Shown here in pieces: positions 1 to 64,000 of a stretch of DNA of 64,000 bases. Position 1 is the stretch's first letter. The number at the start of each line of letters is the position of its first letter. The position numbers and the translations under genes were made by a program. The notes beneath the pieces are model-generated. The model saw only the letters and a program-made list of their open reading frames with translations. It did not search any database and was not told where the DNA came from. The stretch is from Paenibacillus sp. G2S3 (GTDB lineage Bacteria > Bacillota > Bacilli > Paenibacillales > Paenibacillaceae). The stretch covers positions 5,890,001-5,954,000 of the forward strand of contig NZ_CP126095.1 in assembly GCF_030123105.1 (NCBI RefSeq). The letters run 5' to 3'.

Positions 1-53
1 ACGGGTGCCTGATCCAATACGCTTAATCTCATGCGAATACATCCCTTCTTTGG

Positions 54-536
54 TTAAATGACCATTTTATTGCTGACCCATTCCTCTAAGGCTGCAATCT
101 TATCTTTAAAGCGTTCACCGCGCATTTCCTCCGACAACGAAGCAATCGTCTCCCGCTTTAATACAGCTTTCCAAGAGGATTCAGCTTCTTCCATCAGATT
201 GGTTAACAGGCAGCAGCTATCTTCTTTTTCCAAATCCAACATGTCTACCAGAATACCATTGGATGAATACAGCGACTGCTGGCCTTCCACCGCAAGGTAA
301 ACGTCATATACACGAATATCTTCAGGACTCTTCTTTAATTTAAAGCCACCTTTAATGCCGGGAACAGACGTGATGATGTCTGCGGTTACCAGCTTTCTTA
401 ATAGTTTCTGAAAATAGGTCGCCGATGCTCCGAGCTGCTGGCTAATCGCTTCTCCAGACAGCACCGCCTTGTCCGGCAGCATGTTAAGCAGAACCAGTGC
501 ATACACTGACTGTTCTACCCCTGTTTTCATATGCAT
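54..536 (-). CDS. Rrf2 family transcriptional regulator
   Basis: A 160-residue protein with an N-terminal winged helix (about residues 8-65, including the GIKGGFKL wing) typical of Rrf2 regulators. A CC pair lies in the middle, but the three-cysteine cluster of IscR/NsrR is not clear, so a bound Fe-S cluster cannot be claimed. I chose the ATG at 536 because the GAGGTG ribosome site (548-543) lies 6 nt upstream; a GTG at 545 would sit inside that site. A perfect 12-bp palindrome immediately upstream (550-561) suggests autoregulation. The target genes are unknown. CymR, the cysteine-metabolism regulator, belongs to the same family, but this protein is longer and not an obvious CymR. Confidence 0.85.
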   Translation of the reverse strand: MHMKTGVEQSVYALVLLNMLPDKAVLSGEAISQQLGASATYFQKLLRKLVTADIITSVPGIKGGFKLKKSPEDIRVYDVYLAVEGQQSLYSSNGILVDMLDLEKEDSCCLLTNLMEEAESSWKAVLKRETIASLSEEMRGERFKDKIAALEEWVSNKMVI

Positions 537-549
537 GTACAGCACCTCG

Positions 550-561
550 ATTTACGTAAAT
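550..561. promoter_or_regulatory. Perfect palindrome at the Rrf2 gene start
   Basis: ATTTACGTAAAT is a perfect 12-bp palindrome ending 1 nt before the ribosome binding site of the Rrf2-family gene. Its place in the leader fits an autoregulatory operator. That role is inferred from position and symmetry only. Confidence 0.4.
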
Positions 562-688
562 AGCTTGATTCAAACTGGAGATTACATCATCCACGCATAA
601 AGCGGATAAACAATATCCACTTTATACTTTATATCAGTTTGCACCGAAAGTAAAATCTTGCTCATCTTCTATTGCAGCTAATATCTGC

Positions 689-724
689 AAAAAAAAAGAT
701 CACGCATATAGCGCAATCTTTTTT
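689..724 (-). terminator. Intrinsic terminator of the SulP gene
   Basis: On the minus strand GATTGCGC pairs with GCGTGATC (two G-T wobbles) around a short loop, followed by a run of T residues. It lies about 30 nt past the SulP stop codon. Confidence 0.75.
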
Positions 725-751
725 CAGGTATCCGTTATTTTCTTGTATGTC

Positions 752-2194
752 CTACTGTAATGATAATCCCACCCGCTGAACCAGCTGTGAGCTCTGTTCA
801 TTCAGTCCGGTAATCGTAACTTTTTTACCATGCTCAGCGTATTTGCTCATCGTCTTCGCTATGGCATGAACTGCAGATTGGTCCCACACATGGGAGTGTG
901 AAAAATCGATAATAATATGATCCGGATCGCTATCGTAGGCGAATTCATGAATGAAGTGACTTGTCGTGCCGAAGAACAGCTGGCCGGAAACCGCATATGT
1001 TTTGGAAGAGGCAGCTTCCTGAACTGTTAGGCGGATCGAAGCTATTTTCCAAGCAAACGTTAAAGCACTTAGCAGAACCCCAAACAATACTCCAATAGAA
1101 AGGTTGTCCGTAGCCACCACGGTGACCACCGTCACAATCATAACCAGCGCATCGCTTAGCGGAACACGGGTTAATGTTTTGAGCGAGCCCCATTCAAAGG
1201 TGCTGATACAGACCATTATCATTACGCCGACGAGCGCGCCCATCGGAATCTGCTTCACCACATCACCAAGTACAATAATTAAGAACAATAAAAAAATCCC
1301 TGACACAAAGGTGGACAGACGCGTGCGTCCTCCTGACTTCATGTTAACCATTGACTGGCCAATCATCGCACAGCCTGCCATCCCTCCGAAAAAACCAGTG
1401 ACTACATTCGCCAGCCCCTGTCCCTTCGCCTCTCTGTTCTTATCACTACCTGTGCCTGTAATATCGTCTATTAAGGTGGCTGTCATCAGTGATTCCAATA
1501 ACCCAACTACGGCCAGCGAGAGTGAATATGGCAAAATAATAAGCAGAGTATCCAGCGTGAACGGGATCTGCGGTAAATGGAATAGTGGCAAAGTTGCTGT
1601 AATATTCCCCATATCCCCTACGGTTCTTACGTCCAGATGAAGAGCGATGCTAAGAATAGAAACGATAACAATCCCTACAAGTGCTGAGGGTACGGCTTTG
1701 GTAAACCGAGGAACCGTATAGATAATAAGCAATGTCAGAGCTACCAGTCCATACATCACCCAGCCCTGTCCCTTAAAATGAGTAAGCTGCGCCATGAAAA
1801 TCAGTATCGCCAGCGCGTTGACAAACCCCGTCATGACCGGCTGTGGCAAAAAAGTGATAAATCGGCCCAGCTTTAGCATCCCCATCAATATCTGAAACAC
1901 CCCAGCCAGTACAGTTGCCGCGAACAGATACTCTACTCCATGTTCTAGTACGAGACTTCCGACTAACAGAGCCATAGCCCCTGTAGCCGCCGAAATCATT
2001 CCAGGTCTGCCTCCGGCAAGTGCGGTTACAATCGCAATACAGAAAGAGGCATATAAACCAACCATCGGACTTACTCCCGCCAGGATCGAAAAAGCGATCG
2101 CTTCAGGAATCAGCGCAACGGCTACGGTCATCCCCGATAAAATATCGGTTCGAGTGTTAGAAAACCACCCATTATTTAAGGTAAGCTGCTTCAA
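752..2194 (-). CDS. SulP (SLC26) family anion permease with STAS domain
   Basis: A 480-residue membrane protein of the SulP family, whose members carry sulfate, bicarbonate or other small anions. The N-terminal signature is visible ([20 protein letters not shown], then [20 protein letters not shown]), with about ten hydrophobic spans to residue 385. A cytoplasmic STAS domain (about 390-480, containing [19 protein letters not shown]) follows. The protein resembles the Bacillus subtilis YbaR group. Translation starts at TTG (2194), with AGGAGG 10 nt upstream. It is transcribed alone; a terminator follows the stop and a cre-like sequence lies upstream. The substrate cannot be read from sequence. 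Confidence 0.9.
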
Positions 2195-2323
2195 AATCTA
2201 ATTTCCTCCTGTGACTATTAAAATGTGTGGACCTTTTTCAGAAAAGACCCGGGGCCGGTGCAACGCTAATGTTGCTAATTGTACTCGACCCGTCTTCACC
2301 TTAACAAAAAGATTAGTTAGACT

Positions 2324-2337
2324 TGTAAGCGCTTATT
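2324..2337. promoter_or_regulatory. Weak cre-like sequence upstream of SulP gene
   Basis: TGTAAGCGCTTATT agrees with the CcpA cre consensus at the core (AANCGNT) but fails at the last two positions. It is a possible catabolite site for the SulP gene; low certainty. Confidence 0.25.
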
Positions 2338-2391
2338 CACATCATTTTCTAGCGAATCCTTGAAATATCATTCAAATTCTATATTTCTAGA

Positions 2392-3468
2392 TTACCGGTA
2401 AAGCCCGGAAGCTTTCACTTCATTGAAGAAGGTGTTGAATTCATCAATGTTCAGCTGCTGAGCGGCATCGGACAATGCAGTTGCAGGATCAGGATGCACC
2501 TCGACCATAATACCATCGGCTCCAGCTGCGAGTGCGGCTTTTGCGCAAGGAATAAGAATGTCTTTGCGTCCTGTGGAGTGAGTAACATCGACTAAAACTG
2601 GCAAATGGCATTCCTGCTTAAGGATAGGCACAGCTGAGATATCGAGCGTGTTGCGGGTCGCTTTTTCATACGTACGAATTCCGCGTTCAATCAACATGAT
2701 TTGTGTATTACCACGAGACATGATGTATTCCGCTGCATGTATGAATTCATCGAGCGTAGCAGCCAATCCGCGTTTCAGCAGCACCGGCTTATTGACTTCT
2801 CCGACCGCTTTTAACAGCTCAAAATTATGCATGTTCCGTGCACCGATCTGGATGATATCTACGTAATCTAAGGACTCTTCAATATGTCTTGGATCTACAA
2901 TTTCACTGATCGTCAGCAGGCCATAATCATTTGCTGCTTCACGTAATATTCTTAGGCCGTCCATACCTAGACCTTGGAAGTCATAAGGTGAAGTCCGCGG
3001 CTTGAAGGCACCTCCACGCATAACACGTACACCAGCCTTTTGCAGGGCTGCAGCTACGGTGCGGGTCTGTAGTTCGCTTTCTACGGAGCAAGGACCAGCT
3101 ACCATCAGTGAAGAAGAACCGCCAACGGTAACATCTCCCGGCAGAACAATCACTGTGTCTTCTTTGTGGCTCTTACGTGCTACTAGTAAAGTTTTTTTAT
3201 GTTCATCGGATTGTAAGTCCAGAGATGCTGAAAAAATTTGCTTGAAGAGGCTGCGGATAGTCCCGTTAGTGAAAGGTCCTTTGTTGCTCGCTACGAGCTG
3301 ATCCAGCATTTTCTTTTCACGTTCTGGATCGAATTTAGGCACACCTTGCTTTTCTTTAACTACTCCAATCTCCTGCACAATTTTAGCCCGCTCGGAGATC
3401 AGCTCCAGCAATTGCCCATTAATCTCATCCAGACGACCTCTAAGAACATCCAATTCCACGTTACTCAT
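2392..3468 (-). CDS. aroA: Bifunctional chorismate mutase / DAHP synthase
   Basis: A 358-residue enzyme that catalyses the first step of the shikimate pathway, condensing phosphoenolpyruvate with erythrose 4-phosphate. It also carries a chorismate mutase domain. Residues 1-90 form an AroQ-type helical mutase ([20 protein letters not shown]), and residues 95-358 form the DAHP synthase barrel ([26 protein letters not shown]). This domain order is that of B. subtilis AroA; the same symbol means EPSP synthase in E. coli. In Bacillus the mutase domain serves as the feedback sensor for chorismate and prephenate. A T-box leader lies upstream, so expression probably responds to uncharged tRNA, perhaps tRNA-Phe. 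Confidence 0.95.
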
Positions 3469-3508
3469 TACCCTTCCACTCCCTCTTCTTATTTATAATT
3501 TGAAACGC

Positions 3509-3812
3509 AAAAAGGCCCCCCGTCGCAAGGGACGAGGAGCCGTGGTACCACCCTTATTTAGAATTAACCCGAATACTAGCACAAAGGAATAAAATATCGG
3601 ATTCCCTTGACTAAAGATTAACTCTATCTTAAACCCGGTAACGCGGGGCGCGGGCCTCCCTACTCATACCTGTCACGACCTGTGACAATACTTCAGGGGC
3701 CGACTCGGAAGTGAACTTCGGCATTAATCGTCTCATGAGGGTGCTCTCAGTCTCCGGCACGCCTTCCCTGTTAAGATCCGCTAAAATGCTTACTCTCTTC
3801 GTCATAGTCTTA
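3509..3812 (-). ncRNA. T-box leader, probable Phe (UUC) specifier
   Basis: The T-box core AGGGTGGTACCACGG (3555-3541) is followed by a GC-rich terminator stem (3541-3514) and a T run (3513-3509). The start of Stem I (GACGAAGAGAGTA) is at about 3803. On the 3' side of Stem I the pattern GAA-G-TTC-A places a candidate specifier TTC at 3715-3713, which would be phenylalanine. The same GAA-N-NNN-purine layout gives CAA in the glnS leader of this window, which supports the reading. A Phe-responsive leader fits the downstream DAHP synthase/chorismate mutase. Confidence 0.9.
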
Positions 3813-4038
3813 TTTATGTCAGCGCGTCTTTTGCGCTGGTTTCTGCTATCTTAATCAAAAAATGTTTCCGATGCAAGATAATAATGGAACGCTGAGTAGC
3901 TTTAACGCAATAAAATCACATGAGATACAATTATTCTTATAACAACTCGCTAGAATAGGCTTTGAAGTATGAAATAACCCATACCCATACTATTCTGCCA
4001 CTGCTTTAAAGGTTCCAATCCCCTCTCTATGTATGAAG

Positions 4039-4067
4039 TTGACAGCGATATTTTGATTGTTTACAAT
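4039..4067 (+). promoter_or_regulatory. Sigma-A promoter of the glutathione peroxidase gene
   Basis: TTGACA (4039-4044) and TACAAT (4062-4067) are separated by exactly 17 nt, about 80 nt before the peroxidase start codon. The rest of the 3813-4147 interval shows no gene or other clear element. Confidence 0.8.
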
Positions 4068-4147
4068 TAAATCATTGAAAATATTTCCTATTCTGATCCA
4101 CTGTCAGCTTTAGCATTTACATTACATAACTGAAGGGATGTAGCAGC

Positions 4148-4693
4148 ATGAGCATTTATCCATATACAGCACGCAGTATTCGAGGAAAAGAGATCGAACT
4201 AGAGGAATACAAAGGTAAAGTACTTTTGATTGTAAATACAGCAAGTAAGTGTGGGTTTACCCACCAATACTCCGACCTGCAAAAGCTCTATGCGCGATAC
4301 GAAGATCGTGGCTTCCAAATTCTTGGTTTCCCTTCCAATCAGTTTGGGGAACAGGAACCTGGCAGCAATGAAGAAGTGAATGTATTTTGCCAAATCAATT
4401 ACGGCGTTACGTTCCCTCTCTTTGAGAAGGTTGAAGTAAAGGGCGAAAATAAGCATCCCCTCTTCACTCACCTTACTAAGCAGGCTGGATTTGAAGGCTT
4501 CGACATGAACCATTCTTCAGGAAAGCTACTGCAAAGCATGCTTGAGAGCAAGGATCCGGAAGCACTGAACAATGACGAAATCAAATGGAACTTCACTAAA
4601 TTCTTAATCGATCGCGAAGGTAATGTAATTACAAGATTCGAATCTACTGTGGATCCGCTGGATATTGAGCCAGCAATCGAAGCATTGTTATAG
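4148..4693 (+). CDS. bsaA: Glutathione peroxidase family thiol peroxidase
   Basis: A 181-residue peroxidase that reduces hydroperoxides, in Gram-positive bacteria most likely using thioredoxin or bacillithiol rather than glutathione. The family motifs are complete: NTASKCGFT with peroxidatic Cys35, GFPSNQFGEQEPG with Gln65, and WNFTKF with Trp147 and Asn148. Cys81 (VNVFCQ) is a candidate resolving cysteine. The protein is about 20 residues longer than the commonest 158-160-residue members because of an insert before the WNF motif. It is a single plus-strand gene with a near-consensus promoter. Confidence 0.93.
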   Translation: MSIYPYTARSIRGKEIELEEYKGKVLLIVNTASKCGFTHQYSDLQKLYARYEDRGFQILGFPSNQFGEQEPGSNEEVNVFCQINYGVTFPLFEKVEVKGENKHPLFTHLTKQAGFEGFDMNHSSGKLLQSMLESKDPEALNNDEIKWNFTKFLIDREGNVITRFESTVDPLDIEPAIEALL

Positions 4694-4865
4694 ATTTTTC
4701 TTGATATATACCGAGCTAATGACATTAACTTAAAGCACAGTAGTCACTGCGGTGAATAATTGGACTTCCGGCCGCTGTTGTCCCCAGATTTCTTGATTGA
4801 AGCCGCTCTTCGCGGTGGAAATCCCGGGACAAAGGCCTACATAGATTGAATTTCTATACAACAAT

Positions 4866-4899
4866 AAGCCGCCCAGACTCCAACTCTGGGCGGCTTTTT
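4866..4899. terminator. Bidirectional terminator between gpx and the flavoprotein locus
   Basis: A 10-bp perfect stem (GCCGCCCAGA / TCTGGGCGGC) with a 7-nt loop is followed by T5 on the plus strand. It lies 175 nt past the peroxidase gene and abuts the stop codon of the convergent ferredoxin gene, so it probably ends both transcripts. Confidence 0.85.
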
Positions 4900-5240
4900 C
4901 ATGTACGGTACTGCTCAGTAAATACTTCAAAATAAGGGGTGGTATCCCTTTCAGCCATTGAGCCATTAGCGCCCGGTCCCCAGCCGATCTCAGCCCGCCA
5001 GCTCCCTAGCAACCCTGTCTGGATTAGCGCCTCCTCATTTACACCGATCAGCTGATCCGCCTGTGGCGCTACATAAAGTGCATCTACAGGGCAATAAGCT
5101 TCACACATAAAACAAGTCTGGCAATCTTCCTGACGCGCAATAACCGGAATCTTCCCCTGCATTTCGAATACGTTTGTCGGACATACTTTCGTGCACAGTT
5201 TACAACCCACGCAGCGTTCAACGCTGATTAGTTCAATCAT
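4899..5240 (-). CDS. AprB-like 2x[4Fe-4S] ferredoxin, copy 1
   Basis: A 113-residue ferredoxin with two complete CxxCxxCxxxCP motifs: Cys10-13-16-20 and Cys40-43-46-50. A tail of about 55 residues follows (LIGVNEEALIQTGLLGSW, then IGWGPG). The two-cluster core plus tail resembles the beta subunit of APS reductase, where the tail wraps around the flavoprotein. The start codon overlaps the stop of the preceding flavoprotein gene (ATGA), so the pair is translationally coupled and likely forms a heterodimer. It is the last gene of the ABC-importer operon. It is paralogous to the ferredoxin at 7994-8326, including the tail. Confidence 0.9.
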   Translation of the reverse strand: MIELISVERCVGCKLCTKVCPTNVFEMQGKIPVIARQEDCQTCFMCEAYCPVDALYVAPQADQLIGVNEEALIQTGLLGSWRAEIGWGPGANGSMAERDTTPYFEVFTEQYRT

Positions 5241-6847
5241 ATCGCCTGCCCCTCCTTTAGTAAATTCAGTTCATGAGCATGGGGCACAGCCTCGGTACCG
5301 ATGCTTATTTGCTCTATACCGGATACAATCAGCCGGTGGGTTTGACGCGGATCAAGCTCCGGATATTCCGCGAGCTTTTGCAGGCCGCGCGTCTCCTTCC
5401 GGGCCAGCGCGGCGGTGTACATCCATCTGCCGACCGCGAGCATAGCCGCGGCTTCGCGTGCTTGCACGATGCCCTGTACGGTGGCGGGAACGCGCCCGTT
5501 CAACAAGGGCATCAAGGCATTCAGCCGCTTCAAGGCTGAAGAAATGCCCGGTTCGCTGCGGAAATAGTTGATCTGCAGCGGCAAGATTTCACGCTGGATC
5601 GCCGCGACTAGCGGCTTCACCTCCAGCGTTTCCGAGGTGTCGGCGCCAGCCGCCAGCCCGTAGCGTCCCGCTGCGGTCAGGTTGCGGCTGTTCGCCTGCC
5701 CTCGGCTGGACCGCGCATGCTGCGCGGCTCCCTGGCCAGCCCAGCTTCCGCTGCACATGGCCCAGGAAGCGTTATAAGCCCCGCCGCCGGAGATGGCGCC
5801 GGTCACTTTCTCGCGAGATGCGGCATCTCCGGCCGCATAGAGTCCGGGCACGGTCGTCCGGCAGTCCGTGCCGCTCAAGCGCAAACCACCCGTGCCGCGC
5901 ATGGTTCCCTCATAGCGCAGGGTGAGCGGGAATTTCTGCTTAAACGCATCAATTCCCGCCCGCTCCAGCGGCATAAAGAAGATCGGATGCGCTTTTCGCA
6001 GAAAATCCTGTTTCTCCGCTGTATCTGCCAGATCGAGCGAAGCATAAACCGGCCCCTTGAGCATCATTTCAGGAATGCTGCCAAAGGTCCGATCCCCTTT
6101 ATGCAGCGGATGACCGTCCGCATCATAAAGCGTGGCCCACGCCAGCATGCGCCCACGTGTTACGGTTCCGTCTGCAAAGCTCGGCGCGTATTGGCGGCTG
6201 AATTCCATGCCCGACAGATCGGCTCCCACCTCGGCAGACATCAACAGCCCTTCACCTGTCAGTACGTTGCAGCCAAGACCTTTGCTGAGAAAAGCACAGC
6301 CTCCGGTTGCCATCACAACAGCATTGGCTTTCACTTCCCAAGACTCCCCTGTAAGGCGGTTGATCCCGCGTGCCCCACCAACCCCATATTCATCATGAAG
6401 AAGCTCTAGCGCTGGCGACTGATCGAGGATCGTGACCCCCGCTTTGCGGACAACTCTTCGCATAATCCGCATGTACTCTGGTCCGTGCAGATGTGTGCGC
6501 AGTGAGTTTCCTGCCTCATCCTTCGGAAAAGGATACCCCCATTGCTCTACTTGGGTCAGGTTCTGCTCTACCTGATCCAGCACACGGTGAATCCAGGCAT
6601 TCTCCGACAAATATCCACCGGATTTCAACCTGGATTGAACCGCCTGCTCTCGCAACTCGGCAATCGGAGGGATAACGAGCAGCGTTGTACCGCCCGGAGC
6701 AGTAGCACCGCTTGTACCCAAGTAGCCCTTATCTGCCAGGACTACCTTTGCACCTTGCGACGCTGCACTCCATGCCGCCCAAGCTCCTGCCGGACCTCCG
6801 CCAAGCACAAGGACATCCACTGTCATTTCCTTCTTAAGCTGCGACAT
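5237..6847 (-). CDS. AprA/fumarate-reductase-like FAD flavoprotein, copy 1
   Basis: A 536-residue flavoprotein of the fumarate reductase/succinate dehydrogenase/APS reductase alpha superfamily. The FAD dinucleotide-binding motif is near the N-terminus (VLVLGGGPAGAWAAW), with TSGATAPGG shortly after. The second FAD motif is TVPGLYAAGDAAS, followed by GGGAYNASWAM. There is no signal peptide, so it is cytoplasmic. The start at 6847 is supported by GGGAGG 7 nt upstream. The 535-residue flavoprotein at 8323-9930 is its paralogue. Its 3' half is much richer in G+C than the paralogue, with 44 of 60 bases G or C at 5701-5760. The substrate is unknown; context suggests an organosulfur compound. Confidence 0.88.
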   Translation of the reverse strand: MSQLKKEMTVDVLVLGGGPAGAWAAWSAASQGAKVVLADKGYLGTSGATAPGGTTLLVIPPIAELREQAVQSRLKSGGYLSENAWIHRVLDQVEQNLTQVEQWGYPFPKDEAGNSLRTHLHGPEYMRIMRRVVRKAGVTILDQSPALELLHDEYGVGGARGINRLTGESWEVKANAVVMATGGCAFLSKGLGCNVLTGEGLLMSAEVGADLSGMEFSRQYAPSFADGTVTRGRMLAWATLYDADGHPLHKGDRTFGSIPEMMLKGPVYASLDLADTAEKQDFLRKAHPIFFMPLERAGIDAFKQKFPLTLRYEGTMRGTGGLRLSGTDCRTTVPGLYAAGDAASREKVTGAISGGGAYNASWAMCSGSWAGQGAAQHARSSRGQANSRNLTAAGRYGLAAGADTSETLEVKPLVAAIQREILPLQINYFRSEPGISSALKRLNALMPLLNGRVPATVQGIVQAREAAAMLAVGRWMYTAALARKETRGLQKLAEYPELDPRQTHRLIVSGIEQISIGTEAVPHAHELNLLKEGQAI

Positions 6848-6886
6848 ATCTTTTCCTCCCAAGCATTTGCGCTTTCCAAGCAATCG

Positions 6887-7945
6887 TTATTTCAGCTGCC
6901 AATCGCTAATATTGAAGTCTTTTTTCGCTAATTTTTCTTCGACAAGGAAGTTCTTGGTCCCCTCAAGTAGCTTGGTTCCTTCGTCTGTGAACGCGGTATC
7001 CTTAATATCGCTGATCGGATTTACTTGTTTGGCCAGCTCTGGTGTCGTATCTCCGATTTCAGCCAAAAATTGATAATATTCATCCTCGTGCTGCTTTAAG
7101 TCTGCCAAGGCTTTCTCACGAGCTTCGTTCCACACCTTCGGAAAGTCAGGGAATTTCGCCAGATAGTCCTCAGACACGACAGTTGCACTAGTGCCAAGCA
7201 AGTTCGGGTGCTTCGAGGCATCGTCTAAATGAATGTAGCCTTGGTCAATTAATTTCAGCGCAGGAACACCCAAGTTAGTCGTAGCATCTACATCTCCACG
7301 AGCCAAGGCTGCGGTAGCATCCGGAATGAGCATATGCACGAGTTTGTAGTCAGTTACACCTTCCTCCTGAAGTAATCCAACCACATAGCGGTGCATGAAG
7401 GAGCCTTTTTGAATGGCTATAGTCTTCCCTTGCAGATCTTTCACCGTCTTTGGTCCATCCTTCTTACCGATTAGATAACCGATAGTGTTGGCTGAGGATT
7501 GTGAAATCAGACGTGTCTTGGCACCAGAGGCATAAGCAATAATAGCAGGTGTATCCCCAAGGCTGCCGATATCCAACCGACCACTAATTAAAGATTCTGT
7601 CTGATCAGGACCGTTTGGAAAGCCCGTAAGCTTCACTTCAGTAATGCCATATTTCTTCAACTCTTCTTGAATGATCCCTTTATAAAAGCCCCAGCCCTCC
7701 GCACCACCTGGCACATTCAACTTATTGGAGCCTATAAAACCAAAGTTCAGTACCGCTGGAACGTTACTTGTGGCTTCGCCTCCAGATTTCTCTGTATTAG
7801 AGCCGCCGGTTGCAGATGCTTCATTGCCCCCAGCGTTATTTCCGCAAGCCTGAAGCACCAACATAATCATCATAATCGTAGAAAAAAGTGCAAATCGAAC
7901 CCTTTTAGATCGTTTCCCTTGAATCTCTCTGTACGCTGGTTTCAT
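6887..7945 (-). CDS. SsuA/NrtA-type substrate-binding lipoprotein
   Basis: A 352-residue periplasmic-binding-type protein of the sulfonate/nitrate/taurine ABC family. A signal peptide ends in the lipobox LQAC, so the protein should be anchored outside the membrane. The mature part has family features: GFIGSNKLNVPGGAEGWGFY near the start, then SGRLDIGSLGDTPAI and TIAIQKGSFMHRYV. It lies between the two flavoprotein-ferredoxin pairs, 48 nt after the second ferredoxin and 39 nt before the first flavoprotein. It should deliver substrate to the two permeases encoded upstream in the operon. The substrate cannot be told from sequence; aliphatic sulfonates are the usual guess. Confidence 0.9.
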   Translation of the reverse strand: MKPAYREIQGKRSKRVRFALFSTIMMIMLVLQACGNNAGGNEASATGGSNTEKSGGEATSNVPAVLNFGFIGSNKLNVPGGAEGWGFYKGIIQEELKKYGITEVKLTGFPNGPDQTESLISGRLDIGSLGDTPAIIAYASGAKTRLISQSSANTIGYLIGKKDGPKTVKDLQGKTIAIQKGSFMHRYVVGLLQEEGVTDYKLVHMLIPDATAALARGDVDATTNLGVPALKLIDQGYIHLDDASKHPNLLGTSATVVSEDYLAKFPDFPKVWNEAREKALADLKQHEDEYYQFLAEIGDTTPELAKQVNPISDIKDTAFTDEGTKLLEGTKNFLVEEKLAKKDFNISDWQLK

Positions 7946-7993
7946 TTCTTTCTCCCCCTAGATTTATGTTATTTATCTAAATCTTAATCAAGG

Positions 7994-8326
7994 TCAGAAC
8001 CCTGCCCTCGACGCCAATTTGTACATAAAGTCATGACTTGCCACCGGCTGTCTACCTTTGCCCCAGCCTACTTTTTCACGATAACCACCAAGTAGTCCCT
8101 GCTCTTGAAGCCCTGCCTCTGTCACCCCAATCACTTTCTCTGAATCTGGCGCAACGTAGAGAGCATCCACAGGACAATACAACTCACACATAAAGCAAGT
8201 CTGGCAATCGCTCTGCCGGGCAATAACAGGAATGCCATCCTCTACCCGTTCGAAGACATTGGTCGGGCAGACCGATACACATTGGTTGCATTCTACACAT
8301 CTGGCAGCGCTGAGCACCTCAATCAT
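7994..8326 (-). CDS. AprB-like 2x[4Fe-4S] ferredoxin, copy 2
   Basis: A 110-residue ferredoxin with two CxxCxxCxxxCP motifs: Cys10-13-16-20 and Cys41-44-47-51. A tail with VIGVTEAGLQEQGLLGGY and GWGKG closely parallels copy 1. I chose the ATG at 8326 because it overlaps the upstream stop codon (ATGA) and has AGGAGGG before it; a longer reading begins inside the flavoprotein gene. It should be the electron-transfer partner of the flavoprotein encoded just upstream. The conserved pairing and identical overlap in both copies show that the two genes duplicated as a unit. Confidence 0.9.
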   Translation of the reverse strand: MIEVLSAARCVECNQCVSVCPTNVFERVEDGIPVIARQSDCQTCFMCELYCPVDALYVAPDSEKVIGVTEAGLQEQGLLGGYREKVGWGKGRQPVASHDFMYKLASRAGF

Positions 8327-9930
8327 GATAGAACACCCTCCTTGGCCACGGCTTCTGTCTTCACCCATACCTGATCCAATCCACCGCTAATCAAGCGATG
8401 ATGCTGATCTTGATCCGTTCCTTTAAAATCCTCACGCTTATGCATGCCCCTCGTCTCCGTACGGGCAAGCGCAGAATTGTACATCCAGCGGGCGGTAGCG
8501 GTCATGGCTTCTGCTTCACGCGCTTTAACCCCTTCAGGGGTAAGCTGAATTTCGCGGCTGCGTTGTTCTTTCCATAGTTCATCCAGACGACCTAATGAAG
8601 AGGTCAGTCCTTTGTTCGTACGAAATAAATTAATGTCATACGGCTTCACCTCAGCCTGCACAGCAGACACAACCTCTGTCGTTTGGGCTGTCACTCCCGG
8701 CTTCACTTCCTGATGTACCAGTGGTGAGGACGATAATCCTACTGGATTACGTTGTGCGACATGCGATCCGAGACTCTGAGCATAAACAGCAGCTCCTTCA
8801 CCAGCAAAAGAGCCGGATGACATGGCCCAAGCCGCATTATGGCTCCCTCCACCAGTAAAGCCTCCGCAAATCAGCTCACGGGTAGCAGCATCTCCTGCTG
8901 CGTATAGACCTGGGACACCTGTACCACAGCTTTCATCCGTGATATGAATACCACCCGTCCCACGAACCGTTCCTTCGAGACGAAGCGTAACCGGAAAAGC
9001 ATCCTTGAATGGATCGATTCCTTGGCGGTCAAATGGTAGGAAAAAGTTCGTTTGTCCTACCCGCAAAAGAGGTCTTAAATCCTCTGGTGCTCCATCCAGC
9101 TTGGCGTACACCTGATTGCCTGCCATCAGATTCCGTGCGATGACTGAACGTCCTTTCTTGGAACCCGCCCCTTCCACAATGCTTCCATCCTCATAATAAA
9201 AGCTGGCATAGTTGTAATACGCAGTCTTGGTCACAGAGGAGAACGTAGGGCAGATAGCATAGGCATTGGAGAATTCCATACCGGACAAGTTCGCCCCAGC
9301 CTCAGCTGCAAATAGATAGCCATCTCCGGTCAACACATTACAACCGAGGGCCTTACTTAAAAAAGCACACCCACCGGTAGCAATGACAACCGCTCCTGCC
9401 TGAACCGTCCAAGTCTCACCACTCTGCGTATGGACTCCAGCCGCTCCAGCTACGCCATGCTCATCCGCAAGGAGCTCCATGGCTGGGCTATGATCTAGAA
9501 TTTTAACGCCTGCCTTTTTCACCAGCTTACGCATTAATTTCATATATTCCGGTCCCTGAAGACTCTTACGATATTGGTTACCCTGCTCATCTACAGGGAA
9601 TGGATATCCTGAAACGCCAAGTTTGTTCATATTGGCATAGGTACGGTCTAGCACTCGGTCCATCCAGCGCGATTCAGCCAACTGACCGCCCAATATATAA
9701 CGACTTGCTTTAGCTTCCTCCCGGAGCTTTTCATCCGGCTTCACATACCAGACCCCAGTTCCCGAGGGTGCCGTTGCACCGCTCGAACCGCAATAGCCTT
9801 TATCTGCGAGGACGACTTTCGCACCCTTCGCTGAGGCCGTAAGGGCTGCCCATGTTCCTGCAGGGCCTCCGCCTATCACGAGTACATCTGTCACCAAATG
9901 TAATGATCCTTTTTGTATCGATCCACTCAT
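8323..9930 (-). CDS. AprA/fumarate-reductase-like FAD flavoprotein, copy 2
   Basis: A 535-residue flavoprotein paralogous to the one at 5237-6847. Visible motifs are VLVIGGGPAGTWAAL (FAD, about residues 16-30), SSGATAPSG, TGGCAFLSKALGCNVLTGDG, RGTGGIHI, and GVPGLYAAGDAATRE followed by GGFTGGGSHNAAWAM. Both copies keep SGMEF and the GGCAFLSK region, so they probably share chemistry. The middle section (about residues 215-260) differs most, which could reflect different substrates. The start at 9930 follows GGAGG. The gene sits 23 nt after the second permease. By family it could be a reductase of an oxidised sulfur or carbon-carbon substrate; the precise reaction is not known. Confidence 0.88.
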   Translation of the reverse strand: MSGSIQKGSLHLVTDVLVIGGGPAGTWAALTASAKGAKVVLADKGYCGSSGATAPSGTGVWYVKPDEKLREEAKASRYILGGQLAESRWMDRVLDRTYANMNKLGVSGYPFPVDEQGNQYRKSLQGPEYMKLMRKLVKKAGVKILDHSPAMELLADEHGVAGAAGVHTQSGETWTVQAGAVVIATGGCAFLSKALGCNVLTGDGYLFAAEAGANLSGMEFSNAYAICPTFSSVTKTAYYNYASFYYEDGSIVEGAGSKKGRSVIARNLMAGNQVYAKLDGAPEDLRPLLRVGQTNFFLPFDRQGIDPFKDAFPVTLRLEGTVRGTGGIHITDESCGTGVPGLYAAGDAATRELICGGFTGGGSHNAAWAMSSGSFAGEGAAVYAQSLGSHVAQRNPVGLSSSPLVHQEVKPGVTAQTTEVVSAVQAEVKPYDINLFRTNKGLTSSLGRLDELWKEQRSREIQLTPEGVKAREAEAMTATARWMYNSALARTETRGMHKREDFKGTDQDQHHRLISGGLDQVWVKTEAVAKEGVLS

Positions 9931-9953
9931 AGCTCAAGACCTCCTCAAATGGT

Positions 9954-10841
9954 TTACCCTTCGTAACTATCGCGCCAGAACAAGAATTTACGTTCAATGA
10001 TTCTGAACAAAGAATCGATTAGCTTGCCGACTATAGCAAAAATAATAATGCCTACAAACACAACCTCTGTATTGGAATTTTGCTTCGCCTCATTGATCAA
10101 GAATCCGATGCCGGACTGTGATCCAATGAGTTCAGCTACAACAAGACCTATCCACGCTACAGCCAATGATAGCCGTAATCCTAACAAAATTCCGGGCAAT
10201 GCTGCCGGTAATATCAGCCTGCGCAGCTTCTGGTACGGGCTAAAGCCTAACACCCGAGATACCTCGAACAGCTTATTGTCCACATTCCGGATGCCCATAA
10301 ATGTATTAATATAGAGCGGAAAGAATGACCCTGTCAGAATGATCACTACTTTGGACATCTCTCCAAAGCCGAACCACAAAATAATAAGTGGTGCTATAGC
10401 TAAATGAGGGACAAGCCGTAGCACCTGTACGCTAGGATCGAGCACATATTCCACACTGCGAAACAAGCCAGTCAGTACTCCGAATAAAAGACCTAGAACC
10501 CCTCCGATAAGAAAACCAATTCCCGCTCTCCCCATACTGACACCTAGGTGATGAGTTAACTCTCCAGTAACCAATAGGTCGGAAAAAGCTTTGGCGATCG
10601 ACAACGGAGTCGGAAGAAACTGTGCGGAGATCAGTCCGGTACTTCCTGCCAGCTGCCAAAGGACGATCGTCACCACCGGAATGATAGCACCGGTTCCCCA
10701 ATCTGACAGTAAAGATTTCCATGCTATAGGTACCACAGATTTCTCCAATTTCTTAGTCGATAAAGGAGTAATATCACTGCTATCCAGCGATTCCCTTGCT
10801 CTTGTAGTGTTTTTTAAAATAGCTTCTACTCCATCGCTCAT
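9954..10841 (-). CDS. ABC transporter permease, SsuC/TauC type (2)
   Basis: A 295-residue inner-membrane permease with about six hydrophobic spans and the EAA-type loop (GIRNVDNKLFEVSRVLGFSP, then LILPAALPGILLGLRLSLA). This signature is typical of sulfonate/nitrate/taurine importers. An N-terminal extension of about 40 residues is polar. It is closely similar to the neighbouring permease at 10878-11681, and the two probably form a heterodimer with the ATPase encoded at 11821-12597. GGGGG precedes the ATG. Confidence 0.92.
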   Translation of the reverse strand: MSDGVEAILKNTTRARESLDSSDITPLSTKKLEKSVVPIAWKSLLSDWGTGAIIPVVTIVLWQLAGSTGLISAQFLPTPLSIAKAFSDLLVTGELTHHLGVSMGRAGIGFLIGGVLGLLFGVLTGLFRSVEYVLDPSVQVLRLVPHLAIAPLIILWFGFGEMSKVVIILTGSFFPLYINTFMGIRNVDNKLFEVSRVLGFSPYQKLRRLILPAALPGILLGLRLSLAVAWIGLVVAELIGSQSGIGFLINEAKQNSNTEVVFVGIIIFAIVGKLIDSLFRIIERKFLFWRDSYEG

Positions 10842-10877
10842 GGTGCATCCCCCTTTCGATTCATGCGCGTTTTCTGT

Positions 10878-11681
10878 TTATCCACGATAGTTGTCCTGCC
10901 ATCTCAGCAGCCGTCGTTCAATGTAGCGAACAATAGAATCACTCACTAGTCCTGCAATGGCAAAAATAATAATTCCCACGAACACCACAGGTGTATCCGC
11001 AAATTGACGCGCGTCCGACATCATATACCCAATGCCCGAAGTGGATGCAATTAGCTCTGCCACTACCAGACCTAGCCAAGACAGCCCTAAGGAAAGGCGC
11101 ACTCCGAGAATAATGTTCGGCAGCGCCGCTGGAAGTACTAGCCTTACAACTTGCTTTATAGGGCTAAATCCAAGCACTCTAGATACTTCGAACAGCTTGT
11201 TATCCACGCCGCGAATGCCCATGAACGTATTAATGTACAGCGGGAAAAATGCTCCTTTAGCAATCAATAGCACCTTGGACTCCTCACCGATCCCGAACCA
11301 TAAGATAAACAGCGGTACTACCGCCAAACTTGGTATCATGCGAATCATTTGCAGGGATGGATCTAGCAATTTCTCTGATCTGCGGAACAGACCTACGAGA
11401 ATGCCTAATAGTAGACCAAGTCCACCACCGAGCAGGAAGCCAGAAAGGGCTCTGACCAAGCTGATCTTAAAGTTCGGCCATAAATCCCCAGAAGCGGCCA
11501 AGGTTACAAAAGATTCAGCAATGGTATACGGTGTCGGGAACAGCATCTCTGAGATCAATCCATTGTGTCCAAGAATCTGCCACAGAATCAGCACAGTGCC
11601 CGGTAGCAGAAGGCCCAGTCCCAATGTGGTTACCTTTCCGGGGCGTCCGGAAGTTCTTACGGCCATAGCCCGATTTGTCAT
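10878..11681 (-). CDS. ABC transporter permease, SsuC/TauC type (1)
   Basis: A 267-residue permease with the same loop as its neighbour (GIRGVDNKLFEVSRVLGFSP, LVLPAALPNIILGVRLSLG) and about six membrane spans. I prefer the ATG at 11681, which has AGGTGG 9 nt upstream; the in-frame GTG at 11690 overlaps that site. The two permeases share the whole loop motif and their C-terminal halves (VVFVGIIIFAIAG), so they arose by duplication. A terminator-like hairpin lies between this gene and the ATPase gene. Confidence 0.92.
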   Translation of the reverse strand: MTNRAMAVRTSGRPGKVTTLGLGLLLPGTVLILWQILGHNGLISEMLFPTPYTIAESFVTLAASGDLWPNFKISLVRALSGFLLGGGLGLLLGILVGLFRRSEKLLDPSLQMIRMIPSLAVVPLFILWFGIGEESKVLLIAKGAFFPLYINTFMGIRGVDNKLFEVSRVLGFSPIKQVVRLVLPAALPNIILGVRLSLGLSWLGLVVAELIASTSGIGYMMSDARQFADTPVVFVGIIIFAIAGLVSDSIVRYIERRLLRWQDNYRG

Positions 11682-11726
11682 GCTCTGCACCCACCTTTTT
11701 TTAGCTTTACAATCTCTTTAAATAAC

Positions 11727-11766
11727 AAAAAGAGACCCTCGAATATTGAACAATTTCGGAGGTCTC
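11727..11766 (-). terminator. Hairpin with T run between ATPase and permease genes
   Basis: On the minus strand GAGACCTCCGAA pairs imperfectly with TTCGAGGGTCTC and is followed by T5. It lies inside the apparent operon, 45 nt upstream of the first permease start. It would reduce expression of the downstream genes relative to the ATPase gene, or act as an attenuator. Confidence 0.6.
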
Positions 11767-11820
11767 CATCGGTATGGTCGACATATTTATTTTCATTTAG
11801 GCTACTTTAATTTGAGAATG

Positions 11821-12597
11821 CTATATTCCTGCCCCGTCAACAAGCTCAAGCTCATCTACTTTTTCAAAATAATTCAGTACCTTCAGGCGTAGCTCTTGAA
11901 AGGAAGACGTTGTTTTTTTACGCGGATATGGCAAATCAACCGGCACAATCTTACGTATTTTCCCTGGGCGCGGTTCTAGAATGACTACCCGATTGCCTAG
12001 GAATACAGCCTCATCAATATCATGCGTTACAAAAATCATGGTCGTTTTGTTGGCCCGCCAAATGTCCAGTAACACCGTCTGCATATGCGCTCTAGTGAAC
12101 GCATCCAGTGCACCAAACGGTTCATCCAGGAGCAGAATTTTGGGATTTCGCAGGAGCGCACGGGCTATCGCCACCCGCTGGGCCATCCCTCCCGATAGTT
12201 CCCGGGGATAGGATTTCTCAAAACCATTTAGCTTCACCAGATCGATCAACTCATCGACCTTCCGCCTAACCTCCTTATTCCCTAGCGGCAAATCGGAAGC
12301 AATATTCTTCTCTACAGTGAGCCAAGGAAAGAGACGATGCTCTTGAAAAATAAATCCCTTATCAATTCCGGGACCTCCAATCTCCGTCCCTTCTAAGGTA
12401 ACACTCCCCGTATATCCACTGTCCAAACCGGCCACGATGCGCAGCAGCGTGCTTTTGCCACAGCCACTGGGACCGATCACTGTAATGAATTCCCCTTCCT
12501 GCACATGGAGATCAACATTATACAGTGCCTGAACATGCCCTCCACTAGACTCAAAACGTTTATTTAGATTTGAAATCGACAGCAACGCTTCTCCCAT
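11821..12597 (-). CDS. ABC transporter ATPase, SsuB/TauB type
   Basis: A 258-residue nucleotide-binding subunit that powers the sulfonate/nitrate/taurine-type importer. Walker A is [11 protein letters not shown] (about residues 43-53), the Q loop is [11 protein letters not shown], the signature is [15 protein letters not shown], and Walker B is [15 protein letters not shown] with a following switch histidine (FVTHDIDEA). It is the first gene of the operon. A -35/-10 pair and a leader hairpin lie upstream, and GGAGGGG precedes the ATG. Confidence 0.95.
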
Positions 12598-12624
12598 CGT
12601 GACCCCTCCTTCAATTCTGTATAC

Positions 12625-12669
12625 AAAAAAAACAGAGGTATTGCGCTTTTACATTCGCAATACCTCTGT
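12625..12669 (-). terminator. Leader terminator / attenuator before the ABC-flavoprotein operon
   Basis: A perfect 14-bp stem (ACAGAGGTATTGCG / CGCAATACCTCTGT) with a 10-nt loop is followed by T8 on the minus strand. It ends about 28 nt before the ATPase start codon. It lies downstream of the promoter at 12723-12751, so it can attenuate this operon. It could also serve as the terminator of the ion transporter gene that stops at 12780. Confidence 0.85.
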
Positions 12670-12722
12670 AGGAACAGTCGGTAATTATTATTCAAAGTAA
12701 ATCAATTGGAATTATAATATTT

Positions 12723-12751
12723 AAAATATCATCCATTTGAAAAGCTGTCAA
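12723..12751 (-). promoter_or_regulatory. Promoter of the ABC-flavoprotein operon
   Basis: TTGACA (12751-12746) and TATTTT (12728-12723) are 17 nt apart on the minus strand. Transcription would start near 12716, giving a leader of about 119 nt that contains the terminator hairpin. The AT-rich stretch just downstream (about 12685-12712) holds TTCAAAGTAAATCAATTGGAA, an imperfect dyad that could be an operator. Confidence 0.65.
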
Positions 12752-12779
12752 CAATAAAACTTATTTCAGACACACTCGT

Positions 12780-14063
12780 TCACATCAGATATCTTAAATA
12801 TAAATATACGCTTGAGATCATAATGGACAGCAGCATTAAGGGGAAGCCCACCTTTAAATACTTCATGAACGTAATCGGGTAGCCCTCTTTTCCAGCTAGA
12901 CCGGCAACGATCAGATTGGCACTAGCCCCGATCAATGTACCATTGCCACCCAAGCAGGCACCCAAGGCTAGACTCCACCAGAGGGGCTCCAGATTGGTGA
13001 TTCCCATCTGCCCCATCTCCTGAATTAAAGGAATCATCGTTGCTACAAAAGGAATGTTATCTAGAAACGCAGAAGCAATTGCACTGACCCATAAGATCAT
13101 CATCGAGCTCATGAGCACATCCCCACCTGTTAAATCAATCGCTTTGGCAGCCAGCTCCGCGATGACACCTGTCTCGACGAGTCCTGATACCAGAACAAAC
13201 AGTCCGATAAAAAAGAATATTGTAATCCATTCCACGCTGTGAAAAGCTTTTTCCAGCATATGTTCTCCTCCGGTTAGTAAGAGCAGTAAAAAAGCCCCTG
13301 CTAAGGCAACCGTGGCAGACTCCAAATGTAACGCCTGGTGTAAAAAGAAGCCCGTAATCGTAATTCCAAGTACGATTAAACATTTTCGCAGCAGCTTATG
13401 ATCCGTAATCATTGCCTTCTCGTCCATGTTCATGATGCTTTGCTGCAATTCCGGAGTGGATTTAATTTGCTTACCAAACATGAGTAGTAAAAGCGGGATA
13501 TACGCCAACATAATGATGATGATCACAGGTGTCAGATTGCTGATAAAAGACATAAACGTCAGCTCTTTCACAGCGCTGCCAATCATTATATTAGGTGGAT
13601 CTCCGATCAATGTTGCCGTCCCACCGACATTCGATGCAATAATTTGTGACATTAAAAAAGGCAGCGGATTTATGCGCAGTTGCCTTGTAATACTGAAGGT
13701 AACGGGTACCATTAGCAGCACTGTAGTAACATTATCCAAGAAAGCAGAAGCCACTGCTGTAATAACAAATAAGGCAATCAGTATTCTTCTCGGCTTCCCT
13801 TTCGCCAGCTTAGCTGATTTCACTGCCGCATATTTAAAGAGTCCTGTCTCTGCAGTAATCCCTACAATCATCATCATGCCTACAAGTAAACCAAGGGTAT
13901 TGAAATCAATGTGATGCAGTGCCGTCTCCTGATCCACAATGCCCATCGCTACCATAACTATAGCGCCTAACATCGCCAGGATCGTACGGTGAATTTTTTC
14001 AGAAATAATTAGCCCATAAATTAGTAGAAAAATACCTATCGCCCAAATCGCTTGCTGTTCCAT
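12780..14063 (-). CDS. ArsB/NhaD-type ion transporter
   Basis: A 427-residue membrane protein of the ion transporter superfamily (ArsB, NhaD and citrate-type carriers), with about eleven hydrophobic spans. The two pseudo-repeats each contain a SAFLDN motif (VASAFLDNVTTVLLMVP and IASAFLDNIPFVATMIP). GGTATLIGDPPNIMIG and GGNGTLIGASANLIVAG are the matching second motifs. The true arsenite pump of this window is at 31573-32862, so a different ion is more likely here. It precedes the ABC-flavoprotein operon on the same strand but is separated by a promoter and hairpin. Confidence 0.85.
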   Translation of the reverse strand: MEQQAIWAIGIFLLIYGLIISEKIHRTILAMLGAIVMVAMGIVDQETALHHIDFNTLGLLVGMMMIVGITAETGLFKYAAVKSAKLAKGKPRRILIALFVITAVASAFLDNVTTVLLMVPVTFSITRQLRINPLPFLMSQIIASNVGGTATLIGDPPNIMIGSAVKELTFMSFISNLTPVIIIIMLAYIPLLLLMFGKQIKSTPELQQSIMNMDEKAMITDHKLLRKCLIVLGITITGFFLHQALHLESATVALAGAFLLLLLTGGEHMLEKAFHSVEWITIFFFIGLFVLVSGLVETGVIAELAAKAIDLTGGDVLMSSMMILWVSAIASAFLDNIPFVATMIPLIQEMGQMGITNLEPLWWSLALGACLGGNGTLIGASANLIVAGLAGKEGYPITFMKYLKVGFPLMLLSIMISSVYLYLRYLM

Positions 14064-14176
14064 GATATCCCTCGGTCCTTCTCTTTAATTTCGTTAATGT
14101 ATAACCTACTCATTATATAACCTATTTATCATAAAATAGATTTGTATTTTTCGCACTGGAATTGTGGATTATCCAT

Positions 14177-14217
14177 AAAAAAAAACGACTCTGCCGAGTA
14201 TTTATCGGAGAGCCGTT
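14177..14217 (-). terminator. Intrinsic terminator of the beta-propeller gene
   Basis: AACGGCTCT pairs with AGAGTCGTT (one wobble), with an inner CCGA/TCGG, followed by nine T residues on the minus strand. It starts 11 nt past the beta-propeller stop codon. Confidence 0.85.
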
Positions 14218-14227
14218 ATGGAATCGA

Positions 14228-15565
14228 TTATTTGATTTTCAAAACCTGAGGCTCCTTGAAAGCGGTCAAAATCCCTTTGCTCTGCACAATAATCATACCG
14301 CTTTCCAGCAAGGTTGGGCCGAACACTCTACCTGATGTTTTGAGCTGCACAATCGGTTTTGCTGAAATCAGATCTATTGCGATTAATTTCCCGTCAGTCT
14401 GGGCCACATACATACCATGTCCGAGCAGATCAAAGCGGGCAATCAGATTGCTGATTCCAGTATATTGAACCACTGATTTATTGGCCATTTTAACACCATA
14501 AATGCTCTGTTCGTTACTAAAAAGAATTCTTCCATCATAAGGACCAGCGGCGTAGGATAACTTAGCTCCGATGGATTCGTAGGAATAATTATCCCGTGTT
14601 ACGGTAGCAGGATCAGCATTTACTGGATAGCTGTAGACTCCTTTTTGTCCTGTTATAAAAATTCTGTCACCGTCACTCCAGGCACTGCCCCCCTTTGGTG
14701 CTTCGGGATCATTTGGGTCTATGTTAGCAGGGTTATAAACTACTGTCTTCACTACTTTACCTGTCTTAACATCCAAACTGTCGAGTGTAGTAAGAGGAAG
14801 AGCATCGAATAAGGTAGCCTTTCGTTGTGTTATAAGCGTTCCATTAATCTCAGCAATCGGAAAATAATGATCTCTGTTATTCCAAAGCTCTTTACCCGTT
14901 GTTCGATCAAAGGCATGTAGAATGTCATACGTATACGCTCCGGATTCTGAGTTTTGAGCTAATATCAGGTTCCCCTCAACCATGAACGGTTCATACAGCT
15001 TTTCACCGAAATTATCACGCCACTGTAATTTTCCATCCTTCAGATTGAAGGCTTGAATATCACCATTGGCGGCAAAAAGCTGATCTTTATCAATAACTAA
15101 TTGGCTGATGCCTTTACTGTTTGCTGATGAACTCCATTTATTTTTTCCATTAGCTGCGTTGACTGCATAGATTGTGCCCGCTTCTGAAGTCACATAGGCC
15201 ACACCATCTTGATAAAGTAGCGGTGCCTTTAATTTGGAGCCGTATTTCCACATTACTTTTCCCGTCTGGGCGTTAATGGCTAAAAGCTGGCCCTTTTGAA
15301 GGATAAAAGCTTTACCTGCGCCGGCTGCAACAACGCCCTTACCCATAATGTAGTCCGTTGGTAAATCTCCTAGCGTTGGCAAATCCATCGTAGTTGACCA
15401 CTCAACCTTCGCAGCAGACAGATTTGCATAATAATCATCTAAATTCGAGCCTATAAAAGAGGTGTGTGAATCAGCCGCAGCAGCTTGTACCGGGTTTACC
15501 ATAAGCAATACCCCTAAACCAATAATTGCAGTACGAAGATATGACTTCAATAATGTTCCTCTCAT
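14228..15565 (-). CDS. Secreted PQQ-like beta-propeller protein
   Basis: A 445-residue exported protein with a Sec signal peptide (about residues 1-30, ending near VQAAAA). Repeated beta-propeller blades of the PQQ type follow, such as AINAQTGKVMWKYG, AVNAANGKNKW, AFNLKDGKLQW and AFDRTTGKELW. These blades usually mediate binding or scaffolding; the residues that bind PQQ in dehydrogenases are not evident, so an enzyme role is unlikely. It stands alone with its own terminator, and its upstream neighbour is divergent. Confidence 0.85.
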   Translation of the reverse strand: MRGTLLKSYLRTAIIGLGVLLMVNPVQAAAADSHTSFIGSNLDDYYANLSAAKVEWSTTMDLPTLGDLPTDYIMGKGVVAAGAGKAFILQKGQLLAINAQTGKVMWKYGSKLKAPLLYQDGVAYVTSEAGTIYAVNAANGKNKWSSSANSKGISQLVIDKDQLFAANGDIQAFNLKDGKLQWRDNFGEKLYEPFMVEGNLILAQNSESGAYTYDILHAFDRTTGKELWNNRDHYFPIAEINGTLITQRKATLFDALPLTTLDSLDVKTGKVVKTVVYNPANIDPNDPEAPKGGSAWSDGDRIFITGQKGVYSYPVNADPATVTRDNYSYESIGAKLSYAAGPYDGRILFSNEQSIYGVKMANKSVVQYTGISNLIARFDLLGHGMYVAQTDGKLIAIDLISAKPIVQLKTSGRVFGPTLLESGMIIVQSKGILTAFKEPQVLKIK

Positions 15566-15749
15566 GACCTAACTCCTCCTCTATGTACCTCATTTTCCCT
15601 TTCCAAAAAGCTACATGCACATGATTCCTCTCATTTGGATAGTTTCTCAAAATCAAAATATAATACTAAGACGAGCAGAATGTAAAAACATGGATTAACC
15701 TTCCTCATTTTGACATTAATAAGAGCAGAAATCAAAACATTTACTCATA

Positions 15750-15781
15750 AACTTACAATTTGTAAGTTATTGTGTTATAAT
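15750..15781 (+). promoter_or_regulatory. Promoter with overlapping 19-bp palindrome
   Basis: AACTTACAA-T-TTGTAAGTT (15750-15768) is a perfect dyad with one central base. It contains the -35 box TTACAA (15753-15758), which lies 17 nt from the -10 box TATAAT (15776-15781). A repressor bound here would block RNA polymerase. The TTACAA/TTGTAA half-sites are of the kind used by MarR/DUF24 redox-sensing repressors, an inference only. Confidence 0.7.
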
Positions 15782-15845
15782 AATCACATTCTTCCATAAA
15801 CGAACATGCTTTATCAAATATATAAATAACAAGGGGTTTGTGATC

Positions 15846-16931
15846 ATGAGTAACGAGGTAACCACAGCACCAGCATCCGACTTTGAATTCGGGATCTACA
15901 CCTTAGGAGACATTGTAGCTGATTGTCATACCGGTAATAAGATCAGCCCGAAACAACGACTCGACGAAGTTATAGCTGCGGCCAAGCTGGCGGATGAAGC
16001 AGGGCTTGATGTATTTGGTGTAGGTGAGCATCACCGACTTGATTTCGCGATTTCTTCGGTTCCAGTCGTTCTGGCAGCCATCTCCCAGGTTACTCACAGA
16101 ATCAAGCTGACGAGTGCCACTACTGTATTAAGCACGATTGATCCCGTGCGCGTGTTCGAGGATTTCGCCACACTTGATTTACTGTCGAATGGCCGTGCAG
16201 AAATTATTGCTGGACGTGGTGCTTTTGTGGAATCTTTTCCGCTCTTTGGGTACGAACTTGAAGACTATCATCGACTATTCGCCGAGAATATTAATCTGCT
16301 TCTCGAGCTTAATAAGCATGAAATTATGAACTGGGAGGGTTCCTTCCGCTCATCCTTGAAGGATTCTGAGATTGCACCACGCCCTCTTCAGCAAAGCCTT
16401 CCTGTATGGATAGGTGTAGGTGGTTCTCCTGAAAGCGCGGAGAAAGCTGGCGTACTCGGAACTGGAATGGCTATCGCCATTCTTAGCGGTAGTCCAGAGC
16501 CTTTCCAAGAGCTTGCTGCAACTTATCGACGCGCTGGAATTCAGGCGGGCCATGCACCTGAGGCTTTAAAGATTGCGATTACCAGCCACGGCTACATTGC
16601 CGAAACCTCACAGCAGGCGCTGGATGAATATTACCCGTATTACTATAGTTATCGTAATTCCATCAGCCCAAAACCTGGTCAAGAATACAGCGTTTCTCGT
16701 GACGACTTTGGGCAATATGTATCTGCTGATAACACGATGGCTGTAGGTAGCCCGCAGCAAATTATCGAAAAAATTCTTTATCAGCATGAGCTGTTCGGCC
16801 ATAGCCGCTTTATGACTCAGCTCGACATCGGCGGCCTTCCTTACGCCAAGGTAGCCAAGGCTATTGAACTATTGGCAACAGAGGTTGCCCCTGTCGTACG
16901 ACGCGAGATTGCCAAGAAGAATAGCCGATAG
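15846..16931 (+). CDS. Luciferase-like (LLM class) flavin-dependent monooxygenase
   Basis: A 361-residue flavoenzyme of the bacterial luciferase superfamily, which uses reduced FMN and oxygen. Visible features are FGVGEHHRLDFAISSVPVVL, LTSATTVLSTIDPVRVFEDF, and GRAEIIAGRGAFVESFPLFG. The start at ATG 15846 is preferred because AAGGGG lies 9 nt upstream; a GTG at 15840 would be too close. The palindrome over its promoter points to an inducible gene. SsuD-type sulfonate monooxygenases belong to the same superfamily, and a sulfonate-type importer is 3 kb away. This protein belongs to a different subgroup, however, and the link is tentative. Confidence 0.88.
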   Translation: MSNEVTTAPASDFEFGIYTLGDIVADCHTGNKISPKQRLDEVIAAAKLADEAGLDVFGVGEHHRLDFAISSVPVVLAAISQVTHRIKLTSATTVLSTIDPVRVFEDFATLDLLSNGRAEIIAGRGAFVESFPLFGYELEDYHRLFAENINLLLELNKHEIMNWEGSFRSSLKDSEIAPRPLQQSLPVWIGVGGSPESAEKAGVLGTGMAIAILSGSPEPFQELAATYRRAGIQAGHAPEALKIAITSHGYIAETSQQALDEYYPYYYSYRNSISPKPGQEYSVSRDDFGQYVSADNTMAVGSPQQIIEKILYQHELFGHSRFMTQLDIGGLPYAKVAKAIELLATEVAPVVRREIAKKNSR

Positions 16932-16956
16932 AACTGAGGGGCTGTACCAGTAAATA

Positions 16957-16993
16957 AAAAAGCACTTCTCCCGCTCGTGGAGAAGTGCTTTTT
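16957..16993 (+). terminator. Terminator of the monooxygenase gene
   Basis: A perfect 15-bp stem (AAAAAGCACTTCTCC / GGAGAAGTGCTTTTT) with a 7-nt loop lies 26 nt past the stop codon and ends in T5. Confidence 0.9.
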
Positions 16994-17050
16994 GTGCTGT
17001 TGCAACATTGTGTCTTGCTGTAAGAAGTGAACCGGATGCTCTGCTCAAGA

Positions 17051-17236
17051 ATTAGGGAATATCTCCCTGAAAATCGGAGATTTCTACTCAATAGACTAAC
17101 AATTAGGGAATACCTCCCTATAATTAACCTGATTCGGCGGTAAATATAGATATTCCCCCGATTTTTAGGGAGGAATTCCCTGATTTCACTCATTTAGAGT
17201 AATTATCAGCTATTTTCAGGGAGCTTTTCCCTAATT
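17051..17236. repeat. Four-unit array of AGGGA-N5-TCCCT hairpin repeats
   Basis: Four short hairpins AGGGA-N5-TCCCT start at 17054, 17105, 17167 and 17218, giving spacings of 51, 62 and 51 nt. Units 1 and 2 read ATTAGGGAATANCTCCCT on the plus strand. Units 3 and 4 carry the same consensus on the minus strand, and CTCCCTRAAAAT follows in three of the four. The array fills the gap between two terminators and encodes nothing convincing. It looks like a family of extragenic palindromic repeats. Confidence 0.8.
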
Positions 17237-17242
17237 ACTCTC

Positions 17243-17288
17243 AAAAAAAAGAAGCTGCCCATAAGTAGATCACTACTTTTGAGACAGC
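17243..17288 (-). terminator. Terminator of the TIR-like two-gene unit
   Basis: GCTGTCTCAAAAGTAG pairs with CTACTTATGGGCAGC (some wobbles) and is followed by a T-rich run on the minus strand. It lies 13 nt past the stop of the 78-residue gene. Confidence 0.75.
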
Positions 17289-17300
17289 CACTTATGCTCA

Positions 17301-17537
17301 TCACGCAAAGGATGGTTTATTGTTGTCTACCTTCCCGCTAATAAGCTTCTTATATTCATCGTCTCCACCATCTAAAGAAGGCGCAGTATAAATTTGAGCT
17401 GAAGCTGGTTGCTGAGCGGAATGGCTCGACCCTGTTTTGCTTGTGGTATTCTTATTATCTTCTGCACTCCTGCTTCCACCACTTGCAGAGCGGAGAACAG
17501 CACCCGATAAGTTGTTAATACCCTTTATTCGCTTCAT
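17301..17537 (-). CDS. 78-residue Ser/Gly-rich protein coupled to the TIR-like gene
   Basis: A small hydrophilic protein of unknown family. The N-terminus is basic (MKRIKGINNLSGAVLRSASG), the middle is rich in Ser, Asn and Gln and probably disordered, and the end is acidic then basic (LDGGDDEYKKLISGKV). There is no signal peptide, membrane span or cysteine. Its ATG overlaps the stop codon of the TIR-like gene (ATGA), so it should be made in step with that protein, and a terminator follows. It could be a partner, substrate or inhibitor of the TIR-like protein; I do not recognise it. Confidence 0.65.
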   Translation of the reverse strand: MKRIKGINNLSGAVLRSASGGSRSAEDNKNTTSKTGSSHSAQQPASAQIYTAPSLDGGDDEYKKLISGKVDNNKPSFA

Positions 17538-18541
17538 GCTGAATCCTCCCCTACTAAATGATTGATGGTACGGAATAAATCCTGATTATTCTCAACTACC
17601 GCTTTAAGATCATCCGCAGATAATCCATCACTCCCTGAAAAATGTACGGAAAGAACATACTTCTTACCTAGAGGATAGCATAGGATATATACCTCCGCAA
17701 CTTCCGTGCGTTGAAAAAAAGTCCATTTGCTCGATAAAAATGCATCTACCACACTAGGCTGCTTCTCATTCCCTTTCGTCACAGTCAAGGAATAGGAGTG
17801 ACCACGTCCGACATTTCCACCCACCTGAGCAAGCTGTTCCTTCTCTTGAGCCTGCCAGATCGCAGCACCGATCACACGACAATGCTTCGGAGGTAAGAAA
17901 GAATTGCGTATCGCCTCACTGAGTGCGTGATACTTCTCTCCACCCTCAGAGATGGTCACATTACTATTATATTGCCAAAAAAAATGAAGGATACTTTCTT
18001 TGCGCCTTAATTCCATCTTTAGTTGCTCTAAATCTTTCACCGGGTCACGGAATCTTCCAAGCCCTTGAATACTATCAATAATTTTACCACAGCTCACATC
18101 TACAGCAGCCGTAGGATTATCATGGTGCATCTCATACTCTAAAGCTGTAATTCCCGACAAATCGGACAACAGATGATATTCTTCAACATTCTGTCCAGGG
18201 ATTAAATCGTCGCGGGCAGTCACCTGATCCGGCACTAAGCAAAAGACGCGATTACGCCGCAATCTGGCCCAAAACAAGCCCATTTCAAACCCTGTATTAT
18301 CACGAGTCACATAATAAAATTTACCGCGTATTTTGGCGACATCATCTGGCGAGAACACAAATACGGCAAAATCGCTCTCATCCAAATTTCTCTCCAGTGC
18401 CTCCATCGTATATTCATTCGCTCGAAAGGCATTAGCATACCAAGGATGTACTTCAGCATCCCTCTTCAGCTGCTCATGAATCGCTCTTGCATAACGTATG
18501 GATTCTCTGGAAGATCCAATGAATAGCTTTGGTTTAGTCAC
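17534..18541 (-). CDS. TIR-like nucleotide-binding domain protein
   Basis: A 335-residue cytoplasmic protein. Residues 4-105 match the predicted nucleotide-binding TIR-like family (PF10137 type): KLFIGSS (5-11), FAVFVFSPDD (58-67), RDNTGFEMGLF (80-90, with Glu86 at the expected NADase position), and RVFCLVPD. Related domains occur in CBASS effectors and short anti-phage proteins. Residues about 180-330 form a second domain, possibly GAF-like (RVIGAAIWQAQ, then YILCYPLGKKYVLSVHF), which could sense a ligand. Translation starts at GTG (18541) after GAAGGAG. No cyclase, Argonaute or other known defence partner is adjacent, only the coupled 78-residue gene. Confidence 0.75.
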   Translation of the reverse strand: MTKPKLFIGSSRESIRYARAIHEQLKRDAEVHPWYANAFRANEYTMEALERNLDESDFAVFVFSPDDVAKIRGKFYYVTRDNTGFEMGLFWARLRRNRVFCLVPDQVTARDDLIPGQNVEEYHLLSDLSGITALEYEMHHDNPTAAVDVSCGKIIDSIQGLGRFRDPVKDLEQLKMELRRKESILHFFWQYNSNVTISEGGEKYHALSEAIRNSFLPPKHCRVIGAAIWQAQEKEQLAQVGGNVGRGHSYSLTVTKGNEKQPSVVDAFLSSKWTFFQRTEVAEVYILCYPLGKKYVLSVHFSGSDGLSADDLKAVVENNQDLFRTINHLVGEDSA

Positions 18542-18698
18542 GGCAGTACTCCTTCATCCTTCCCGATATGTAATAATTATACAAGTCTTTAGACCACCGG
18601 AAAAGAGGCCAAGTCCTCAAATTCATCTCAAAAAATATTATTCTAAACCTCGTAAAGTGGGTAAAAAATTACGACTACTTTGAAAAAGCGAGGATACT

Positions 18699-19841
18699 AT
18701 GAAGAAAATGATAGGTGTCACGTTGCTCACAGCTTGCCTTTTGGGTATAGCAGCACCACAGTCTGCTGAAGCCAAAACATCAGCGGAAAGTTATACCGCT
18801 CAGGTATATGCGAACTCTCTAAATGTACGCAATGAGCCGGCAAAGAATGCAACTGTTGTAGGATCTATTAAGAACGGAGCAAAGGTAACTGTGACCGATG
18901 AACAGCACGGATGGTTAAAAGTTAAGACGGGTAACATCTCTGGCTGGGTAGCCGGCTATTACCTAAAAAAGGTGAACAATAGCTCCAAGCAATCTGGCGC
19001 TTCTGGATCATCTGTTGCTTCCAAACCCAGCACTGCTTCTTCCACCTCTTTGAGTAGTACCACAAAGGTTACAGTTACGGCAGATTCACTGCGCATCCGA
19101 AGCGGTCCAGGAACACAATATAAGGTACTCGGTTCTTTAAAAGCTAAGGATTCTGTCGCCCTCCTTCTTCGTCAGAACGATTGGGCGCGAATTCGAACAG
19201 CTAGCGGTGACATCGGTTGGGTCGCAGCGCAATATATCCGAACTGGAACCATACTAAGCAACACAAGCACTACAAGCACCGTTTCGCGCACAGGAAATTT
19301 ACGAGGAAAATTAATCGTCGTAGATCCCGGTCATGGCGGCAGTGATCCGGGTATGCTCGGCACTACATATAACACCATGGAAAAGGATTTGAATCTGCAA
19401 ACCGCACTTTATCTCCGCGATGCCCTTTTAGCTAAAGGTGCACGGGTTGAGATGACACGTACCCGGGAGGATCAGAAGCCTACGCTCGCTAGGCGTGCTC
19501 AGATGAGTGAGGCTTTGCGTGCAGATGCATTTGTAAGCATTCATTATAATTCTTCTCCGAAAAAAGTATCTGGGACACTGACCTTCTTCTACTCCGAATC
19601 CGATGATCTGAAGCTGGCACGAGCGATTGAAACCCGGCTGGGACAAGGTATCGGTCTTAAGAGCAACGGGTTGTCCTTTGGCGATTATCACATCCTAAGG
19701 GAGAATCGAATTCCAGCTACCTTAGTTGAACTCGGATTTCTTACCAACCCTACAGATGAGTCTATTGTCCGCAAATCCTCCTATCAGAAAAAAGCAGCCA
19801 AGGCTATCGCGGAAGGATTGGCAGACTACTTCAGAAACTAG
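18699..19841 (+). CDS. N-acetylmuramoyl-L-alanine amidase with two SH3 domains
   Basis: A 380-residue secreted peptidoglycan hydrolase that cuts the amide bond between MurNAc and L-Ala. A signal peptide (about 1-25, ending AEAKT) is followed by two bacterial SH3 domains (about 30-92, VYANSLNVRNEP; and about 123-187, VTADSLRIRSGPG) joined by Ser-rich linkers. The C-terminal Amidase_3 domain (about 205-380) keeps the zinc ligands: His in VVDPGHGG, Glu in TMEKDLN, and His in SIHYN. The catalytic Glu is in LVELGFLTN. The SH3 domains should bind the cell wall. It is a single gene. Confidence 0.95.
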   Translation: MKKMIGVTLLTACLLGIAAPQSAEAKTSAESYTAQVYANSLNVRNEPAKNATVVGSIKNGAKVTVTDEQHGWLKVKTGNISGWVAGYYLKKVNNSSKQSGASGSSVASKPSTASSTSLSSTTKVTVTADSLRIRSGPGTQYKVLGSLKAKDSVALLLRQNDWARIRTASGDIGWVAAQYIRTGTILSNTSTTSTVSRTGNLRGKLIVVDPGHGGSDPGMLGTTYNTMEKDLNLQTALYLRDALLAKGARVEMTRTREDQKPTLARRAQMSEALRADAFVSIHYNSSPKKVSGTLTFFYSESDDLKLARAIETRLGQGIGLKSNGLSFGDYHILRENRIPATLVELGFLTNPTDESIVRKSSYQKKAAKAIAEGLADYFRN

Positions 19842-19868
19842 CCAGACCTACAAATAATCAGCAAAGAA

Positions 19869-19900
19869 GCAGGCTAGGAAATTCCCTAGCCTGCCTTAGT
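19869..19900. terminator. Hairpin between convergent amidase and opu genes
   Basis: A 10-bp perfect stem (GCAGGCTAGG / CCTAGCCTGC) lies between two convergent genes. T-rich flanks occur on both strands, but neither has a long T run. Confidence 0.6.
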
Positions 19901-19913
19901 TTGTATTTCATAT

Positions 19914-20828
19914 TTAGCCTTCTATTAGTCCCTTTTTGATCAGGAAATTACGAGCTACATCCTCTTCCTTGAGCGCATCCACATCAACTTCTGCGTTCAA
20001 TTGCTGCATTTCTTCGTCACTGATCTGTCCTTTCAATTGATTTAAGACGTCTTTCAGTTCAGGGTATTTATCTAGCGTTTCCTGACGAATAATCGGTCCT
20101 GCATCATAAGGTGGGAAGAATTCTTTATCATCCTGCAGAATCACCAGATCATGTACTTTAATTTGCGCATCCGTCGCATATGCATTGGTTACATCTGTTT
20201 CCCCGTCGTCGATCGAACGGTACATGATACCATGGTCCATTCCTTTGCTCTGCTTGAAATCCATACCGTAAAGTTTCTGGATACCTGGGTACCCGTCCTC
20301 ACGATCCAAGAACTCGAACTCTACGCCAAGAACCATTTCTCCAGATACTTTCGCCAAATCGCTGAAAGTCTTTAGATTGTACTTCTCAGCCGTTTTGCGA
20401 CTAACAGCTAAAGTATAGGTATTATTTATGCCGAATGGATCCAGAAAGGCCAGTCCATCTTTTTCAAGCAGTTCTCTGGTTTTTGTCAACGATTCCTCAG
20501 AGTTTCCCGTCTCCTCTTGATAGTAATTGGCTACAATGGTTCCGGTGTAATCCGGATATAGCTGGATATTATTATTCTCAAGCGCACTCCAAGCTACATT
20601 AGAGCCTCCCAAGTTCATCTGGCGCTTCACTTTAATATCTGTTTTATCTTCTATCAAATCTGCCATCATATGAGCAAGTAGAACATTCTCCGTGAAGTTT
20701 TTGGAGCCAATCGTGATTTCTCCACTGTTACCCGCAGCAGCATTATTATTCCCACCACCACACCCAGCAAGTAGCGTCCCCATTAATACTGTAGTTAGAA
20801 CGCCTGTCATCAATTTTGGAATTTTCAT
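19914..20828 (-). CDS. Osmoprotectant ABC transporter substrate-binding lipoprotein
   Basis: A 304-residue lipoprotein (lipobox LLAGC) of the OpuBC/OpuCC/OsmF family that captures glycine betaine, carnitine, choline or related compounds. Family features are EITIGSKNFTENVLLAHMMADLIE, LYPDYTGTIVANYY, and TDVTNAYATDAQI near the C-terminal half. It is the third gene of an ATPase-permease-binding protein operon. The set of aromatic residues that would give substrate preference was not resolved. Confidence 0.92.
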   Translation of the reverse strand: MKIPKLMTGVLTTVLMGTLLAGCGGGNNNAAAGNSGEITIGSKNFTENVLLAHMMADLIEDKTDIKVKRQMNLGGSNVAWSALENNNIQLYPDYTGTIVANYYQEETGNSEESLTKTRELLEKDGLAFLDPFGINNTYTLAVSRKTAEKYNLKTFSDLAKVSGEMVLGVEFEFLDREDGYPGIQKLYGMDFKQSKGMDHGIMYRSIDDGETDVTNAYATDAQIKVHDLVILQDDKEFFPPYDAGPIIRQETLDKYPELKDVLNQLKGQISDEEMQQLNAEVDVDALKEEDVARNFLIKKGLIEG

Positions 20829-20871
20829 ATATAATCTCCCCTTTTATATTCTTTCGAGACCAGAGTTTTAG

Positions 20872-21528
20872 TTATACTTTCAATCCCTTTGGAGTCGTTA
20901 ACCGTTCAAGCAATCCAAGCAGATAATCCAGCACGAGTGCAAGAATCGCGGCCGGAATAGCGCCAAGTAAGGTTAGAGCTTCGATGTTCCGTTGAATACC
21001 TAAGAAAATAAATTCACCCAATCCGCCAGCACCGATAAAGGCTGCCAGTGTTGCTGTCCCGACATTAATAACTGCAGCAGTACGGATCCCTGCCATAATT
21101 ACACTTAAAGCTAAAGGGAGTTGAACCCTGAATAGAATCTGCCAGCTCTTCATTCCCATTCCCCGGGCCGCTTCTACTATAGACGGATCCACATCAGTAA
21201 TTCCCGTGTAGGTGTTGCGGATAATTGGCAGCAGTGAATACAGAAACAAAGCTACAACTGCCGTCTTCATCCCTATGCCAAATAGAGGAATCATAAATCC
21301 GAGCATCGCCAGACTAGGTATTGTCTGAAGAATCCCAGCCGCACCAAGCGTAATCCCTTTCAGAGGTTTAACCCGTGTAATCATAATTCCAAGCGCAATG
21401 CCAACAATAATTGCAAATAACATGGACAAGAGCACAAGTTGCATATGCACTCCCATAGAATGAATCAAATCTTCCCTACGTAAATCTAATTGATATATGA
21501 GTTGTTGCCATAACGATTGATCTCTCAT
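20872..21528 (-). CDS. Osmoprotectant ABC transporter permease
   Basis: A 218-residue permease of the OpuCB/OpuCD type with five to six membrane spans. The coupling loop is visible (SIVEAARGMGMKSWQILFRV, then LPLALSVIMAGIRTAAV). The start at ATG 21528 overlaps the ATPase stop (ATGA), so the two are translationally coupled. Only one permease gene is present, while B. subtilis OpuC has two, so this transporter would be a permease homodimer. Confidence 0.92.
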   Translation of the reverse strand: MRDQSLWQQLIYQLDLRREDLIHSMGVHMQLVLLSMLFAIIVGIALGIMITRVKPLKGITLGAAGILQTIPSLAMLGFMIPLFGIGMKTAVVALFLYSLLPIIRNTYTGITDVDPSIVEAARGMGMKSWQILFRVQLPLALSVIMAGIRTAAVINVGTATLAAFIGAGGLGEFIFLGIQRNIEALTLLGAIPAAILALVLDYLLGLLERLTTPKGLKV

Positions 21529-22664
21529 ACAGACACTTCCTCCTCTTTCGCGCCTCCCCATTGTGCAGCAAACGCCGTCAGAAGACTGCCTCTTGTAACA
21601 ATCCCGGCAATGTTCCCCTCAGCGGTTACAATCGGAATAATGCCGTATGGAGCTTCCGTAATCAATGATAATGCGTCTCTTGCTGTTGCTGTATCCTGCA
21701 GCACCACCCCAGGTGGTGTCATAATTTCTTCGATAGTAAGGCTTTGTTCCATTTTGGCGGTAACATCATAAGCGGAGACTATGCCAAGCAGCTTACCTTT
21801 CTCGTTTCCTACCAGTAATGTATCCATTTTGCGTTGACGCATAAAGGTAAGAGCTTTACCCAGCGTGCGCCCTGGAAGAGATGTAGATGGATTGTCGCGC
21901 ATAACTTCTGTTACGGGGATATACTCAGGGTTTTGGTAAATACGGTTTTTGCCGATAAATGATTCTACGAAATCATTAGCAGGGCGGCTGAGCAGCTCAT
22001 AAGGTGTATCTAGTTGAACGATTTCACCATCTTTAAGAATAGCGATTTTATCTCCAAGCTTCAGTGCTTCATCCATATCATGTGTTACAAATACAATTGT
22101 CTTCTTCACTTCTTGTTGCATGCGCAGCAACTCATCTTGCAGCTGTTCACGGGTAATGGGGTCCAAAGCGCCAAACGGTTCATCCATCAATATAATCTCG
22201 GGATCAGCTGCCAATGCACGAGCTACACCTACACGCTGCTGCTGCCCACCTGATAATTGTTTCGGGTAACGTTTGGCAAATATCACCGGATCAAGTCCGA
22301 CTAGGCGGAGCATTTCGAGCACCCGTTCTTTTTTCTTCTTCACTTCCCAGCCCTTTAGGTCTGGAATCAAGCCTACATTATCTTCTATGGTGTAGTGCGG
22401 GAATAGACCAGCTTGCTGAATAACATAACCGATGTTCTTGCGGAGGTTTACGGGGTTCTCCTTGGTGATATCTTTACCGTGGATATAAATATGGCCTGAT
22501 GTATGCGGGACAAGACGATTTATCATTTTCATTGTTGTTGTCTTTCCGCAACCACTGGGACCGATCAGTACTAGTATTTCTCCAGCTTCGATTTCAAAAC
22601 TAATGTTCTTAACTGCTTCATAACCATTAGCATACTTCTTACCTACTCCTTCAAATTTCAGCAT
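21525..22664 (-). CDS. Osmoprotectant ABC transporter ATPase with CBS pair
   Basis: A 379-residue ATPase of the OpuCA type. Walker A is GPSGCGKTTT, the signature is LSGGQQQRVGVARAL, and Walker B is [15 protein letters not shown]. Residues about 255-370 hold two CBS domains (MRQRKMDTLLVGNEKGKLLG and ITEAPYGIIPIVTAEGNIAG). In Listeria and Staphylococcus the OpuCA CBS pair binds cyclic di-AMP and shuts uptake. With the BusR-like regulator encoded next door, this suggests control by the same nucleotide at two levels. It is the first gene of the operon. Confidence 0.94.
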   Translation of the reverse strand: MLKFEGVGKKYANGYEAVKNISFEIEAGEILVLIGPSGCGKTTTMKMINRLVPHTSGHIYIHGKDITKENPVNLRKNIGYVIQQAGLFPHYTIEDNVGLIPDLKGWEVKKKKERVLEMLRLVGLDPVIFAKRYPKQLSGGQQQRVGVARALAADPEIILMDEPFGALDPITREQLQDELLRMQQEVKKTIVFVTHDMDEALKLGDKIAILKDGEIVQLDTPYELLSRPANDFVESFIGKNRIYQNPEYIPVTEVMRDNPSTSLPGRTLGKALTFMRQRKMDTLLVGNEKGKLLGIVSAYDVTAKMEQSLTIEEIMTPPGVVLQDTATARDALSLITEAPYGIIPIVTAEGNIAGIVTRGSLLTAFAAQWGGAKEEEVSV

Positions 22665-22723
22665 GAGGTTCCTCCTTCTAATATCTATCGTCAGATCATC
22701 TCTCCAATTACTCTGTAAGTTAA

Positions 22724-22775
22724 ACTATAACAAACAATCCCCAAACTGACAACCTACATGCATTCAATAGGTTGT
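22724..22775 (-). promoter_or_regulatory. opu promoter overlapped by an inverted repeat
   Basis: TTGTCA (22752-22747) and TATAGT (22729-22724) are 17 nt apart on the minus strand. A perfect 8-bp inverted repeat ACAACCTA / TAGGTTGT with an 11-nt spacer (22749-22775) covers the -35 box. It is a strong candidate operator for the BusR-like repressor encoded just upstream. Confidence 0.7.
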
Positions 22776-22803
22776 TTGTTAATAATTGTAATATGTTAAT
22801 TAT

Positions 22804-22848
22804 AAAAAAAAGGCTATCCAGTGATAACCCCCGCTGGATAGCCTTTTT
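22804..22848 (-). terminator. Terminator of the BusR-like gene
   Basis: GGCTATCCAG / CTGGATAGCC forms a perfect 10-bp stem followed by a long T run on the minus strand, just past the regulator stop codon. T5 on the other strand makes it potentially bidirectional. Confidence 0.85.
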
Positions 22849-22858
22849 CAAGCTATTA

Positions 22859-23494
22859 TTATAAATGATTTTCTGAATTTTTATTGATAAATTGTTCCGT
22901 TCTTTGGTACATTTTCTCATCACCAACTGCTACAAGTACATCATGTTCTCTGAGTATGACATGCGGACCTGGAGAGATGGTTATATCAGCACCTCGGCGA
23001 AGCGCTATAATAGTAGCCCCTGTATTCTGCCAAAATTGTAATGCTCCAATGGTTTTACCAACCACATGTGATTCTTCATGGATTGTAATTTCTTCCGGGT
23101 GGTACGGTTTTAAATTCTTCATCCGGTCTGATGCCTCGATAATTCCAGTTAGTAGCTTCTCAAATTTACCGTCGAGCTTCTTCTTTTCAAGCAATAATTG
23201 CTGTAGATCCTGTTTCAATGAATAAGCTGATTTCAGATAGTTATTCCTGGTGATATACTCATACGCCTTTTGATCAGAGATGACAATAATCTCTTTCCCC
23301 TGCGAAACAAACACTATATTCTCATCCTTCAATAATCCCATAGCCTTACGAATCGTTTCGGGAGAAACATGATATTGTCCTGCCAATAGAGAACGCCCGG
23401 ATAGCTTACTCTGTACGGGAAATTCCCCGCTTACAATTCTTTGTGCAATATCAAGGGCTATAGACTTATAACCGGATATTTCTTGCATGGACAT
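22859..23494 (-). CDS. busR: BusR-like GntR/TrkA-C regulator
   Basis: A 211-residue regulator. Residues 1-70 form a GntR winged helix (IALDIAQRIVSGEFPVQSKL, then YHVSPETIRKAMGLLKDENI). A coiled linker follows (about 85-115, SLKQDLQQLLLEKKKLDGKF), and residues about 135-205 form a TrkA-C/RCK_C domain (GATIIALRRGADITISPGPH, then VGDEKMYQRTEQF). This is the architecture of BusR, the cyclic-di-AMP-dependent repressor of the betaine transporter in Lactococcus and Streptococcus. It lies immediately upstream of the osmoprotectant operon, which strengthens the call. ATG 23494 has AAGGAG upstream. Confidence 0.85.
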   Translation of the reverse strand: MSMQEISGYKSIALDIAQRIVSGEFPVQSKLSGRSLLAGQYHVSPETIRKAMGLLKDENIVFVSQGKEIIVISDQKAYEYITRNNYLKSAYSLKQDLQQLLLEKKKLDGKFEKLLTGIIEASDRMKNLKPYHPEEITIHEESHVVGKTIGALQFWQNTGATIIALRRGADITISPGPHVILREHDVLVAVGDEKMYQRTEQFINKNSENHL

Positions 23495-23575
23495 TGTCGA
23501 TCTCCTTACTCTGGCGTGAATTATAAACATGCTCAAGTATACCTTTTTTCACTCACCAAATAAAGATGTCCTGTC

Positions 23576-24883
23576 TTATACAAACATTTGATATACCAAA
23601 AATAAGTTTAACGATACCACTAGACCGGAGATAATCCAGCCCAGAGCAGCTGTCATCTTACGATTCACTAACCCGCCCATTATCTGACGATTGCTTGTAA
23701 ACATCACCAGTGGTACCAGGGCAAATGCAATCCCAAAGGATAAGATCACCTGACTGATAACGAGCGCCTTCGTTGGATTTACACCAAAGCCAATGATAGC
23801 CAAAGGTGGAATTATCGTAATCGCACGGCGTAAGTACAGGTTAATTCTTTTATTGATGAAGCCTTGCATCACTACATCACCAGCCATAGTTCCTACAGAA
23901 GAGCTCGATAGTCCAGCGATGAGTAGTCCTAAACCAAACGAGATCGCCGTTACGGGTCCAGCTAAGTGACTAAATTGCTGAAACGCAACATCCAAATCCT
24001 CAACCACGATACCATTTTTGAAAAATAATGCGGCTGAGACAATAACCATTGCCAGATTCACTGCACCTGCAATAATCATCGCAATAATAATATCTATGAA
24101 TTCCAGTTTAAAAATCTGTTTCTTTTCCGCTTCGTTTACTCCTACGATACGGTTCTGTGTAAGTGATGAATGTAGATAAATGGCATGTGGCATCACTGTT
24201 GCACCTAGAATCCCTGCTGCCAAGAGAATACTGTCTACCCCTTCAAACTTAGGTGTGAACATGCCTACAGCAACAGCCCCCATATCTGGCTTAGCTACAA
24301 TCACTTGAAAAGCAAAGGCTAATACAACTATAAGGATCATTGCAGCAATTCCTGCCTCAAGGGAACGGTAACCGCGGCGCTGAAGCTCTAGGATAGCAAA
24401 TGAACCTACCGCAGTGATAAGTGCTGCCGGCAGCATGGGAATATCAAATAATAGATAAAGCCCCAATGCCGCCCCGATAAACTCCGCCAGATCCGTAGCT
24501 ATTATCACCAGTTCACTTTGAATCCATAAGAAGATCGATACACTCTTCGGAAAACGATCATGAGCGATCTCCGGCAGGTTCTTTCCTGTAGCAATACCAA
24601 GCTTGGCGGATAAGGCCTGAATAAGAACGGCCATTAAGTTCGAGGCTACAATCACCCATAATAGGAGATAGCCGTATTTTGAACCCGCCGTAATGTTGGT
24701 GGCAAAATTACCTGGATCCAGATAAGCAACCGCAGCGATAAACGCTGGACCTAAGAAAGGAAGTAATCTTTTAATTCCTTTGGTCTCCCCATTAAGTACG
24801 GCTTGCGCCGAAATGGAGTTTTTATGTTGTCTCATATGCGGTTGTTCTATATGTGGTTTTTCTATTAAAGTTTGTTCTAACAT
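23576..24883 (-). CDS. mntH: Nramp family Mn2+/Fe2+ transporter MntH
   Basis: A 435-residue proton-coupled divalent metal importer with eleven membrane spans. The metal-site motif DPGNF in helix 1 (AAVAYLDPGNFATNI) and the helix 6 motif MPHAIYLHSSL are both present; together they bind manganese in Nramp proteins. The N-terminal 35 residues are polar and slightly longer than usual. GGAGG precedes the ATG. A dyad overlapping the promoter suggests MntR control. No terminator is obvious after the stop, so transcription may run on into the BusR-like gene. Confidence 0.95.
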   Translation of the reverse strand: MLEQTLIEKPHIEQPHMRQHKNSISAQAVLNGETKGIKRLLPFLGPAFIAAVAYLDPGNFATNITAGSKYGYLLLWVIVASNLMAVLIQALSAKLGIATGKNLPEIAHDRFPKSVSIFLWIQSELVIIATDLAEFIGAALGLYLLFDIPMLPAALITAVGSFAILELQRRGYRSLEAGIAAMILIVVLAFAFQVIVAKPDMGAVAVGMFTPKFEGVDSILLAAGILGATVMPHAIYLHSSLTQNRIVGVNEAEKKQIFKLEFIDIIIAMIIAGAVNLAMVIVSAALFFKNGIVVEDLDVAFQQFSHLAGPVTAISFGLGLLIAGLSSSSVGTMAGDVVMQGFINKRINLYLRRAITIIPPLAIIGFGVNPTKALVISQVILSFGIAFALVPLVMFTSNRQIMGGLVNRKMTAALGWIISGLVVSLNLFLVYQMFV

Positions 24884-24917
24884 GCCAATTCCTCCTCTTG
24901 CCGAAAAAGTTGTCTTT

Positions 24918-24945
24918 ATACACGAAAGTTTCCTCTGTGCAACTT
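24918..24945 (-). promoter_or_regulatory. mntH promoter with MntR-like dyad
   Basis: On the minus strand TTGCAC and TATAAA are 16 nt apart. The -35 box lies in an imperfect dyad AAGTT-N10-AACTT (24926-24945), which shares the GGAAACTT end of known MntR boxes. Manganese-dependent repression is inferred. Confidence 0.5.
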
Positions 24946-25028
24946 ATATTTAAAGTATATGCTCATTTCTGAAAAATGTAAATATGTTTCATCAGAAATT
25001 TTCATATGCTTGTCCACTTCTAAACGTC

Positions 25029-25073
25029 AAAAAAAAACCGGACGACATCAGGAATTACCCGATCTTCGCCCGG
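25029..25073 (-). terminator. Terminator of glnS
   Basis: A long imperfect stem (CCGGGCGAAGATCGGG with CCTGATGTCGTCCGG) is followed by nine T residues on the minus strand, about 40 nt past the glnS stop. Confidence 0.85.
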
Positions 25074-25114
25074 CTTAAGCCAATTACTCTAATCATAAAT
25101 ATCATCATTAAAGG

Positions 25115-26794
25115 TTACGAATTCTTTTTCCATGTATCCTTCAGCGGTACAATTCGGTTCAATACCAGCTTATCTGCTGTCGCATACTTTTTATCCACAC
25201 AGAAGAATCCATGCCTGATGAATTGAAATTTATCCTCTGGAAGTGCACTTTCCATAGAAGGCTCCAGGTAACACTCCTTCAGAATCGTTAAGGAATCTGG
25301 ATTAAGATACGCGTCCCAGCGCTCATCATCTTCTTTAGGACCGTCGTTATCTTTTAGCAACCGCTCATAAAGATGAACTTCCGCCTTGATCGCGTGCTCT
25401 GCCGACACCCAGTGGATGGTCGCTCTGACCTTACGTTCATTAAATCCACTTCCACTCTTCGTTCTCGGATCATAGGTGCAGTGAAGCGCTAGAACTTCTC
25501 CGGTTGCTTCGTCCTTGATCACCTCGTTGCACTTAATGAAATAGGCGCCCTTTAACCTTACCTCATTGCCTATAGTGAGCCTGTGATAACCTTTGGGTGG
25601 CTCCTCCATGAAATCCTCTTGTTCAATATAAAGCGTCCGTGAAAAAGGAACCTCTCTATCTCCAAGCGTCTTATCTTCACTGTTGTTCTCAATCGTCAGC
25701 CATTCACTATGATCTTCGGGATAGTTAGTAATAACCACCTTTAAAGGCTTTAGAACAGCCATCACGCTAGGTGCCTTCGCCTTTAAATCTTGTCTAAGCG
25801 AATGCTCCAACATGGCAATATCTACAATGGTGCTATTCCTAACAAATCCAATTTCCTTCACAAAATTCCGAATACTCTCCGGCGTAAAACCTCTTCTCCG
25901 CAGTCCGCGAAGTGTTGGAAGTCTCGGGTCATCCCAGCCATCCACATAATGTCCCGCAACCAATTGTCTAATATACCGTTTGCTTGTGACGACACCAGTG
26001 ATATTTACGCGTCCGAACTCCCTTTGCTTTGGAGCTTCAGGGGTATCCAGCTCATTCAGCACCCACTCGTACAGGGGTCGATGATCCTTAAACTCAATGG
26101 AGCATAAGGAATGCGTAATCCCTTCGATTGCATCTTGGATCGGATGGGCAAAATCATACATTGGATAGATGCACCAATCGTTGCCTGTTCTATAATGCTC
26201 CGCATGAATGATTCTGTAAATCACCGGATCACGCAAGTTGATATTAGGTGAGCTCATATCTATCTTTGCCCGTAATACTCTGGCTCCCGTCGGATAGGCT
26301 CCATCCCTCATCTCAGCGAACAACTTCAAATTCTCTTCCACAGAACGCTCCCGATAAGGGCTGTTTTTTCCTGGCTCCGTAAGCGTCCCTCTATAAGCTG
26401 TCACCTCTTCAGGTGATAAATCGCAGACATAAGCTTTTCCTTTTCGGATTAACGTGACTGCGCTATTGTATATTTTTTCCGAATAGTCTGATCCGTAGAA
26501 CGTATGGTCCGGTGAGTAGCCCATCCATTCCATATCTTCGATGATGGCATTTACATACTCCAGATCCTCTTTTAAAGGATTCGTATCATCGAACCGCAAA
26601 TGGAACTCTCCGCCATACTTCTTCGCAGTTGTATAATTCGTGTGAATGGCATACGCACTGCCAATATGCAGATATCCGTTAGGTTCCGGTGGAAATCTGG
26701 TACAAATGTCTCTACTATAAGCTCCCGCCTCAAGTTCTTCTTGAATAAATTTGTCGATGTAACTCTCTGCTATTACTTCTGGTTCCTTGTTCAT
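25115..26794 (-). CDS. glnS: Glutaminyl-tRNA synthetase
   Basis: A 559-residue class I synthetase that charges tRNA-Gln directly. The HIGH motif is in PPEPNGYLHIGSAYA (about residues 35-49), the KMSKS-like motif is VVTSKRY, and the C-terminal anticodon-binding beta barrels are present (about 340-550). The motifs and length fit GlnRS rather than a non-discriminating GluRS. B. subtilis lacks this enzyme and makes Gln-tRNA by GatCAB transamidation, so a GlnRS gene is notable in this group and may have been acquired. It is controlled by a T-box whose specifier reads a Gln codon. AGGAGG precedes the ATG. Confidence 0.95.
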   Translation of the reverse strand: MNKEPEVIAESYIDKFIQEELEAGAYSRDICTRFPPEPNGYLHIGSAYAIHTNYTTAKKYGGEFHLRFDDTNPLKEDLEYVNAIIEDMEWMGYSPDHTFYGSDYSEKIYNSAVTLIRKGKAYVCDLSPEEVTAYRGTLTEPGKNSPYRERSVEENLKLFAEMRDGAYPTGARVLRAKIDMSSPNINLRDPVIYRIIHAEHYRTGNDWCIYPMYDFAHPIQDAIEGITHSLCSIEFKDHRPLYEWVLNELDTPEAPKQREFGRVNITGVVTSKRYIRQLVAGHYVDGWDDPRLPTLRGLRRRGFTPESIRNFVKEIGFVRNSTIVDIAMLEHSLRQDLKAKAPSVMAVLKPLKVVITNYPEDHSEWLTIENNSEDKTLGDREVPFSRTLYIEQEDFMEEPPKGYHRLTIGNEVRLKGAYFIKCNEVIKDEATGEVLALHCTYDPRTKSGSGFNERKVRATIHWVSAEHAIKAEVHLYERLLKDNDGPKEDDERWDAYLNPDSLTILKECYLEPSMESALPEDKFQFIRHGFFCVDKKYATADKLVLNRIVPLKDTWKKNS

Positions 26795-26834
26795 TGGTAT
26801 TACCTCCTGTTTATATGTGATATCCGCCTCTGTA

Positions 26835-27117
26835 AAATAAAAAGAACCTCACCTCCAAGACTTATGGTCTTGGGGACGAAATTCTCGCGGTACCACCCCA
26901 GGTTCATTAATATGTCGCCATATCAATCTCATCAAGTACGGCAATGCAGCTTACGCAGCGCTTATACTCTAGCTCTATAACAGGAGCTCCCGTCATACCA
27001 TCCCCGCCGATCGGTTCCGATATGCCGCTCAGAGGCTTGTTTCGATAAAATCTCCCTTACCCTGTTCTCATCATTCAGGGCTCTCTGTGAAGGAATGATT
27101 TTATGTACTCTTCTCGT
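26835..27117 (-). ncRNA. T-box leader of glnS with CAA specifier
   Basis: The T-box core GGGTGGTACCGCG is at 26898-26886. A terminator stem built around CCAAGAC/GTCTTGG and a T run follows to about 26839. Stem I begins near 27117 (GACGAGAAGAGTA). On its 3' side GAA-A-CAA-G places the specifier CAA at 27039-27037, a glutamine codon that matches the downstream synthetase. Uncharged tRNA-Gln should therefore stabilise the antiterminator. Confidence 0.93.
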
Positions 27118-27197
27118 CATCGCGTTTAATTATTTTGTATAGGATACCAAATAGATGGTCCTGTGTAAATGGCGCTGTACTTCTGTCTTCTTACGAT

Positions 27198-28754
27198 TTA
27201 ATCCTCGCTCAGAGCCGTTATTAGTTCCAACACTACTTCATTATCAGGCTCTACAGCAAAAGCTCTACGCGCGTAATCCAGTGCAGCCCCTTCAGCTCCA
27301 AGCTCATAATTACAAATCGCCATACTATAAAGCACCGAGGCTAATGGTTCTTCCGAATTGACATGCATAGACCGCTCTAAGTAGGCTAACGCCTCCTCGA
27401 ACTTATCCATTTCATACAGCAGTAACCCGGCATCCAGTGATAGATCATAGCTCTGTTCCATCGGATAGTAACCTGTCCACATTAATCGTATCCCCTGCTG
27501 AAGATCCAGCATTTCTTCATCACTTGCAGTGGGTAATAGCTCAGAAATCCGTTCAGCACTGTGGATAAACCATTCCGCATCGTACCCGCCTAATCGCCAA
27601 AAGACCAAAATTTGCTGTATCTCCATAGCGTCTAATTGATAGTCGCCCCATTCCTTCATACTGAAGAAATCATCCGGACCAAAACGCTCTACAAACCGTT
27701 TGTAGCCCAGCCGAGTGTTCGTATAGCTCATCGGCGCGTCCAGCATAAGAATACATCCGATGTTCAAGTTTTTATAGTGATGTGTGGTAAATAAGGATTG
27801 AGCCCCTTTTTGTTCCAACACATGCTGAATCGCATGATAGTTCGCCGTTAAGGAGAAACTTCCGTGATGAATAAGCTCAGGTGGCTCGGCAAATTCCCAA
27901 TTCTCGATACGGTGATCTCCCTTATCTGCTGTTAGTAGTACGAAACCTTCTTTAGACAACCTAGCAAGCCGCTCCAGACATGTAAGCCCCACCACCGGAA
28001 ACAGGATATGGGAATCCTCCAGCTTTTGCTGATAAAGCGCTATAACGTCATGATAGGGATAGGTCTCCGCTTCGTAATTAGCCGCACGGCGATAATGATA
28101 CTGAGGAATGATTTTGCCGAGTACATCTGAGGGGTTGTCCGAATCTGCATCCGCTGAATACTGAATCGACACCTCACATTCAAATATTTTACCTTCATCC
28201 ACATAAATTAATTCCTGCGGGATACTGTCAAAAAAATAATTCGCTACAAGTAGCAGCGGCTGCTGTAAATCACCAGGTTTGATGCTGAGCTTAGCGTGCA
28301 CTAAATACAGTTCAGTATCCTGTACTGCATCAAAACGTGCGAAATCCAGAATACCCTGCTCTACGAATGGAAGTAGGCTTGGGTGCTGCTGCCAGCTGGT
28401 TATATTTTTAGCGGGTAAATCACTCATCACATAACGAAAAGGAGGAAGCGGAGTTCCCGCGTAATCTATGATTTCGCATAGCCTCTTAAGGATATGGTAC
28501 GCTAATCGACCCGCTCCTGCTCCCAATTCCAGTATGGTGACTGTTTCAGAGAGATGACCTTTTCCTGCCCGATCTTGCAGGAATCCGAAGATCATTTCTG
28601 CGTATGCAGTCGCAATCATAGGATTACTCGTAATATACTGCGGAACCTGATCATTATTCCAAGCCTTTAATCCCTGTTCCTCATAATAAGCCCGCTGCAA
28701 TTCCCAAATGGGTGCTTCACTGAAGCGATAGTGCTGCCCTTCGTTACCTGTCAT
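27198..28754 (-). CDS. SAM-dependent methyltransferase with C-terminal TPR-like repeats
   Basis: A 518-residue cytoplasmic protein. Residues about 70-85 contain the SAM-binding glycine motif (VTILELGAGAGRLAYHIL), preceded by YITSNPMIATAYAEMI. The segment from 110 to 330 fits a class I methyltransferase fold of a MidA-like kind (VANYFFDSIPQELIYVDEGK). The last 110 residues look like TPR helices (DAGLLLYEMDKFEEALAYLE, then AICNYELGAEGAALDYARRA). The methyl acceptor is unknown. It is transcribed alone downstream of the secreted stalk-domain gene at 28804-29658. Confidence 0.75.
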   Translation of the reverse strand: MTGNEGQHYRFSEAPIWELQRAYYEEQGLKAWNNDQVPQYITSNPMIATAYAEMIFGFLQDRAGKGHLSETVTILELGAGAGRLAYHILKRLCEIIDYAGTPLPPFRYVMSDLPAKNITSWQQHPSLLPFVEQGILDFARFDAVQDTELYLVHAKLSIKPGDLQQPLLLVANYFFDSIPQELIYVDEGKIFECEVSIQYSADADSDNPSDVLGKIIPQYHYRRAANYEAETYPYHDVIALYQQKLEDSHILFPVVGLTCLERLARLSKEGFVLLTADKGDHRIENWEFAEPPELIHHGSFSLTANYHAIQHVLEQKGAQSLFTTHHYKNLNIGCILMLDAPMSYTNTRLGYKRFVERFGPDDFFSMKEWGDYQLDAMEIQQILVFWRLGGYDAEWFIHSAERISELLPTASDEEMLDLQQGIRLMWTGYYPMEQSYDLSLDAGLLLYEMDKFEEALAYLERSMHVNSEEPLASVLYSMAICNYELGAEGAALDYARRAFAVEPDNEVVLELITALSED

Positions 28755-28803
28755 CTATTTCTTAACCTGCTCTCTGTATATCTTGTTAGAACACCTATGA
28801 TAC

Positions 28804-29658
28804 TTATTCCGCTCTCAATGTACGTGATCTGAAAATGACGTATTCAGCCTCTGTTGGAATGGAAACGGAAAATGACAACAATGCCGCCTTGGAGGTTAAC
28901 GCATCAGGTCCTTTTAACGTTTGGTAGTAAGAATTCCCCTTGCGGTCCACACTCACCAGCTCTAGTTCCGCATTCCCTTTAGGGATGACGAAGCCGGAGG
29001 TATTTTGCACGCCTAAGGTTAGTCTGAATTCTTTTCCGGATTGAGCTTGTGTTAGCTTAAAAGGATATAACGGATACGGATGTGCTGTCGTCTCCACTGG
29101 GTAAGGCGTGAGCGCACGATCTGCCTCAGGCTTCGCCCATTCCTCCCCTTTCCTAGCGCCAATGCCAAGGGTTAATTTATTCACGTTATTGAACTGAGTT
29201 TCCCAGCGAAATGTCTTTAACCCCTCTAGAATAGGGGATGCTGGAACAAACAGGATTCCATCCTTGATCTCTGGGGCGATCCCTAATGAATCTTTTGTCT
29301 CCCCATTAAATTCTGCCTCTAGCTGCCCTGCTTTAATCTTCCCAACCGATCGATCCAGTAGTGAAACCGTAACACTATTCGTTAATGCGTCATAAAGTAA
29401 ATCTGCACCTATCGCACTCGAAAAAGCACGAATCGGCACCATTAATTTACCTGATTTAAAATAAGGAGCGAGTTTACCTGGAAAAAGGACGTAATACCCC
29501 CCGTATGACAGTGGCATTACCTGAGTCCCTAACTGGACAGCTGCCGACACCGATGTAGGTGTAACCGCAGAACCCGCGGCGAACATAATCACTAATAGAC
29601 CTATGACATAAGCTCTTATTTTCCCTAATCGTTGTAAGGACTCCTTAATATGATTCAT
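28804..29658 (-). CDS. Secreted copper amine oxidase N-terminal (stalk) domain protein
   Basis: A 284-residue exported protein with a signal peptide (about 1-40, ending VSAAVQ). A domain of the copper amine oxidase N-terminal type follows at about 60-165 (LMVPIRAFSSAIGADLLYDA, then ILFVPASPILEGLKTFRWET). Such domains are frequent in Paenibacillus surface proteins and have no oxidase activity themselves. The last 90 residues have beta-rich sequence (KLTQAQSGKEFRLTLGVQNTS), possibly an immunoglobulin-like fold. Role unknown. Confidence 0.75.
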   Translation of the reverse strand: MNHIKESLQRLGKIRAYVIGLLVIMFAAGSAVTPTSVSAAVQLGTQVMPLSYGGYYVLFPGKLAPYFKSGKLMVPIRAFSSAIGADLLYDALTNSVTVSLLDRSVGKIKAGQLEAEFNGETKDSLGIAPEIKDGILFVPASPILEGLKTFRWETQFNNVNKLTLGIGARKGEEWAKPEADRALTPYPVETTAHPYPLYPFKLTQAQSGKEFRLTLGVQNTSGFVIPKGNAELELVSVDRKGNSYYQTLKGPDALTSKAALLSFSVSIPTEAEYVIFRSRTLRAE

Positions 29659-29829
29659 CTCAAACCCCTCTCCCTCTCTACTCCGTCTGGAACCTTAACC
29701 TCTATAGGTTAATAATCTATGATCCCCTTGCGCATGTCAACTTGTTCCACTTTTGCTATTCATCATAAAAGACAGCATTCCGCATATATTTTCATTGAGT
29801 TATTAAGAATCATGAAAGGAGTGCGATGG

Positions 29830-31041
29830 ATGACTGCAGATGGACAGGATTCGTCAAGAACGACAAATATCCCTCAGCCCATTCGAAGCGATGGCGCAGG
29901 GGGATTAGATAAAGGACCACGTGATATTATGCGGGATTTGGAGAATCCGGACATGTTTGTTCCTCCTGTGACCGATGCCGGTCTCGTCCCCAATTTAAAA
30001 TTCTCTTTCTCCGATGCACACATGCAGCTTAATCATGGTGGCTGGTCGAGAGAGGTGACGGTCAGAGACCTCCCCATCGCCACTACACTAGCGGGCGTAA
30101 ACATGAGCCTAACCCCCGGTGGAGTACGTGAACTACATTGGCATCAGCAAGCGGAATGGTCCTATATGCTGCTGGGTCGAGCGCGAATTACTTCCGTAGA
30201 TCAAAATGGTCGCAACTTCATAGCAGATGTGGGACCAGGTGATCTATGGTATTTCCCACCAGGTATCCCCCACTCTATACAAGGTCTCGAAGAAGGCTGT
30301 GAGTTTCTGCTTGTATTCGACGATGGAAGTTTCTCTGATCTGAACACCTTGTCCATTTCCGATTGGTTTGCCCATACTCCGAAAGAAGTGCTTTCGGCTA
30401 ACTTTGGGGTGCCTGCTGCTGCATTTGACTCCATTCCCACCGAACAGGTCTATATTTATCAGGATCAGGTTCCCGGTTCATTGCAAAGTCAAAAGGTGGA
30501 ATCTCCATACGGAGAGATCCCACAAAGCTTTAAACATTCGTTATTGGCTCAAACTCCGCTGAAGACTCCCGGCGGGAGCGTCAGAATTGTCGATTCCAGT
30601 AACTTTCCGATCTCCAAAACCGTCGCTGCCGCATTGGTAGAAATTGAACCCGGAGGGATGAGAGAGCTACACTGGCATCCAAATAACGATGAATGGCAAT
30701 ATTATCTTACCGGAAAAGGACGTATGACTGTATTTGCCGGAAACGGTGTAGCAAGAACATTTAATTACAGAGCAGGCGATGTTGGGTATGTCCCTTTTGC
30801 ATTTGGACATTATATTCAAAATACAGGAGAAGACTCCTTGTGGTTCCTCGAAATGTTCAAAAGCGATCGTTTTGCGGACGTTTCTCTGAATCAATGGATG
30901 GCTCTCACGCCACATGAATTGGTTCAAAGTAACCTGAACGTTGGACCAGAGGTTATGAATGCCTTACGAAAAGTGAAATGGCCCGTAGTAAAATACCCTA
31001 AGCCAAGCAAAAACGCCTCCGGCGTCCCTAAAGGACGGTAA
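29830..31041 (+). CDS. oxdC: Bicupin oxalate decarboxylase family protein
   Basis: A 403-residue manganese bicupin that would convert oxalate to formate and CO2. Site 1 ligands are His103, His105, Glu109 and His148; site 2 ligands are His281, His283, Glu288 and His327, with second-shell Glu341. All are offset by exactly 8 from B. subtilis OxdC. The flexible lid of site 1, SENST in the B. subtilis enzyme, reads SDLNT here (169-173), so catalytic Glu162 is replaced by Asp170. No signal peptide is seen. I chose ATG 29830 because AAAGGAG lies 8 nt upstream; longer in-frame starts lack a site. Confidence 0.9.
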
Positions 31042-31131
31042 GCGCTTTTGCGAGAAATATAAGGATAAGGTATAGTGTGAAACTTATACTTTCTTAATAT
31101 TTTTAAAAGCATAGGATACTTCACCTGGTAA

Positions 31132-31551
31132 CTATTCGCCGGTCTCCGCAAATCGTTTGATTCTTTCCCCAATCTGGTCACGTACACGCTGGAACACTGC
31201 CCACTTCTCTTCATCGGTCCCTTGTGCTTTTGCCGGATCATCGAAGCCCCAGTGTTCCCGCATCACCGTCGGAGGTGTCGTTGGACATTTATCCGCAGCA
31301 TCCCCACATAACGTAATGACTAGATCAGCATTATTCAGCAGATTAGAATCAATCATATCCGAGGTCTGTCCGGTGATATCTATGCCTACTTCGCTCATGG
31401 CTTGTACAGCTTTTGGATTTAGACCATGGGCTTCAATTCCAGCGCTATACACATTCCATTCTCCCCCTAAATATTGCCTCGCCCAGCCTTCAGCCATCTG
31501 ACTCCGACAAGAGTTTCCTGTGCATAAAAAATAGATGGTTTTTTTGTTCAT
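31132..31551 (-). CDS. arsC: Thioredoxin-coupled arsenate reductase
   Basis: A 139-residue enzyme of the low-molecular-weight phosphatase fold that reduces arsenate to arsenite. The P loop is CTGNSCRS (Cys10, Cys15). Cys82 and Cys89 provide the relay that thioredoxin resets, at the same positions as the pI258 plasmid enzyme. GAGGAAG precedes the ATG. It is the last gene of the arsR-arsB-arsC unit, 21 nt after arsB, so the arsenite produced can be exported at once. Confidence 0.96.
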
Positions 31552-31572
31552 CTTGATCTTCCTCTTTTCAAA

Positions 31573-32862
31573 TTAAGTAATTAACAACCACAGATAAAGA
31601 CCCAGAAGTGTAATGAACAACGTTGGAATAGTTAGTATAATCCCTGTCTTAAAATACGTTCCCCAGGAAATCTTCACACCTTTAGCCGAAAGCACATGCA
31701 GCCACAGCAGTGTCGCTAGTGAACCAATCGGGGTGATTTTAGGACCTAAGTCTGAACCGATAACATTTGCATATATTAATGCCTCTTGAATGATTCCGGT
31801 TGTATGCGTTGCATCAATTGCGAGTGCGTCAATCATTACAGTTGGTAGATTATTCATCAATGATGAGATCAATGCAGCAATGAACCCCATACCCATGGTT
31901 GCAGCGAACAAACCCTGATCAGCAATCACCCCAATCGCCTTAGCGAGTAAATCCGTCAAGCCCGCATTCCGAAGTCCATATACCACGACATACATTCCGA
32001 TGGAGAAGAACACAATCGCCCAAGGTGCTCCTGTAATCACTTCTTTCACCTTGACAGAAGGACTTCTTCTCGCGAGAAGCATGAACAAAATTGCAATGAT
32101 TCCCACTACCACTGATACCGGAATCTTCAAAAATCCGCTAACGAAATACCCTATTAAAAGAATAGCCAGTACAATCCATGACAGACGGAACAATTTCATA
32201 TCTTTGATAGCTTCTTGCGGATCTTTTAGCTGGGAGTCATTAAATTGCTTCGGTATACTTTTGCGAAAAAAGAAATAGAGCACCACGATACTCGCCATCA
32301 AAGAGAATAGTGTAGGTACAATCATCTTACCTGCATACTCCATAAAGGTAATTCCGAAAAAATCAGCCGATACGATATTCACCAGATTGCTGACCACAAG
32401 CGGCAATGAGGTGGTATCCGCAATAAATCCGCTAGCAATAATGAATGGAAATACTTTTTTCTCATCAAAATTCAGCGCTCTTACCATAGCAAGTACAATA
32501 GGCGTAAGAATTAGCGCCGCTCCATCATTTGCAAAAAAGGCAGAAACCAACGCACCAAGAACGATGACATATACAAACATTCGTGTTCCGTTTCCCCGTG
32601 CCGCACGCGCCATATGTAAAGCAGACCATTCAAAAAATCCAATACTGTCTAAAATTAAGGAAATTAAGATGATTGCCACAAACGCCAACGTAGCATTCCA
32701 CACCATCTGTGTTACATCCAGAACATCATTAAAGCTAACTACCCCAGCTAGTAAAGCAATGATCGCTCCGCCGCAAGCTGACCAACCAATCGATAAATTT
32801 CGAGGCTGCCAGATTACAAAGATTAAAGTTACTATAAAAATAAGTATGGCTAGAATGGCCAC
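31573..32862 (-). CDS. arsB: Arsenite efflux membrane protein ArsB
   Basis: A 429-residue membrane protein with about twelve spans that exports arsenite or antimonite. Typical features are [49 protein letters not shown], and [16 protein letters not shown]. Translation probably starts at GTG 32862 with AGGAG 10 nt before it. A 20-bp perfect palindrome lies upstream in the 91-nt gap after arsR. This gene, not the related transporter at 12780-14063, is the arsenite pump of the window. Confidence 0.94.
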
Positions 32863-32905
32863 TTTCTCAACACTCCTATAATCTACGAATAAATCCTACA
32901 TCACC

Positions 32906-32925
32906 ATATAACTATATAGTTATAT
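32906..32925. promoter_or_regulatory. Perfect 20-bp palindrome between arsR and arsB
   Basis: ATATAACTAT followed directly by ATAGTTATAT forms a perfect dyad about 45 nt before arsB. AT-rich dyads of this kind are bound by ArsR/SmtB repressors, so it may be a second ArsR site. It lacks a T run on the coding side, so it is not a terminator. Confidence 0.5.
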
Positions 32926-32953
32926 ATAGTCTAAAAAAAACTACAACTATATT

Positions 32954-33280
32954 TTAGTCGCAGCACGGTGCTTTAACTTCTTTATTCAAACTAGCCAATA
33001 TCGCTGCTGAGCTGGGCATATGTTGAAGAACAGCCCTAAGATGCGGTTTATCCTCGACATTTAACGAATAATGTACCCACTGTCCTCGTTTGCTTTCTTT
33101 CACGATCCCTCGACTCTTCAATTTCCGTAAATGCTGACTAATCGCCGGCTGGGATATATCAAAAATATCAAGGAATTCACACACGCACCATTCCCGTTCT
33201 TTCAAAAGTGAAAGCATGGCCAGTCGCGTCTTATCTCCTAAGAGCTTCAAATCATCTGCAATATCCGTCAGTGACTGCAT
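32954..33280 (-). CDS. arsR: ArsR family arsenite-responsive repressor
   Basis: A 108-residue ArsR/SmtB regulator. The metalloid-sensing pair CVC (Cys32, Cys34) lies at the start of the recognition region (EWCVCEFLDIFDISQPAISQ). The wing follows (GIVKESKRGQWVHYSL), and the protein ends in Cys-Cys-Asp, which may add a ligand. I chose ATG 33280 after GGAGGAAAAG; the longer reading has no ribosome site. Arsenite binding should release it from the operator upstream. Confidence 0.93.
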   Translation of the reverse strand: MQSLTDIADDLKLLGDKTRLAMLSLLKEREWCVCEFLDIFDISQPAISQHLRKLKSRGIVKESKRGQWVHYSLNVEDKPHLRAVLQHMPSSAAILASLNKEVKAPCCD

Positions 33281-33306
33281 CCCTACTTTTCCTCCTTCCA
33301 ACATAT

Positions 33307-33326
33307 ATATAAGCGAATACTTATAT
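33307..33326. promoter_or_regulatory. Inverted repeat upstream of arsR
   Basis: ATATAAG-N6-CTTATAT, a 7-bp perfect repeat, lies 26 nt before the arsR start codon. Form and place fit the ArsR operator. Confidence 0.7.
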
Positions 33327-33362
33327 TGTAATGAACTAGACATTGAGAAGCAAGAATTTATT

Positions 33363-33905
33363 TTAGCGCACTTCCTTATCCCATTCTTGCTCCAATACAC
33401 TAAACACTAAAGAATCTCGCCAGCCATCTTTAATGAGTAAAGCATCTCTTAATCTGCCTTCATAGGTCATGCCAATCTTGGTGAGCACCTTGGATGATCC
33501 ACTATTTCGAGGGTCACAGGTCGCGTATATTCGATGTAGATGCAGATCTTCAAAACCAAACTTCAACATGAGTCCGGCTGCTGCTGTAGCGACTCCCTGT
33601 CCCCAGACATCAGGATGGACAATATAGCCGATTTCACCGTTTCTGTCCGTATGGCTTCTAACATTTAATTCAACCATGCCGATCAAATTTTCAGTTCCTA
33701 CCGCAACTATGGCTTGCGCGAACCGAGTTCTGGGAACTTTTTGAGAGTCATCTAGTGCCTGGCTCACAAATGAAAGGGTTTGATCAGCAGTATTTGGACC
33801 CCAAGCTTGAAAACGGCACACACGATCCTGTGAACAATACGCATGAACATCTTTCCAGTCCGTATGCTTCAATTCACGTAAATAGACAGGATTTCGATCT
33901 TGCAT
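33363..33905 (-). CDS. GNAT family N-acetyltransferase (RimJ-like)
   Basis: A 180-residue acetyltransferase of the RimJ/RimL-like group. Family features are the N-terminal VYLRELKHTDWKDVHAYC, the acetyl-CoA region GEIGYIVHPDVWGQGVATAA, and HRIYATCDPRNSGSSKVLTK with LLIKDGWRDSLVFSVL at the end. Probable substrates are protein N-termini or small amines. ATG 33905 is preferred because GAGGGGG lies 6 nt upstream. It follows the sensor kinase gene after 55 nt and may be co-transcribed. Confidence 0.88.
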   Translation of the reverse strand: MQDRNPVYLRELKHTDWKDVHAYCSQDRVCRFQAWGPNTADQTLSFVSQALDDSQKVPRTRFAQAIVAVGTENLIGMVELNVRSHTDRNGEIGYIVHPDVWGQGVATAAAGLMLKFGFEDLHLHRIYATCDPRNSGSSKVLTKIGMTYEGRLRDALLIKDGWRDSLVFSVLEQEWDKEVR

Positions 33906-33960
33906 CCTCATCCCCCTCAAAGTTTACCTTAAGCTTTAGCCCATTAACTATTCATTTGGT

Positions 33961-35286
33961 TTAGATACTAGGAATCGTTACAATAAACTGGGTTCCATCT
34001 CCGACTTTACTCTCCACTTCAATTTTACAATCATGTATCTTTAGAATTTTCATTACAATGGAAAGTCCAAGTCCATTCCCTTTAAGAGCGCTGCTCCGTG
34101 CCTTCTCCACCATATAAAATCGATCAAAGATAAGCGGAAGTGCTTCCTCAGGAATGCCTTTTCCAGAATCTTTGATATATACCTTCACAAATTGCGCGTG
34201 CATCTCAATTTCAACATGAATGGTACCGTCTTGCCCCGTATATTTTATAGCATTATTTATTAAGTTCTGCCAGACCTGATCAAATAAATCTTTATCTGCC
34301 GTAATCTCGCAAGGCAATAAATCCAATTCAATCATAATATCTTTCCGTGCCCACTGTGGTTCCGCTAATACGATCGTTCTTCTCAATTGTTCGTCTAATT
34401 GGAATGTGGTGGGATTAACCGGATGGTGTTCCGAATCGAGTGAGGCTAATCGGAGCAGATTATCACTAAGCCTAGATAGGCGTAATGTTTCCTCATAGAT
34501 AATATCCAGATGCTCTTTTTGCTCTTCTAATGGAATGACACCATCTTGCAGCGCTCTTGTAAATCCTCTAATCGATGTAAGTGGTGACTGCATTTCATGA
34601 GAAACATTGCTGACAAAATCGTCACGGACTGAGTCCATTTTCTGCAGCTCACTTGCCATACGATTAAAGCTCTCCATCAGTTCACCAAATTCATCTTTAT
34701 TACGATAAGTCAATCGGACAGATAAATTGCCTGATGCCATTTCCTTAGCTGCAACCGTCAGCTTTTTGATAGGCTTCACGATGTACCTGGACATGAACAG
34801 GATAAGCAAGCTTCCGATGATTAACACAGCCGATAATGTAAACAGGAGCGAAATTCTCAACCCTCTTACAAACGATGAAAAATCAATTTTGATAATGGAC
34901 GCACCTTTTCCATCATCTATCTTGGGAATCCCTATGATCGCAAGTCCGCCCTTACCCGATAGAAAAACCGCATCGGTTGTGTTTGTACTGAATAGGGTAG
35001 CCATTGTTTCCTTATCTAACGAAAAGACGGAGTCGCTTGGCTCATTAACGATCGCTATATCTATACTAAATCTATTAAGAAGATCTCGAAAAGCATTTAC
35101 TTTTTCCGGATCATCTATTAGGTTTATCACCTTTGCTACATCTTCAGCAATATTAATGTACATATGGTTTGGGGTATTATTTTTTTCTGAAAACTGCATA
35201 AACAATATAAAGGATATAATCAAACTGGTTAGAACAATACCAATGAATGTAACGACGATTCGAAGACGCAGACTTTTTCTCACCAT
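33961..35286 (-). CDS. Sensor histidine kinase of the ABC-efflux operon
   Basis: A 441-residue membrane kinase. It has a first transmembrane span (about 8-28), an extracellular sensor of about 110 residues, a second span (about 140-160), a HAMP domain (about 165-215), HisKA with the phosphorylated His in FVSNVSHEMQSPLTSIRGF, and a C-terminal HATPase domain (NLINNAIKYT, KDSGKGIPEE, GNGLGLSIV). The gene begins directly after the response regulator stop codon. With the ABC protein encoded upstream it forms a transporter-sensing unit of the kind used against peptide antibiotics. Confidence 0.93.
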   Translation of the reverse strand: MVRKSLRLRIVVTFIGIVLTSLIISFILFMQFSEKNNTPNHMYINIAEDVAKVINLIDDPEKVNAFRDLLNRFSIDIAIVNEPSDSVFSLDKETMATLFSTNTTDAVFLSGKGGLAIIGIPKIDDGKGASIIKIDFSSFVRGLRISLLFTLSAVLIIGSLLILFMSRYIVKPIKKLTVAAKEMASGNLSVRLTYRNKDEFGELMESFNRMASELQKMDSVRDDFVSNVSHEMQSPLTSIRGFTRALQDGVIPLEEQKEHLDIIYEETLRLSRLSDNLLRLASLDSEHHPVNPTTFQLDEQLRRTIVLAEPQWARKDIMIELDLLPCEITADKDLFDQVWQNLINNAIKYTGQDGTIHVEIEMHAQFVKVYIKDSGKGIPEEALPLIFDRFYMVEKARSSALKGNGLGLSIVMKILKIHDCKIEVESKVGDGTQFIVTIPSI

Positions 35287-35955
35287 CTAGGCTAGCTCCA
35301 GTCGATATCCAAGTCCTCTTACCGTAGAAATGATGAGCTGAGGGATAGGCTCAAGGCGTTCTCTTAAGCGTTTGATATGCACATCAACTGTCCGCTCATC
35401 ACCTTCATAATCCATTCCCCATATATTTTCTATAAGCTGAGTACGTGTGAAAATTTGCCTTGGCGAAGCCGCCAAAGCAAATAACAACTCACATTCCTTC
35501 TTTTTCAATTCAACGGTTTGATCGGCATTAGTGACTGTTAAATTCCCTAGATCAATCGTTACTCCCCCTAATTGAATAACATTCAAAGGGGTCACATGAT
35601 ATCTCTTTAATAATGATTTCACACGCAGTACCAATTCAATGGGATCAAACGGCTTTACTAAATAATCGTCTGACCCTGCATTAAATCCCCTAACTTTATC
35701 CTTAGACTCTCCTTTGGCTGTAACCATCAGGATCGGCATATCGATATAAGATCGAATATCTTCTGTCAGTTCAATACCATCGACATGCGGCATCATCACA
35801 TCTACAATCGCTAAATCTATTTTCGTATGCGCTAGAATGTCTAAGGCTACTTGACCATCTTCTGCTTCCACTACGGAAAATTGATTTTTTTCAAGATATA
35901 ATCTTATTAATTTACGGATATGGGAATCATCATCAACTACTAGAATGGTGTTCAT
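35287..35955 (-). CDS. OmpR family response regulator
   Basis: A 222-residue regulator. The receiver domain (1-120) has the acidic pair VVDDD, the phosphorylated Asp in LAIVDVMMPHVDG, and Lys in DDYLVKPFDPIEL. A winged-helix DNA-binding domain (about 128-222) ends in RTVDVHIKRLRERLEP. It lies between the fused ABC protein and its kinase, 28 nt after the former. It should activate the upstream ABC gene when the kinase senses the transported compound. Confidence 0.94.
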   Translation of the reverse strand: MNTILVVDDDSHIRKLIRLYLEKNQFSVVEAEDGQVALDILAHTKIDLAIVDVMMPHVDGIELTEDIRSYIDMPILMVTAKGESKDKVRGFNAGSDDYLVKPFDPIELVLRVKSLLKRYHVTPLNVIQLGGVTIDLGNLTVTNADQTVELKKKECELLFALAASPRQIFTRTQLIENIWGMDYEGDERTVDVHIKRLRERLEPIPQLIISTVRGLGYRLELA

Positions 35956-35983
35956 TCATCAATTGTCCCTTCCAAAGTCGTAT

Positions 35984-37945
35984 TTATTCGTAACGTAGAG
36001 ATTCCATTGGATCCAGCTTGGCAGCCTTCGATGAAGGCATCAAACCAGCGATAATACTAATCCCTGTACTTACAACTAATCCGAATACGATATAAGATCC
36101 AGATAGGTTAATAAGCTTTACACCAAAGGCATTTTCCAGCAAGATATTTAATCCAAAGCTAATGATCGCTGCAAAGATTATCGCAAAAACACCACTAAAT
36201 ATCCCTAATAATGCAGATTCGGAAAAGAATATTCGCTTGATATCTTTCTTTCTTGCCCCAATCGCACGAAGGATACCAATCTCCTTAGTCCGCTCCACTA
36301 CACTAATATAAAGTACAACCAGTATCATAATCCCTGATACGATGAGCGAAATCCCTGCAATACCAGATAGAACAATCGTAGCCATATCCACATAAGTCGT
36401 GATACGCTCCATGATCTTTGCCGTTTGGGAGCCCGAGAAGCCCGCATCCACAGCCGCTTTATTAATATCATTTACATATTTCATATCCGTTGCAAAAGCA
36501 TTAACCTGAATCGGACCAATGGTAATCCCATTATCAGTATACATTTGCTCCAGTGTCTGTGTTGGAATATATCCTGTTGGTGACATTTGCGCTCTTGGAT
36601 CCGTGGCTTCATAAACACCAGAGACCGTAATTTCTTTTTCCAACGTGATCGGTTTATGTTTAGCATCCATTTCATTAATATACAGATGAATAGACTTTCC
36701 TACCATAGCATTCGGTTGCTCATTTCCACTTAATTGACTCGCTATTTTCGTTGGTAATAATACTTCATTTTCTTTCGGTAAAGCCCCTGCTTTAATCGTC
36801 GCTTTATCAAACGTATCGTTTAAGGTGGTTAATTGTGTGAGACTACCCGTTTGATCTCCAAAAACCGTGGTAGATTTGCCTGTAATGGTTGTTATGGTCT
36901 CTACATGATCTACATTTGGAAGGTTACGGATCGTTTCAACATCGGCCTTTGTAAACGCAACACCTGGTAACATCATCGCTTCTGGGCCCTTCATGTCCTT
37001 GGCTTCTGGATTTGGCTTAGTGATATCCACCAGTAAAGGGTCCATACTTGAATTAATTTCATTATTAATATAGCTCGTGATCCCATTTCCTAAGGAAAGC
37101 ATCAAGAGTACACTTAAAATACCTATCGAACCACCCAATGCTACCAATACATTACGTTTGGCGTTAAGCTTCATATTCTGAAGGGCCATTTTGAAAGAAG
37201 CCATTAAGCTGAGGTTTCGGGCCGAACCATCTCCCCCATCGTAGGTAGTCATGGAACGTTCCTTCAAATGAATATCATCTTTAACCAGTCCCTCTTCAAG
37301 CTTAACGATACGGCTGCCGTAGTCAGCTACTTTTTGCGAGTGGGTCACGGTAATGACCAAGATTCCTCTTTTCGCTATGCTGTCCAACAAGACTAATATT
37401 TGATCGCCTGTATCCTTATCCAGCGCACCCGTAGGTTCATCTGCCAAAATAATGTCTGGATTATTCGACAATGCACGTGCAATGGATACCCGTTGCTTTT
37501 GTCCACCGGACAGTTGATTCGGACGTTTTTTCAGATGATCCTTTAAGCCTACCTCTGTCAATATCTCTATAGCACGCTTATTACGTTCCTTCTCGCTTGT
37601 ATTCGTCATCTGCATCGCAACCGTAACATTTTCCAAGACTGATAAGTGTGGAATCAGATTGAAGTTTTGAAATACGAAGCCGATATTGTTCTTGCGATAA
37701 TCATCCATTTCCTTTTCGGTCATTTTGCTTAGATTCTTCCCGCGAACAAGGACATCGCCCTCATAATCAGAGTCCATTCCACCAATAATATTCATCAGTG
37801 TGGACTTACCACAACCAGACTCACCGAGGATGGAAACAAATTCACCTGTCTCAAAGCTTAAATTCACATCATGGAGTACTGGAACCTTTTCCTTACCATA
37901 CAAAGTATACGATTTTTTTACATTCTTAACCTCTAATATGTTCAT
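35984..37945 (-). CDS. Fused MacB-type ABC transporter (ATPase plus FtsX permease)
   Basis: A 653-residue protein with both halves in one chain. The N-terminal ATPase (1-230) has Walker [11 protein letters not shown], signature LSGGQKQRVSIARALS, and Walker B IILADEPTGALDK. The C-terminal half has a membrane span, a large extracellular domain (about 290-500), and three spans of the FtsX type (VVERTKEIGILRAIGARKKD). This is the MacB/LolD-like mechanotransmission class. I chose ATG 37945 because a longer reading would run through the terminator at 38107-38151. It is encoded with a two-component system and may confer peptide resistance. Confidence 0.9.
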   Translation of the reverse strand: MNILEVKNVKKSYTLYGKEKVPVLHDVNLSFETGEFVSILGESGCGKSTLMNIIGGMDSDYEGDVLVRGKNLSKMTEKEMDDYRKNNIGFVFQNFNLIPHLSVLENVTVAMQMTNTSEKERNKRAIEILTEVGLKDHLKKRPNQLSGGQKQRVSIARALSNNPDIILADEPTGALDKDTGDQILVLLDSIAKRGILVITVTHSQKVADYGSRIVKLEEGLVKDDIHLKERSMTTYDGGDGSARNLSLMASFKMALQNMKLNAKRNVLVALGGSIGILSVLLMLSLGNGITSYINNEINSSMDPLLVDITKPNPEAKDMKGPEAMMLPGVAFTKADVETIRNLPNVDHVETITTITGKSTTVFGDQTGSLTQLTTLNDTFDKATIKAGALPKENEVLLPTKIASQLSGNEQPNAMVGKSIHLYINEMDAKHKPITLEKEITVSGVYEATDPRAQMSPTGYIPTQTLEQMYTDNGITIGPIQVNAFATDMKYVNDINKAAVDAGFSGSQTAKIMERITTYVDMATIVLSGIAGISLIVSGIMILVVLYISVVERTKEIGILRAIGARKKDIKRIFFSESALLGIFSGVFAIIFAAIISFGLNILLENAFGVKLINLSGSYIVFGLVVSTGISIIAGLMPSSKAAKLDPMESLRYE

Positions 37946-38106
37946 TCTGATCTCTTCCTCTCCTGGGCCACGCTCTTTATCTCTTCCTTTGATGTTGCCT
38001 ATCCTAACAAATTTATGTGAACTGATAATGAACTGGAGAACCTCCTCCTCTTGAGACAATACATTTAAGGAGGGAGTGGTAACTACGGAGAACTTTTGGA
38101 CATTAG

Positions 38107-38151
38107 AAAAAGGCGAATTCTCACTCAGCATGGAGTCGAATTCGCCTTTTT
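38107..38151. terminator. Terminator after the DinB gene
   Basis: A perfect 14-bp stem (AAAAAGGCGAATTC / GAATTCGCCTTTTT) with a 17-nt loop has U runs for either strand. It separates the DinB gene from the ABC-efflux operon. Confidence 0.85.
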
Positions 38152-38280
38152 CTGTTAGGCACATTTTATAAGGATTTAGTGAGTCATATAATAGGCCTTC
38201 CGCCCAATTTCTTTACCTGTGTAATAGATGATATCAAAGAATAGCACTGCTAAGATAACTCCATTCATGCTCCCCTATCT

Positions 38281-38808
38281 TTAAGCTAGCGCTCTTTTTC
38301 GTATCAATCTAATTTGGCCTCTGTGATTAATTTCATCTTCGAATACATGAAACCACATGAAATAACGATTCGCAGGTTTGTTATACCAGAACGCTTCTTC
38401 TACATATAACCAGTCATCCTCCACGGTTGCGAACAATGCATACGTTTTTTCCCTTACCTCATTTAAACGGTCTAAATAATAGCTAAGATCATTTCCTTTA
38501 ATAACCGCTCGACCTTCATCCCCTAAGCTCAGTGCTGGCCCCCATATCGTTAACTCTTCTTCAGACAAATCTCTTCCCTCAAATGTCGCAACTTGATACG
38601 CATATTCTACCGCAGCGTAATGTAATAATAATGATCCAATAGAGTTACTCTCTGAATCCAATAAATAGTCTAGTTGGTCTACACTTAAGTCCTTAACAGC
38701 CTCTAATGTTGTGTGTCTTGCGTAGTTCATCATGGATAAAAGACGACTAATTTGTGGTGAATAACCGGGGATATCTGTAATCAAATATATTTTGTCCATG
38801 TCGATCAT
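38281..38808 (-). CDS. DinB/DUF664 family protein
   Basis: A 175-residue helical protein of the DinB-like superfamily, which includes metal-dependent thiol transferases and bacillithiol-using enzymes. Candidate metal histidines are in LLLHYAAVEY and in FMWFHVFEDEINHRGQIRLI. No signal or membrane segment is present. GGAGAGATC precedes the ATG. It lies 62 nt after the ComA-like regulator, in a gap containing a 14-bp palindrome, so it may have its own promoter. Function unknown. Confidence 0.82.
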   Translation of the reverse strand: MIDMDKIYLITDIPGYSPQISRLLSMMNYARHTTLEAVKDLSVDQLDYLLDSESNSIGSLLLHYAAVEYAYQVATFEGRDLSEEELTIWGPALSLGDEGRAVIKGNDLSYYLDRLNEVREKTYALFATVEDDWLYVEEAFWYNKPANRYFMWFHVFEDEINHRGQIRLIRKRALA

Positions 38809-38837
38809 TATGAGATCTCTCCTTCATATCTTCGAAT

Positions 38838-38851
38838 TTGTAAATTTACAA
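38838..38851. promoter_or_regulatory. 14-bp palindrome upstream of the DinB gene
   Basis: TTGTAAATTTACAA is perfectly symmetrical and lies 30 nt before the DinB start codon. It could be an operator; no regulator is assigned. Confidence 0.4.
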
Positions 38852-38870
38852 GACTATGTATTTGTCCAGC

Positions 38871-39527
38871 TCAAAATTGCTCCGTTCTAACAAGTCCCAG
38901 CCGTTTTCCCTCTATGATAGCTTCGGATCTGGAATGCACACTCAGCTTCTCGAAAATTCTCGTCAGATTATACTCCACCGTCCTTTGTGACATTAAGAGC
39001 TTGCTGGCTATGTCTTTGTTACTTTTTCCACTGGCAACTTCCTGGAGTATTTCTTGTTCCTTTTGATTAATAGATACTTCTTCAATAAGCTGATTATCTC
39101 GGTTATTGGATATCTTGATATCACTTCTGCGCAGCTGCTTGAGTAAAGAAACTGGAATGACAGCCTCATTTCTTAGTGCACAACGAATGGTATTTAACAA
39201 CTGTTCTCTGGAAGCTGTCTTAGAGATAAATCCTGTAACCCCTGACTCCATCAACAGGTTATAATGCGCACTGATTTCATATCCGGTATAAATCACCACT
39301 TTAGATTCAGGATCACGCAGAACGGCTCTTTTGGTGAATTCAAGTCCGCTAATTGTAGGCATATTAAGATCGCATAAAATCACATCAAATCTATGCTGGT
39401 CCAGCATATCAAAAGCTTCCATTGCTGACAAAACAAAGGTTACCTCCATATCAGCATCTTGCTCAATCATATTCTTGGTTCCTTCTCCAACTGAAGGATG
39501 ATCATCAACCAACAAGATACGTATCAT
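38871..39527 (-). CDS. ComA-like NarL/LuxR response regulator
   Basis: A 218-residue regulator. The receiver has LLVDDHPSVGEGTKNMIE, the Asp in VILCDLNMPTISG, then KVVIYTGYE and GFISKTASREQLL. The LuxR-type helix-turn-helix is at about 150-215 (EILQEVASGKSNKDIASKLL, then RTVEYNLTRIFEKLSV). The wording of VVIYTGYE, the ISKT stretch, and the C-terminal RTVEY-LT-IF-KL pattern is close to B. subtilis ComA. ATG 39527 lies 8 nt after GAGGAGG and overlaps the kinase gene by about 20 nt. Its targets are unknown. Confidence 0.88.
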   Translation of the reverse strand: MIRILLVDDHPSVGEGTKNMIEQDADMEVTFVLSAMEAFDMLDQHRFDVILCDLNMPTISGLEFTKRAVLRDPESKVVIYTGYEISAHYNLLMESGVTGFISKTASREQLLNTIRCALRNEAVIPVSLLKQLRRSDIKISNNRDNQLIEEVSINQKEQEILQEVASGKSNKDIASKLLMSQRTVEYNLTRIFEKLSVHSRSEAIIEGKRLGLVRTEQF

Positions 39528-41886
39528 CGTCATCGCCTCCTCTATTTTTCTCCTCCACAAAAGTCGTTGTCGGTAAATAAATAATAACCTCCAACCCTTT
39601 ACCCTTCTCCGAGTTAAACGTACATTCTCCTTCTAAACTCGCTACACGCTCTTTGATACCGGACAAGCCCATATGTTGGAAAGATTCCTTAATATCTACA
39701 ATATTCATGCCTACTCCATCATCCTTGTAACGGAAATAGAGATGTTCTTTCTGATCTAACTCAATCTCAATCTGATTTGCCTTGGCGTGCTTCCCGGCAT
39801 TTCTCAGAAGTTCCTGCACAATTCGATAAAGGGCTATCACCAGTTCATCACTTAACTCGCCTATCGGACTTGATGTAAAGCTAATAGTATAGTTGGACTG
39901 CAGCTGAGCATACTCAAACAAAATCTCCAGCGCCTTCACAATCCCAGCTTCCCTAAGAAGCGGAGGACGCAGTTCATTGCAAGTCTCCCGAATCTGATAG
40001 ATAACATCCAGAAGTCCTTCTTTGATCTGAAGCAGCTCCGGTAAGATTTCTGTTGAAATTTCGTGATCGGAGATCAGCGTTTCTAGCCTACGAAGCCAAA
40101 TAAGTTGATCTTGAAGGGCAGAATCATGTAAATCCGCCGCCAGCTTTCTTCGCTCATTCTCTGACAAGTTAAAAATCAGGCGCAGAACCCAGGGTGCCCC
40201 ATGTTGATCTTTTTTCATTTCAGCTTCAAGGTCTTCAATCAGGCCTTCAATCAGATATAAATTCTCATAGACGATGCTTGCATAGTTTGCGATGGTATTT
40301 AACCAATTCAGCTCATCCATGTTCATCTTGATATGATTCTTCTTATGATCGATCCATAGGAGATGAACACTCTTTTTATGACGGCCTATCACTAGTAGAA
40401 TCCCTTGCTGGAGTTGAATGACCTCCCCTACTTTAAGAACGGGAGATTGTGATACAAATTCTAAATGGATCTCTTGACCCGAATCGTCCAAGATTGGACT
40501 ACGCAAATTCTTATCCTCATCTATCTCAAAAAAAGCCGAACGATTAACCGGCAAAATCTCATTGATCTCCTTGTTGAGTGCAGCTTCCAAATCAGATATC
40601 TTCATAACCTTTGAGATTTGCTTAGAGAATCGTTCCAAACTCCCTTGATAATGGTGAAGTTCATGGACCAGCTTAGGCCGGAAATAAGGATCTATTTTCT
40701 CCTTAAAGAATAAGAAGGTCGTAATCGATAAATACACCACCAAAAACATCTGAACCCATTTGATCCAATCATATTCCGGCCTACTCTGAATGATCGCCAG
40801 TACTACCACAATCATTAGCGCCGGAATGAAAGCAATGAACAGATCATATTTGAATCGACTAAAAGCGAAATCAATATCAAATAGCTGTTTAGCAGTGAGC
40901 AGATAAAAATAGGTAACTGGCATTAAAAACAAAAAAATCGTAGTGATTTCGTAAGGAATCAAGTCGACCCCAAAAGCTATCGGTACAGCTGAAAGAAGAA
41001 TAAATGGCGTAAACGCAAGGATCTGTCCGGTTAGCATAATTTTAAGCATCGATTTAAGTGCTGTGCTCCGATAATTGATGTATACATAGAGCAGTTTAAA
41101 TATGCTGTATAGGATGCCTACAACAAAGAGCCCAATAATAATCAGACGCATAAAGGAATATAAGGATCTATCCCAAGAGTAAATAACTAAACTAAAGGTT
41201 GTAACCATACCTATTAAAATGGCGAATCCGTAGAATACTTTCATTAGAAAACTAGAAAGAAATAGAACATTAAATCGTTTCAGATGTACTTGGAGAAAGT
41301 GGATAAACACCAGCGGGATTAAAGGCAGCAAGAAAGTCATAGTAATTCTGCCGATGAGATCTGATCTGCTTGAGGCATATCCGGCGAAGTACGTCACTCC
41401 CACCAATAAAAAGAACAAAATTAGCAGTTCTGCTGCGCGTTCTCCTCTTTTTCTACGATATAAAAGAAGACTTAATACTGCTAAAAAAACAAAGGTTGCT
41501 CCAGGAACTACAAGCTGTGTGAACGTATGATATACCGAGGATTTATTCTTGATATCATAGTGTTCAGCGGTCAGGGTACCCTCTTTAGAAATACGGAGGA
41601 GTTCAATGGATTGAACTTGCGTGAGATTTCCGTATCTCAAGGATCCATCCACTTTTTCAATCGGTATTCCATTAACCGCTACTAAGATATCCCCTTCCCG
41701 CAAATTCTGCTTATAGCCTTCACTGGAAACGTCGACCTCTGCGATATAATATTGTCCTTGTTCATTCTGCTCCAGACCAACTTCAAGTAAGATATTGGAG
41801 TGAATGATTCCCACAAAATGAATGATAAGAAAGGCAAAACCGCAAAGTAACCCTGATATGAAAAAAAAACGGAGTTTCACTCTCAT
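39505..41886 (-). CDS. ComP-like sensor kinase with PDZ-like and multi-span sensor
   Basis: A 793-residue kinase with the ComP layout. A first membrane span is followed by an extracellular PDZ-like segment (about 35-110, SEGYKQNLREGDILVAVNGI). Seven or so further spans run to about residue 400 (MLTGQILAFTPFILLSAVPI, KQLFDIDFAFSRFKYDL). A GAF-like linker, a HisKA_3 domain with the phospho-His in LAADLHDSALQDQLIWLRRL, and HATPase (ELLRNAGKHAKA) complete it. B. subtilis ComP senses the ComX peptide. No comQ/comX genes are visible here, but a CPBP protease gene lies upstream. ATG 41886 follows CGGGGGA. Confidence 0.87.
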   Translation of the reverse strand: MRVKLRFFFISGLLCGFAFLIIHFVGIIHSNILLEVGLEQNEQGQYYIAEVDVSSEGYKQNLREGDILVAVNGIPIEKVDGSLRYGNLTQVQSIELLRISKEGTLTAEHYDIKNKSSVYHTFTQLVVPGATFVFLAVLSLLLYRRKRGERAAELLILFFLLVGVTYFAGYASSRSDLIGRITMTFLLPLIPLVFIHFLQVHLKRFNVLFLSSFLMKVFYGFAILIGMVTTFSLVIYSWDRSLYSFMRLIIIGLFVVGILYSIFKLLYVYINYRSTALKSMLKIMLTGQILAFTPFILLSAVPIAFGVDLIPYEITTIFLFLMPVTYFYLLTAKQLFDIDFAFSRFKYDLFIAFIPALMIVVVLAIIQSRPEYDWIKWVQMFLVVYLSITTFLFFKEKIDPYFRPKLVHELHHYQGSLERFSKQISKVMKISDLEAALNKEINEILPVNRSAFFEIDEDKNLRSPILDDSGQEIHLEFVSQSPVLKVGEVIQLQQGILLVIGRHKKSVHLLWIDHKKNHIKMNMDELNWLNTIANYASIVYENLYLIEGLIEDLEAEMKKDQHGAPWVLRLIFNLSENERRKLAADLHDSALQDQLIWLRRLETLISDHEISTEILPELLQIKEGLLDVIYQIRETCNELRPPLLREAGIVKALEILFEYAQLQSNYTISFTSSPIGELSDELVIALYRIVQELLRNAGKHAKANQIEIELDQKEHLYFRYKDDGVGMNIVDIKESFQHMGLSGIKERVASLEGECTFNSEKGKGLEVIIYLPTTTFVEEKNRGGDDDDTYLVG

Positions 41887-42021
41887 TTGAATCCCCCGGA
41901 AGAACAAAATTATACATATTTGTAATTCAGCTCATGTATCCTCTACCATTTTAAATGAATTCAATAGGGAATAATATACTTTTATGCATGATATTCCTTC
42001 GTTTATATACGAACGCATGTG

Positions 42022-42831
42022 TTATTGCGCTAAACTGATCGGCTGCCGTTTTATCCTGAGGTTTCGATTCAGAATCCAAACTGCTACAGCGCCATATAAA
42101 ATCACCGGGACCCAACCACTCTCTCCAGCTAAATACTCCAGCATCGGTGATGAACTCGCAGTAATATTACGCAACACACTATCTACGGCATTATTAGTTC
42201 CATGCAAAAGCACTGCCGGCCATATGCTACCAGAAGTCAGACGCAGTTCATTAATAATGATTCCCGCAAATACAACGGATAAGGTAAACAGGGTCAGTAC
42301 AAGCCAACGGTTCCCTGAAGAATGATAGGCACGTGGGCCGAGAATCGCTGGATAATGCCATATCGCCCATATAAAACCCATCGTTATGCTGGAACTAACT
42401 CTTCCCATCCATTGAAAACGCGGGAGCAGCCAGCCCCTCCAGCCTATTTCTTCACCCAATGCAGATAGGGAACCCAGAACAATATAAACGACCAAATATA
42501 TAACCGTCTTGATCCATGAATCTGGAGGAATCAAGCTTGATACCCATCCTGCCCAATAGACCGCATATCCGGCTCCCAGTGAACATAAGGGAATGATCAA
42601 AGCCAATATGTATTCTTTCCTTCCTCTAAACTTGAAACCTAATCTTCTCCATCCCTCAGCACGATAACCATCTCGCACAATCAAGAACATCATGAGACAT
42701 ACTGCGAGTAACGGGGTACATCCGTACAGACCTTGTGCTGATTCGGGGAGTAGCAGCATCCCAAGCGCCATTGCCCACACGATAATAATAAAAAGAAGAG
42801 ATTGTTTCTTGTCAGAGAGCAATATTCTCAC
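42022..42831 (-). CDS. CPBP family intramembrane metalloprotease
   Basis: A 269-residue membrane protein of the CAAX protease/bacteriocin-processing family with about eight spans. The catalytic motifs are intact: EE in LGEEIGWRGWLLPRF, His in FIWAIWHYPAIL, and His-Asn in VLLHGTNNAVDS. Members process peptides, pheromones or membrane proteins, or give bacteriocin immunity. It lies 135 nt upstream of the ComP-like kinase in the same direction with no clear terminator between, so joint transcription is possible. Confidence 0.9.
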   Translation of the reverse strand: MRILLSDKKQSLLFIIIVWAMALGMLLLPESAQGLYGCTPLLAVCLMMFLIVRDGYRAEGWRRLGFKFRGRKEYILALIIPLCSLGAGYAVYWAGWVSSLIPPDSWIKTVIYLVVYIVLGSLSALGEEIGWRGWLLPRFQWMGRVSSSITMGFIWAIWHYPAILGPRAYHSSGNRWLVLTLFTLSVVFAGIIINELRLTSGSIWPAVLLHGTNNAVDSVLRNITASSSPMLEYLAGESGWVPVILYGAVAVWILNRNLRIKRQPISLAQ

Positions 42832-43024
42832 CTACCTTTTTATAATATAAACACCTGTTTTTCCTATTTAATCCAATTCTACAATAGCACTAGGTACATT
42901 TCACCGAAAACAACTGCCGTTAAAACCGCAAATCTTTTGCGGTGGTGCGCCTCATCACCTCCTCGTCTGGCATAAAATTCAAACTACCTTCTCATACTAT
43001 GGGGAGAATATGGAGGTGAATGTC

Positions 43025-43195
43025 ATGCCAAAAAATAACGCCAGTCCCAAAGGTGAACCGGGCAAACATCAACCAAGTAAGAAAAACAACGCACAGAATA
43101 ACAATAATTTTAATGAAGCAGCCCAGATGGTAAACATCGATAAAGCTGCAGATTATGTTCCCAGCTTAAACGGTGTCTCCAAAACCGACGTCTAA
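43025..43195 (+). CDS. 56-residue Asn/Lys-rich small protein
   Basis: A short hydrophilic protein beginning MPKNNASPKG, with a Lys/Pro/Asn-rich first half, an NNNNFNEAAQM stretch, and a C-terminal DKAADYVPSLNGVSKTDV. GGAGGTG precedes the ATG at 43025 and a terminator follows the stop, so it is likely a real gene. There is no signal, span or cysteine. Size and composition recall small spore-associated proteins, but I do not recognise the family. Confidence 0.6.
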   Translation: MPKNNASPKGEPGKHQPSKKNNAQNNNNFNEAAQMVNIDKAADYVPSLNGVSKTDV

Positions 43196-43211
43196 ACCGC
43201 ACTGCTAAACA

Positions 43212-43250
43212 AAAAAACACTCCTCAGAATATTCTGAAGGAGTGTTTCAT
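43212..43250. terminator. Bidirectional terminator between convergent genes
   Basis: AACACTCCT pairs with AGGAGTGTT around an inner palindrome CAGAATATTCTG. A run of A residues on the left gives a T7 run for the minus strand. Confidence 0.8.
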
Positions 43251-43258
43251 TTCAAAGA

Positions 43259-43840
43259 TTATATGCGATACGTTAAGCCTACTACACCGTTACTGTAAGC
43301 TTTTGAGTCCACAAGATGAAGTGGGACTGGATTCGTGATCTCGTCAAACAGACGCATTCCAGAGCCAACGACTACGGGACAGATATTAAGCCTAAGCTCA
43401 TCTAACAATCCATTTTGTAATAGGGATCTGACTAATTTCGGACTACCAGGGATCTGAATGTTCTTTCCAGGCTGTTGCTTTAGCTTCATTATCTCCTCGA
43501 AGAGCTTGCCCTTGATCAGGCTCGCAGGTTGCCATTCGAGCATGTCCTCCGTAATCGTACTGGAGACCAGATATTTGCCAGAATGGTTCAGGAATCTTGC
43601 CATGGGTAGATCATCACTCTGATGCTGCCAGAACTGGGCTAACATCTTGTAAGTACGTGGTCCAAGCAGTACAGTATCCGCCTGTGCAACACCCGCAGCA
43701 ATCGTCTCATTCATTTCATTGCTCCCCCACTTCTTAGGTGAGGCCTCAAGCGAGTCTACCACTCCATCCAGTGACATGAATAAACCTGCCACAATCTTCC
43801 TTGAAGTTCCTGCTTCTTGCGCATGATGATCTTTAGACAC
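43259..43840 (-). CDS. Dihydrofolate reductase-like (RibD C-terminal) protein
   Basis: A 193-residue protein of the dihydrofolate reductase/RibD C-terminal superfamily, common in Bacillales. Visible features are KIVAGLFMSLDGVVDSLEAS, ADTVLLGPRTYKMLAQFW, GKNIQIPGSPKLVRSLLQNG, and LDELRLNICPVVVGSGMRLF, the last typical of the NADPH-binding fold. True folate reduction is not implied. Translation probably starts at GTG 43840, with AAGGAG 8 nt upstream. It is transcribed alone. Confidence 0.85.
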   Translation of the reverse strand: MSKDHHAQEAGTSRKIVAGLFMSLDGVVDSLEASPKKWGSNEMNETIAAGVAQADTVLLGPRTYKMLAQFWQHQSDDLPMARFLNHSGKYLVSSTITEDMLEWQPASLIKGKLFEEIMKLKQQPGKNIQIPGSPKLVRSLLQNGLLDELRLNICPVVVGSGMRLFDEITNPVPLHLVDSKAYSNGVVGLTYRI

Positions 43841-43907
43841 TGTTACCGCTCCTTGCACCAGAAATGAAGACCTAAAAATTGATCTGCAATATGTAGAGCT
43901 TGCATGT

Positions 43908-44906
43908 CTATTTCAAGTTTTCTAACTCGACGGTTACTTTCTCAATTAACTTCACGAAGGATGCTAATTCTTGGGAACCCTTCACCTGATCTCTAGAATA
44001 CATGGAGTTGTGTTCCGAGTCTTTTTTCACCATGGACAGTGTGGAGTTGATATTATTCAGCTTCTCATCAATCGTTCCTAATGAATCTTTAGAGCGACGT
44101 GCTAACTTTCGAACTTCATTCGCAACGACTTCAAAGCCTCTCCCGTACTCCCCTGCTCTTGCCGCTTCAATGGCCGCATTTAAGCCCAAAAGATGCGTAT
44201 GATCTGCCACTTCCCTAATCATTGTGCCCACTTGATGAATGGATTCAACCTCTTTGTCGAGATATAATACATTTTGATGTGTTTTCTCTTGATAATCAGC
44301 ATTCTTACTAGCTAATTCCTCTATAGATTCACTGCTCTCTTTTAGTTGAACCATTAAGGATACTAACTCTTGAACAGCAGAACTAACACCTGTAAGCAAG
44401 TGGTTTTGCTTTTCCAATAAGTTTTCTATTTTTGCTTTTTCATCGACTTCGTAGGCTTCAAGTACCAACTGTGAATCCAAATTAAACATCTTGGTTAATG
44501 CATGAATGACGGGTTTCCACTCGGTCGGTAATATCCGTTCAAAATGAGCTGTAGCGAGATCCAAATATAATATATAAGTGCCCAAATACCAATTGGTTGT
44601 CAGACCAATACGCGAGTGAATTTTACCTATTAGCAGTCGTCTTTCAATAAATGCTTCATCAATCACACCCGAGGCCATGGATAAAAAATACCACTGTTGT
44701 GTTTCCTTCAATCGATCAAGTGTACTGTGCTGTTCAATGATATGAAGTAGCTCAGGTTCCTCTATCATCTGCTTATACAATTCATCTACAAGGGAGCTTA
44801 CGATTTGCTTGAATTCTTTTTCCTTACTTTTCAATACATTTAAATCAGCCTCAGTAATCCCAATATAACTTACCTGCTGTTGTCGCTCTGAACTAAGATT
44901 GATCAT
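43908..44906 (-). CDS. hemAT: Globin-coupled chemoreceptor (HemAT-like)
   Basis: A 332-residue soluble receptor. The N-terminal protoglobin domain (about 15-165) has a proximal heme-ligand His97 ([12 protein letters not shown]) and aromatic pocket residues ([14 protein letters not shown]). The C-terminal methyl-accepting domain (about 185-332) includes the conserved tip ([38 protein letters not shown]). HemAT of B. subtilis, an aerotaxis sensor, is about 432 residues. The returning signalling helix is shorter here. There is no membrane span. It should bind oxygen or another gas and signal to CheA. Confidence 0.9.
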
Positions 44907-45092
44907 AATTTGGTCAACTTCCCTCTCATTCTGTTTATATAATGATCATCGCATCTTCCATGCCATCCCCTATGGCATCTATTTATCTTGATAATAAAGG
45001 TATTATTTTTATAAATTCTACCACTTTATTTACTTAAATAGTTTATTAATTTTACAAACTTTGCATCTCGTACATTATTCTTTAATCACACT

Positions 45093-45128
45093 AAAAAGAG
45101 GAGCTCCTGTAAAGGAAGCCCCTCTTAA
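45093..45128 (-). terminator. Terminator of the nitrite/sulfite reductase-like gene
   Basis: AAGAGGGGCTTCC pairs imperfectly with GGAGCTCCTCTT and is followed by TTTTAG on the minus strand, starting 16 nt past the stop codon. Confidence 0.75.
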
Positions 45129-45143
45129 AATTATAACCTTACC

Positions 45144-45767
45144 CTACACTGCGACAACTTGTTGCAGTAATTCTATCGTCACCCGGTCAATGAACTTTCT
45201 GAATTTCTCTTTCCCTTTGGCGTTGGCCTTATAGTAGTTAATCAATGACAGAATCACTGGAATAAGTTGATCTTCACTTAGCCCTGATCTAAGGGATTGA
45301 GCGATTGAAGTCTTAAGCCCTTTTGGTTCTCCACCCACAAAAATCTCATAGGTATTACGCATTTTCACAACGCTAATGTCTTTCAACAGAGGCTCGCTGG
45401 TTCCGAGTGCACAGCCCGCATAACCAATCTTCAGTGGCATAGGTGTTTCAATCCCTGCTATAGACTGATTTAATTTCTGTGCAACTGCCAGACCTGCTTC
45501 CTCAGCCCCTTTACAAAAATTACAGGCAATCAGGCTTTTCGTGACAAAACCCGCTGGATATACTTCTAATCCTATACGCTCAAGTTGCTCTACAATCACT
45601 TCACGTTGTTCAAGAGGCACCTCCAAATAAAGCTGTTTAAAAGAAGTCATTTCAATTTTTGCATTCGTTCCTAGAATAGCTCCTATTGTAGCAAGCTGCT
45701 CTGGTGTAAACAGGCTTCCCCCCACTTGAATTGGAGGTGCAACTGCGATTTTCGTGATCTCTCCCAT
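45144..45767 (-). CDS. Short nitrite/sulfite reductase-like protein
   Basis: A 207-residue cytoplasmic protein. Residues 10-75 resemble the ferredoxin-like half domain of siroheme sulfite/nitrite reductases (IQVGGSLFTPEQLATIGAIL). Residues about 80-145 match part of the siroheme/4Fe-4S region (SLIACNFCKGAEEAGLAVAQ, KIGYAGCALGTSEPLLKDIS). Only three cysteines of the usual four-ligand set are seen (two in CNFC, one in GCALG), and the protein is far shorter than a catalytic subunit. It lies 32 nt after copA and may share its transcript. The function is uncertain; it could be a redox or cofactor-binding protein. Confidence 0.7.
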   Translation of the reverse strand: MGEITKIAVAPPIQVGGSLFTPEQLATIGAILGTNAKIEMTSFKQLYLEVPLEQREVIVEQLERIGLEVYPAGFVTKSLIACNFCKGAEEAGLAVAQKLNQSIAGIETPMPLKIGYAGCALGTSEPLLKDISVVKMRNTYEIFVGGEPKGLKTSIAQSLRSGLSEDQLIPVILSLINYYKANAKGKEKFRKFIDRVTIELLQQVVAV

Positions 45768-45799
45768 ATCCTTATCTCCGTCCTCATTCCTCTAGTGAT

Positions 45800-48232
45800 T
45801 TAGTTACGGATCTTCACACGTTGCAGACGAAGTGCATTAAGAACAACGGAAACCGAACTGAGAGCCATTGCCGCACCCGCTACCCACGGAGCCAAGAAAC
45901 CAAGTGCTGCAATCGGAATGCCAAGTGAGTTGTAGCCAAGTGCCCAGAATAGATTTTGTTTAATATTAGTCATCGTTTTACGACTCATGTAGATAGCATC
46001 GGGAATACTGGATAGATCGCCTCGCATTAAAGTAACATCCGCAGCTTCCATAGCCACGTCCGTCCCGGTACCAATGGCCATCCCAATATCTGCAGTTGCG
46101 AGAGCTGGAGCATCATTAATACCATCGCCAACCATGGCTACTATCTTGCCTTGCGCTTGTAATTTTTTCACTTCCTCCGCTTTTCCTTCTGGAAGCACTT
46201 CAGCGCGTACATGGTCAATGCCAACTTGAGCTGCGATCGCCTTTGCCGTACGTTCGTTATCTCCGGTAATCATAATGACCTGGATTCCCATTCCTTTCAA
46301 GCGACTGACAGCAGCCTGAGAGGTTTCTTTAATGGTGTCCGCAACAGCTACCATACCCACGTACCCTTTATTTATAGCCACAAGCATTGCTGTTTTACCG
46401 GATTCTTCTAAAGTAGACATGATGTTATAAGCATGACTTGCCTCTACACCGTATTTGTCCATGAGACGCCGAGTACCAATTAACAGCTCTTTGCCTTCCA
46501 CGACAGCCTTGATTCCAAAACCCGGTATGGCTTCAAAAGATTCTGTCCCTGGCAATTCAATATTTCTTTCCAAGATGCCTGCGACAATAGCTTCTGCAAG
46601 TGGATGCTCTGAATTCTTCTCAGCTGCACCCACCAGTCTAAGAAATTCTGTCTCGTTGCCTTCGACCAAAATATCGGTAAGCTCAGGTTTTCCCTTTGTT
46701 ACTGTACCTGTTTTATCTAAGATAATCGTATCAATTTTATGTGTTTGCTCTAAATGCTCTCCGCCTTTGAACAGGATTCCCAGTTCAGCTGCACGTCCGG
46801 AACCAGCCATAATGGAGGTTGGCGTAGCCAGACCCAAAGCACAAGGGCAAGCGATAACCAGAATGGCGATTGCTTTTTCCAAAGCTCCTGCAAAATCACC
46901 CGGTGTTACGATAAAGTACCACACTAAGAATGCAATAACGGCAATCCCAACAACGATTGGAACGAAGATACCGGAGATGACATCAGCGACCCGTTGAATC
47001 GGAGCTTTTGAACCTTGCGCTTCTTCTACCACTTTGATGATCTGCGCAAGAGCAGTTTCCTTACCTACTTTTGTTGCCTTAATTCGAAGCATACCGTTTT
47101 TATTAATTGTCGCTCCAATAACGGAATCTCCGGCTTTCTTTTCAACAGGGAGGCTTTCTCCGGTCAGCATGGATTCATCTATCGAAGAGATCCCTTCGAG
47201 AACTTCACCATCCACAGGTACTTTATTCCCTGGACGAACAAGTACTATATCACCAGTAATAACTTCCTCTACAGGAATGCTTAATTCTTCACCGTCGCGG
47301 ACAACTAAAGCTGTCTTGGCCTGCAAGCCCATCAAGGATTTAATAGCTTCTGATGTCCGTCCTTTTGCCAAGGATTCGAACAATTTACCCATTAGAACCA
47401 GCGTAATCAATACTGCACTTGTTTCATAATACATTTCTGGTCCATGATGCGCGCTCCCGCCATTGACAGCCCAAACGATTGTTAAGTACAGGCTGTAAAA
47501 AAACGCCGCCGAGGTCCCGAGTGAAACTAGAACATCCATGTTCGCACTGCCGTTACGTAGCGCTTTATAAGCACCGATGTAAAATTGTTTACCGATATAA
47601 AATTGAACCGGCGTTGCCAAAATCAATTGGAACCATGGGTTCATAAAAAGATCAGGCAGCCATATCCACGAAGTGAATGAAAAGTGGCTTACCATCGCCC
47701 ATAGCAGCGGAAACGATAGAATCGCGGAGATCAGAAGCTTACGCTTTTGCTTGGATAAATCTTGTTGTCGCTGTTCTGCTGGGTCACCTTGCTCTTGTTT
47801 GGGAACAGCCTTGTATCCAAGCTTCTCTACCCGCTTCTGCATGTCAGATACAGAAACTTCAACGGGATTATATTCGACATGTGCTGTTTCCATCGCAAAG
47901 TTCACATTGGCAGTGCTTACGCCAGGCAGCTTATTCAGAGTCTTTTCAATTTTCAGCGCACAAGCAGCGCATGTCATACCTACAAGCTGTAAATCTACAG
48001 CTTCTTTAGCTGTGCTATACCCAAGCTTCTGAATACTTGCTTCCATCTTACTTACGTCCACTATGTTCGGATCATAAGTCACTGTGGCCCTTTCCATTGC
48101 AAAGTTTACGTTGGCTTCTGTTACACCTTCTAACTTGTTCAAGCCTTTTTCTATGCGGTTTGCACAAGCAGCACAAGTCATCCCTGTGATTTGTAATGAA
48201 GTTTGTGATTGTCCCGCCGCAGCAGTTGTCAT
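45800..48232 (-). CDS. copA: Copper-exporting P1B-type ATPase
   Basis: An 810-residue copper pump. Two N-terminal heavy-metal domains (about 10-75 and 78-145) each contain GMTCAACA. Eight membrane spans follow; the ion channel motif is [10 protein letters not shown], the phosphorylation site is [12 protein letters not shown], and the hinge is [13 protein letters not shown]. The HP dipeptide of P1B pumps is in [11 protein letters not shown]. It exports Cu(I) from the cytoplasm. A CsoR-like box precedes the gene. No copZ chaperone gene is adjacent; a Cys-rich storage protein and a glutaredoxin are encoded upstream instead. Confidence 0.97.
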
Positions 48233-48295
48233 TATATAAACACCTCTTCCACTTTTGTGATGATTTCCATTGTTTGCATCATCCTCTTCTTGATG

Positions 48296-48320
48296 TTAGT
48301 ATACCCCCCTACCCTATATT
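48296..48320. promoter_or_regulatory. CsoR-like box upstream of copA
   Basis: TTAGTATACCCCCCTACCC and the following TATATT match the pattern seen before the other copper genes (GTATA-C/G-rich core-TATA). It lies about 65 nt before copA. CsoR binding is inferred. Confidence 0.65.
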
Positions 48321-48353
48321 ATGTCAAGCGACAAGCTATACACCAAAACACCT

Positions 48354-48406
48354 AAAAAGGAGCCCTCTCAGTAACAGAAATCCTGTTTCTGAGAAAACTC
48401 CTTCAT
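48354..48406 (-). terminator. Terminator of the Csp gene
   Basis: GGAGTTTTCTCAGAAACAG pairs imperfectly with CTGTTACTGAGAGGGCTCC and is followed by TTTTT on the minus strand, about 35 nt past the stop. Confidence 0.75.
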
Positions 48407-48439
48407 GAATCCATCCTCTCTGAAGAGAGTCCTACTAAG

Positions 48440-48772
48440 TTAAGCGGCCATTTCACGGCAAATTTTTGCACAAGCGAAACATGCTTCTGCACATTGCTGG
48501 CAATGATCATGGTCATGTTTTTTACATTCGTTGCCGCAGGCTTCACAAGCCTCAGCACAAGCCAAACATAAGGCTTTGGCATATCTACTGTTCATCGACA
48601 GGGCATGTGCAGTGAATCCGCATATTTCTGCACATTCACGATCCAGGCGAATGCACTCCTTCATCATTCCAACATGATCTTCTTCCAAGCAAGATGAGTA
48701 ACAGTGATTACAAGCCACCATACATTTTAAACATTCTTCAATACATTCTTTGTAGTTTTGATGTGACATCAT
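48440..48772 (-). CDS. Cys-rich four-helix-bundle copper storage protein (Csp family)
   Basis: A 110-residue cytoplasmic protein with 19 cysteines spaced along predicted helices (ECIEECLKCMVACNHCYSSC, LCLACAEACEACGNEC, CAEACFACAKIC). This is the hallmark of Csp proteins, which line the core of a four-helix bundle with thiols and store many Cu(I) ions. There is no signal peptide, so it is of the cytosolic Csp3 type. ATG 48772 follows AGAGGAG. It has its own CsoR-like box and terminator. Confidence 0.9.
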   Translation of the reverse strand: MMSHQNYKECIEECLKCMVACNHCYSSCLEEDHVGMMKECIRLDRECAEICGFTAHALSMNSRYAKALCLACAEACEACGNECKKHDHDHCQQCAEACFACAKICREMAA

Positions 48773-48795
48773 AAAAGCTCCTCTCAAGATGTAGT

Positions 48796-48820
48796 TTAGT
48801 ATAGTCCCTTACACTATATA
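48796..48820. promoter_or_regulatory. CsoR-like box upstream of the Csp gene
   Basis: TTAGTATAGTCCCTTACACT, followed by ATATA, resembles the boxes before copA and the glutaredoxin gene, with a weaker C-rich core. It lies 24 nt before the start codon. Confidence 0.55.
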
Positions 48821-48874
48821 CACCCAATCGTGAGCTAACTTATCATGCTCAGAGAAATAGTCCGGAACTAAACA

Positions 48875-49111
48875 TTAGACAAGCAGCTGTTTCTCAATTT
48901 CTTGACGATTGAACACAAATCCGAAGAAAACCTGATTGTTAATGAAAATGGTAGGAACCAGCCTTTTTCCAGTTCGATTAAATAGCGTATCTGCATGTTC
49001 AGGATGATCTGCAATATTAAATTCATTAAATGGAATATGATGCTCACTTAAGAACTTTTTAAAATTTCTGCAATCCTCACAAGTCGGTGTTGTAAATACC
49101 TCTACATTCAT
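48875..49111 (-). CDS. Glutaredoxin-like protein
   Basis: A 78-residue glutaredoxin-fold protein with the redox motif CEDC (residues 11-14 in TTPTCEDCRNFKKF). It has the cis-proline segment KRLVPTIFINNQVFFGF. It would exchange electrons with thiols, or reduce or carry a metal-bound partner. It lies between csoR and the Csp gene in the copper cluster and has its own CsoR-like box, so a role in copper-damaged thiol repair is likely. AAGGAGG precedes the ATG. Confidence 0.85.
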   Translation of the reverse strand: MNVEVFTTPTCEDCRNFKKFLSEHHIPFNEFNIADHPEHADTLFNRTGKRLVPTIFINNQVFFGFVFNRQEIEKQLLV

Positions 49112-49147
49112 ATGGGTCGTCCTCCTTCAGTATATTTTCTAACAGTA

Positions 49148-49170
49148 TTAGTATACCCCCCTATACTATA
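49148..49170. promoter_or_regulatory. CsoR-like box upstream of the glutaredoxin gene
   Basis: GTATACCCCCCTATAC, flanked by TTA and TATA, is the clearest of four related sites. It lies about 40 nt before the glutaredoxin start. Confidence 0.7.
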
Positions 49171-49183
49171 GATGAATCTAAAT

Positions 49184-49209
49184 AAAAAAGGATTCCTACG
49201 AATCCTTTC
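49184..49209 (-). terminator. Terminator of csoR
   Basis: AAGGATTC / GAATCCTT forms a perfect 8-bp stem followed by TTTTTT on the minus strand, directly after the csoR stop. Confidence 0.8.
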
Positions 49210-49218
49210 TATTATCAA

Positions 49219-49539
49219 TTATTTTATTAATTTGTTGATGGTAATTAATAACTCATCTAACACTTCATTTTCACCATCTTGAATTCGTTCCACGACACAG
49301 CTCTTCATATGATGCTCTAGCAAAAGCTTTCCTACGCCGTTCAAAGCAGATTGGACCGAAGAGATTTGATGCAGCACATCATCACAATAGGTGTCCTTCT
49401 CAATTAATCCCTTTAGCCCTCTTACTTGTCCTTCAATTCTATTGAGTCGGCTAACCAGGTTTTTTTTAGTCTTCTCAGAGTGATGACTTTTTCGTTCACC
49501 CGTGCTACATGATTCGTGCTCGTGCGTATGATCTTCCAT
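49219..49539 (-). CDS. csoR: Copper-sensing repressor CsoR
   Basis: A 106-residue all-helical repressor. The Cu(I) ligands Cys52, His77 and Cys81 have the spacing of the B. subtilis protein (25 and 4 residues). The DNA-contact region RLNRIEGQVRGLKGLIE is present. A His-rich N-terminal tail (MEDHTHEHESC) is longer than usual. I chose ATG 49539 because AAAGGAG lies upstream; ATG 49560 would place that site inside the gene. It should repress itself, the glutaredoxin gene, the Csp gene and copA. Confidence 0.94.
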   Translation of the reverse strand: MEDHTHEHESCSTGERKSHHSEKTKKNLVSRLNRIEGQVRGLKGLIEKDTYCDDVLHQISSVQSALNGVGKLLLEHHMKSCVVERIQDGENEVLDELLITINKLIK

Positions 49540-49570
49540 GCACCAATCACTCCTTTCCATATAGTTTTAT

Positions 49571-49590
49571 TATACTATAGCCCTCCTAAT
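49571..49590. promoter_or_regulatory. CsoR-like box upstream of csoR
   Basis: On the minus strand TTAGGAGGGCTATAGTATAA has the G-rich core and TATAGTATA arm of the other sites and overlaps a likely -10 region. It suggests autoregulation. Confidence 0.5.
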
Positions 49591-49612
49591 CTATTCAAAA
49601 TATAAAATATAA

Positions 49613-50623
49613 TTAGACTTTCATCACTTCATGGGATATCACCGATGTCTCAATTTGAATAGTAGTATGCTGGATTTTGAAGCGTTCCGCTATTAACTGA
49701 ATAGCTTGCTGCAAAATACGTTGATCATCTTCCTGATCTCTGATTAAGAGATGGCAGCTTAGTGAATCAAGACCCGAGGTAATCGTCCAAATATGAAGAT
49801 CATGAACATTTATAACGCCCTCGATATTTTCTAGAACTGCCTTCACCTCAGATGGATTCACTGTAATCGGTGTACCTTCCATAAGAACATGAACGGTATG
49901 TTTGATGATTCCCCAAGCGCCTCTAAGAATTAACAGAGCAACTAGTACACTTATAATCGGGTCGGCAATATACCAGCCAAAAATCATCATAACTAAACCT
50001 GCAACAATAGCCCCTACCGAGCCCAAAGCATCGCCAAGCACATGAAGATAAGCGCTGCGAAGGTTAATGTTATTCTTTACATCGCCTTTTCTCATAAGAG
50101 ACCAAGCACTAGCAACATTGGCTAAAAGACCTATACATGCGATCAGCATCATAGAACCACTTGCAACCGTAGGCGGCTCGAAGAATCGGCCATAAGCTTC
50201 CACGATGATAAAACCAGCAACTACAAATAAGGTGACCCCGTTCAAGAGTGCCGCTAGAATTTCAAACCGATGAAATCCATACGTTTTATTGGGTGATGCA
50301 GGTTTAGTTGCAAACCAGACCGCTACTAGGCTTAATGCTAAGGAGCTTGCATCGTTTAGCATATGCCCACTATCCGATAGCAGCGCTAAGCTGTTAGTGA
50401 CCAGTCCGCCAAAAAACTCCAAAAACATAATTCCTACTGTAATTATTAATGCAATCATTAATCCTTTTTTGTTTCCGCTAGGATCAAAATGATGATGACC
50501 ATGAGGTCCATGGGAATGATCGTGTCCTGCATGAGAATGATTGTGATCGCTGTGATCGTGATCGGAGTGTTGCCCGTCTACATGCTCGATCTGATGATTG
50601 TGATTATTCTTCTTGTTCTTCAT
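49613..50623 (-). CDS. czcD: Cation diffusion facilitator (CzcD-like zinc exporter)
   Basis: A 336-residue antiporter that exports Zn(II), Cd(II) or Co(II). The N-terminal 50 residues are extremely His/Asp-rich (HSDHDHSDHNHSHAGHDHSH), a metal-binding tail. Six membrane spans follow, with the zinc-site helices LALLSDSGHMLNDASSLALS and LHVLGDALGSVGAIVAG. The cytoplasmic C-terminal domain (about 250-336) includes VHDLHIWTITSGLDSLSCHL. It is transcribed alone behind a 44-bp inverted repeat that is probably the operator of an ArsR/CzrA-type repressor. Confidence 0.94.
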   Translation of the reverse strand: MKNKKNNHNHQIEHVDGQHSDHDHSDHNHSHAGHDHSHGPHGHHHFDPSGNKKGLMIALIITVGIMFLEFFGGLVTNSLALLSDSGHMLNDASSLALSLVAVWFATKPASPNKTYGFHRFEILAALLNGVTLFVVAGFIIVEAYGRFFEPPTVASGSMMLIACIGLLANVASAWSLMRKGDVKNNINLRSAYLHVLGDALGSVGAIVAGLVMMIFGWYIADPIISVLVALLILRGAWGIIKHTVHVLMEGTPITVNPSEVKAVLENIEGVINVHDLHIWTITSGLDSLSCHLLIRDQEDDQRILQQAIQLIAERFKIQHTTIQIETSVISHEVMKV

Positions 50624-50692
50624 GATTTACCTCCTATTTACCTACAGCAAGATAGTATTTGTATGCGCGCGCAGTGGTATTCAAAAGCTCAA

Positions 50693-50736
50693 GATCATAA
50701 TAACATATGAACAAGTGCTCATACGTTATTATGATC
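50693..50736. promoter_or_regulatory. 44-bp interrupted inverted repeat upstream of czcD
   Basis: GATCATAATAAC-A-TATGA, an 8-nt centre, then TCATA-C-GTTATTATGATC: the two outer 12-bp arms and the two inner 5-bp arms are perfect complements. TATGA-N8-TCATA resembles the operators of CzrA/SmtB zinc sensors. It lies about 70 nt before the czcD start. Confidence 0.7.
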
Positions 50737-50801
50737 TGGATTTTTCTTCTTGTCAATAACGAACCTAAGGGGTATAGCCTCTTTAATCTTGAAAACACAA
50801 A

Positions 50802-50838
50802 AAAACATCTTTATACAATTTCTGTATAAAGATGTTTT
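50802..50838 (-). terminator. Terminator of deoD
   Basis: A perfect 16-bp stem (AAAACATCTTTATACA / TGTATAAAGATGTTTT) with a 5-nt loop and a T run on the minus strand lies 24 nt past the deoD stop. Confidence 0.9.
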
Positions 50839-50861
50839 AGTTTATCTTTCACTTCTTATTC

Positions 50862-51578
50862 TTAAAGAGAAATCGCTGCTTCTAATGCAACTTCCATCAT
50901 GCTGTTGAAAGAATTTTGTCTTTCTTCTGCCGTGGTTACCGCATGAGTAACTAATGAATCCGAAATGGTAAGAATACATGCTGCTTGTTTACCTAATACC
51001 TTCGCATTATGGAACAATGCATAGCTCTCCATTTCTACACATACACAGCCATGCTCATTGTAAAATTCATTGTGACCAGGCACGTTGTCTTCATGGTAGA
51101 ATACATCACTGGAATGAATTCTTGCAGTTAAAATTGGCTTGTTAATACGCTTAGCCGCTTCTTCAATGACTTCGTTCAATTCTTTACTTGGCAGCTGCAC
51201 GTCACCTTCCACACCACTTTGCACATAGGCGTATGTAGATTCACTCCACGCACTATCTGCCAGTACCACATCAAATAAATTCAATTTATCTGTGTAGGCA
51301 CCTGCGCTACCGATGCGGATGATGTTTTCCACACCATAATTTTTGTATAGTTCATAAGAATAAATACCGATACTTGGCATTCCCATTCCCGAACCCATTA
51401 CTGACACTTCTTTACCTTTGTAAGTGCCTGTATATCCAAACATATTCCGTACCGTATTAAATTGGGTTGGGTTCTCCAAATAGGTTTCTGCGATATACTT
51501 CGCTCTTAACGGATCTCCTGGCATTAATACTGTTTTGGCGATTTCACCATTTTGTGCTGCATTGTGCGGCGTTGACAT
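50862..51578 (-). CDS. deoD: Purine nucleoside phosphorylase, DeoD type
   Basis: A 238-residue hexameric-type phosphorylase that splits purine (deoxy)nucleosides into base and (deoxy)ribose 1-phosphate. Key features are the phosphate loop VLMPGDPLRAKYIAETYLE, GSGMGMPSIGIYSYEL, RIGSAGAY, the substrate residues in CVCVEMESYALF, and the catalytic Asp in LTISDSLVTH. It is a single gene with a strong terminator. Confidence 0.97.
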   Translation of the reverse strand: MSTPHNAAQNGEIAKTVLMPGDPLRAKYIAETYLENPTQFNTVRNMFGYTGTYKGKEVSVMGSGMGMPSIGIYSYELYKNYGVENIIRIGSAGAYTDKLNLFDVVLADSAWSESTYAYVQSGVEGDVQLPSKELNEVIEEAAKRINKPILTARIHSSDVFYHEDNVPGHNEFYNEHGCVCVEMESYALFHNAKVLGKQAACILTISDSLVTHAVTTAEERQNSFNSMMEVALEAAISL

Positions 51579-51667
51579 AATTTATTCCTCCTAAGTTTGT
51601 TACTCAACTACTATCTTACTATACCATTCATGAATTTAAATATACGTTTAAAATATTCTTTTGTTTC

Positions 51668-51692
51668 AACAAAAAAAAGAACTGATTCTCTT
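51668..51692 (-). terminator. Weak hairpin with T run after the chemoreceptor gene
   Basis: AAGAGAATCAGTTCTT followed by a run of T residues on the minus strand can form a short imperfect hairpin just past the chemoreceptor stop codon. Confidence 0.4.
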
Positions 51693-51693
51693 G

Positions 51694-52515
51694 CTATAAT
51701 TTATTCGCAAACTCGTTAAGTTTTTGGGACATTAATTTTATTTCTTCAATAAATGCAGAGGTATGCTGAACAGATGCAGCCTGTTCTTGTCCGATAGCCG
51801 CTATCTTCTCTATCGAATTAGCCATTTGGTTCGTAATCCCCTTAATCTGTAGCATGGTTTCATTTATGTTTTGAGTTGAAGAAACGGTTTCCCGTGAAAA
51901 TTTCCGAATCTCCTTAGCCACGACTTCAAATCCTCTTCCCTTCTCACCTGCATGAGCCGCTTCTATGGCTGCATTCAGCCCGAGTAAATTCGTTTGGTCA
52001 GCAACCTTTTTAATAATCGATAGGACCTCTGTAGTATTCTCCACATCTCTACCAGCTTGTTGGGATTGAATAAGTAGTTGCTGAGAGTAATCCGCAAGTG
52101 AATTAGACCCATACGAAATATTATTGATTTGCTCATTAGCTTGGGTCAGTGATTCTGAGATCTGCTCTACAATAGCCTTTAATTCACTTTGTCTGCGAAT
52201 CTGAACTGCAATCCCGCCAATGACCTGACCGTTTTGATCGTGAAGAGGTGTCGCTGTACCCGTAAACTCGAATCCATAGAAGCTGGCCGGAACATCGGAC
52301 TTTAATGCTTGATTCTCTCGTATAGCTATGTAAAGCGGTTCTTCTTTGTTTAACAGTTGTCCTTCGCTAATGTTTAAATTAATGGTATCGCCAGGAAAAT
52401 AAGCAACAAACCTTTCCAAATCACATATAGCTATGGATAAATCAGCCGGAATAGATAGTTTTATAATAGGTATAATCGCGATAAATTTGTCTAAAGATTC
52501 AATATTATTAATCAC
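51694..52515 (-). CDS. Soluble PAS-like chemoreceptor (YfmS-like)
   Basis: A 273-residue cytoplasmic methyl-accepting-type protein without membrane spans. Residues about 10-110 form a PAS-like or single-Cache sensor ([20 protein letters not shown], then [14 protein letters not shown]). Residues about 120-273 form a short signalling hairpin with the conserved tip ([20 protein letters not shown], then [18 protein letters not shown]). The size and layout fit B. subtilis YfmS. It should report an unknown signal to the chemotaxis kinase. It is separate from the globin-coupled receptor gene at 43908. Confidence 0.85.
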
Positions 52516-52676
52516 AGAAATATAGTCTCCATTCTAGCAAAAGGTTTTTCCAATCGTGCTATATTCTCAATTTTGCTTAATTCATATTTGAAATATGTAT
52601 TCGAGAAATTCTCATAAAATCCTCCAAAAAAGTTTACAACTCCCCTTTTTTCTCTCACAACATACGGATAACATAC

Positions 52677-52711
52677 AAAAAAAGCCCCCACTTTATGAGT
52701 GAGGGCTTTCG
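52677..52711 (-). terminator. Terminator of ahpF
   Basis: AAAGCCCTCACT pairs with AGTGGGGGCTTT (one wobble) and is followed by a T run on the minus strand, about 18 nt past the ahpF stop. Confidence 0.85.
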
Positions 52712-52729
52712 TCTCTTGCTTATATTCGA

Positions 52730-54259
52730 TTAGTTGCGGATCAGATAATCAAATGCACCTAAAGCTGCAGTTGCACCAGATCCCATCGAAATGATGATTT
52801 GTTTATAAGCACTATTAGTGCAATCGCCAGCAGCAAATACTCCTGGTACGTTGGTAGCGCCATGGCTATCTACAACGATCTCGCCTACGCGAGTACGTTC
52901 AACCATGTCACCTAACCAATCTGTGTTTGGAACCAGACCGATCTGTACAAATACACCCTGCAATTCGATATGGTGAGTTTCTTCTGTCGCACGATCGATA
53001 TAAGAAATACCATCTACCTTATCCGTTCCGGTAATTTCTTTCGTTTGTACGTTTTTAAGCACAGTAACGTTAGGTAGGCTATAGAGACGGTCTTGTAGTA
53101 CAGCATCCGCTTTGAGCTCTGGAGCAAATTCCAGAACCGTTACGTGCTTCACTATACCTGCAAGGTCAATAGCCGCTTCAATCCCTGAATTACCGCCGCC
53201 GACAACGGCAACATCTTTGCCTGCAAATAAAGGACCATCACAGTGTGGGCAGTAGGCTACGCCTTTATTCTTGAATTCAGCTTCACCAGGCACACCCATA
53301 TTACGCCAACGAGCACCTGTCGACAGAATGACCGTCTTACTCTTTAGAACAGCACCGTTCTCGAGTTCAACTTCAATTAAATCATTCTTATCTAAACGTG
53401 TGGCACGTTGTAGCTTCATCACATCAATGCCATACTCTTTCACTTGCTCTTCGAGTTTAGCCACTAGCTGAGGACCTTCAATGTAATTTACACTGATAAA
53501 GTTCTCAATGCCAAGTGTGTCGTTGACCTGTCCGCCTAAGCGTTCAGCGACAATCCCTGTGCGAATTCCTTTACGTGCCGCATAAATCGCTGCACTTGCA
53601 CCTGCTGGGCCACCGCCAACAACAAGTACATCATATGGAGCTTTATTGTCAAACTCTGATGCGTCCACAGTACTACCCATTTTAGCTAGAATCTCTTCAA
53701 CCGTCATACGACCGCTTTCGAAAAATTCACCATTAAGGTAGACGCTTGGAACAGACATAATTTCTTTGCGCTCTACCTCTTCTTTGAATACTCCGCCGTC
53801 AATCATTGTATGAGTAATACCAGGATTGAAGATACTCATTAGGTTCAGTGCTTGTACAACATCAGGGCAATTATGGCAGCTTAGGCTGACATAAGTTTCA
53901 AACTTATATTCGCCACTAATGCTTTTGATCTGATCAATAACACTTTGCTCAACCTTGGGCGCTCTTCCGCTAACTTGCAATAGAGCCAACACTAATGAAG
54001 TAAACTCATGTCCTAGCGGAGTTCCAGCAAAGGTTACGCCTGTATCTTCCCCCACACGATTTACGCTAAAGCTTGGGGTTCTAGGCAGTTCGGTTTTTTC
54101 TACCGTAATCCTAGCTGACATTTTGGCAATTTCATCAACCAGCGCTTCCATCTCTTGAGATGCTTCGTCAGAGCCTGCACTGATTTTCAGTACTACGTCG
54201 CCTTCCAAGAGTTCTAGGTATTGAGCTAGTTGAGCTTTTATTTCTTGATCTAATTTCAT
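52730..54259 (-). CDS. ahpF: Alkyl hydroperoxide reductase flavoprotein subunit AhpF
   Basis: A 509-residue NADH-dependent disulfide reductase that recharges AhpC. The N-terminal tandem thioredoxin-fold domain (1-200) has CHNC (in [14 protein letters not shown]). The C-terminal thioredoxin-reductase-like part (about 205-509) has the FAD motif [18 protein letters not shown], the NADH motif [18 protein letters not shown], the redox pair CPHC, and the final FAD motif [12 protein letters not shown]. It follows ahpC after 14 nt in the same operon. Confidence 0.97.
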
Positions 54260-54273
54260 TTAGCTTTCGCTCC

Positions 54274-54837
54274 TTAAATCTTACCTACAAGATCGAGACT
54301 TGGTTTAAGAGTTTCTGCACCTTCGGACCATTTCGCTGGGCAAACTTCACCTGGATGATTGCGTACATATTGTGCTGCTTTGATTTTGTTAACAAGTGCA
54401 CTTGCATCGCGACCAATACCACCAGCGTTAATTTCAACGGTTTGGATAATTCCGTCTGGATCAATGATGAATGTTCCACGATCAGCAAGACCGTCAGCTT
54501 CGATCAGAACATCAAAGTTACGGGAAATCACATGAGAAGGATCGCCGATCATGATATATTTTACTTTGCCAATCGCTGCGGAGCTTTCATGCCATGCTTT
54601 ATGTGTAAAGTGAGTATCTGTGGAAACGGAATATACTTCAACACCCAGTTGTTTCAGGGTTTCATATTGGTTTTGCAGATCTTCAAGTTCAGTTGGGCAT
54701 ACGAATGTAAAGTCAGCTGGGTAGAAGCAAACTACACTCCATTTACCTTTAAAGTTTTCTTCTGATACATCGATGAATTTCCCATCTTGAAATGCGCTTG
54801 CTTTGAATGGTAGGACTTCTGTTCCGATAAGTGACAT
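54274..54837 (-). CDS. ahpC: Alkyl hydroperoxide reductase peroxidase subunit AhpC
   Basis: A 187-residue typical two-cysteine peroxiredoxin. The peroxidatic Cys47 is in [14 protein letters not shown] and the resolving Cys166 is in PGEVCPAKW. The GGIGRD segment is that of sensitive bacterial AhpC. It reduces hydrogen peroxide, organic peroxides and peroxynitrite with electrons from AhpF. ATG 54837 is supported by AAAGGAGAT 7 nt upstream. A near-consensus promoter with PerR-like boxes lies upstream, and ahpF follows. Confidence 0.97.
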
Positions 54838-54915
54838 ATTATTTAAATCTCCTTTAAGTTTTATTTTTGTGGATTCAATATTCAAATCTGCAAACATCAC
54901 ATATCTGAATACTAT

Positions 54916-54973
54916 TTGTAATTATTATAATTAACCAAATTAAGGCCTGTCAAGTTATTTATAATAATTCTAA
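54916..54973 (-). promoter_or_regulatory. ahpC promoter with two PerR-like boxes
   Basis: TTGACA (54953-54948) and TATAAT (54929-54924) are 18 nt apart on the minus strand. TTGTAATTATTATAA (54916-54930) covers the -10 box, and TTATAATAATTCTAA (54959-54973) lies just upstream of the -35 box. Each differs from the PerR consensus TTATAATNATTATAA at one base. Peroxide induction by PerR is the likely control. Confidence 0.8.
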
Positions 54974-55065
54974 TATGATAATCGTTGTCAGTCGCTAAAT
55001 GTTCATAAATTATCATACTTATGAACTAGTATGGGTTAGTTTACATGTTTTATGTAGGGCAATTT

Positions 55066-55944
55066 CTACAATTCGAAGTCATCTGCTATTAGGTTGATAA
55101 TATTTAAAGATTCTCTCACTACCTTTAGGTTAGAATATCGATTTCCATTATATGTGATTAATGCTTTCCATAAAGCCCATCCTCTTGCTCTATTCCAAGT
55201 CTCTTCATCCATCTGTAATACATCCTTGAATACCTTTCTACTCTCCTCATCAAAAAAGGTCCATGCCATTGCCGCATCACAAGCAGGATCGCCTACACCC
55301 AAGATTCCGAAATCAATGACTGCACACAGTTTTCCATCTTTGACTAGTAAATTCCCTGGCGCAATATCTCCATGAACCCAAACCGGCTTGGAATTCCATT
55401 TAGAATCTAATGCCAGTTCCCAGATTTCTCTCAATAGATCTTCTTTAAAAATATCTTTATTATGCTCAATCGCATGCCTAGACTCTTCATTATAAATAGC
55501 TAAAGATCCGCCTCTATAGAAATTATGCTCTCCAGCTATAGGTCCTCCACTAACATCAATAGATTGTAATTCTATTAAAAATGCCCCCAAATCTCTTGCA
55601 AACTGATTAAGATCATTAATATTTTGGGTCGTTAATGTCTCACCTTCTACCCACTTATTAATAGACCAAGGCCATGGATATTCTTCGTTAGGTTTCCCCT
55701 TCGCTAATGGCGTTGAAATAGGCAACGTGAGTTCTTGATCTAATATGGGCAACCACCGCTGCTCTTTCTCCACTTGTGGAACATAAGCTGCTGCACTTGG
55801 TAACCTCACGCTCATATGCTCGCCTAAATGAAACGTTCGATTATCATTCCCACTGCATTTTACAGGTCTAATCTCTAAATCCGACCACGCAGGAAATTGT
55901 CCATTGATTAATCTTGCAACTAAATCGACGGTAATTGTATTCAT
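55066..55944 (-). CDS. Aminoglycoside phosphotransferase (APH) family kinase
   Basis: A 292-residue kinase-fold protein of the APH/choline kinase family. The catalytic loop is VWVHGDIAPGNLLVKDGKLC and the metal-binding motif is AVIDFGILGVGDPACDAAMA. An N-terminal nucleotide lobe is present (FHLGEHMSVRLPSAAAYVPQ). ATG 55944 follows AGAGAGG. It is a single gene. Chromosomal members of this family often act on unknown metabolites, so antibiotic resistance is not implied. Confidence 0.85.
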   Translation of the reverse strand: MNTITVDLVARLINGQFPAWSDLEIRPVKCSGNDNRTFHLGEHMSVRLPSAAAYVPQVEKEQRWLPILDQELTLPISTPLAKGKPNEEYPWPWSINKWVEGETLTTQNINDLNQFARDLGAFLIELQSIDVSGGPIAGEHNFYRGGSLAIYNEESRHAIEHNKDIFKEDLLREIWELALDSKWNSKPVWVHGDIAPGNLLVKDGKLCAVIDFGILGVGDPACDAAMAWTFFDEESRKVFKDVLQMDEETWNRARGWALWKALITYNGNRYSNLKVVRESLNIINLIADDFEL

Positions 55945-56113
55945 AAGTACCTCTCTAACATAAGTTTTACTAGCCATTTCCATAAGAGACATCTAATATT
56001 ATGTTAGCTTTACTAGTGTCTGTATGCAAACTATGCAATTAGATCGGCACAAAAGGGACAAGCTATGTAAGTAGACAGCATAATATGATTACGAGGAAGA
56101 AGGGTGTTCCTTA

Positions 56114-56707
56114 ATGACAAATAGCAAAACCAATGCTAAGGTAGATGGATTTCTAAGGAAAGTAAAACAGTGGCAGGAAGAATACGAGACGTTGAGAAAG
56201 ATCGTTCTTGACTGTGAGTTGACCGAAGATTTTAAGTGGATGCATCCTTGTTATACGTTTGAGAACAAAAACATTGTCTTAATTCATGGATTTAAAGAAT
56301 ATATTGCGCTGCTGTTTCATAAAGGTGTCTTATTAAAGGATACCCATGGAATTCTGATTCAACAAACGGAGAATGTACAAGCCGCACGCCAGATCCGATT
56401 CACCAACGTTCAAGAGATCCTTGAAAAAGAAAGCATCATAAAAGACTACATTTATGAAGCCATCGAGGTTGAAAAAGCTGGTTTGGAAGTGGAATTTAAA
56501 AAGAATACAGATTACATCATTCCTGATGAATTTCAAAATAAACTCGATGAAATGCCTGCGTTGAAAACTGCTTTTGAAGCCTTGACGCCAGGACGGCAAA
56601 GAGCATACCTTCATCATTTTTCTGAACCCAAGCAATCCAAAACTCGAGTGTCTAGGGTTGAAAAATGGATGCCGCAAATTCTGGATGGAAAAGGATTAAA
56701 TGATTAA
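56114..56707 (+). CDS. YdeI/DUF1801 family protein
   Basis: A 197-residue protein of the YdeI group. The N-terminal DUF1801 domain (about 15-125) contains DFKWMHPCYTFENKNIVLIH and FKEYIALLFHKGVLLKD. The C-terminal helical segment (about 140-190) contains ALTPGRQRAYLHHFSEPKQS, the bacteriocin-protection YdeI/OmpD-type motif. The biochemical role is not established. It is a single plus-strand gene convergent with the amylase gene, sharing a terminator. Confidence 0.88.
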   Translation: MTNSKTNAKVDGFLRKVKQWQEEYETLRKIVLDCELTEDFKWMHPCYTFENKNIVLIHGFKEYIALLFHKGVLLKDTHGILIQQTENVQAARQIRFTNVQEILEKESIIKDYIYEAIEVEKAGLEVEFKKNTDYIIPDEFQNKLDEMPALKTAFEALTPGRQRAYLHHFSEPKQSKTRVSRVEKWMPQILDGKGLND

Positions 56708-56719
56708 GTTGTATATGAA

Positions 56720-56772
56720 GAAGCAACCTAAGCACGGTGAAATATCCGAACTAAGGTTGCTTCTTCTTTTTT
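56720..56772. terminator. Terminator between the YdeI-like and amylase genes
   Basis: GAAGCAACCT / AGGTTGCTTC forms a 10-bp perfect stem with a 24-nt loop, followed by TTCTTTTTT on the plus strand. Confidence 0.7.
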
Positions 56773-56790
56773 ACTAAGACAGACTTTATT

Positions 56791-59700
56791 CTACTTCAGG
56801 TAGGTTCCGGTTACTCCAATTCCACCGCTACCATTCAATACATAGACTCTCGCATTTCCTTTCCCAGAGCATATCAGAGTGATTGTACCGTTCGTAACGT
56901 TTTTGGTATCGCCAGTCACCGCATCTACGTAGGTTCCGTTCGGAATTCCGGTAAATGTCGCATTTCCTGAGATCGTAACTAATGCAAAGCTATCAATACC
57001 TTTCGCGCTGTCGGTATATCTTCTTTTAAATGCCAAATTACCTGATACATTTTCCGTAGAATATTGGCCTTTTTGCAAGGCTGGAACAGCTCTTCTGATT
57101 AAATTGAGTTGTCTGATATGTTTTGCCAAAGGATAGTTCAATGAATCGGCAAGTGTGCCGGTAGCATTTGTATATTTACCGTAGTCCTGAACCGTAACGC
57201 TACCTTCAATTTGATCTCCAAAGTAAGCACGCCCTGTTGAGCTAAGTGGTGCATTTGGTCCTACATCGATGACTGATCCTTTTTTAAACTCGATTTCAGA
57301 ACCATAATAGATCGCAGGTATTCCCCGGAAGGTGAACATCAGCGAGAGATTCTCAGCCCAAGTGTCTTGTGTCCCTGCAAATCGTTGATTCTCTGGGGCT
57401 TGGTCAGGTGCATAGTCATGAGAGTCAACATAAGTTACATTCCAGGTAGCGTCGTTATAGTATTGATCACCGCTCTTCATACTGAATGCTTCTTGTGCAG
57501 TCTTGAACGCCCAATGCATTGGAAAATCAATGACATCCATACCGGATTTCATTGAAGAGTCAGGCGCGTGATAATTATTGCCTATTAAAAAAGCATTGTT
57601 CGAGGTTGGCTGCCCTGCTGTAGTAGAGTTATCTGCCCACTCTTGTTCCACAGACAGCTTGTTGGAAGCGTAGTCATTTTGTCCATCACCCGGATAGGCT
57701 TTCGAGCTTTTCCATGTATAGAATGGGGTCGATATTGCCGGAATTCCACTGTTCCATACATCTCTATACCGAGTAGCCACCTCACCAAAGACAAAGAAGT
57801 TTGAGCCCCCTCTTGTTTTCCAAGCAGGAACAAAGTATTTGTTAAAAATATACCTACTCACATGCTTCACAGTATCGACCCGGAAAGCATCAACACCCAT
57901 ATCAATATACTGATTATAGCTGTCAATTAGATACTGATTCACTACAGGATTTTCCGTGTTCAAGTCTACGGCGTCTCCTGCAATCTGTCCTGTCTGTACG
58001 GTGTAAGATTCCCAGGAAAGACTTTTTTCGGTATGGTACATGTTATTGTTGGTTTCCGCATTTTTCATGATTGCGAGTCTGGCCTGATATTGCTGATCAG
58101 GGGTCATCGTATCATAGTTAGCTGGCAGCTTATCCGTAATTTTGATCATGTTATTAACGGTGTCCGCTGCAGTTGGATCTTTCTTGAACAGTGGTAACAG
58201 GTTCTCTTCCCCAAAATTACCGGTATGATTCACGACAACATCCTGAATAACCTTTATCCCTTTGGCATGAGCTGCATTAATCAATTCTTGATAAGAGGCC
58301 CCCGCTGATTCATACCTTGGATCTACTTTAGAAAAATTAATTGCATGGTAGCCATGATAATCATACCCGCTGGCATTCTGCACCACTGGCGTAATCCAAA
58401 TGGCACTGAATCCGAGCGCTTTGATGTAATCGAGCTTTTGAATCAATCCCTTAAAGTCACCTCTCCAAGCTGGGTCTGAATCCGGATTTCCTGCTTTAGC
58501 ATCCTCCCATGAATGTACATTGTTACTCGGATCACCATCATAGAATCGTGAAGTAATCACGAAATAAATGGTGTCTTCACGGAAATCGCCTTTATTTCCA
58601 ATCGTGTAGATAAAGCTCTGTTTCGTTTCAATTCCGGCACCGTCGACCACCAGGAACTTCAGTGTCGTCGTCTTATTAATAAGAATGGACGGTCCCGCCA
58701 GAGCAGTTAAAGCATTGCCCGAGATATAGACATTTGAATTAGTAGTTGGTTCCGTACCATTATTTGTGTAATATGCGGTGGTCGTTGCCGCTTTGTTATC
58801 TTTTATATTAAAAGAGACGGTAACCGCAGAGCTTGAATTCCCAACAGGTAAATTCGCTGTTATGGTTGGGGCTTGCAGGTCGAGATTCAGGTCGATGACA
58901 TAAGCAAAGGTGCCTACACTGCCTGCTTGACCTAAGGAGTTAACACCAAAAGCCTTGATAGTCGTAGTAGAAACTACTTGGATTGGAGTGGTATACAAGG
59001 TAGAGGATGTCGTAGGTGTCGAACCGTCTGTCGTATAATAGATTTTATCGCTGCTATTGAGACTGGAAAGCTTCACGGTTTGAGCAGCATCATATGTCTT
59101 CGGCGTAGGAGAGACTGAAATCACAGGGATCTTCGGAATTTCTGGATTAGCGTCATACCACACATTATCCGAGGAATACCAGCCCTCTTTTACACTGCGG
59201 GACAAGTCGGCGGTCTGTTTGCCGTTGCCATCATTAAAGATAAGGCTTGTGCCGGTGGCGTTGGCAATAGTATAGCTGTACCAGTCGTTTCCGTCCGATT
59301 TCATCAGAATTCCCGGCCAAGCTCCGCTTGTCGGAACCGTTGTGGGACTCAGATTCCAGTAATGGATTCGGATCGATGAACTCCAGTTTGCTGGTTTCTT
59401 AAAATGAACCGTTAAGCCAGACGAAATTGGTGTTGGTGTTGGTGTAGGAGTCACTGTTGGTGTTGGTGTAGGAGTCACTGTTGGTGTTGGTGTAGGAGTC
59501 ACTGTTGGTGTTGGTGTAGGAGTTACGGTTGGTGTTGGTGTAGGAGTCACTGTTGGTGTTGGTGTAGGAGTCACTGTTGGCGTTGGTGTAGCGGTTGGTG
59601 TTGGCGTAGGAGTAGCTGTTGGTGTTGCCGTAGCTGAAAGAGTTACATAGTCTATATTGATATTCCCAGTATCATCCGAGTCATATTTGTAGGCGATTGT

Positions 59701-60348
59701 ATTATTCCCAGCCTGTAGGGAGAGCGTTTCTGTTTGGTCACTCCATGTATCCCAGTTTGCCAAATTCGCTAAAGTGGTCTGCTTTACCTTAGCTCCATTC
59801 ACATAAATGGAAACTTGCTTGGCACTGCCAGTCGCATTGGCATAGCGAAGTGTGGCATTATAGGCACCTGCAGCGGAAGACTGAATATTGAAGGTGGTTG
59901 TTGCTCCGGTGGTTGTGTATCCATCAACAAAACCGGTGCCAGTATATCCGGTGTGATTCGTATTTATTTTTGCGCCACCTGACAAGGCTGCGCTCTCAGC
60001 TTCATACTTCCCAGCAACCGGAATAACTACCGTCCAGTTTTTCCCTCCATTGCTGTCCCAGCTATCCGTCGGGGCTGTGATGTGATAACAATAAATGAGT
60101 GTTGCGCCCTCCTGAACATTGAGGTTGGCCGTAAACGTGGTCCCACTTTTAGACATGACTGTGTCCGTAGTATTCGTCCAATTATTCGTGGTCCAATGTA
60201 GTGTTACTGCTGATGCTGTAGAGTTCGTATAGGAGACTGTATAATCAGTGTTGCTGGCTGAAGCCCCGCCGGATAAACCGAATAAACTAAAAATAAGCGA
60301 AAAAATGATCAACCAAGAAACAAACCGCCTAGATTGTTTTCGTACCAA
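56791..60348 (-). CDS. Large modular secreted alpha-amylase (GH13)
   Basis: A 1185-residue exported starch-degrading enzyme. Domains in order: signal peptide (1-31), starch-binding-like module (32-110), CBM35/CBM6-like module (113-240, [20 protein letters not shown]), Thr-Pro linker (243-310), second starch-binding module (312-398, [17 protein letters not shown]), two CHB_HEX-type repeats (405-580, [12 protein letters not shown]), and the GH13 barrel with C-domain (583-1185). Catalytic residues are Asp about 823 ([11 protein letters not shown]), Glu about 856 (FVFGEV), and Asp about 977 (YVDSHDY). TTG 60348 follows GGAGG. Two cre-like sites suggest catabolite repression. Confidence 0.93.
59435..59578. 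repeat. 24-bp minisatellite coding for the Thr-Pro linker of the amylase
   Basis: Six direct copies of a 24-bp unit, each coding for eight residues (TPTPTVTP register), lie end to end. Degenerate copies extend to about 59630. Only the fourth copy shows clear base changes. The period is a multiple of three, so slippage would change linker length without breaking the frame. Confidence 0.9.
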
Positions 60349-60785
60349 GTAAATAACCTCCTCATTAATTTTAAGTGCAAATCACGTTGTGCAAACGTTT
60401 GCAGAAATGAGAAAAAAAGAAACAATCTAACTTATCCAATCTCCTCCTTCTTAGAAAACATGGAAAAACCTCATTGTATGCGTTTACAAATAGAACTATT
60501 GAGAAATCCTCAGGTTACAGATAGCTCCATATCTAATGAATTTTCCCTGTTTATGATTATAGGCTCCAACCTTTTCCCGGTCAATGCATCTTTTAGGCTA
60601 AAAACATAAAAATTTAATGGTTTAAATACAAAAGTTCAATCGTTTTCATTCATCAGTTGTTCGAGGCATATTAAAATCTTAGATTACCGCTATTTATAGA
60701 ACTAGGCTCTATACTTTCGTAACTATTCTAGTATGATTTTATGAAATATTAATTCCTTAAATATATTATTTGGTATGTCCCTAAA
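60349..60785. other. Intergenic region with two cre-like sites
   Basis: This gap upstream of the amylase gene holds TGCAAACGTTTGCA (60390-60403), a perfect palindrome, and TGTATGCGTTTACA (60475-60488). Both resemble the CcpA cre consensus with one or two mismatches. Beyond these and the amylase ribosome site I see no gene or strong structure. The part from about 60600 to 60785 is AT-rich and shows nothing recognisable. Confidence 0.65.
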
Positions 60786-61283
60786 TTAAATCGTCGCTGA
60801 TGAGGAAGCAGTTGCTTGGTCAGCTTTTACACAATCAATTGCGACAACGAACGCAATTATGATTGCCTCCATCTCCTCATTTAGTATTTGAACCTTGTAG
60901 CTATCACCCCAAGTGAACCACTCCTTATTCACTTTACCTATGACTACACCATGCTGCAAGACCTGAAAATCCATGTCCCACCAGTTACCATGTACCTCAA
61001 TGTCAGCCGCATCAATCGTATAGCGTGCTTTAAAGAAAGAAAACTCCTTCTTAATCGTTAACACCTCTCGGCCATTGACCTCAACAAAAAACTTCGGTAA
61101 AAAACTAAATACCTTCTTCGTAATAAGTGCGACTTCATCTCTTGTTGTATTCATAATGGAGAACGTCTTTGGTATTTGCATAAAACTGCCCTCTACATAA
61201 TAGACATCCTGCTCCTGCTGATTCTTTACCGTAAATTTACCACTTAGACTGAATACCTTCTGCTTTATATAAAGTTGCTTCAT
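60786..61283 (-). CDS. LURP-one-related (Tubby-like fold) protein
   Basis: A 165-residue protein of the LOR/YxjI family, with the 12-strand barrel pattern of Tubby-like proteins. Alternating strands are evident: MKQLYIKQKVFSLSGKFTVK, DVYYVEGSFM, and ALITKKVFSFLPKFFVEVNG. Then come ADIEVHGNWWDMDFQVLQHG and VVIGKVNKEWFTWGDSYKVQ. The final helix is hydrophobic (IIIAFVVAIDCVKAD). The biological role is not known. It appears monocistronic. Confidence 0.85.
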   Translation of the reverse strand: MKQLYIKQKVFSLSGKFTVKNQQEQDVYYVEGSFMQIPKTFSIMNTTRDEVALITKKVFSFLPKFFVEVNGREVLTIKKEFSFFKARYTIDAADIEVHGNWWDMDFQVLQHGVVIGKVNKEWFTWGDSYKVQILNEEMEAIIIAFVVAIDCVKADQATASSSATI

Positions 61284-61391
61284 TCCAATACCTCCTTCGA
61301 TATAAGCATATTATTAAAGCGCAGATTTCATCATAGATCTTAATAGCGATAGCCACCTAACCATGAACTACCTTTCGTTAACCCTCTCATT

Positions 61392-61425
61392 ATTGAACTA
61401 TAGTTTCCCATTAGTTGAACCGAAT
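61392..61425. repeat. Partial copy of the structured CCCRTTAG repeat
   Basis: TTGAACTATAGTTTCCCATT and the following AGTTGAAC match the 3' end of the longer repeats at 62525 and 63014. This copy lacks the hairpin part. The surrounding 61284-61533 interval otherwise shows nothing recognisable. Confidence 0.65.
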
Positions 61426-61533
61426 GATTGTAAAAACTTGGGTGAAAACTTCTTCGTACTTACTTACCCATTACTTTCGAAATCAGTTCTCGGGATTATG
61501 TACTTTAGTCACCCATCCGTGTTCTCAATGGTT

Positions 61534-61960
61534 CTAAAACTTCCGTTTATGATACGGAAGACCCTCGCCTTCTTCGCAATACTGTTTAAGACTGTACAAA
61601 AAAATAGCCCAGTATAGTTACATACGCGATAAAATGAGGTCACTTCCTCCCAATTCATCTGACGAAAAATGATTGAAGTCTTCCCGTTTTTTTCCTTCAT
61701 ATCAAAAGAAATTGTCGTACCTATCCATTCTGGATCTGAATCAACACACTGCTACAAAATCTTTTTTTCGGGAACAAGCTCATCAACTCGCATCTTTGTT
61801 AAACCTTTGCCGCCGAATCGAAACTCATTTATACAACCAATCTGATCATTGACTATTAGTTCATTTGTCCATATTTCTGAAAGTCCTTTTGCAGTGGTTA
61901 ATGCTTCATATACCGTTGAAGCTGGAACATTCACGGTCTGGAAGTGCTCGATATTTGCAC
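61534..61960 (-). pseudogene. SRPBCC/AHSA1-like protein gene, broken
   Basis: Conceptual translation gives an SRPBCC domain: NVPASTVYEALTTAKGLSEI, then EFRFGGKGLTKMRVDELVPE, then DSDPEWIGTTISFDMKEKNG. NWEEVTSFYRVCN follows, and in another frame WAIFLYSLKQYCEEGEGLPY. An in-frame TAG (61754-61752) stands where the family has Trp before QCVD. A one-base loss near 61612 shifts the last 25 codons into another frame. No ATG is found at the expected start. Three lesions make a sequencing error alone unlikely. Confidence 0.82.
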
Positions 61961-61977
61961 AAACGTTTCCCGCTAGT

Positions 61978-62481
61978 TTAACGCTTCATGTATTTTATTC
62001 TTTTCCATTCGTCTGGAACATGAAGCCATAGTGCTGGTGTCAAGCATTCGCTAAAACGTTCATGATAAGAATATTCTCTAATATAATTCCATACAGCTTG
62101 ATTTATTGAATGTATTTCGTCTTTGGTTACTACACCTGTCTGCAAATTGTTGTATTCACTTTCAGCAATTTCAAAAGTTTCGTAATCAAGCCCCACCTCA
62201 CTATAATATCCATCACAGCAGGTGCACTTGGGCCCGCCCATGCCATGAGGACAACCATGATTTTTTTTATTTTCGTCTGAACAATGACACCACCAAGTTA
62301 CAGCGTTAATTGCTATCCCTGCATTCGAAATTTCCTCAATTAACTTTTCACTTAACTCATACTTCGTAATAATGTCAATGTAACCTGAACCGACAGGATA
62401 AGATTGATGTTTCTCTAATAAAGTCTCAATTTTATTTTGCAACTCTTTATCATTTTTTCTTAAGTTTTCTAAATACTTCAT
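61978..62481 (-). CDS. Hypothetical Cys/His-rich protein
   Basis: A 167-residue cytoplasmic protein I do not recognise. A helical N-terminus (MKYLENLRKNDKELQNKIET) is followed by a compact Cys/His cluster at about 69-96: WWCHCSDENKKNHGCPHGMG, then GPKCTCCDGYYSE. Five or six cysteines and two histidines there could bind zinc or an Fe-S cluster. The C-terminal third is acidic to aromatic (LTPALWLHVPDEWKRIKYMK). The gene lies between repeat copies and next to the broken SRPBCC gene, in an accessory-looking stretch. Confidence 0.65.
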   Translation of the reverse strand: MKYLENLRKNDKELQNKIETLLEKHQSYPVGSGYIDIITKYELSEKLIEEISNAGIAINAVTWWCHCSDENKKNHGCPHGMGGPKCTCCDGYYSEVGLDYETFEIAESEYNNLQTGVVTKDEIHSINQAVWNYIREYSYHERFSECLTPALWLHVPDEWKRIKYMKR

Positions 62482-62524
62482 GAGAAAGCAACTCCATATA
62501 CAACCATTCTATCATTATATTATC

Positions 62525-62606
62525 CTGCCCGTTAGTTGAATAAAGGCAGCTGATCGCGTTGACTGACGGCTGCCTAATCGTATTTGAGCTAACGCTACCC
62601 ATTGGT
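62525..62606. repeat. Structured repeat, copy B
   Basis: It starts CTGCCCGTTAGTTGAATAAA, forms a hairpin (GGCAGC / GCTGCC), and ends TTGAGCTAACGCTACCCATT. It shares both ends and the hairpin with the copy at 63014 but differs in the loop. It lies between two small orphan genes. Confidence 0.7.
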
Positions 62607-62614
62607 GTAATTAC

Positions 62615-62944
62615 TCAAATATAATCAATGAATTCATTAGTTTTGTTATATCCATAAATTATGATGGAGTCGGTAGTTACTTCACCTGGAACATGTATTT
62701 TTTTCAGGATTTGAATTAAATCAGTTTTTATCAAGTCATCTTCAGCATGAATTTCTAACCACTCAATAAATTTGTAGCCACCATCTGAAAAATGGTAATA
62801 CCACTCTCCATCCCAAAGGCTGATATAGCCAGTATCAATGTCTTTAGTCCTCCATTTGGTTGGAAAAGCATAGTTGAGCATTGCTTGTCTTATTTCTTCC
62901 CATTTTGTGTTGTTCATTAAAGGTTTTAGTTCATTTGAATCCAT
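62615..62944 (-). CDS. Hypothetical protein, DUF6678-like
   Basis: A 109-residue protein. The stretch NNTKWEEIRQAMLNYAFPTK, then WRTKDIDTGYISLWDGEWYY and HFSDGGYKFIEWLEIHAED, resembles DUF6678, a family of unknown function often found near phage-like or polymorphic-toxin immunity genes; I recall this from memory only. ATG 62944 follows AAAGGTG. There are no signal, span or catalytic motifs. It lies between repeat copies B and C. Confidence 0.65.
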   Translation of the reverse strand: MDSNELKPLMNNTKWEEIRQAMLNYAFPTKWRTKDIDTGYISLWDGEWYYHFSDGGYKFIEWLEIHAEDDLIKTDLIQILKKIHVPGEVTTDSIIIYGYNKTNEFIDYI

Positions 62945-63013
62945 ATATTCACCTTTTTCTCCCATCAGTACTGCAAGTGTTTATTCCAGCTTATCATTTT
63001 CTCTTGTACAAAA

Positions 63014-63099
63014 CTGCCCGTTAGCAGAACAAAGCTGCCGATTCAAGTCGGCAGCTTCGTTCTGGTGTTATTGAGCTATAGTTTCCCATTAGCGCAACG
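63014..63099. repeat. Structured repeat, copy C
   Basis: It starts CTGCCCGTTAGCAGAACAAA and has a 10-bp perfect hairpin (AAGCTGCCGA / TCGGCAGCTT) extended by GAAC/GTTC. It ends TTGAGCTATAGTTTCCCATT followed by AGCGCAACG. The rest of the 62966-63232 interval has no gene I can support. Confidence 0.75.
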
Positions 63100-63232
63100 A
63101 CTTACTCTGTTGAATTTCGTGTTCCTCAACATAAAGCGGCATCAGAGAAGGCGAATCGTACCTTATCGCGGCCTTTAAACGACAAAATGGTGCCGATAGC
63201 CATAGCCCCATAGCTGCAACGAAATAATGAGC

Positions 63233-64000
63233 CTAATCCGACAGTGCTCGCATGATGTTGGATTTCGCCTCTGCCGCAATCGCTTCATTCCCGTCATCGA
63301 CCGCTTGCATCAAGATCAGTACGGGGATGTATACCGCGATCAGCCGCGCCAGCAGCTTCGTTTCCTCGTCCGCTCCTCCGTAAGTTTCGAAAAACACGCC
63401 GCGAGCGTAAGGTGGTAAAAAGCTGTAAGCAACGCTCAAATCGCAAGCCGGATGGCCTACGCTCAGATCGCCCCAATCAATGATTCCGGAAACGATCCCG
63501 TTCTCATTCACAAGCATATTTTTGAAATGAAGATCGCCATGTAGCAGTGCATTCACCGCCTCGACACGGTCCGTTTGCAGCCTGCTAATATACGCTTCGA
63601 TCACACCGGACTCCTCCGGCGACAAGTGTTCAACCACCTTCGATAGAAAGCCCTCCAATTTCACTTTGCGCGATGCTATGTCCGTCAAGCTTCGATGATC
63701 TTGCTGAACTCCGCACTTCAGCGCCGCTTGCACCGGAAACTCATGCAATCTCCGCAAAAATTTCGCCAGCGTCTCTGCCGATAAAGCCCGGCGTTCTTCC
63801 GTCAAACCGATGGGAAAATCTCCTGGCACGTAGGCATAGCCAAGAAATGGTGCCGGGTATTTGTCACTTGCTTCGCCATAAAACAACGGTTTCGGATAGG
63901 GGATGGTCATATATGCCTCCAGCTTCGGCAGCAGCTTCCCTTCCATACGAATCGAGCCAACTGCAATCGTTCTTCTTGGAAACCGGAACACGTACTCGTC
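63233..64000 (-). CDS. Aminoglycoside phosphotransferase family kinase (partial)
   Basis: A kinase-fold protein of the APH family, open at the right edge: the frame continues upstream as DEYVFRFPRR without a start codon. The catalytic loop is ALLHGDLHFKNMLVNENGIV and the metal motif is GIIDWGDLSVGHPACDLSVA. GYAYVPGDFP comes from the N-terminal lobe. About 255 codons are visible; full members have about 300. Base composition is richer in G+C than the AT-rich orphan genes just downstream, so it may differ in origin. Confidence 0.88.
   Translation of the reverse strand, partial: DEYVFRFPRRTIAVGSIRMEGKLLPKLEAYMTIPYPKPLFYGEASDKYPAPFLGYAYVPGDFPIGLTEERRALSAETLAKFLRRLHEFPVQAALKCGVQQDHRSLTDIASRKVKLEGFLSKVVEHLSPEESGVIEAYISRLQTDRVEAVNALLHGDLHFKNMLVNENGIVSGIIDWGDLSVGHPACDLSVAYSFLPPYARGVFFETYGGADEETKLLARLIAVYIPVLILMQAVDDGNEAIAAEAKSNIMRALSD

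Follow-up and report, generated by a model that had tools for sequence, protein, structure and literature searches.

A candidate asf-type organosulfur operon with two AsfAB pairs, a sulfonate-type importer and a recurring leader RNA in Paenibacillus sp. G2S3

The window, a 64,000-nucleotide stretch of Paenibacillus sp. G2S3 DNA (contig NZ_CP126095.1), carries eight minus-strand open reading frames (ORFs) in the order ATPase, permease, permease, flavoprotein, ferredoxin, binding lipoprotein, flavoprotein, ferredoxin. This unidirectional order, described in the first-pass annotation, is borne out by ORF coordinates, strand and domain matches, and the limits given there, 4866 to 12751, coincide with a predicted promoter (at 12751) and a terminator-like hairpin (4866-4896). 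The features are, in window coordinates:

12723..12751, minus strand: predicted sigma-70-type promoter, TTGACA-17-TATTTT (consensus scan, total at chance level)
12690..12716, minus strand: AT-rich box TATAATTCCAATTGATTTACTTTGAAT, directly downstream of the -10 element and conserved in close relatives
12625..12690, minus strand: leader RNA element 1, 5' of the ATPase gene (leader model R1 and folding)
11821..12597, minus strand: ABC ATPase of the nitrate/sulfonate/taurine type, SsuB-like (ORF and profile matches)
11727..11790, minus strand: leader RNA element 2, between the ATPase and first permease genes, of the same family as element 1
10878..11690, minus strand: permease 1, SsuC-like, GTG start
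9954..10841, minus strand: permease 2, SsuC-like
8323..9930, minus strand: AsfA1, FAD flavoprotein of the AsfA family, 535 aa (CH34 identity, tree, alignments)
7994..8326, minus strand: AsfB1, ferredoxin with two [4Fe-4S] clusters and a tail conserved in its family (overlaps asfA1 by ATGA)
6887..7945, minus strand: SsuA/NMT1-type binding lipoprotein, SsuA-like (ORF and profile matches)
5237..6847, minus strand: AsfA2, Paenibacillaceae paralogue of AsfA, 536 aa (tree, alignments)
4899..5240, minus strand: AsfB2, ferredoxin with two [4Fe-4S] clusters (overlaps asfA2 by ATGA)
4866..4896, minus strand: terminator-like hairpin 3' of asfB2, readable on both strands (consensus scan, total at chance level)

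The promoter is credited, despite the chance-level scan total, because it recurs in several related upstream regions, and the AT-rich box is a candidate CymR-type repressor site by its resemblance to such sites. Both flavoprotein and ferredoxin genes are joined by the ATGA overlap originally described, exact at 8326-8323 and 5240-5237; it is found at 74 of the 140 flavoprotein/ferredoxin junctions counted, the rest commonly being GTGA or TTGA. ORF and profile searches found no oxygenase gene among the operon ORFs. These also include no LysR regulator (AsfR), and none was recognised by eye adjoining the corresponding pair of Cupriavidus metallidurans CH34 either. The binding lipoprotein gene presumably occupies the place of asfC in asfRABC. 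The permeases score 248.9 and 235.8 bits with the curated SsuC model, against a cut-off of 347, and the binding protein, which matches the NMT1/THI5 Pfam family, scores 131.2 bits with the SsuA subfamily model, against 163.5; by sequence, the importer is related to SsuABC/TauABC, below their curated cut-offs.

The identity of the flavoprotein-ferredoxin pairs is indicated by CH34, where AsfA1 has 61.7% identity over 98% to the sole matching place on the chromid and the ferredoxin 50% identity to its counterpart. This place was equated with Rmet_4334/5 from its uniqueness and gene numbering rather than from a locus tag, and the numbering fits because a candidate, recognised by eye, for the oxidoreductase Rmet_4310 sits 24 kb away. 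Both window pairs consist of a flavoprotein followed by a two-[4Fe-4S] ferredoxin, and the pairs are, judged by homology, asfAB. The view in the first-pass annotation that no function had been described for the arrangement thus gives way, the pairs being already described and named in CH34 and Pseudomonas putida; among the homologues listed (120 of 5039) the name AsfA appears in no source. In Pfam, AsfA matches FAD_binding_2 and Succ_DH_flav_C and has no ferredoxin-NADP reductase-type domain, and a partial Pyr_redox_2 match over the FAD Rossmann part leaves some room for an NAD(P)H role. Alignments give the family an invariant set of its own, R317, E319, R323, R351, N365 and W368. AsfA2 is 49% identical to AsfA1 and, in the tree, an old Paenibacillaceae paralogue; the relatives G008, G048 and G056 have AsfA2-AsfB2 but no complete AsfA1, and one pair can therefore stand alone.

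The gene order is conserved beyond this genome. Among 80 named loci found with AsfA1 as query, the eight-gene order recurs exactly in nine and with one extra ORF 5' of the second flavoprotein gene in five more, the six-gene core from ATPase to binding protein is present in 29, and an annotated Paenibacillus cellulositrophicus plasmid matches all eight genes in order; the arrangement is more than chance. Carriers of asf include Paenibacillaceae, Bacillaceae and cyanobacteria, extending the range beyond the Proteobacteria and Actinobacteria named in the accessible parts of the literature. Of the 97 matching plasmid records, five from other phyla were inspected besides CH34 and P. cellulositrophicus, namely those of Shinella, Azospirillum, Pseudonocardia, Nostoc and Rhizobium; in all five asfAB adjoins organosulfur genes, and in four of them LLM-type flavin monooxygenases lie nearby.

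The leader RNA consists of CGA, a 4-bp hairpin and AG, and this stretch overlaps an intrinsic terminator in its 5' arm; one copy lies ahead of the operon and another within it. Element 1 scores 59.0 bits with model R1, which contains its sequence, and folds at -22.8 kcal/mol (z -5.9), while element 2, also inside the model, scores 56.9 bits (fold z -2.2). A fixed-sequence motif gave one exact and three two-mismatch matches in the genome itself, no better than the seven matches of a backward control, and a structure model was therefore built. Its rows were picked by a pattern that already demanded the first six pairs of the terminator as well as the small hairpin, and counts of base pairs among them are therefore no independent test. 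By hand count, 46 genome matches reach E<=1e-6: 20 lie 5' of asf genes, 13 precede or cluster with SsuD/NtaA-type, TauD, SsuE, SsuB or sulfatase genes (12 of these outside the model's 33 sequences), and the remaining 13 belong to other genes or were not examined. In relatives the leader also stands 5' of TauD, SsuD/NtaA-type, SsuE and sulfatase genes. No Rfam 15 family scored over threshold; a premature terminator 5' of sulfonate transport genes has been published, according to the part of that source available. The earlier suggestion that the importer carries an organosulfur compound gains support from the sulfur-gene neighbours in other phyla and from this leader, and because of both the operon is probably a sulfur-starvation organosulfur module. 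A leader common to organosulfur genes also offers a way into how these bacteria control sulfur use.

An oxygenase partner was sought in 60 relatives, 22 of which, including the window genome (G000), bear asf. Fifteen of the 22, again including the window genome, lack both TauD and a ring-hydroxylating oxygenase and show no match to the SsuD model that reaches 300 bits, and 18 lack all three kinds if only SsuD over the cut-off counts; SsuD over the cut-off is present in 3/22, TauD in 3/22 and a ring-hydroxylating oxygenase in 0/22. In the window genome nothing exceeds the SsuD cut-off (best match 48.9 bits), and TauD and ring-hydroxylating oxygenases are absent; G012, G018 and G035 have no SsuD-model match whatever, AsfA1 of G012 being a fragment. 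As obligatory partners these enzymes were rejected, none being common to the asf-bearing genomes among the 60 relatives. The SsuE family, over its cut-off in 39/60 genomes (20/22 asf-bearing, 19/38 others), is uninformative because almost every member of the genus has it. The window genome holds one SsuE-family flavin reductase and three weak NtaA-like LLM genes, one adjoining another sulfonate-type importer, and an LLM gene of another group lies at 15840-16931 of the window; any of these could be the partner of AsfAB.

According to the accessible part of a review, P. putida S-313 needs asfA, on genetic evidence, to use aromatic sulfonates: asfA mutants lose this ability and can still use aliphatic sulfonates. 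The same text describes desulfonation in this organism as oxygenative and the asf system as complementing ssu. The review and a genome paper, as far as their available text goes, read asfAB as feeding electrons to an oxygenase. On that reading AsfAB would be an electron-transfer module only, for a separate desulfonating monooxygenase encoded elsewhere in the genome, and we give this a substantial, if minority, probability: the LLM genes close to asfAB in the other-phylum records and those of the window genome agree with it, whereas the lack of a known oxygenase common to the 22 genomes, the three genomes without any SsuD-model match (with the G012 fragment noted above) and the membership of AsfA in a superfamily of substrate-handling flavoproteins argue against it.

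Since the operon has no oxygenase and 15 of the 22 genomes lack the three kinds, we infer that AsfAB carries out the desulfonation itself and is more than an electron carrier. The preferred reading, for which we judge the case evenly balanced, is an asf-type organosulfur module in which AsfAB desulfonates, probably with O2, over two substrate ranges and under an attenuator-like leader. The operon would be switched on in sulfur starvation and the ABC system would bring an organosulfur compound, most likely a sulfonate, into the cell. Each AsfA-AsfB pair would form an AprBA-shaped heterodimer, electrons passing from a cellular donor through the two [4Fe-4S] clusters of AsfB to the FAD of AsfA, whose reduced flavin would release sulfite, the site probably being a pocket of residues invariant in the AsfA family only (candidates R317, R323 and R351), with O2 the probable co-substrate. 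AsfA1 and AsfA2 may cover the two substrate ranges, and the leader, common to other organosulfur genes, would limit transcription. A bolder proposal, put forward more tentatively, is that AsfAB may represent a new flavin/iron-sulfur class of C-S-cleaving enzyme within the superfamily of fumarate reductase and APS reductase, replacing SsuD-type oxygenases in Paenibacillaceae through two paralogues with their own substrate ranges, possibly without O2. The question matters as asfA, which serves as a marker for soil bacteria that mobilise sulfonates, is given an electron-transfer role only in the accessible parts of the literature. Self-contained operons of importer and AsfAB, in genomes that lack a clear SsuD, TauD or ring-hydroxylating oxygenase, are a clean genetic system for deciding whether AsfAB cleaves the C-S bond.

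What holds of the oxygen-independent reductive route proposed at first is the absence of an oxygenase from the operon. Reductive desulfonation by AsfAB without O2 would suit the AprBA-like subunit plan and a genome with none of the three known oxygenase kinds, and is nonetheless improbable. 18O2 work on strain S-313 reportedly counts against it. Independence from O2 is mildly disfavoured because the recognisable named carriers appear to be aerobic or facultative genera, and because asf occurs in only 4/398 genomes sampled across the phylum, all four in the window's class. It is disfavoured also because the review, in its available part, describes P. putida desulfonation as oxygenation.

Import of a non-sulfur compound such as a thiamine precursor, on which the flavoenzymes would then act, is a very improbable reading. 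Some NMT1-type binding proteins do carry a thiamine precursor, and the binding protein belongs to the NMT1/THI5 family at a score below the SsuA subfamily cut-off, but the leader RNA and the sulfur-gene neighbours in other phyla point to sulfur.

The description of the pairs as AprBA-like holds for the shared AprBA/fumarate reductase superfamily and the flavoprotein-ferredoxin plan, and fails at the active site. N74, W234, R265 and H398 of AprA, presumably its catalytic residues, are kept in 8a8o and 3gyx in the alignment and in neither AsfA1 nor AsfA2. The likeness of the ferredoxins' C-terminal tails to that of APS reductase beta, as first described, is not borne out: similarity to the PAPS-reductase beta subunit spans the two-cluster part only, and their tails of ~45-50 residues are conserved inside their own family. 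In the tree, AsfA flavoproteins form a clade apart from AprA on a very long branch; the two of the window operon score 39.4 and 28.3 bits with the curated aprA model (cut-off 641.75) and at best 124.3 bits, against 718, with the fumarate reductase/succinate dehydrogenase and L-aspartate oxidase models. Residues, tree and curated cut-offs rule out fumarate reductase. An assimilatory APS or PAPS reductase role for the pairs is scarcely credible on the same three grounds, even though they share the superfamily and Methanothermococcus has an AprBA-like PAPS reductase (8a8o), as described in the accessible part of its source.

Compared with known systems, the window operon resembles AprBA and the Methanothermococcus enzyme in pairing a flavoprotein with a two-cluster ferredoxin within one superfamily, whereas AsfA has its own invariant set in place of their catalytic residues. 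With SsuABC/TauABC and SsuD/TauD modules it shares the importer type and the leader RNA found before such modules in other Bacillales; unlike them, it has flavoprotein-ferredoxin pairs in the place of SsuD or TauD. Its terminator-bearing leader is similar, by description only and from the available part of the source, to the premature terminator before sulfonate transport genes. Closest are asfRABC of P. putida S-313 and asfAB of CH34, with an AsfA flavoprotein followed by a two-cluster ferredoxin and, in the accessible accounts, a binding protein and ABC importer within the cluster. In contrast to these, the window operon has no LysR gene, carries a second, diverged asfAB pair and leader attenuator elements, and lies in a genome without SsuD over the cut-off, whereas the P. 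putida system, in the part of the review available, complements ssu.

The operon comprises eight genes on the - strand (4866-12751), encoding an ATPase, two permeases, a first flavoprotein, AsfA1 (8323-9930), with its ferredoxin AsfB1, a binding lipoprotein, and a second flavoprotein, AsfA2 (5237-6847), with its ferredoxin AsfB2, exactly the order read earlier from the sequence alone, and an ATGA overlap is present at both flavoprotein/ferredoxin junctions. The limits proposed in the first-pass annotation were likewise recovered, a TTGACA-17-TATTTT promoter at one end and a terminator-like hairpin at the other, in a scan of the window whose totals for such elements lie at chance level. The genome (G000, the window being G000:C1:5890001-5954000) is a single contig of 6.70 Mb, and the closest named matches to AsfA1 among the best 80 of 566 confirmed stretches are from Paenibacillus (96% and 93%). 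Beyond the operon's end lie genes for an Rrf2-type regulator and a SulP-type transporter (54-2194, -); elsewhere in the window, a T-box leader (26869-27129, -) stands upstream of a glutaminyl-tRNA synthetase-like gene (25115-26794; named by eye).

In a 69-row tree, 65 AsfA-type proteins form one clade (support 100/99), widely separated from AprA and from the PAPS reductase of Methanothermococcus. The AsfA2 clade in this tree (100/100, stem 1.21) holds 23 rows, all from Paenibacillaceae except for one or two from other Bacillales, its sister group being unsure because the tree program warns of long branches. The residues N74, W234, R265, and H398 of AprA, which we take to be functional in that protein, are kept in the PAPS reductase and replaced by gaps or V/M in AsfA1 and AsfA2, so the earlier description of the pairs as AprBA-like does not extend to the AprA active site. 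Nor does the likeness claimed between the ferredoxin tails and that of APS reductase beta hold, as the resemblance to the known beta chain of PAPS reductase ends at the cluster domain; the tails of AsfB1 and AsfB2 are conserved inside their own family. Passages of the APSR and PAPSR literature bear on the roles of the AprA residues. Invariants specific to AsfA include R317, E319, R323, R351, N365, and W368, conserved above 97% in both types (86 AsfA1-type and 36 AsfA2-type rows) and absent from every AprA, PAPS-reductase, and NadB row. In these rows the two types differ from each other at seventeen positions, as would be expected if AsfA1 and AsfA2 act on different substrates. Three relatives (G008, G048, and G056) have AsfA2-AsfB2 without a whole AsfA1, leading us to predict that the pairs can act alone. 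Multiple AsfA copies per locus also arose outside the type-2 lineage, in Nostoc (L128, L130) and P. psychroresistens (L101).

The comparison of gene neighbourhoods covered the top 80 of the 566 confirmed stretches, which tilts the counts towards close relatives: a long AsfA1 row is present at 79 of 80 loci and a long AsfA2 row as well at 31, the six-gene core ATPase-permease-permease-AsfA1-AsfB1-binding protein recurs at 29, and the eight-gene order is found exactly at 9 and with one extra ORF at 5 more. Neighbours at the 86 loci compared include a nitroreductase-like gene (17 loci; named by eye, Pfam confirming a homologue) and an alpha/beta hydrolase-like gene (12 loci; named by eye). Five annotated records from other phyla (Shinella, Azospirillum, Pseudonocardia, Nostoc, and Rhizobium) place asfAB near importers and LLM monooxygenases, SfnB-type, TauD-type, or transsulfuration genes. 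Three relatives show traces of asf decay. A short AsfA1 remnant is left in G008 (G008:C7:10191-10295). In G012 (G012:C1:1118103-1119123, L024) a leader stands before an ATPase fragment that continues into the final third of AsfA1, and the ferredoxin and binding-protein genes persist. In G034 (G034:C1:1032636-1032698) an asf-like leader has a transposase-like gene behind it.

Leader RNA elements precede two genes of the operon:
12625-12690, - strand: leader RNA element 1, upstream of the ATPase gene
11727-11790, - strand: leader RNA element 2, upstream of the first permease gene

The element consists of CGA, a 4-bp hairpin with a 4-base loop, AG, and a terminator whose stem can absorb part of the 3' arm of the small hairpin. 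Standard pairs fill 89.3% of pair cells in a 33-row alignment versus 70.3% in shuffles, which is not an independent test because the rows were chosen by a pattern that already demanded the hairpin along with the first six pairs of the terminator. The test is the search of genomes, in which the leader model matches at E<=0.01 in 45 of 60 relatives. By our own count, these hold 46 matches at E<=1e-6: 20 upstream of asf genes or an asf-type ATPase (several being training sequences of the model), 13 preceding or within clusters with SsuD/NtaA-type, TauD, SsuE, SsuB, or sulfatase genes (12 of them outside the training set), and 13 at other genes, including GntR, X-Pro peptidase-like, nitroreductase, and transposase-like ones, or unexamined. 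No Rfam 15 family reached its threshold, and the hits under threshold were weak and unrelated. We regard the element as marking a candidate sulfur attenuator regulon. Besides the window copies, the leader stands before many organosulfur genes in Bacillales (loci L183-L202), among them genes for a sulfatase, TauD, SsuD/NtaA-type proteins, SsuE, and a Cys/Met PLP-enzyme. Two weaker matches occur in G000, at C1:6356347-6356419 (34.2 bits) and 1640360-1640427 (27.5 bits); behind the former lies a gene for a 301-aa protein, similar together with its leader in G001 and lacking a Pfam match at E<=1e-5. In 2001, van der Ploeg reportedly described termination control of B. subtilis ssu. A passage of Naville and Gautheret (2010) describes a common premature-terminator element upstream of a sulfonate transporter operon in bacilli. 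The principle of leader termination control is therefore not new, and the regulon reading is an extension of it.

Of 398 genomes sampled from the whole phylum, four were found to carry asf, all in the window's class. The named carriers are presumably aerobic or facultative, which together with this distribution speaks mildly for oxygen. The first-pass annotation, which had proposed an oxygen-independent reductive route for an imported organosulfur compound, was right in its observation and half right in its interpretation.

AsfAB might itself desulfonate or only pass electrons to a separate oxygenase, the role given to it in passages of a review. The 60 genomes searched, G000 included, contain AsfA-type genes in 22 (a fragment in G012, type 2 only in G048, G056, and G008). 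SsuD exceeds its cut-off in 8 of the 60 and 3 of the 22, TauD is found in 11 and 3, and a ring-hydroxylating oxygenase in 2 and 0, with SsuD-model matches of at least 300 bits in 7 of the 22; fifteen asf-bearing genomes, including G000, have no such SsuD match, TauD, or ring-hydroxylating oxygenase. By Pfam, AsfA has FAD_binding_2 and Succ_DH_flav_C domains, as in substrate-handling flavoproteins, and none of the ferredoxin-NADP reductase type; its FAD-binding part also draws a partial match to Pyr_redox_2. Because of the genomes without these three oxygenases at such levels and these substrate-handling domains, AsfAB as a putative catalyst is rated above AsfAB as an electron carrier; an unrecognised oxygenase partner is possible, since G000 has three weak NtaA-like LLM matches, one adjoining its own importer. 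At G000:C1:4781000-4787000 (L141), a LysR-like gene and one for an NtaA/DmoA-like LLM monooxygenase adjoin a second sulfonate-type importer (named by eye). A further LLM monooxygenase in the window (15840-16931, +) is nearest the Atu2307/SP_0267 group, scoring 406.7 bits for a cut-off of 462.25; relatives lie close by at 14 of the 86 compared loci.

The AsfA1 query matched 97 plasmid or chromid records, and the C. metallidurans CH34 chromid has a single matching place (61.7% identity, 98% of the query covered), with a ferredoxin 50% identical to AsfB1 directly 3' of the flavoprotein. As the CH34 record is unannotated, assignment of this place to Rmet_4334/5, the asfAB genes of that strain, relies on uniqueness and gene numbering; a candidate (by eye) for Rmet_4310, an FAD-dependent oxidoreductase according to a passage of the CH34 paper, lies 24 kb away, 20 ORFs off in the ORF list. 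Two points count against the assignment: the order 4334/4335 for A and B would hint at the opposite strand, and no LysR gene was recognised adjoining the pair in the neighbourhood inspected. Passages of the review report that asfA transposon mutants of P. putida S-313 lost the use of aromatic sulfonates and kept that of aliphatic ones, and that asf complements ssu. Among the papers listed from an open-licence library, none dealt with asf in Paenibacillus; the operon is a variant of the known asf system.
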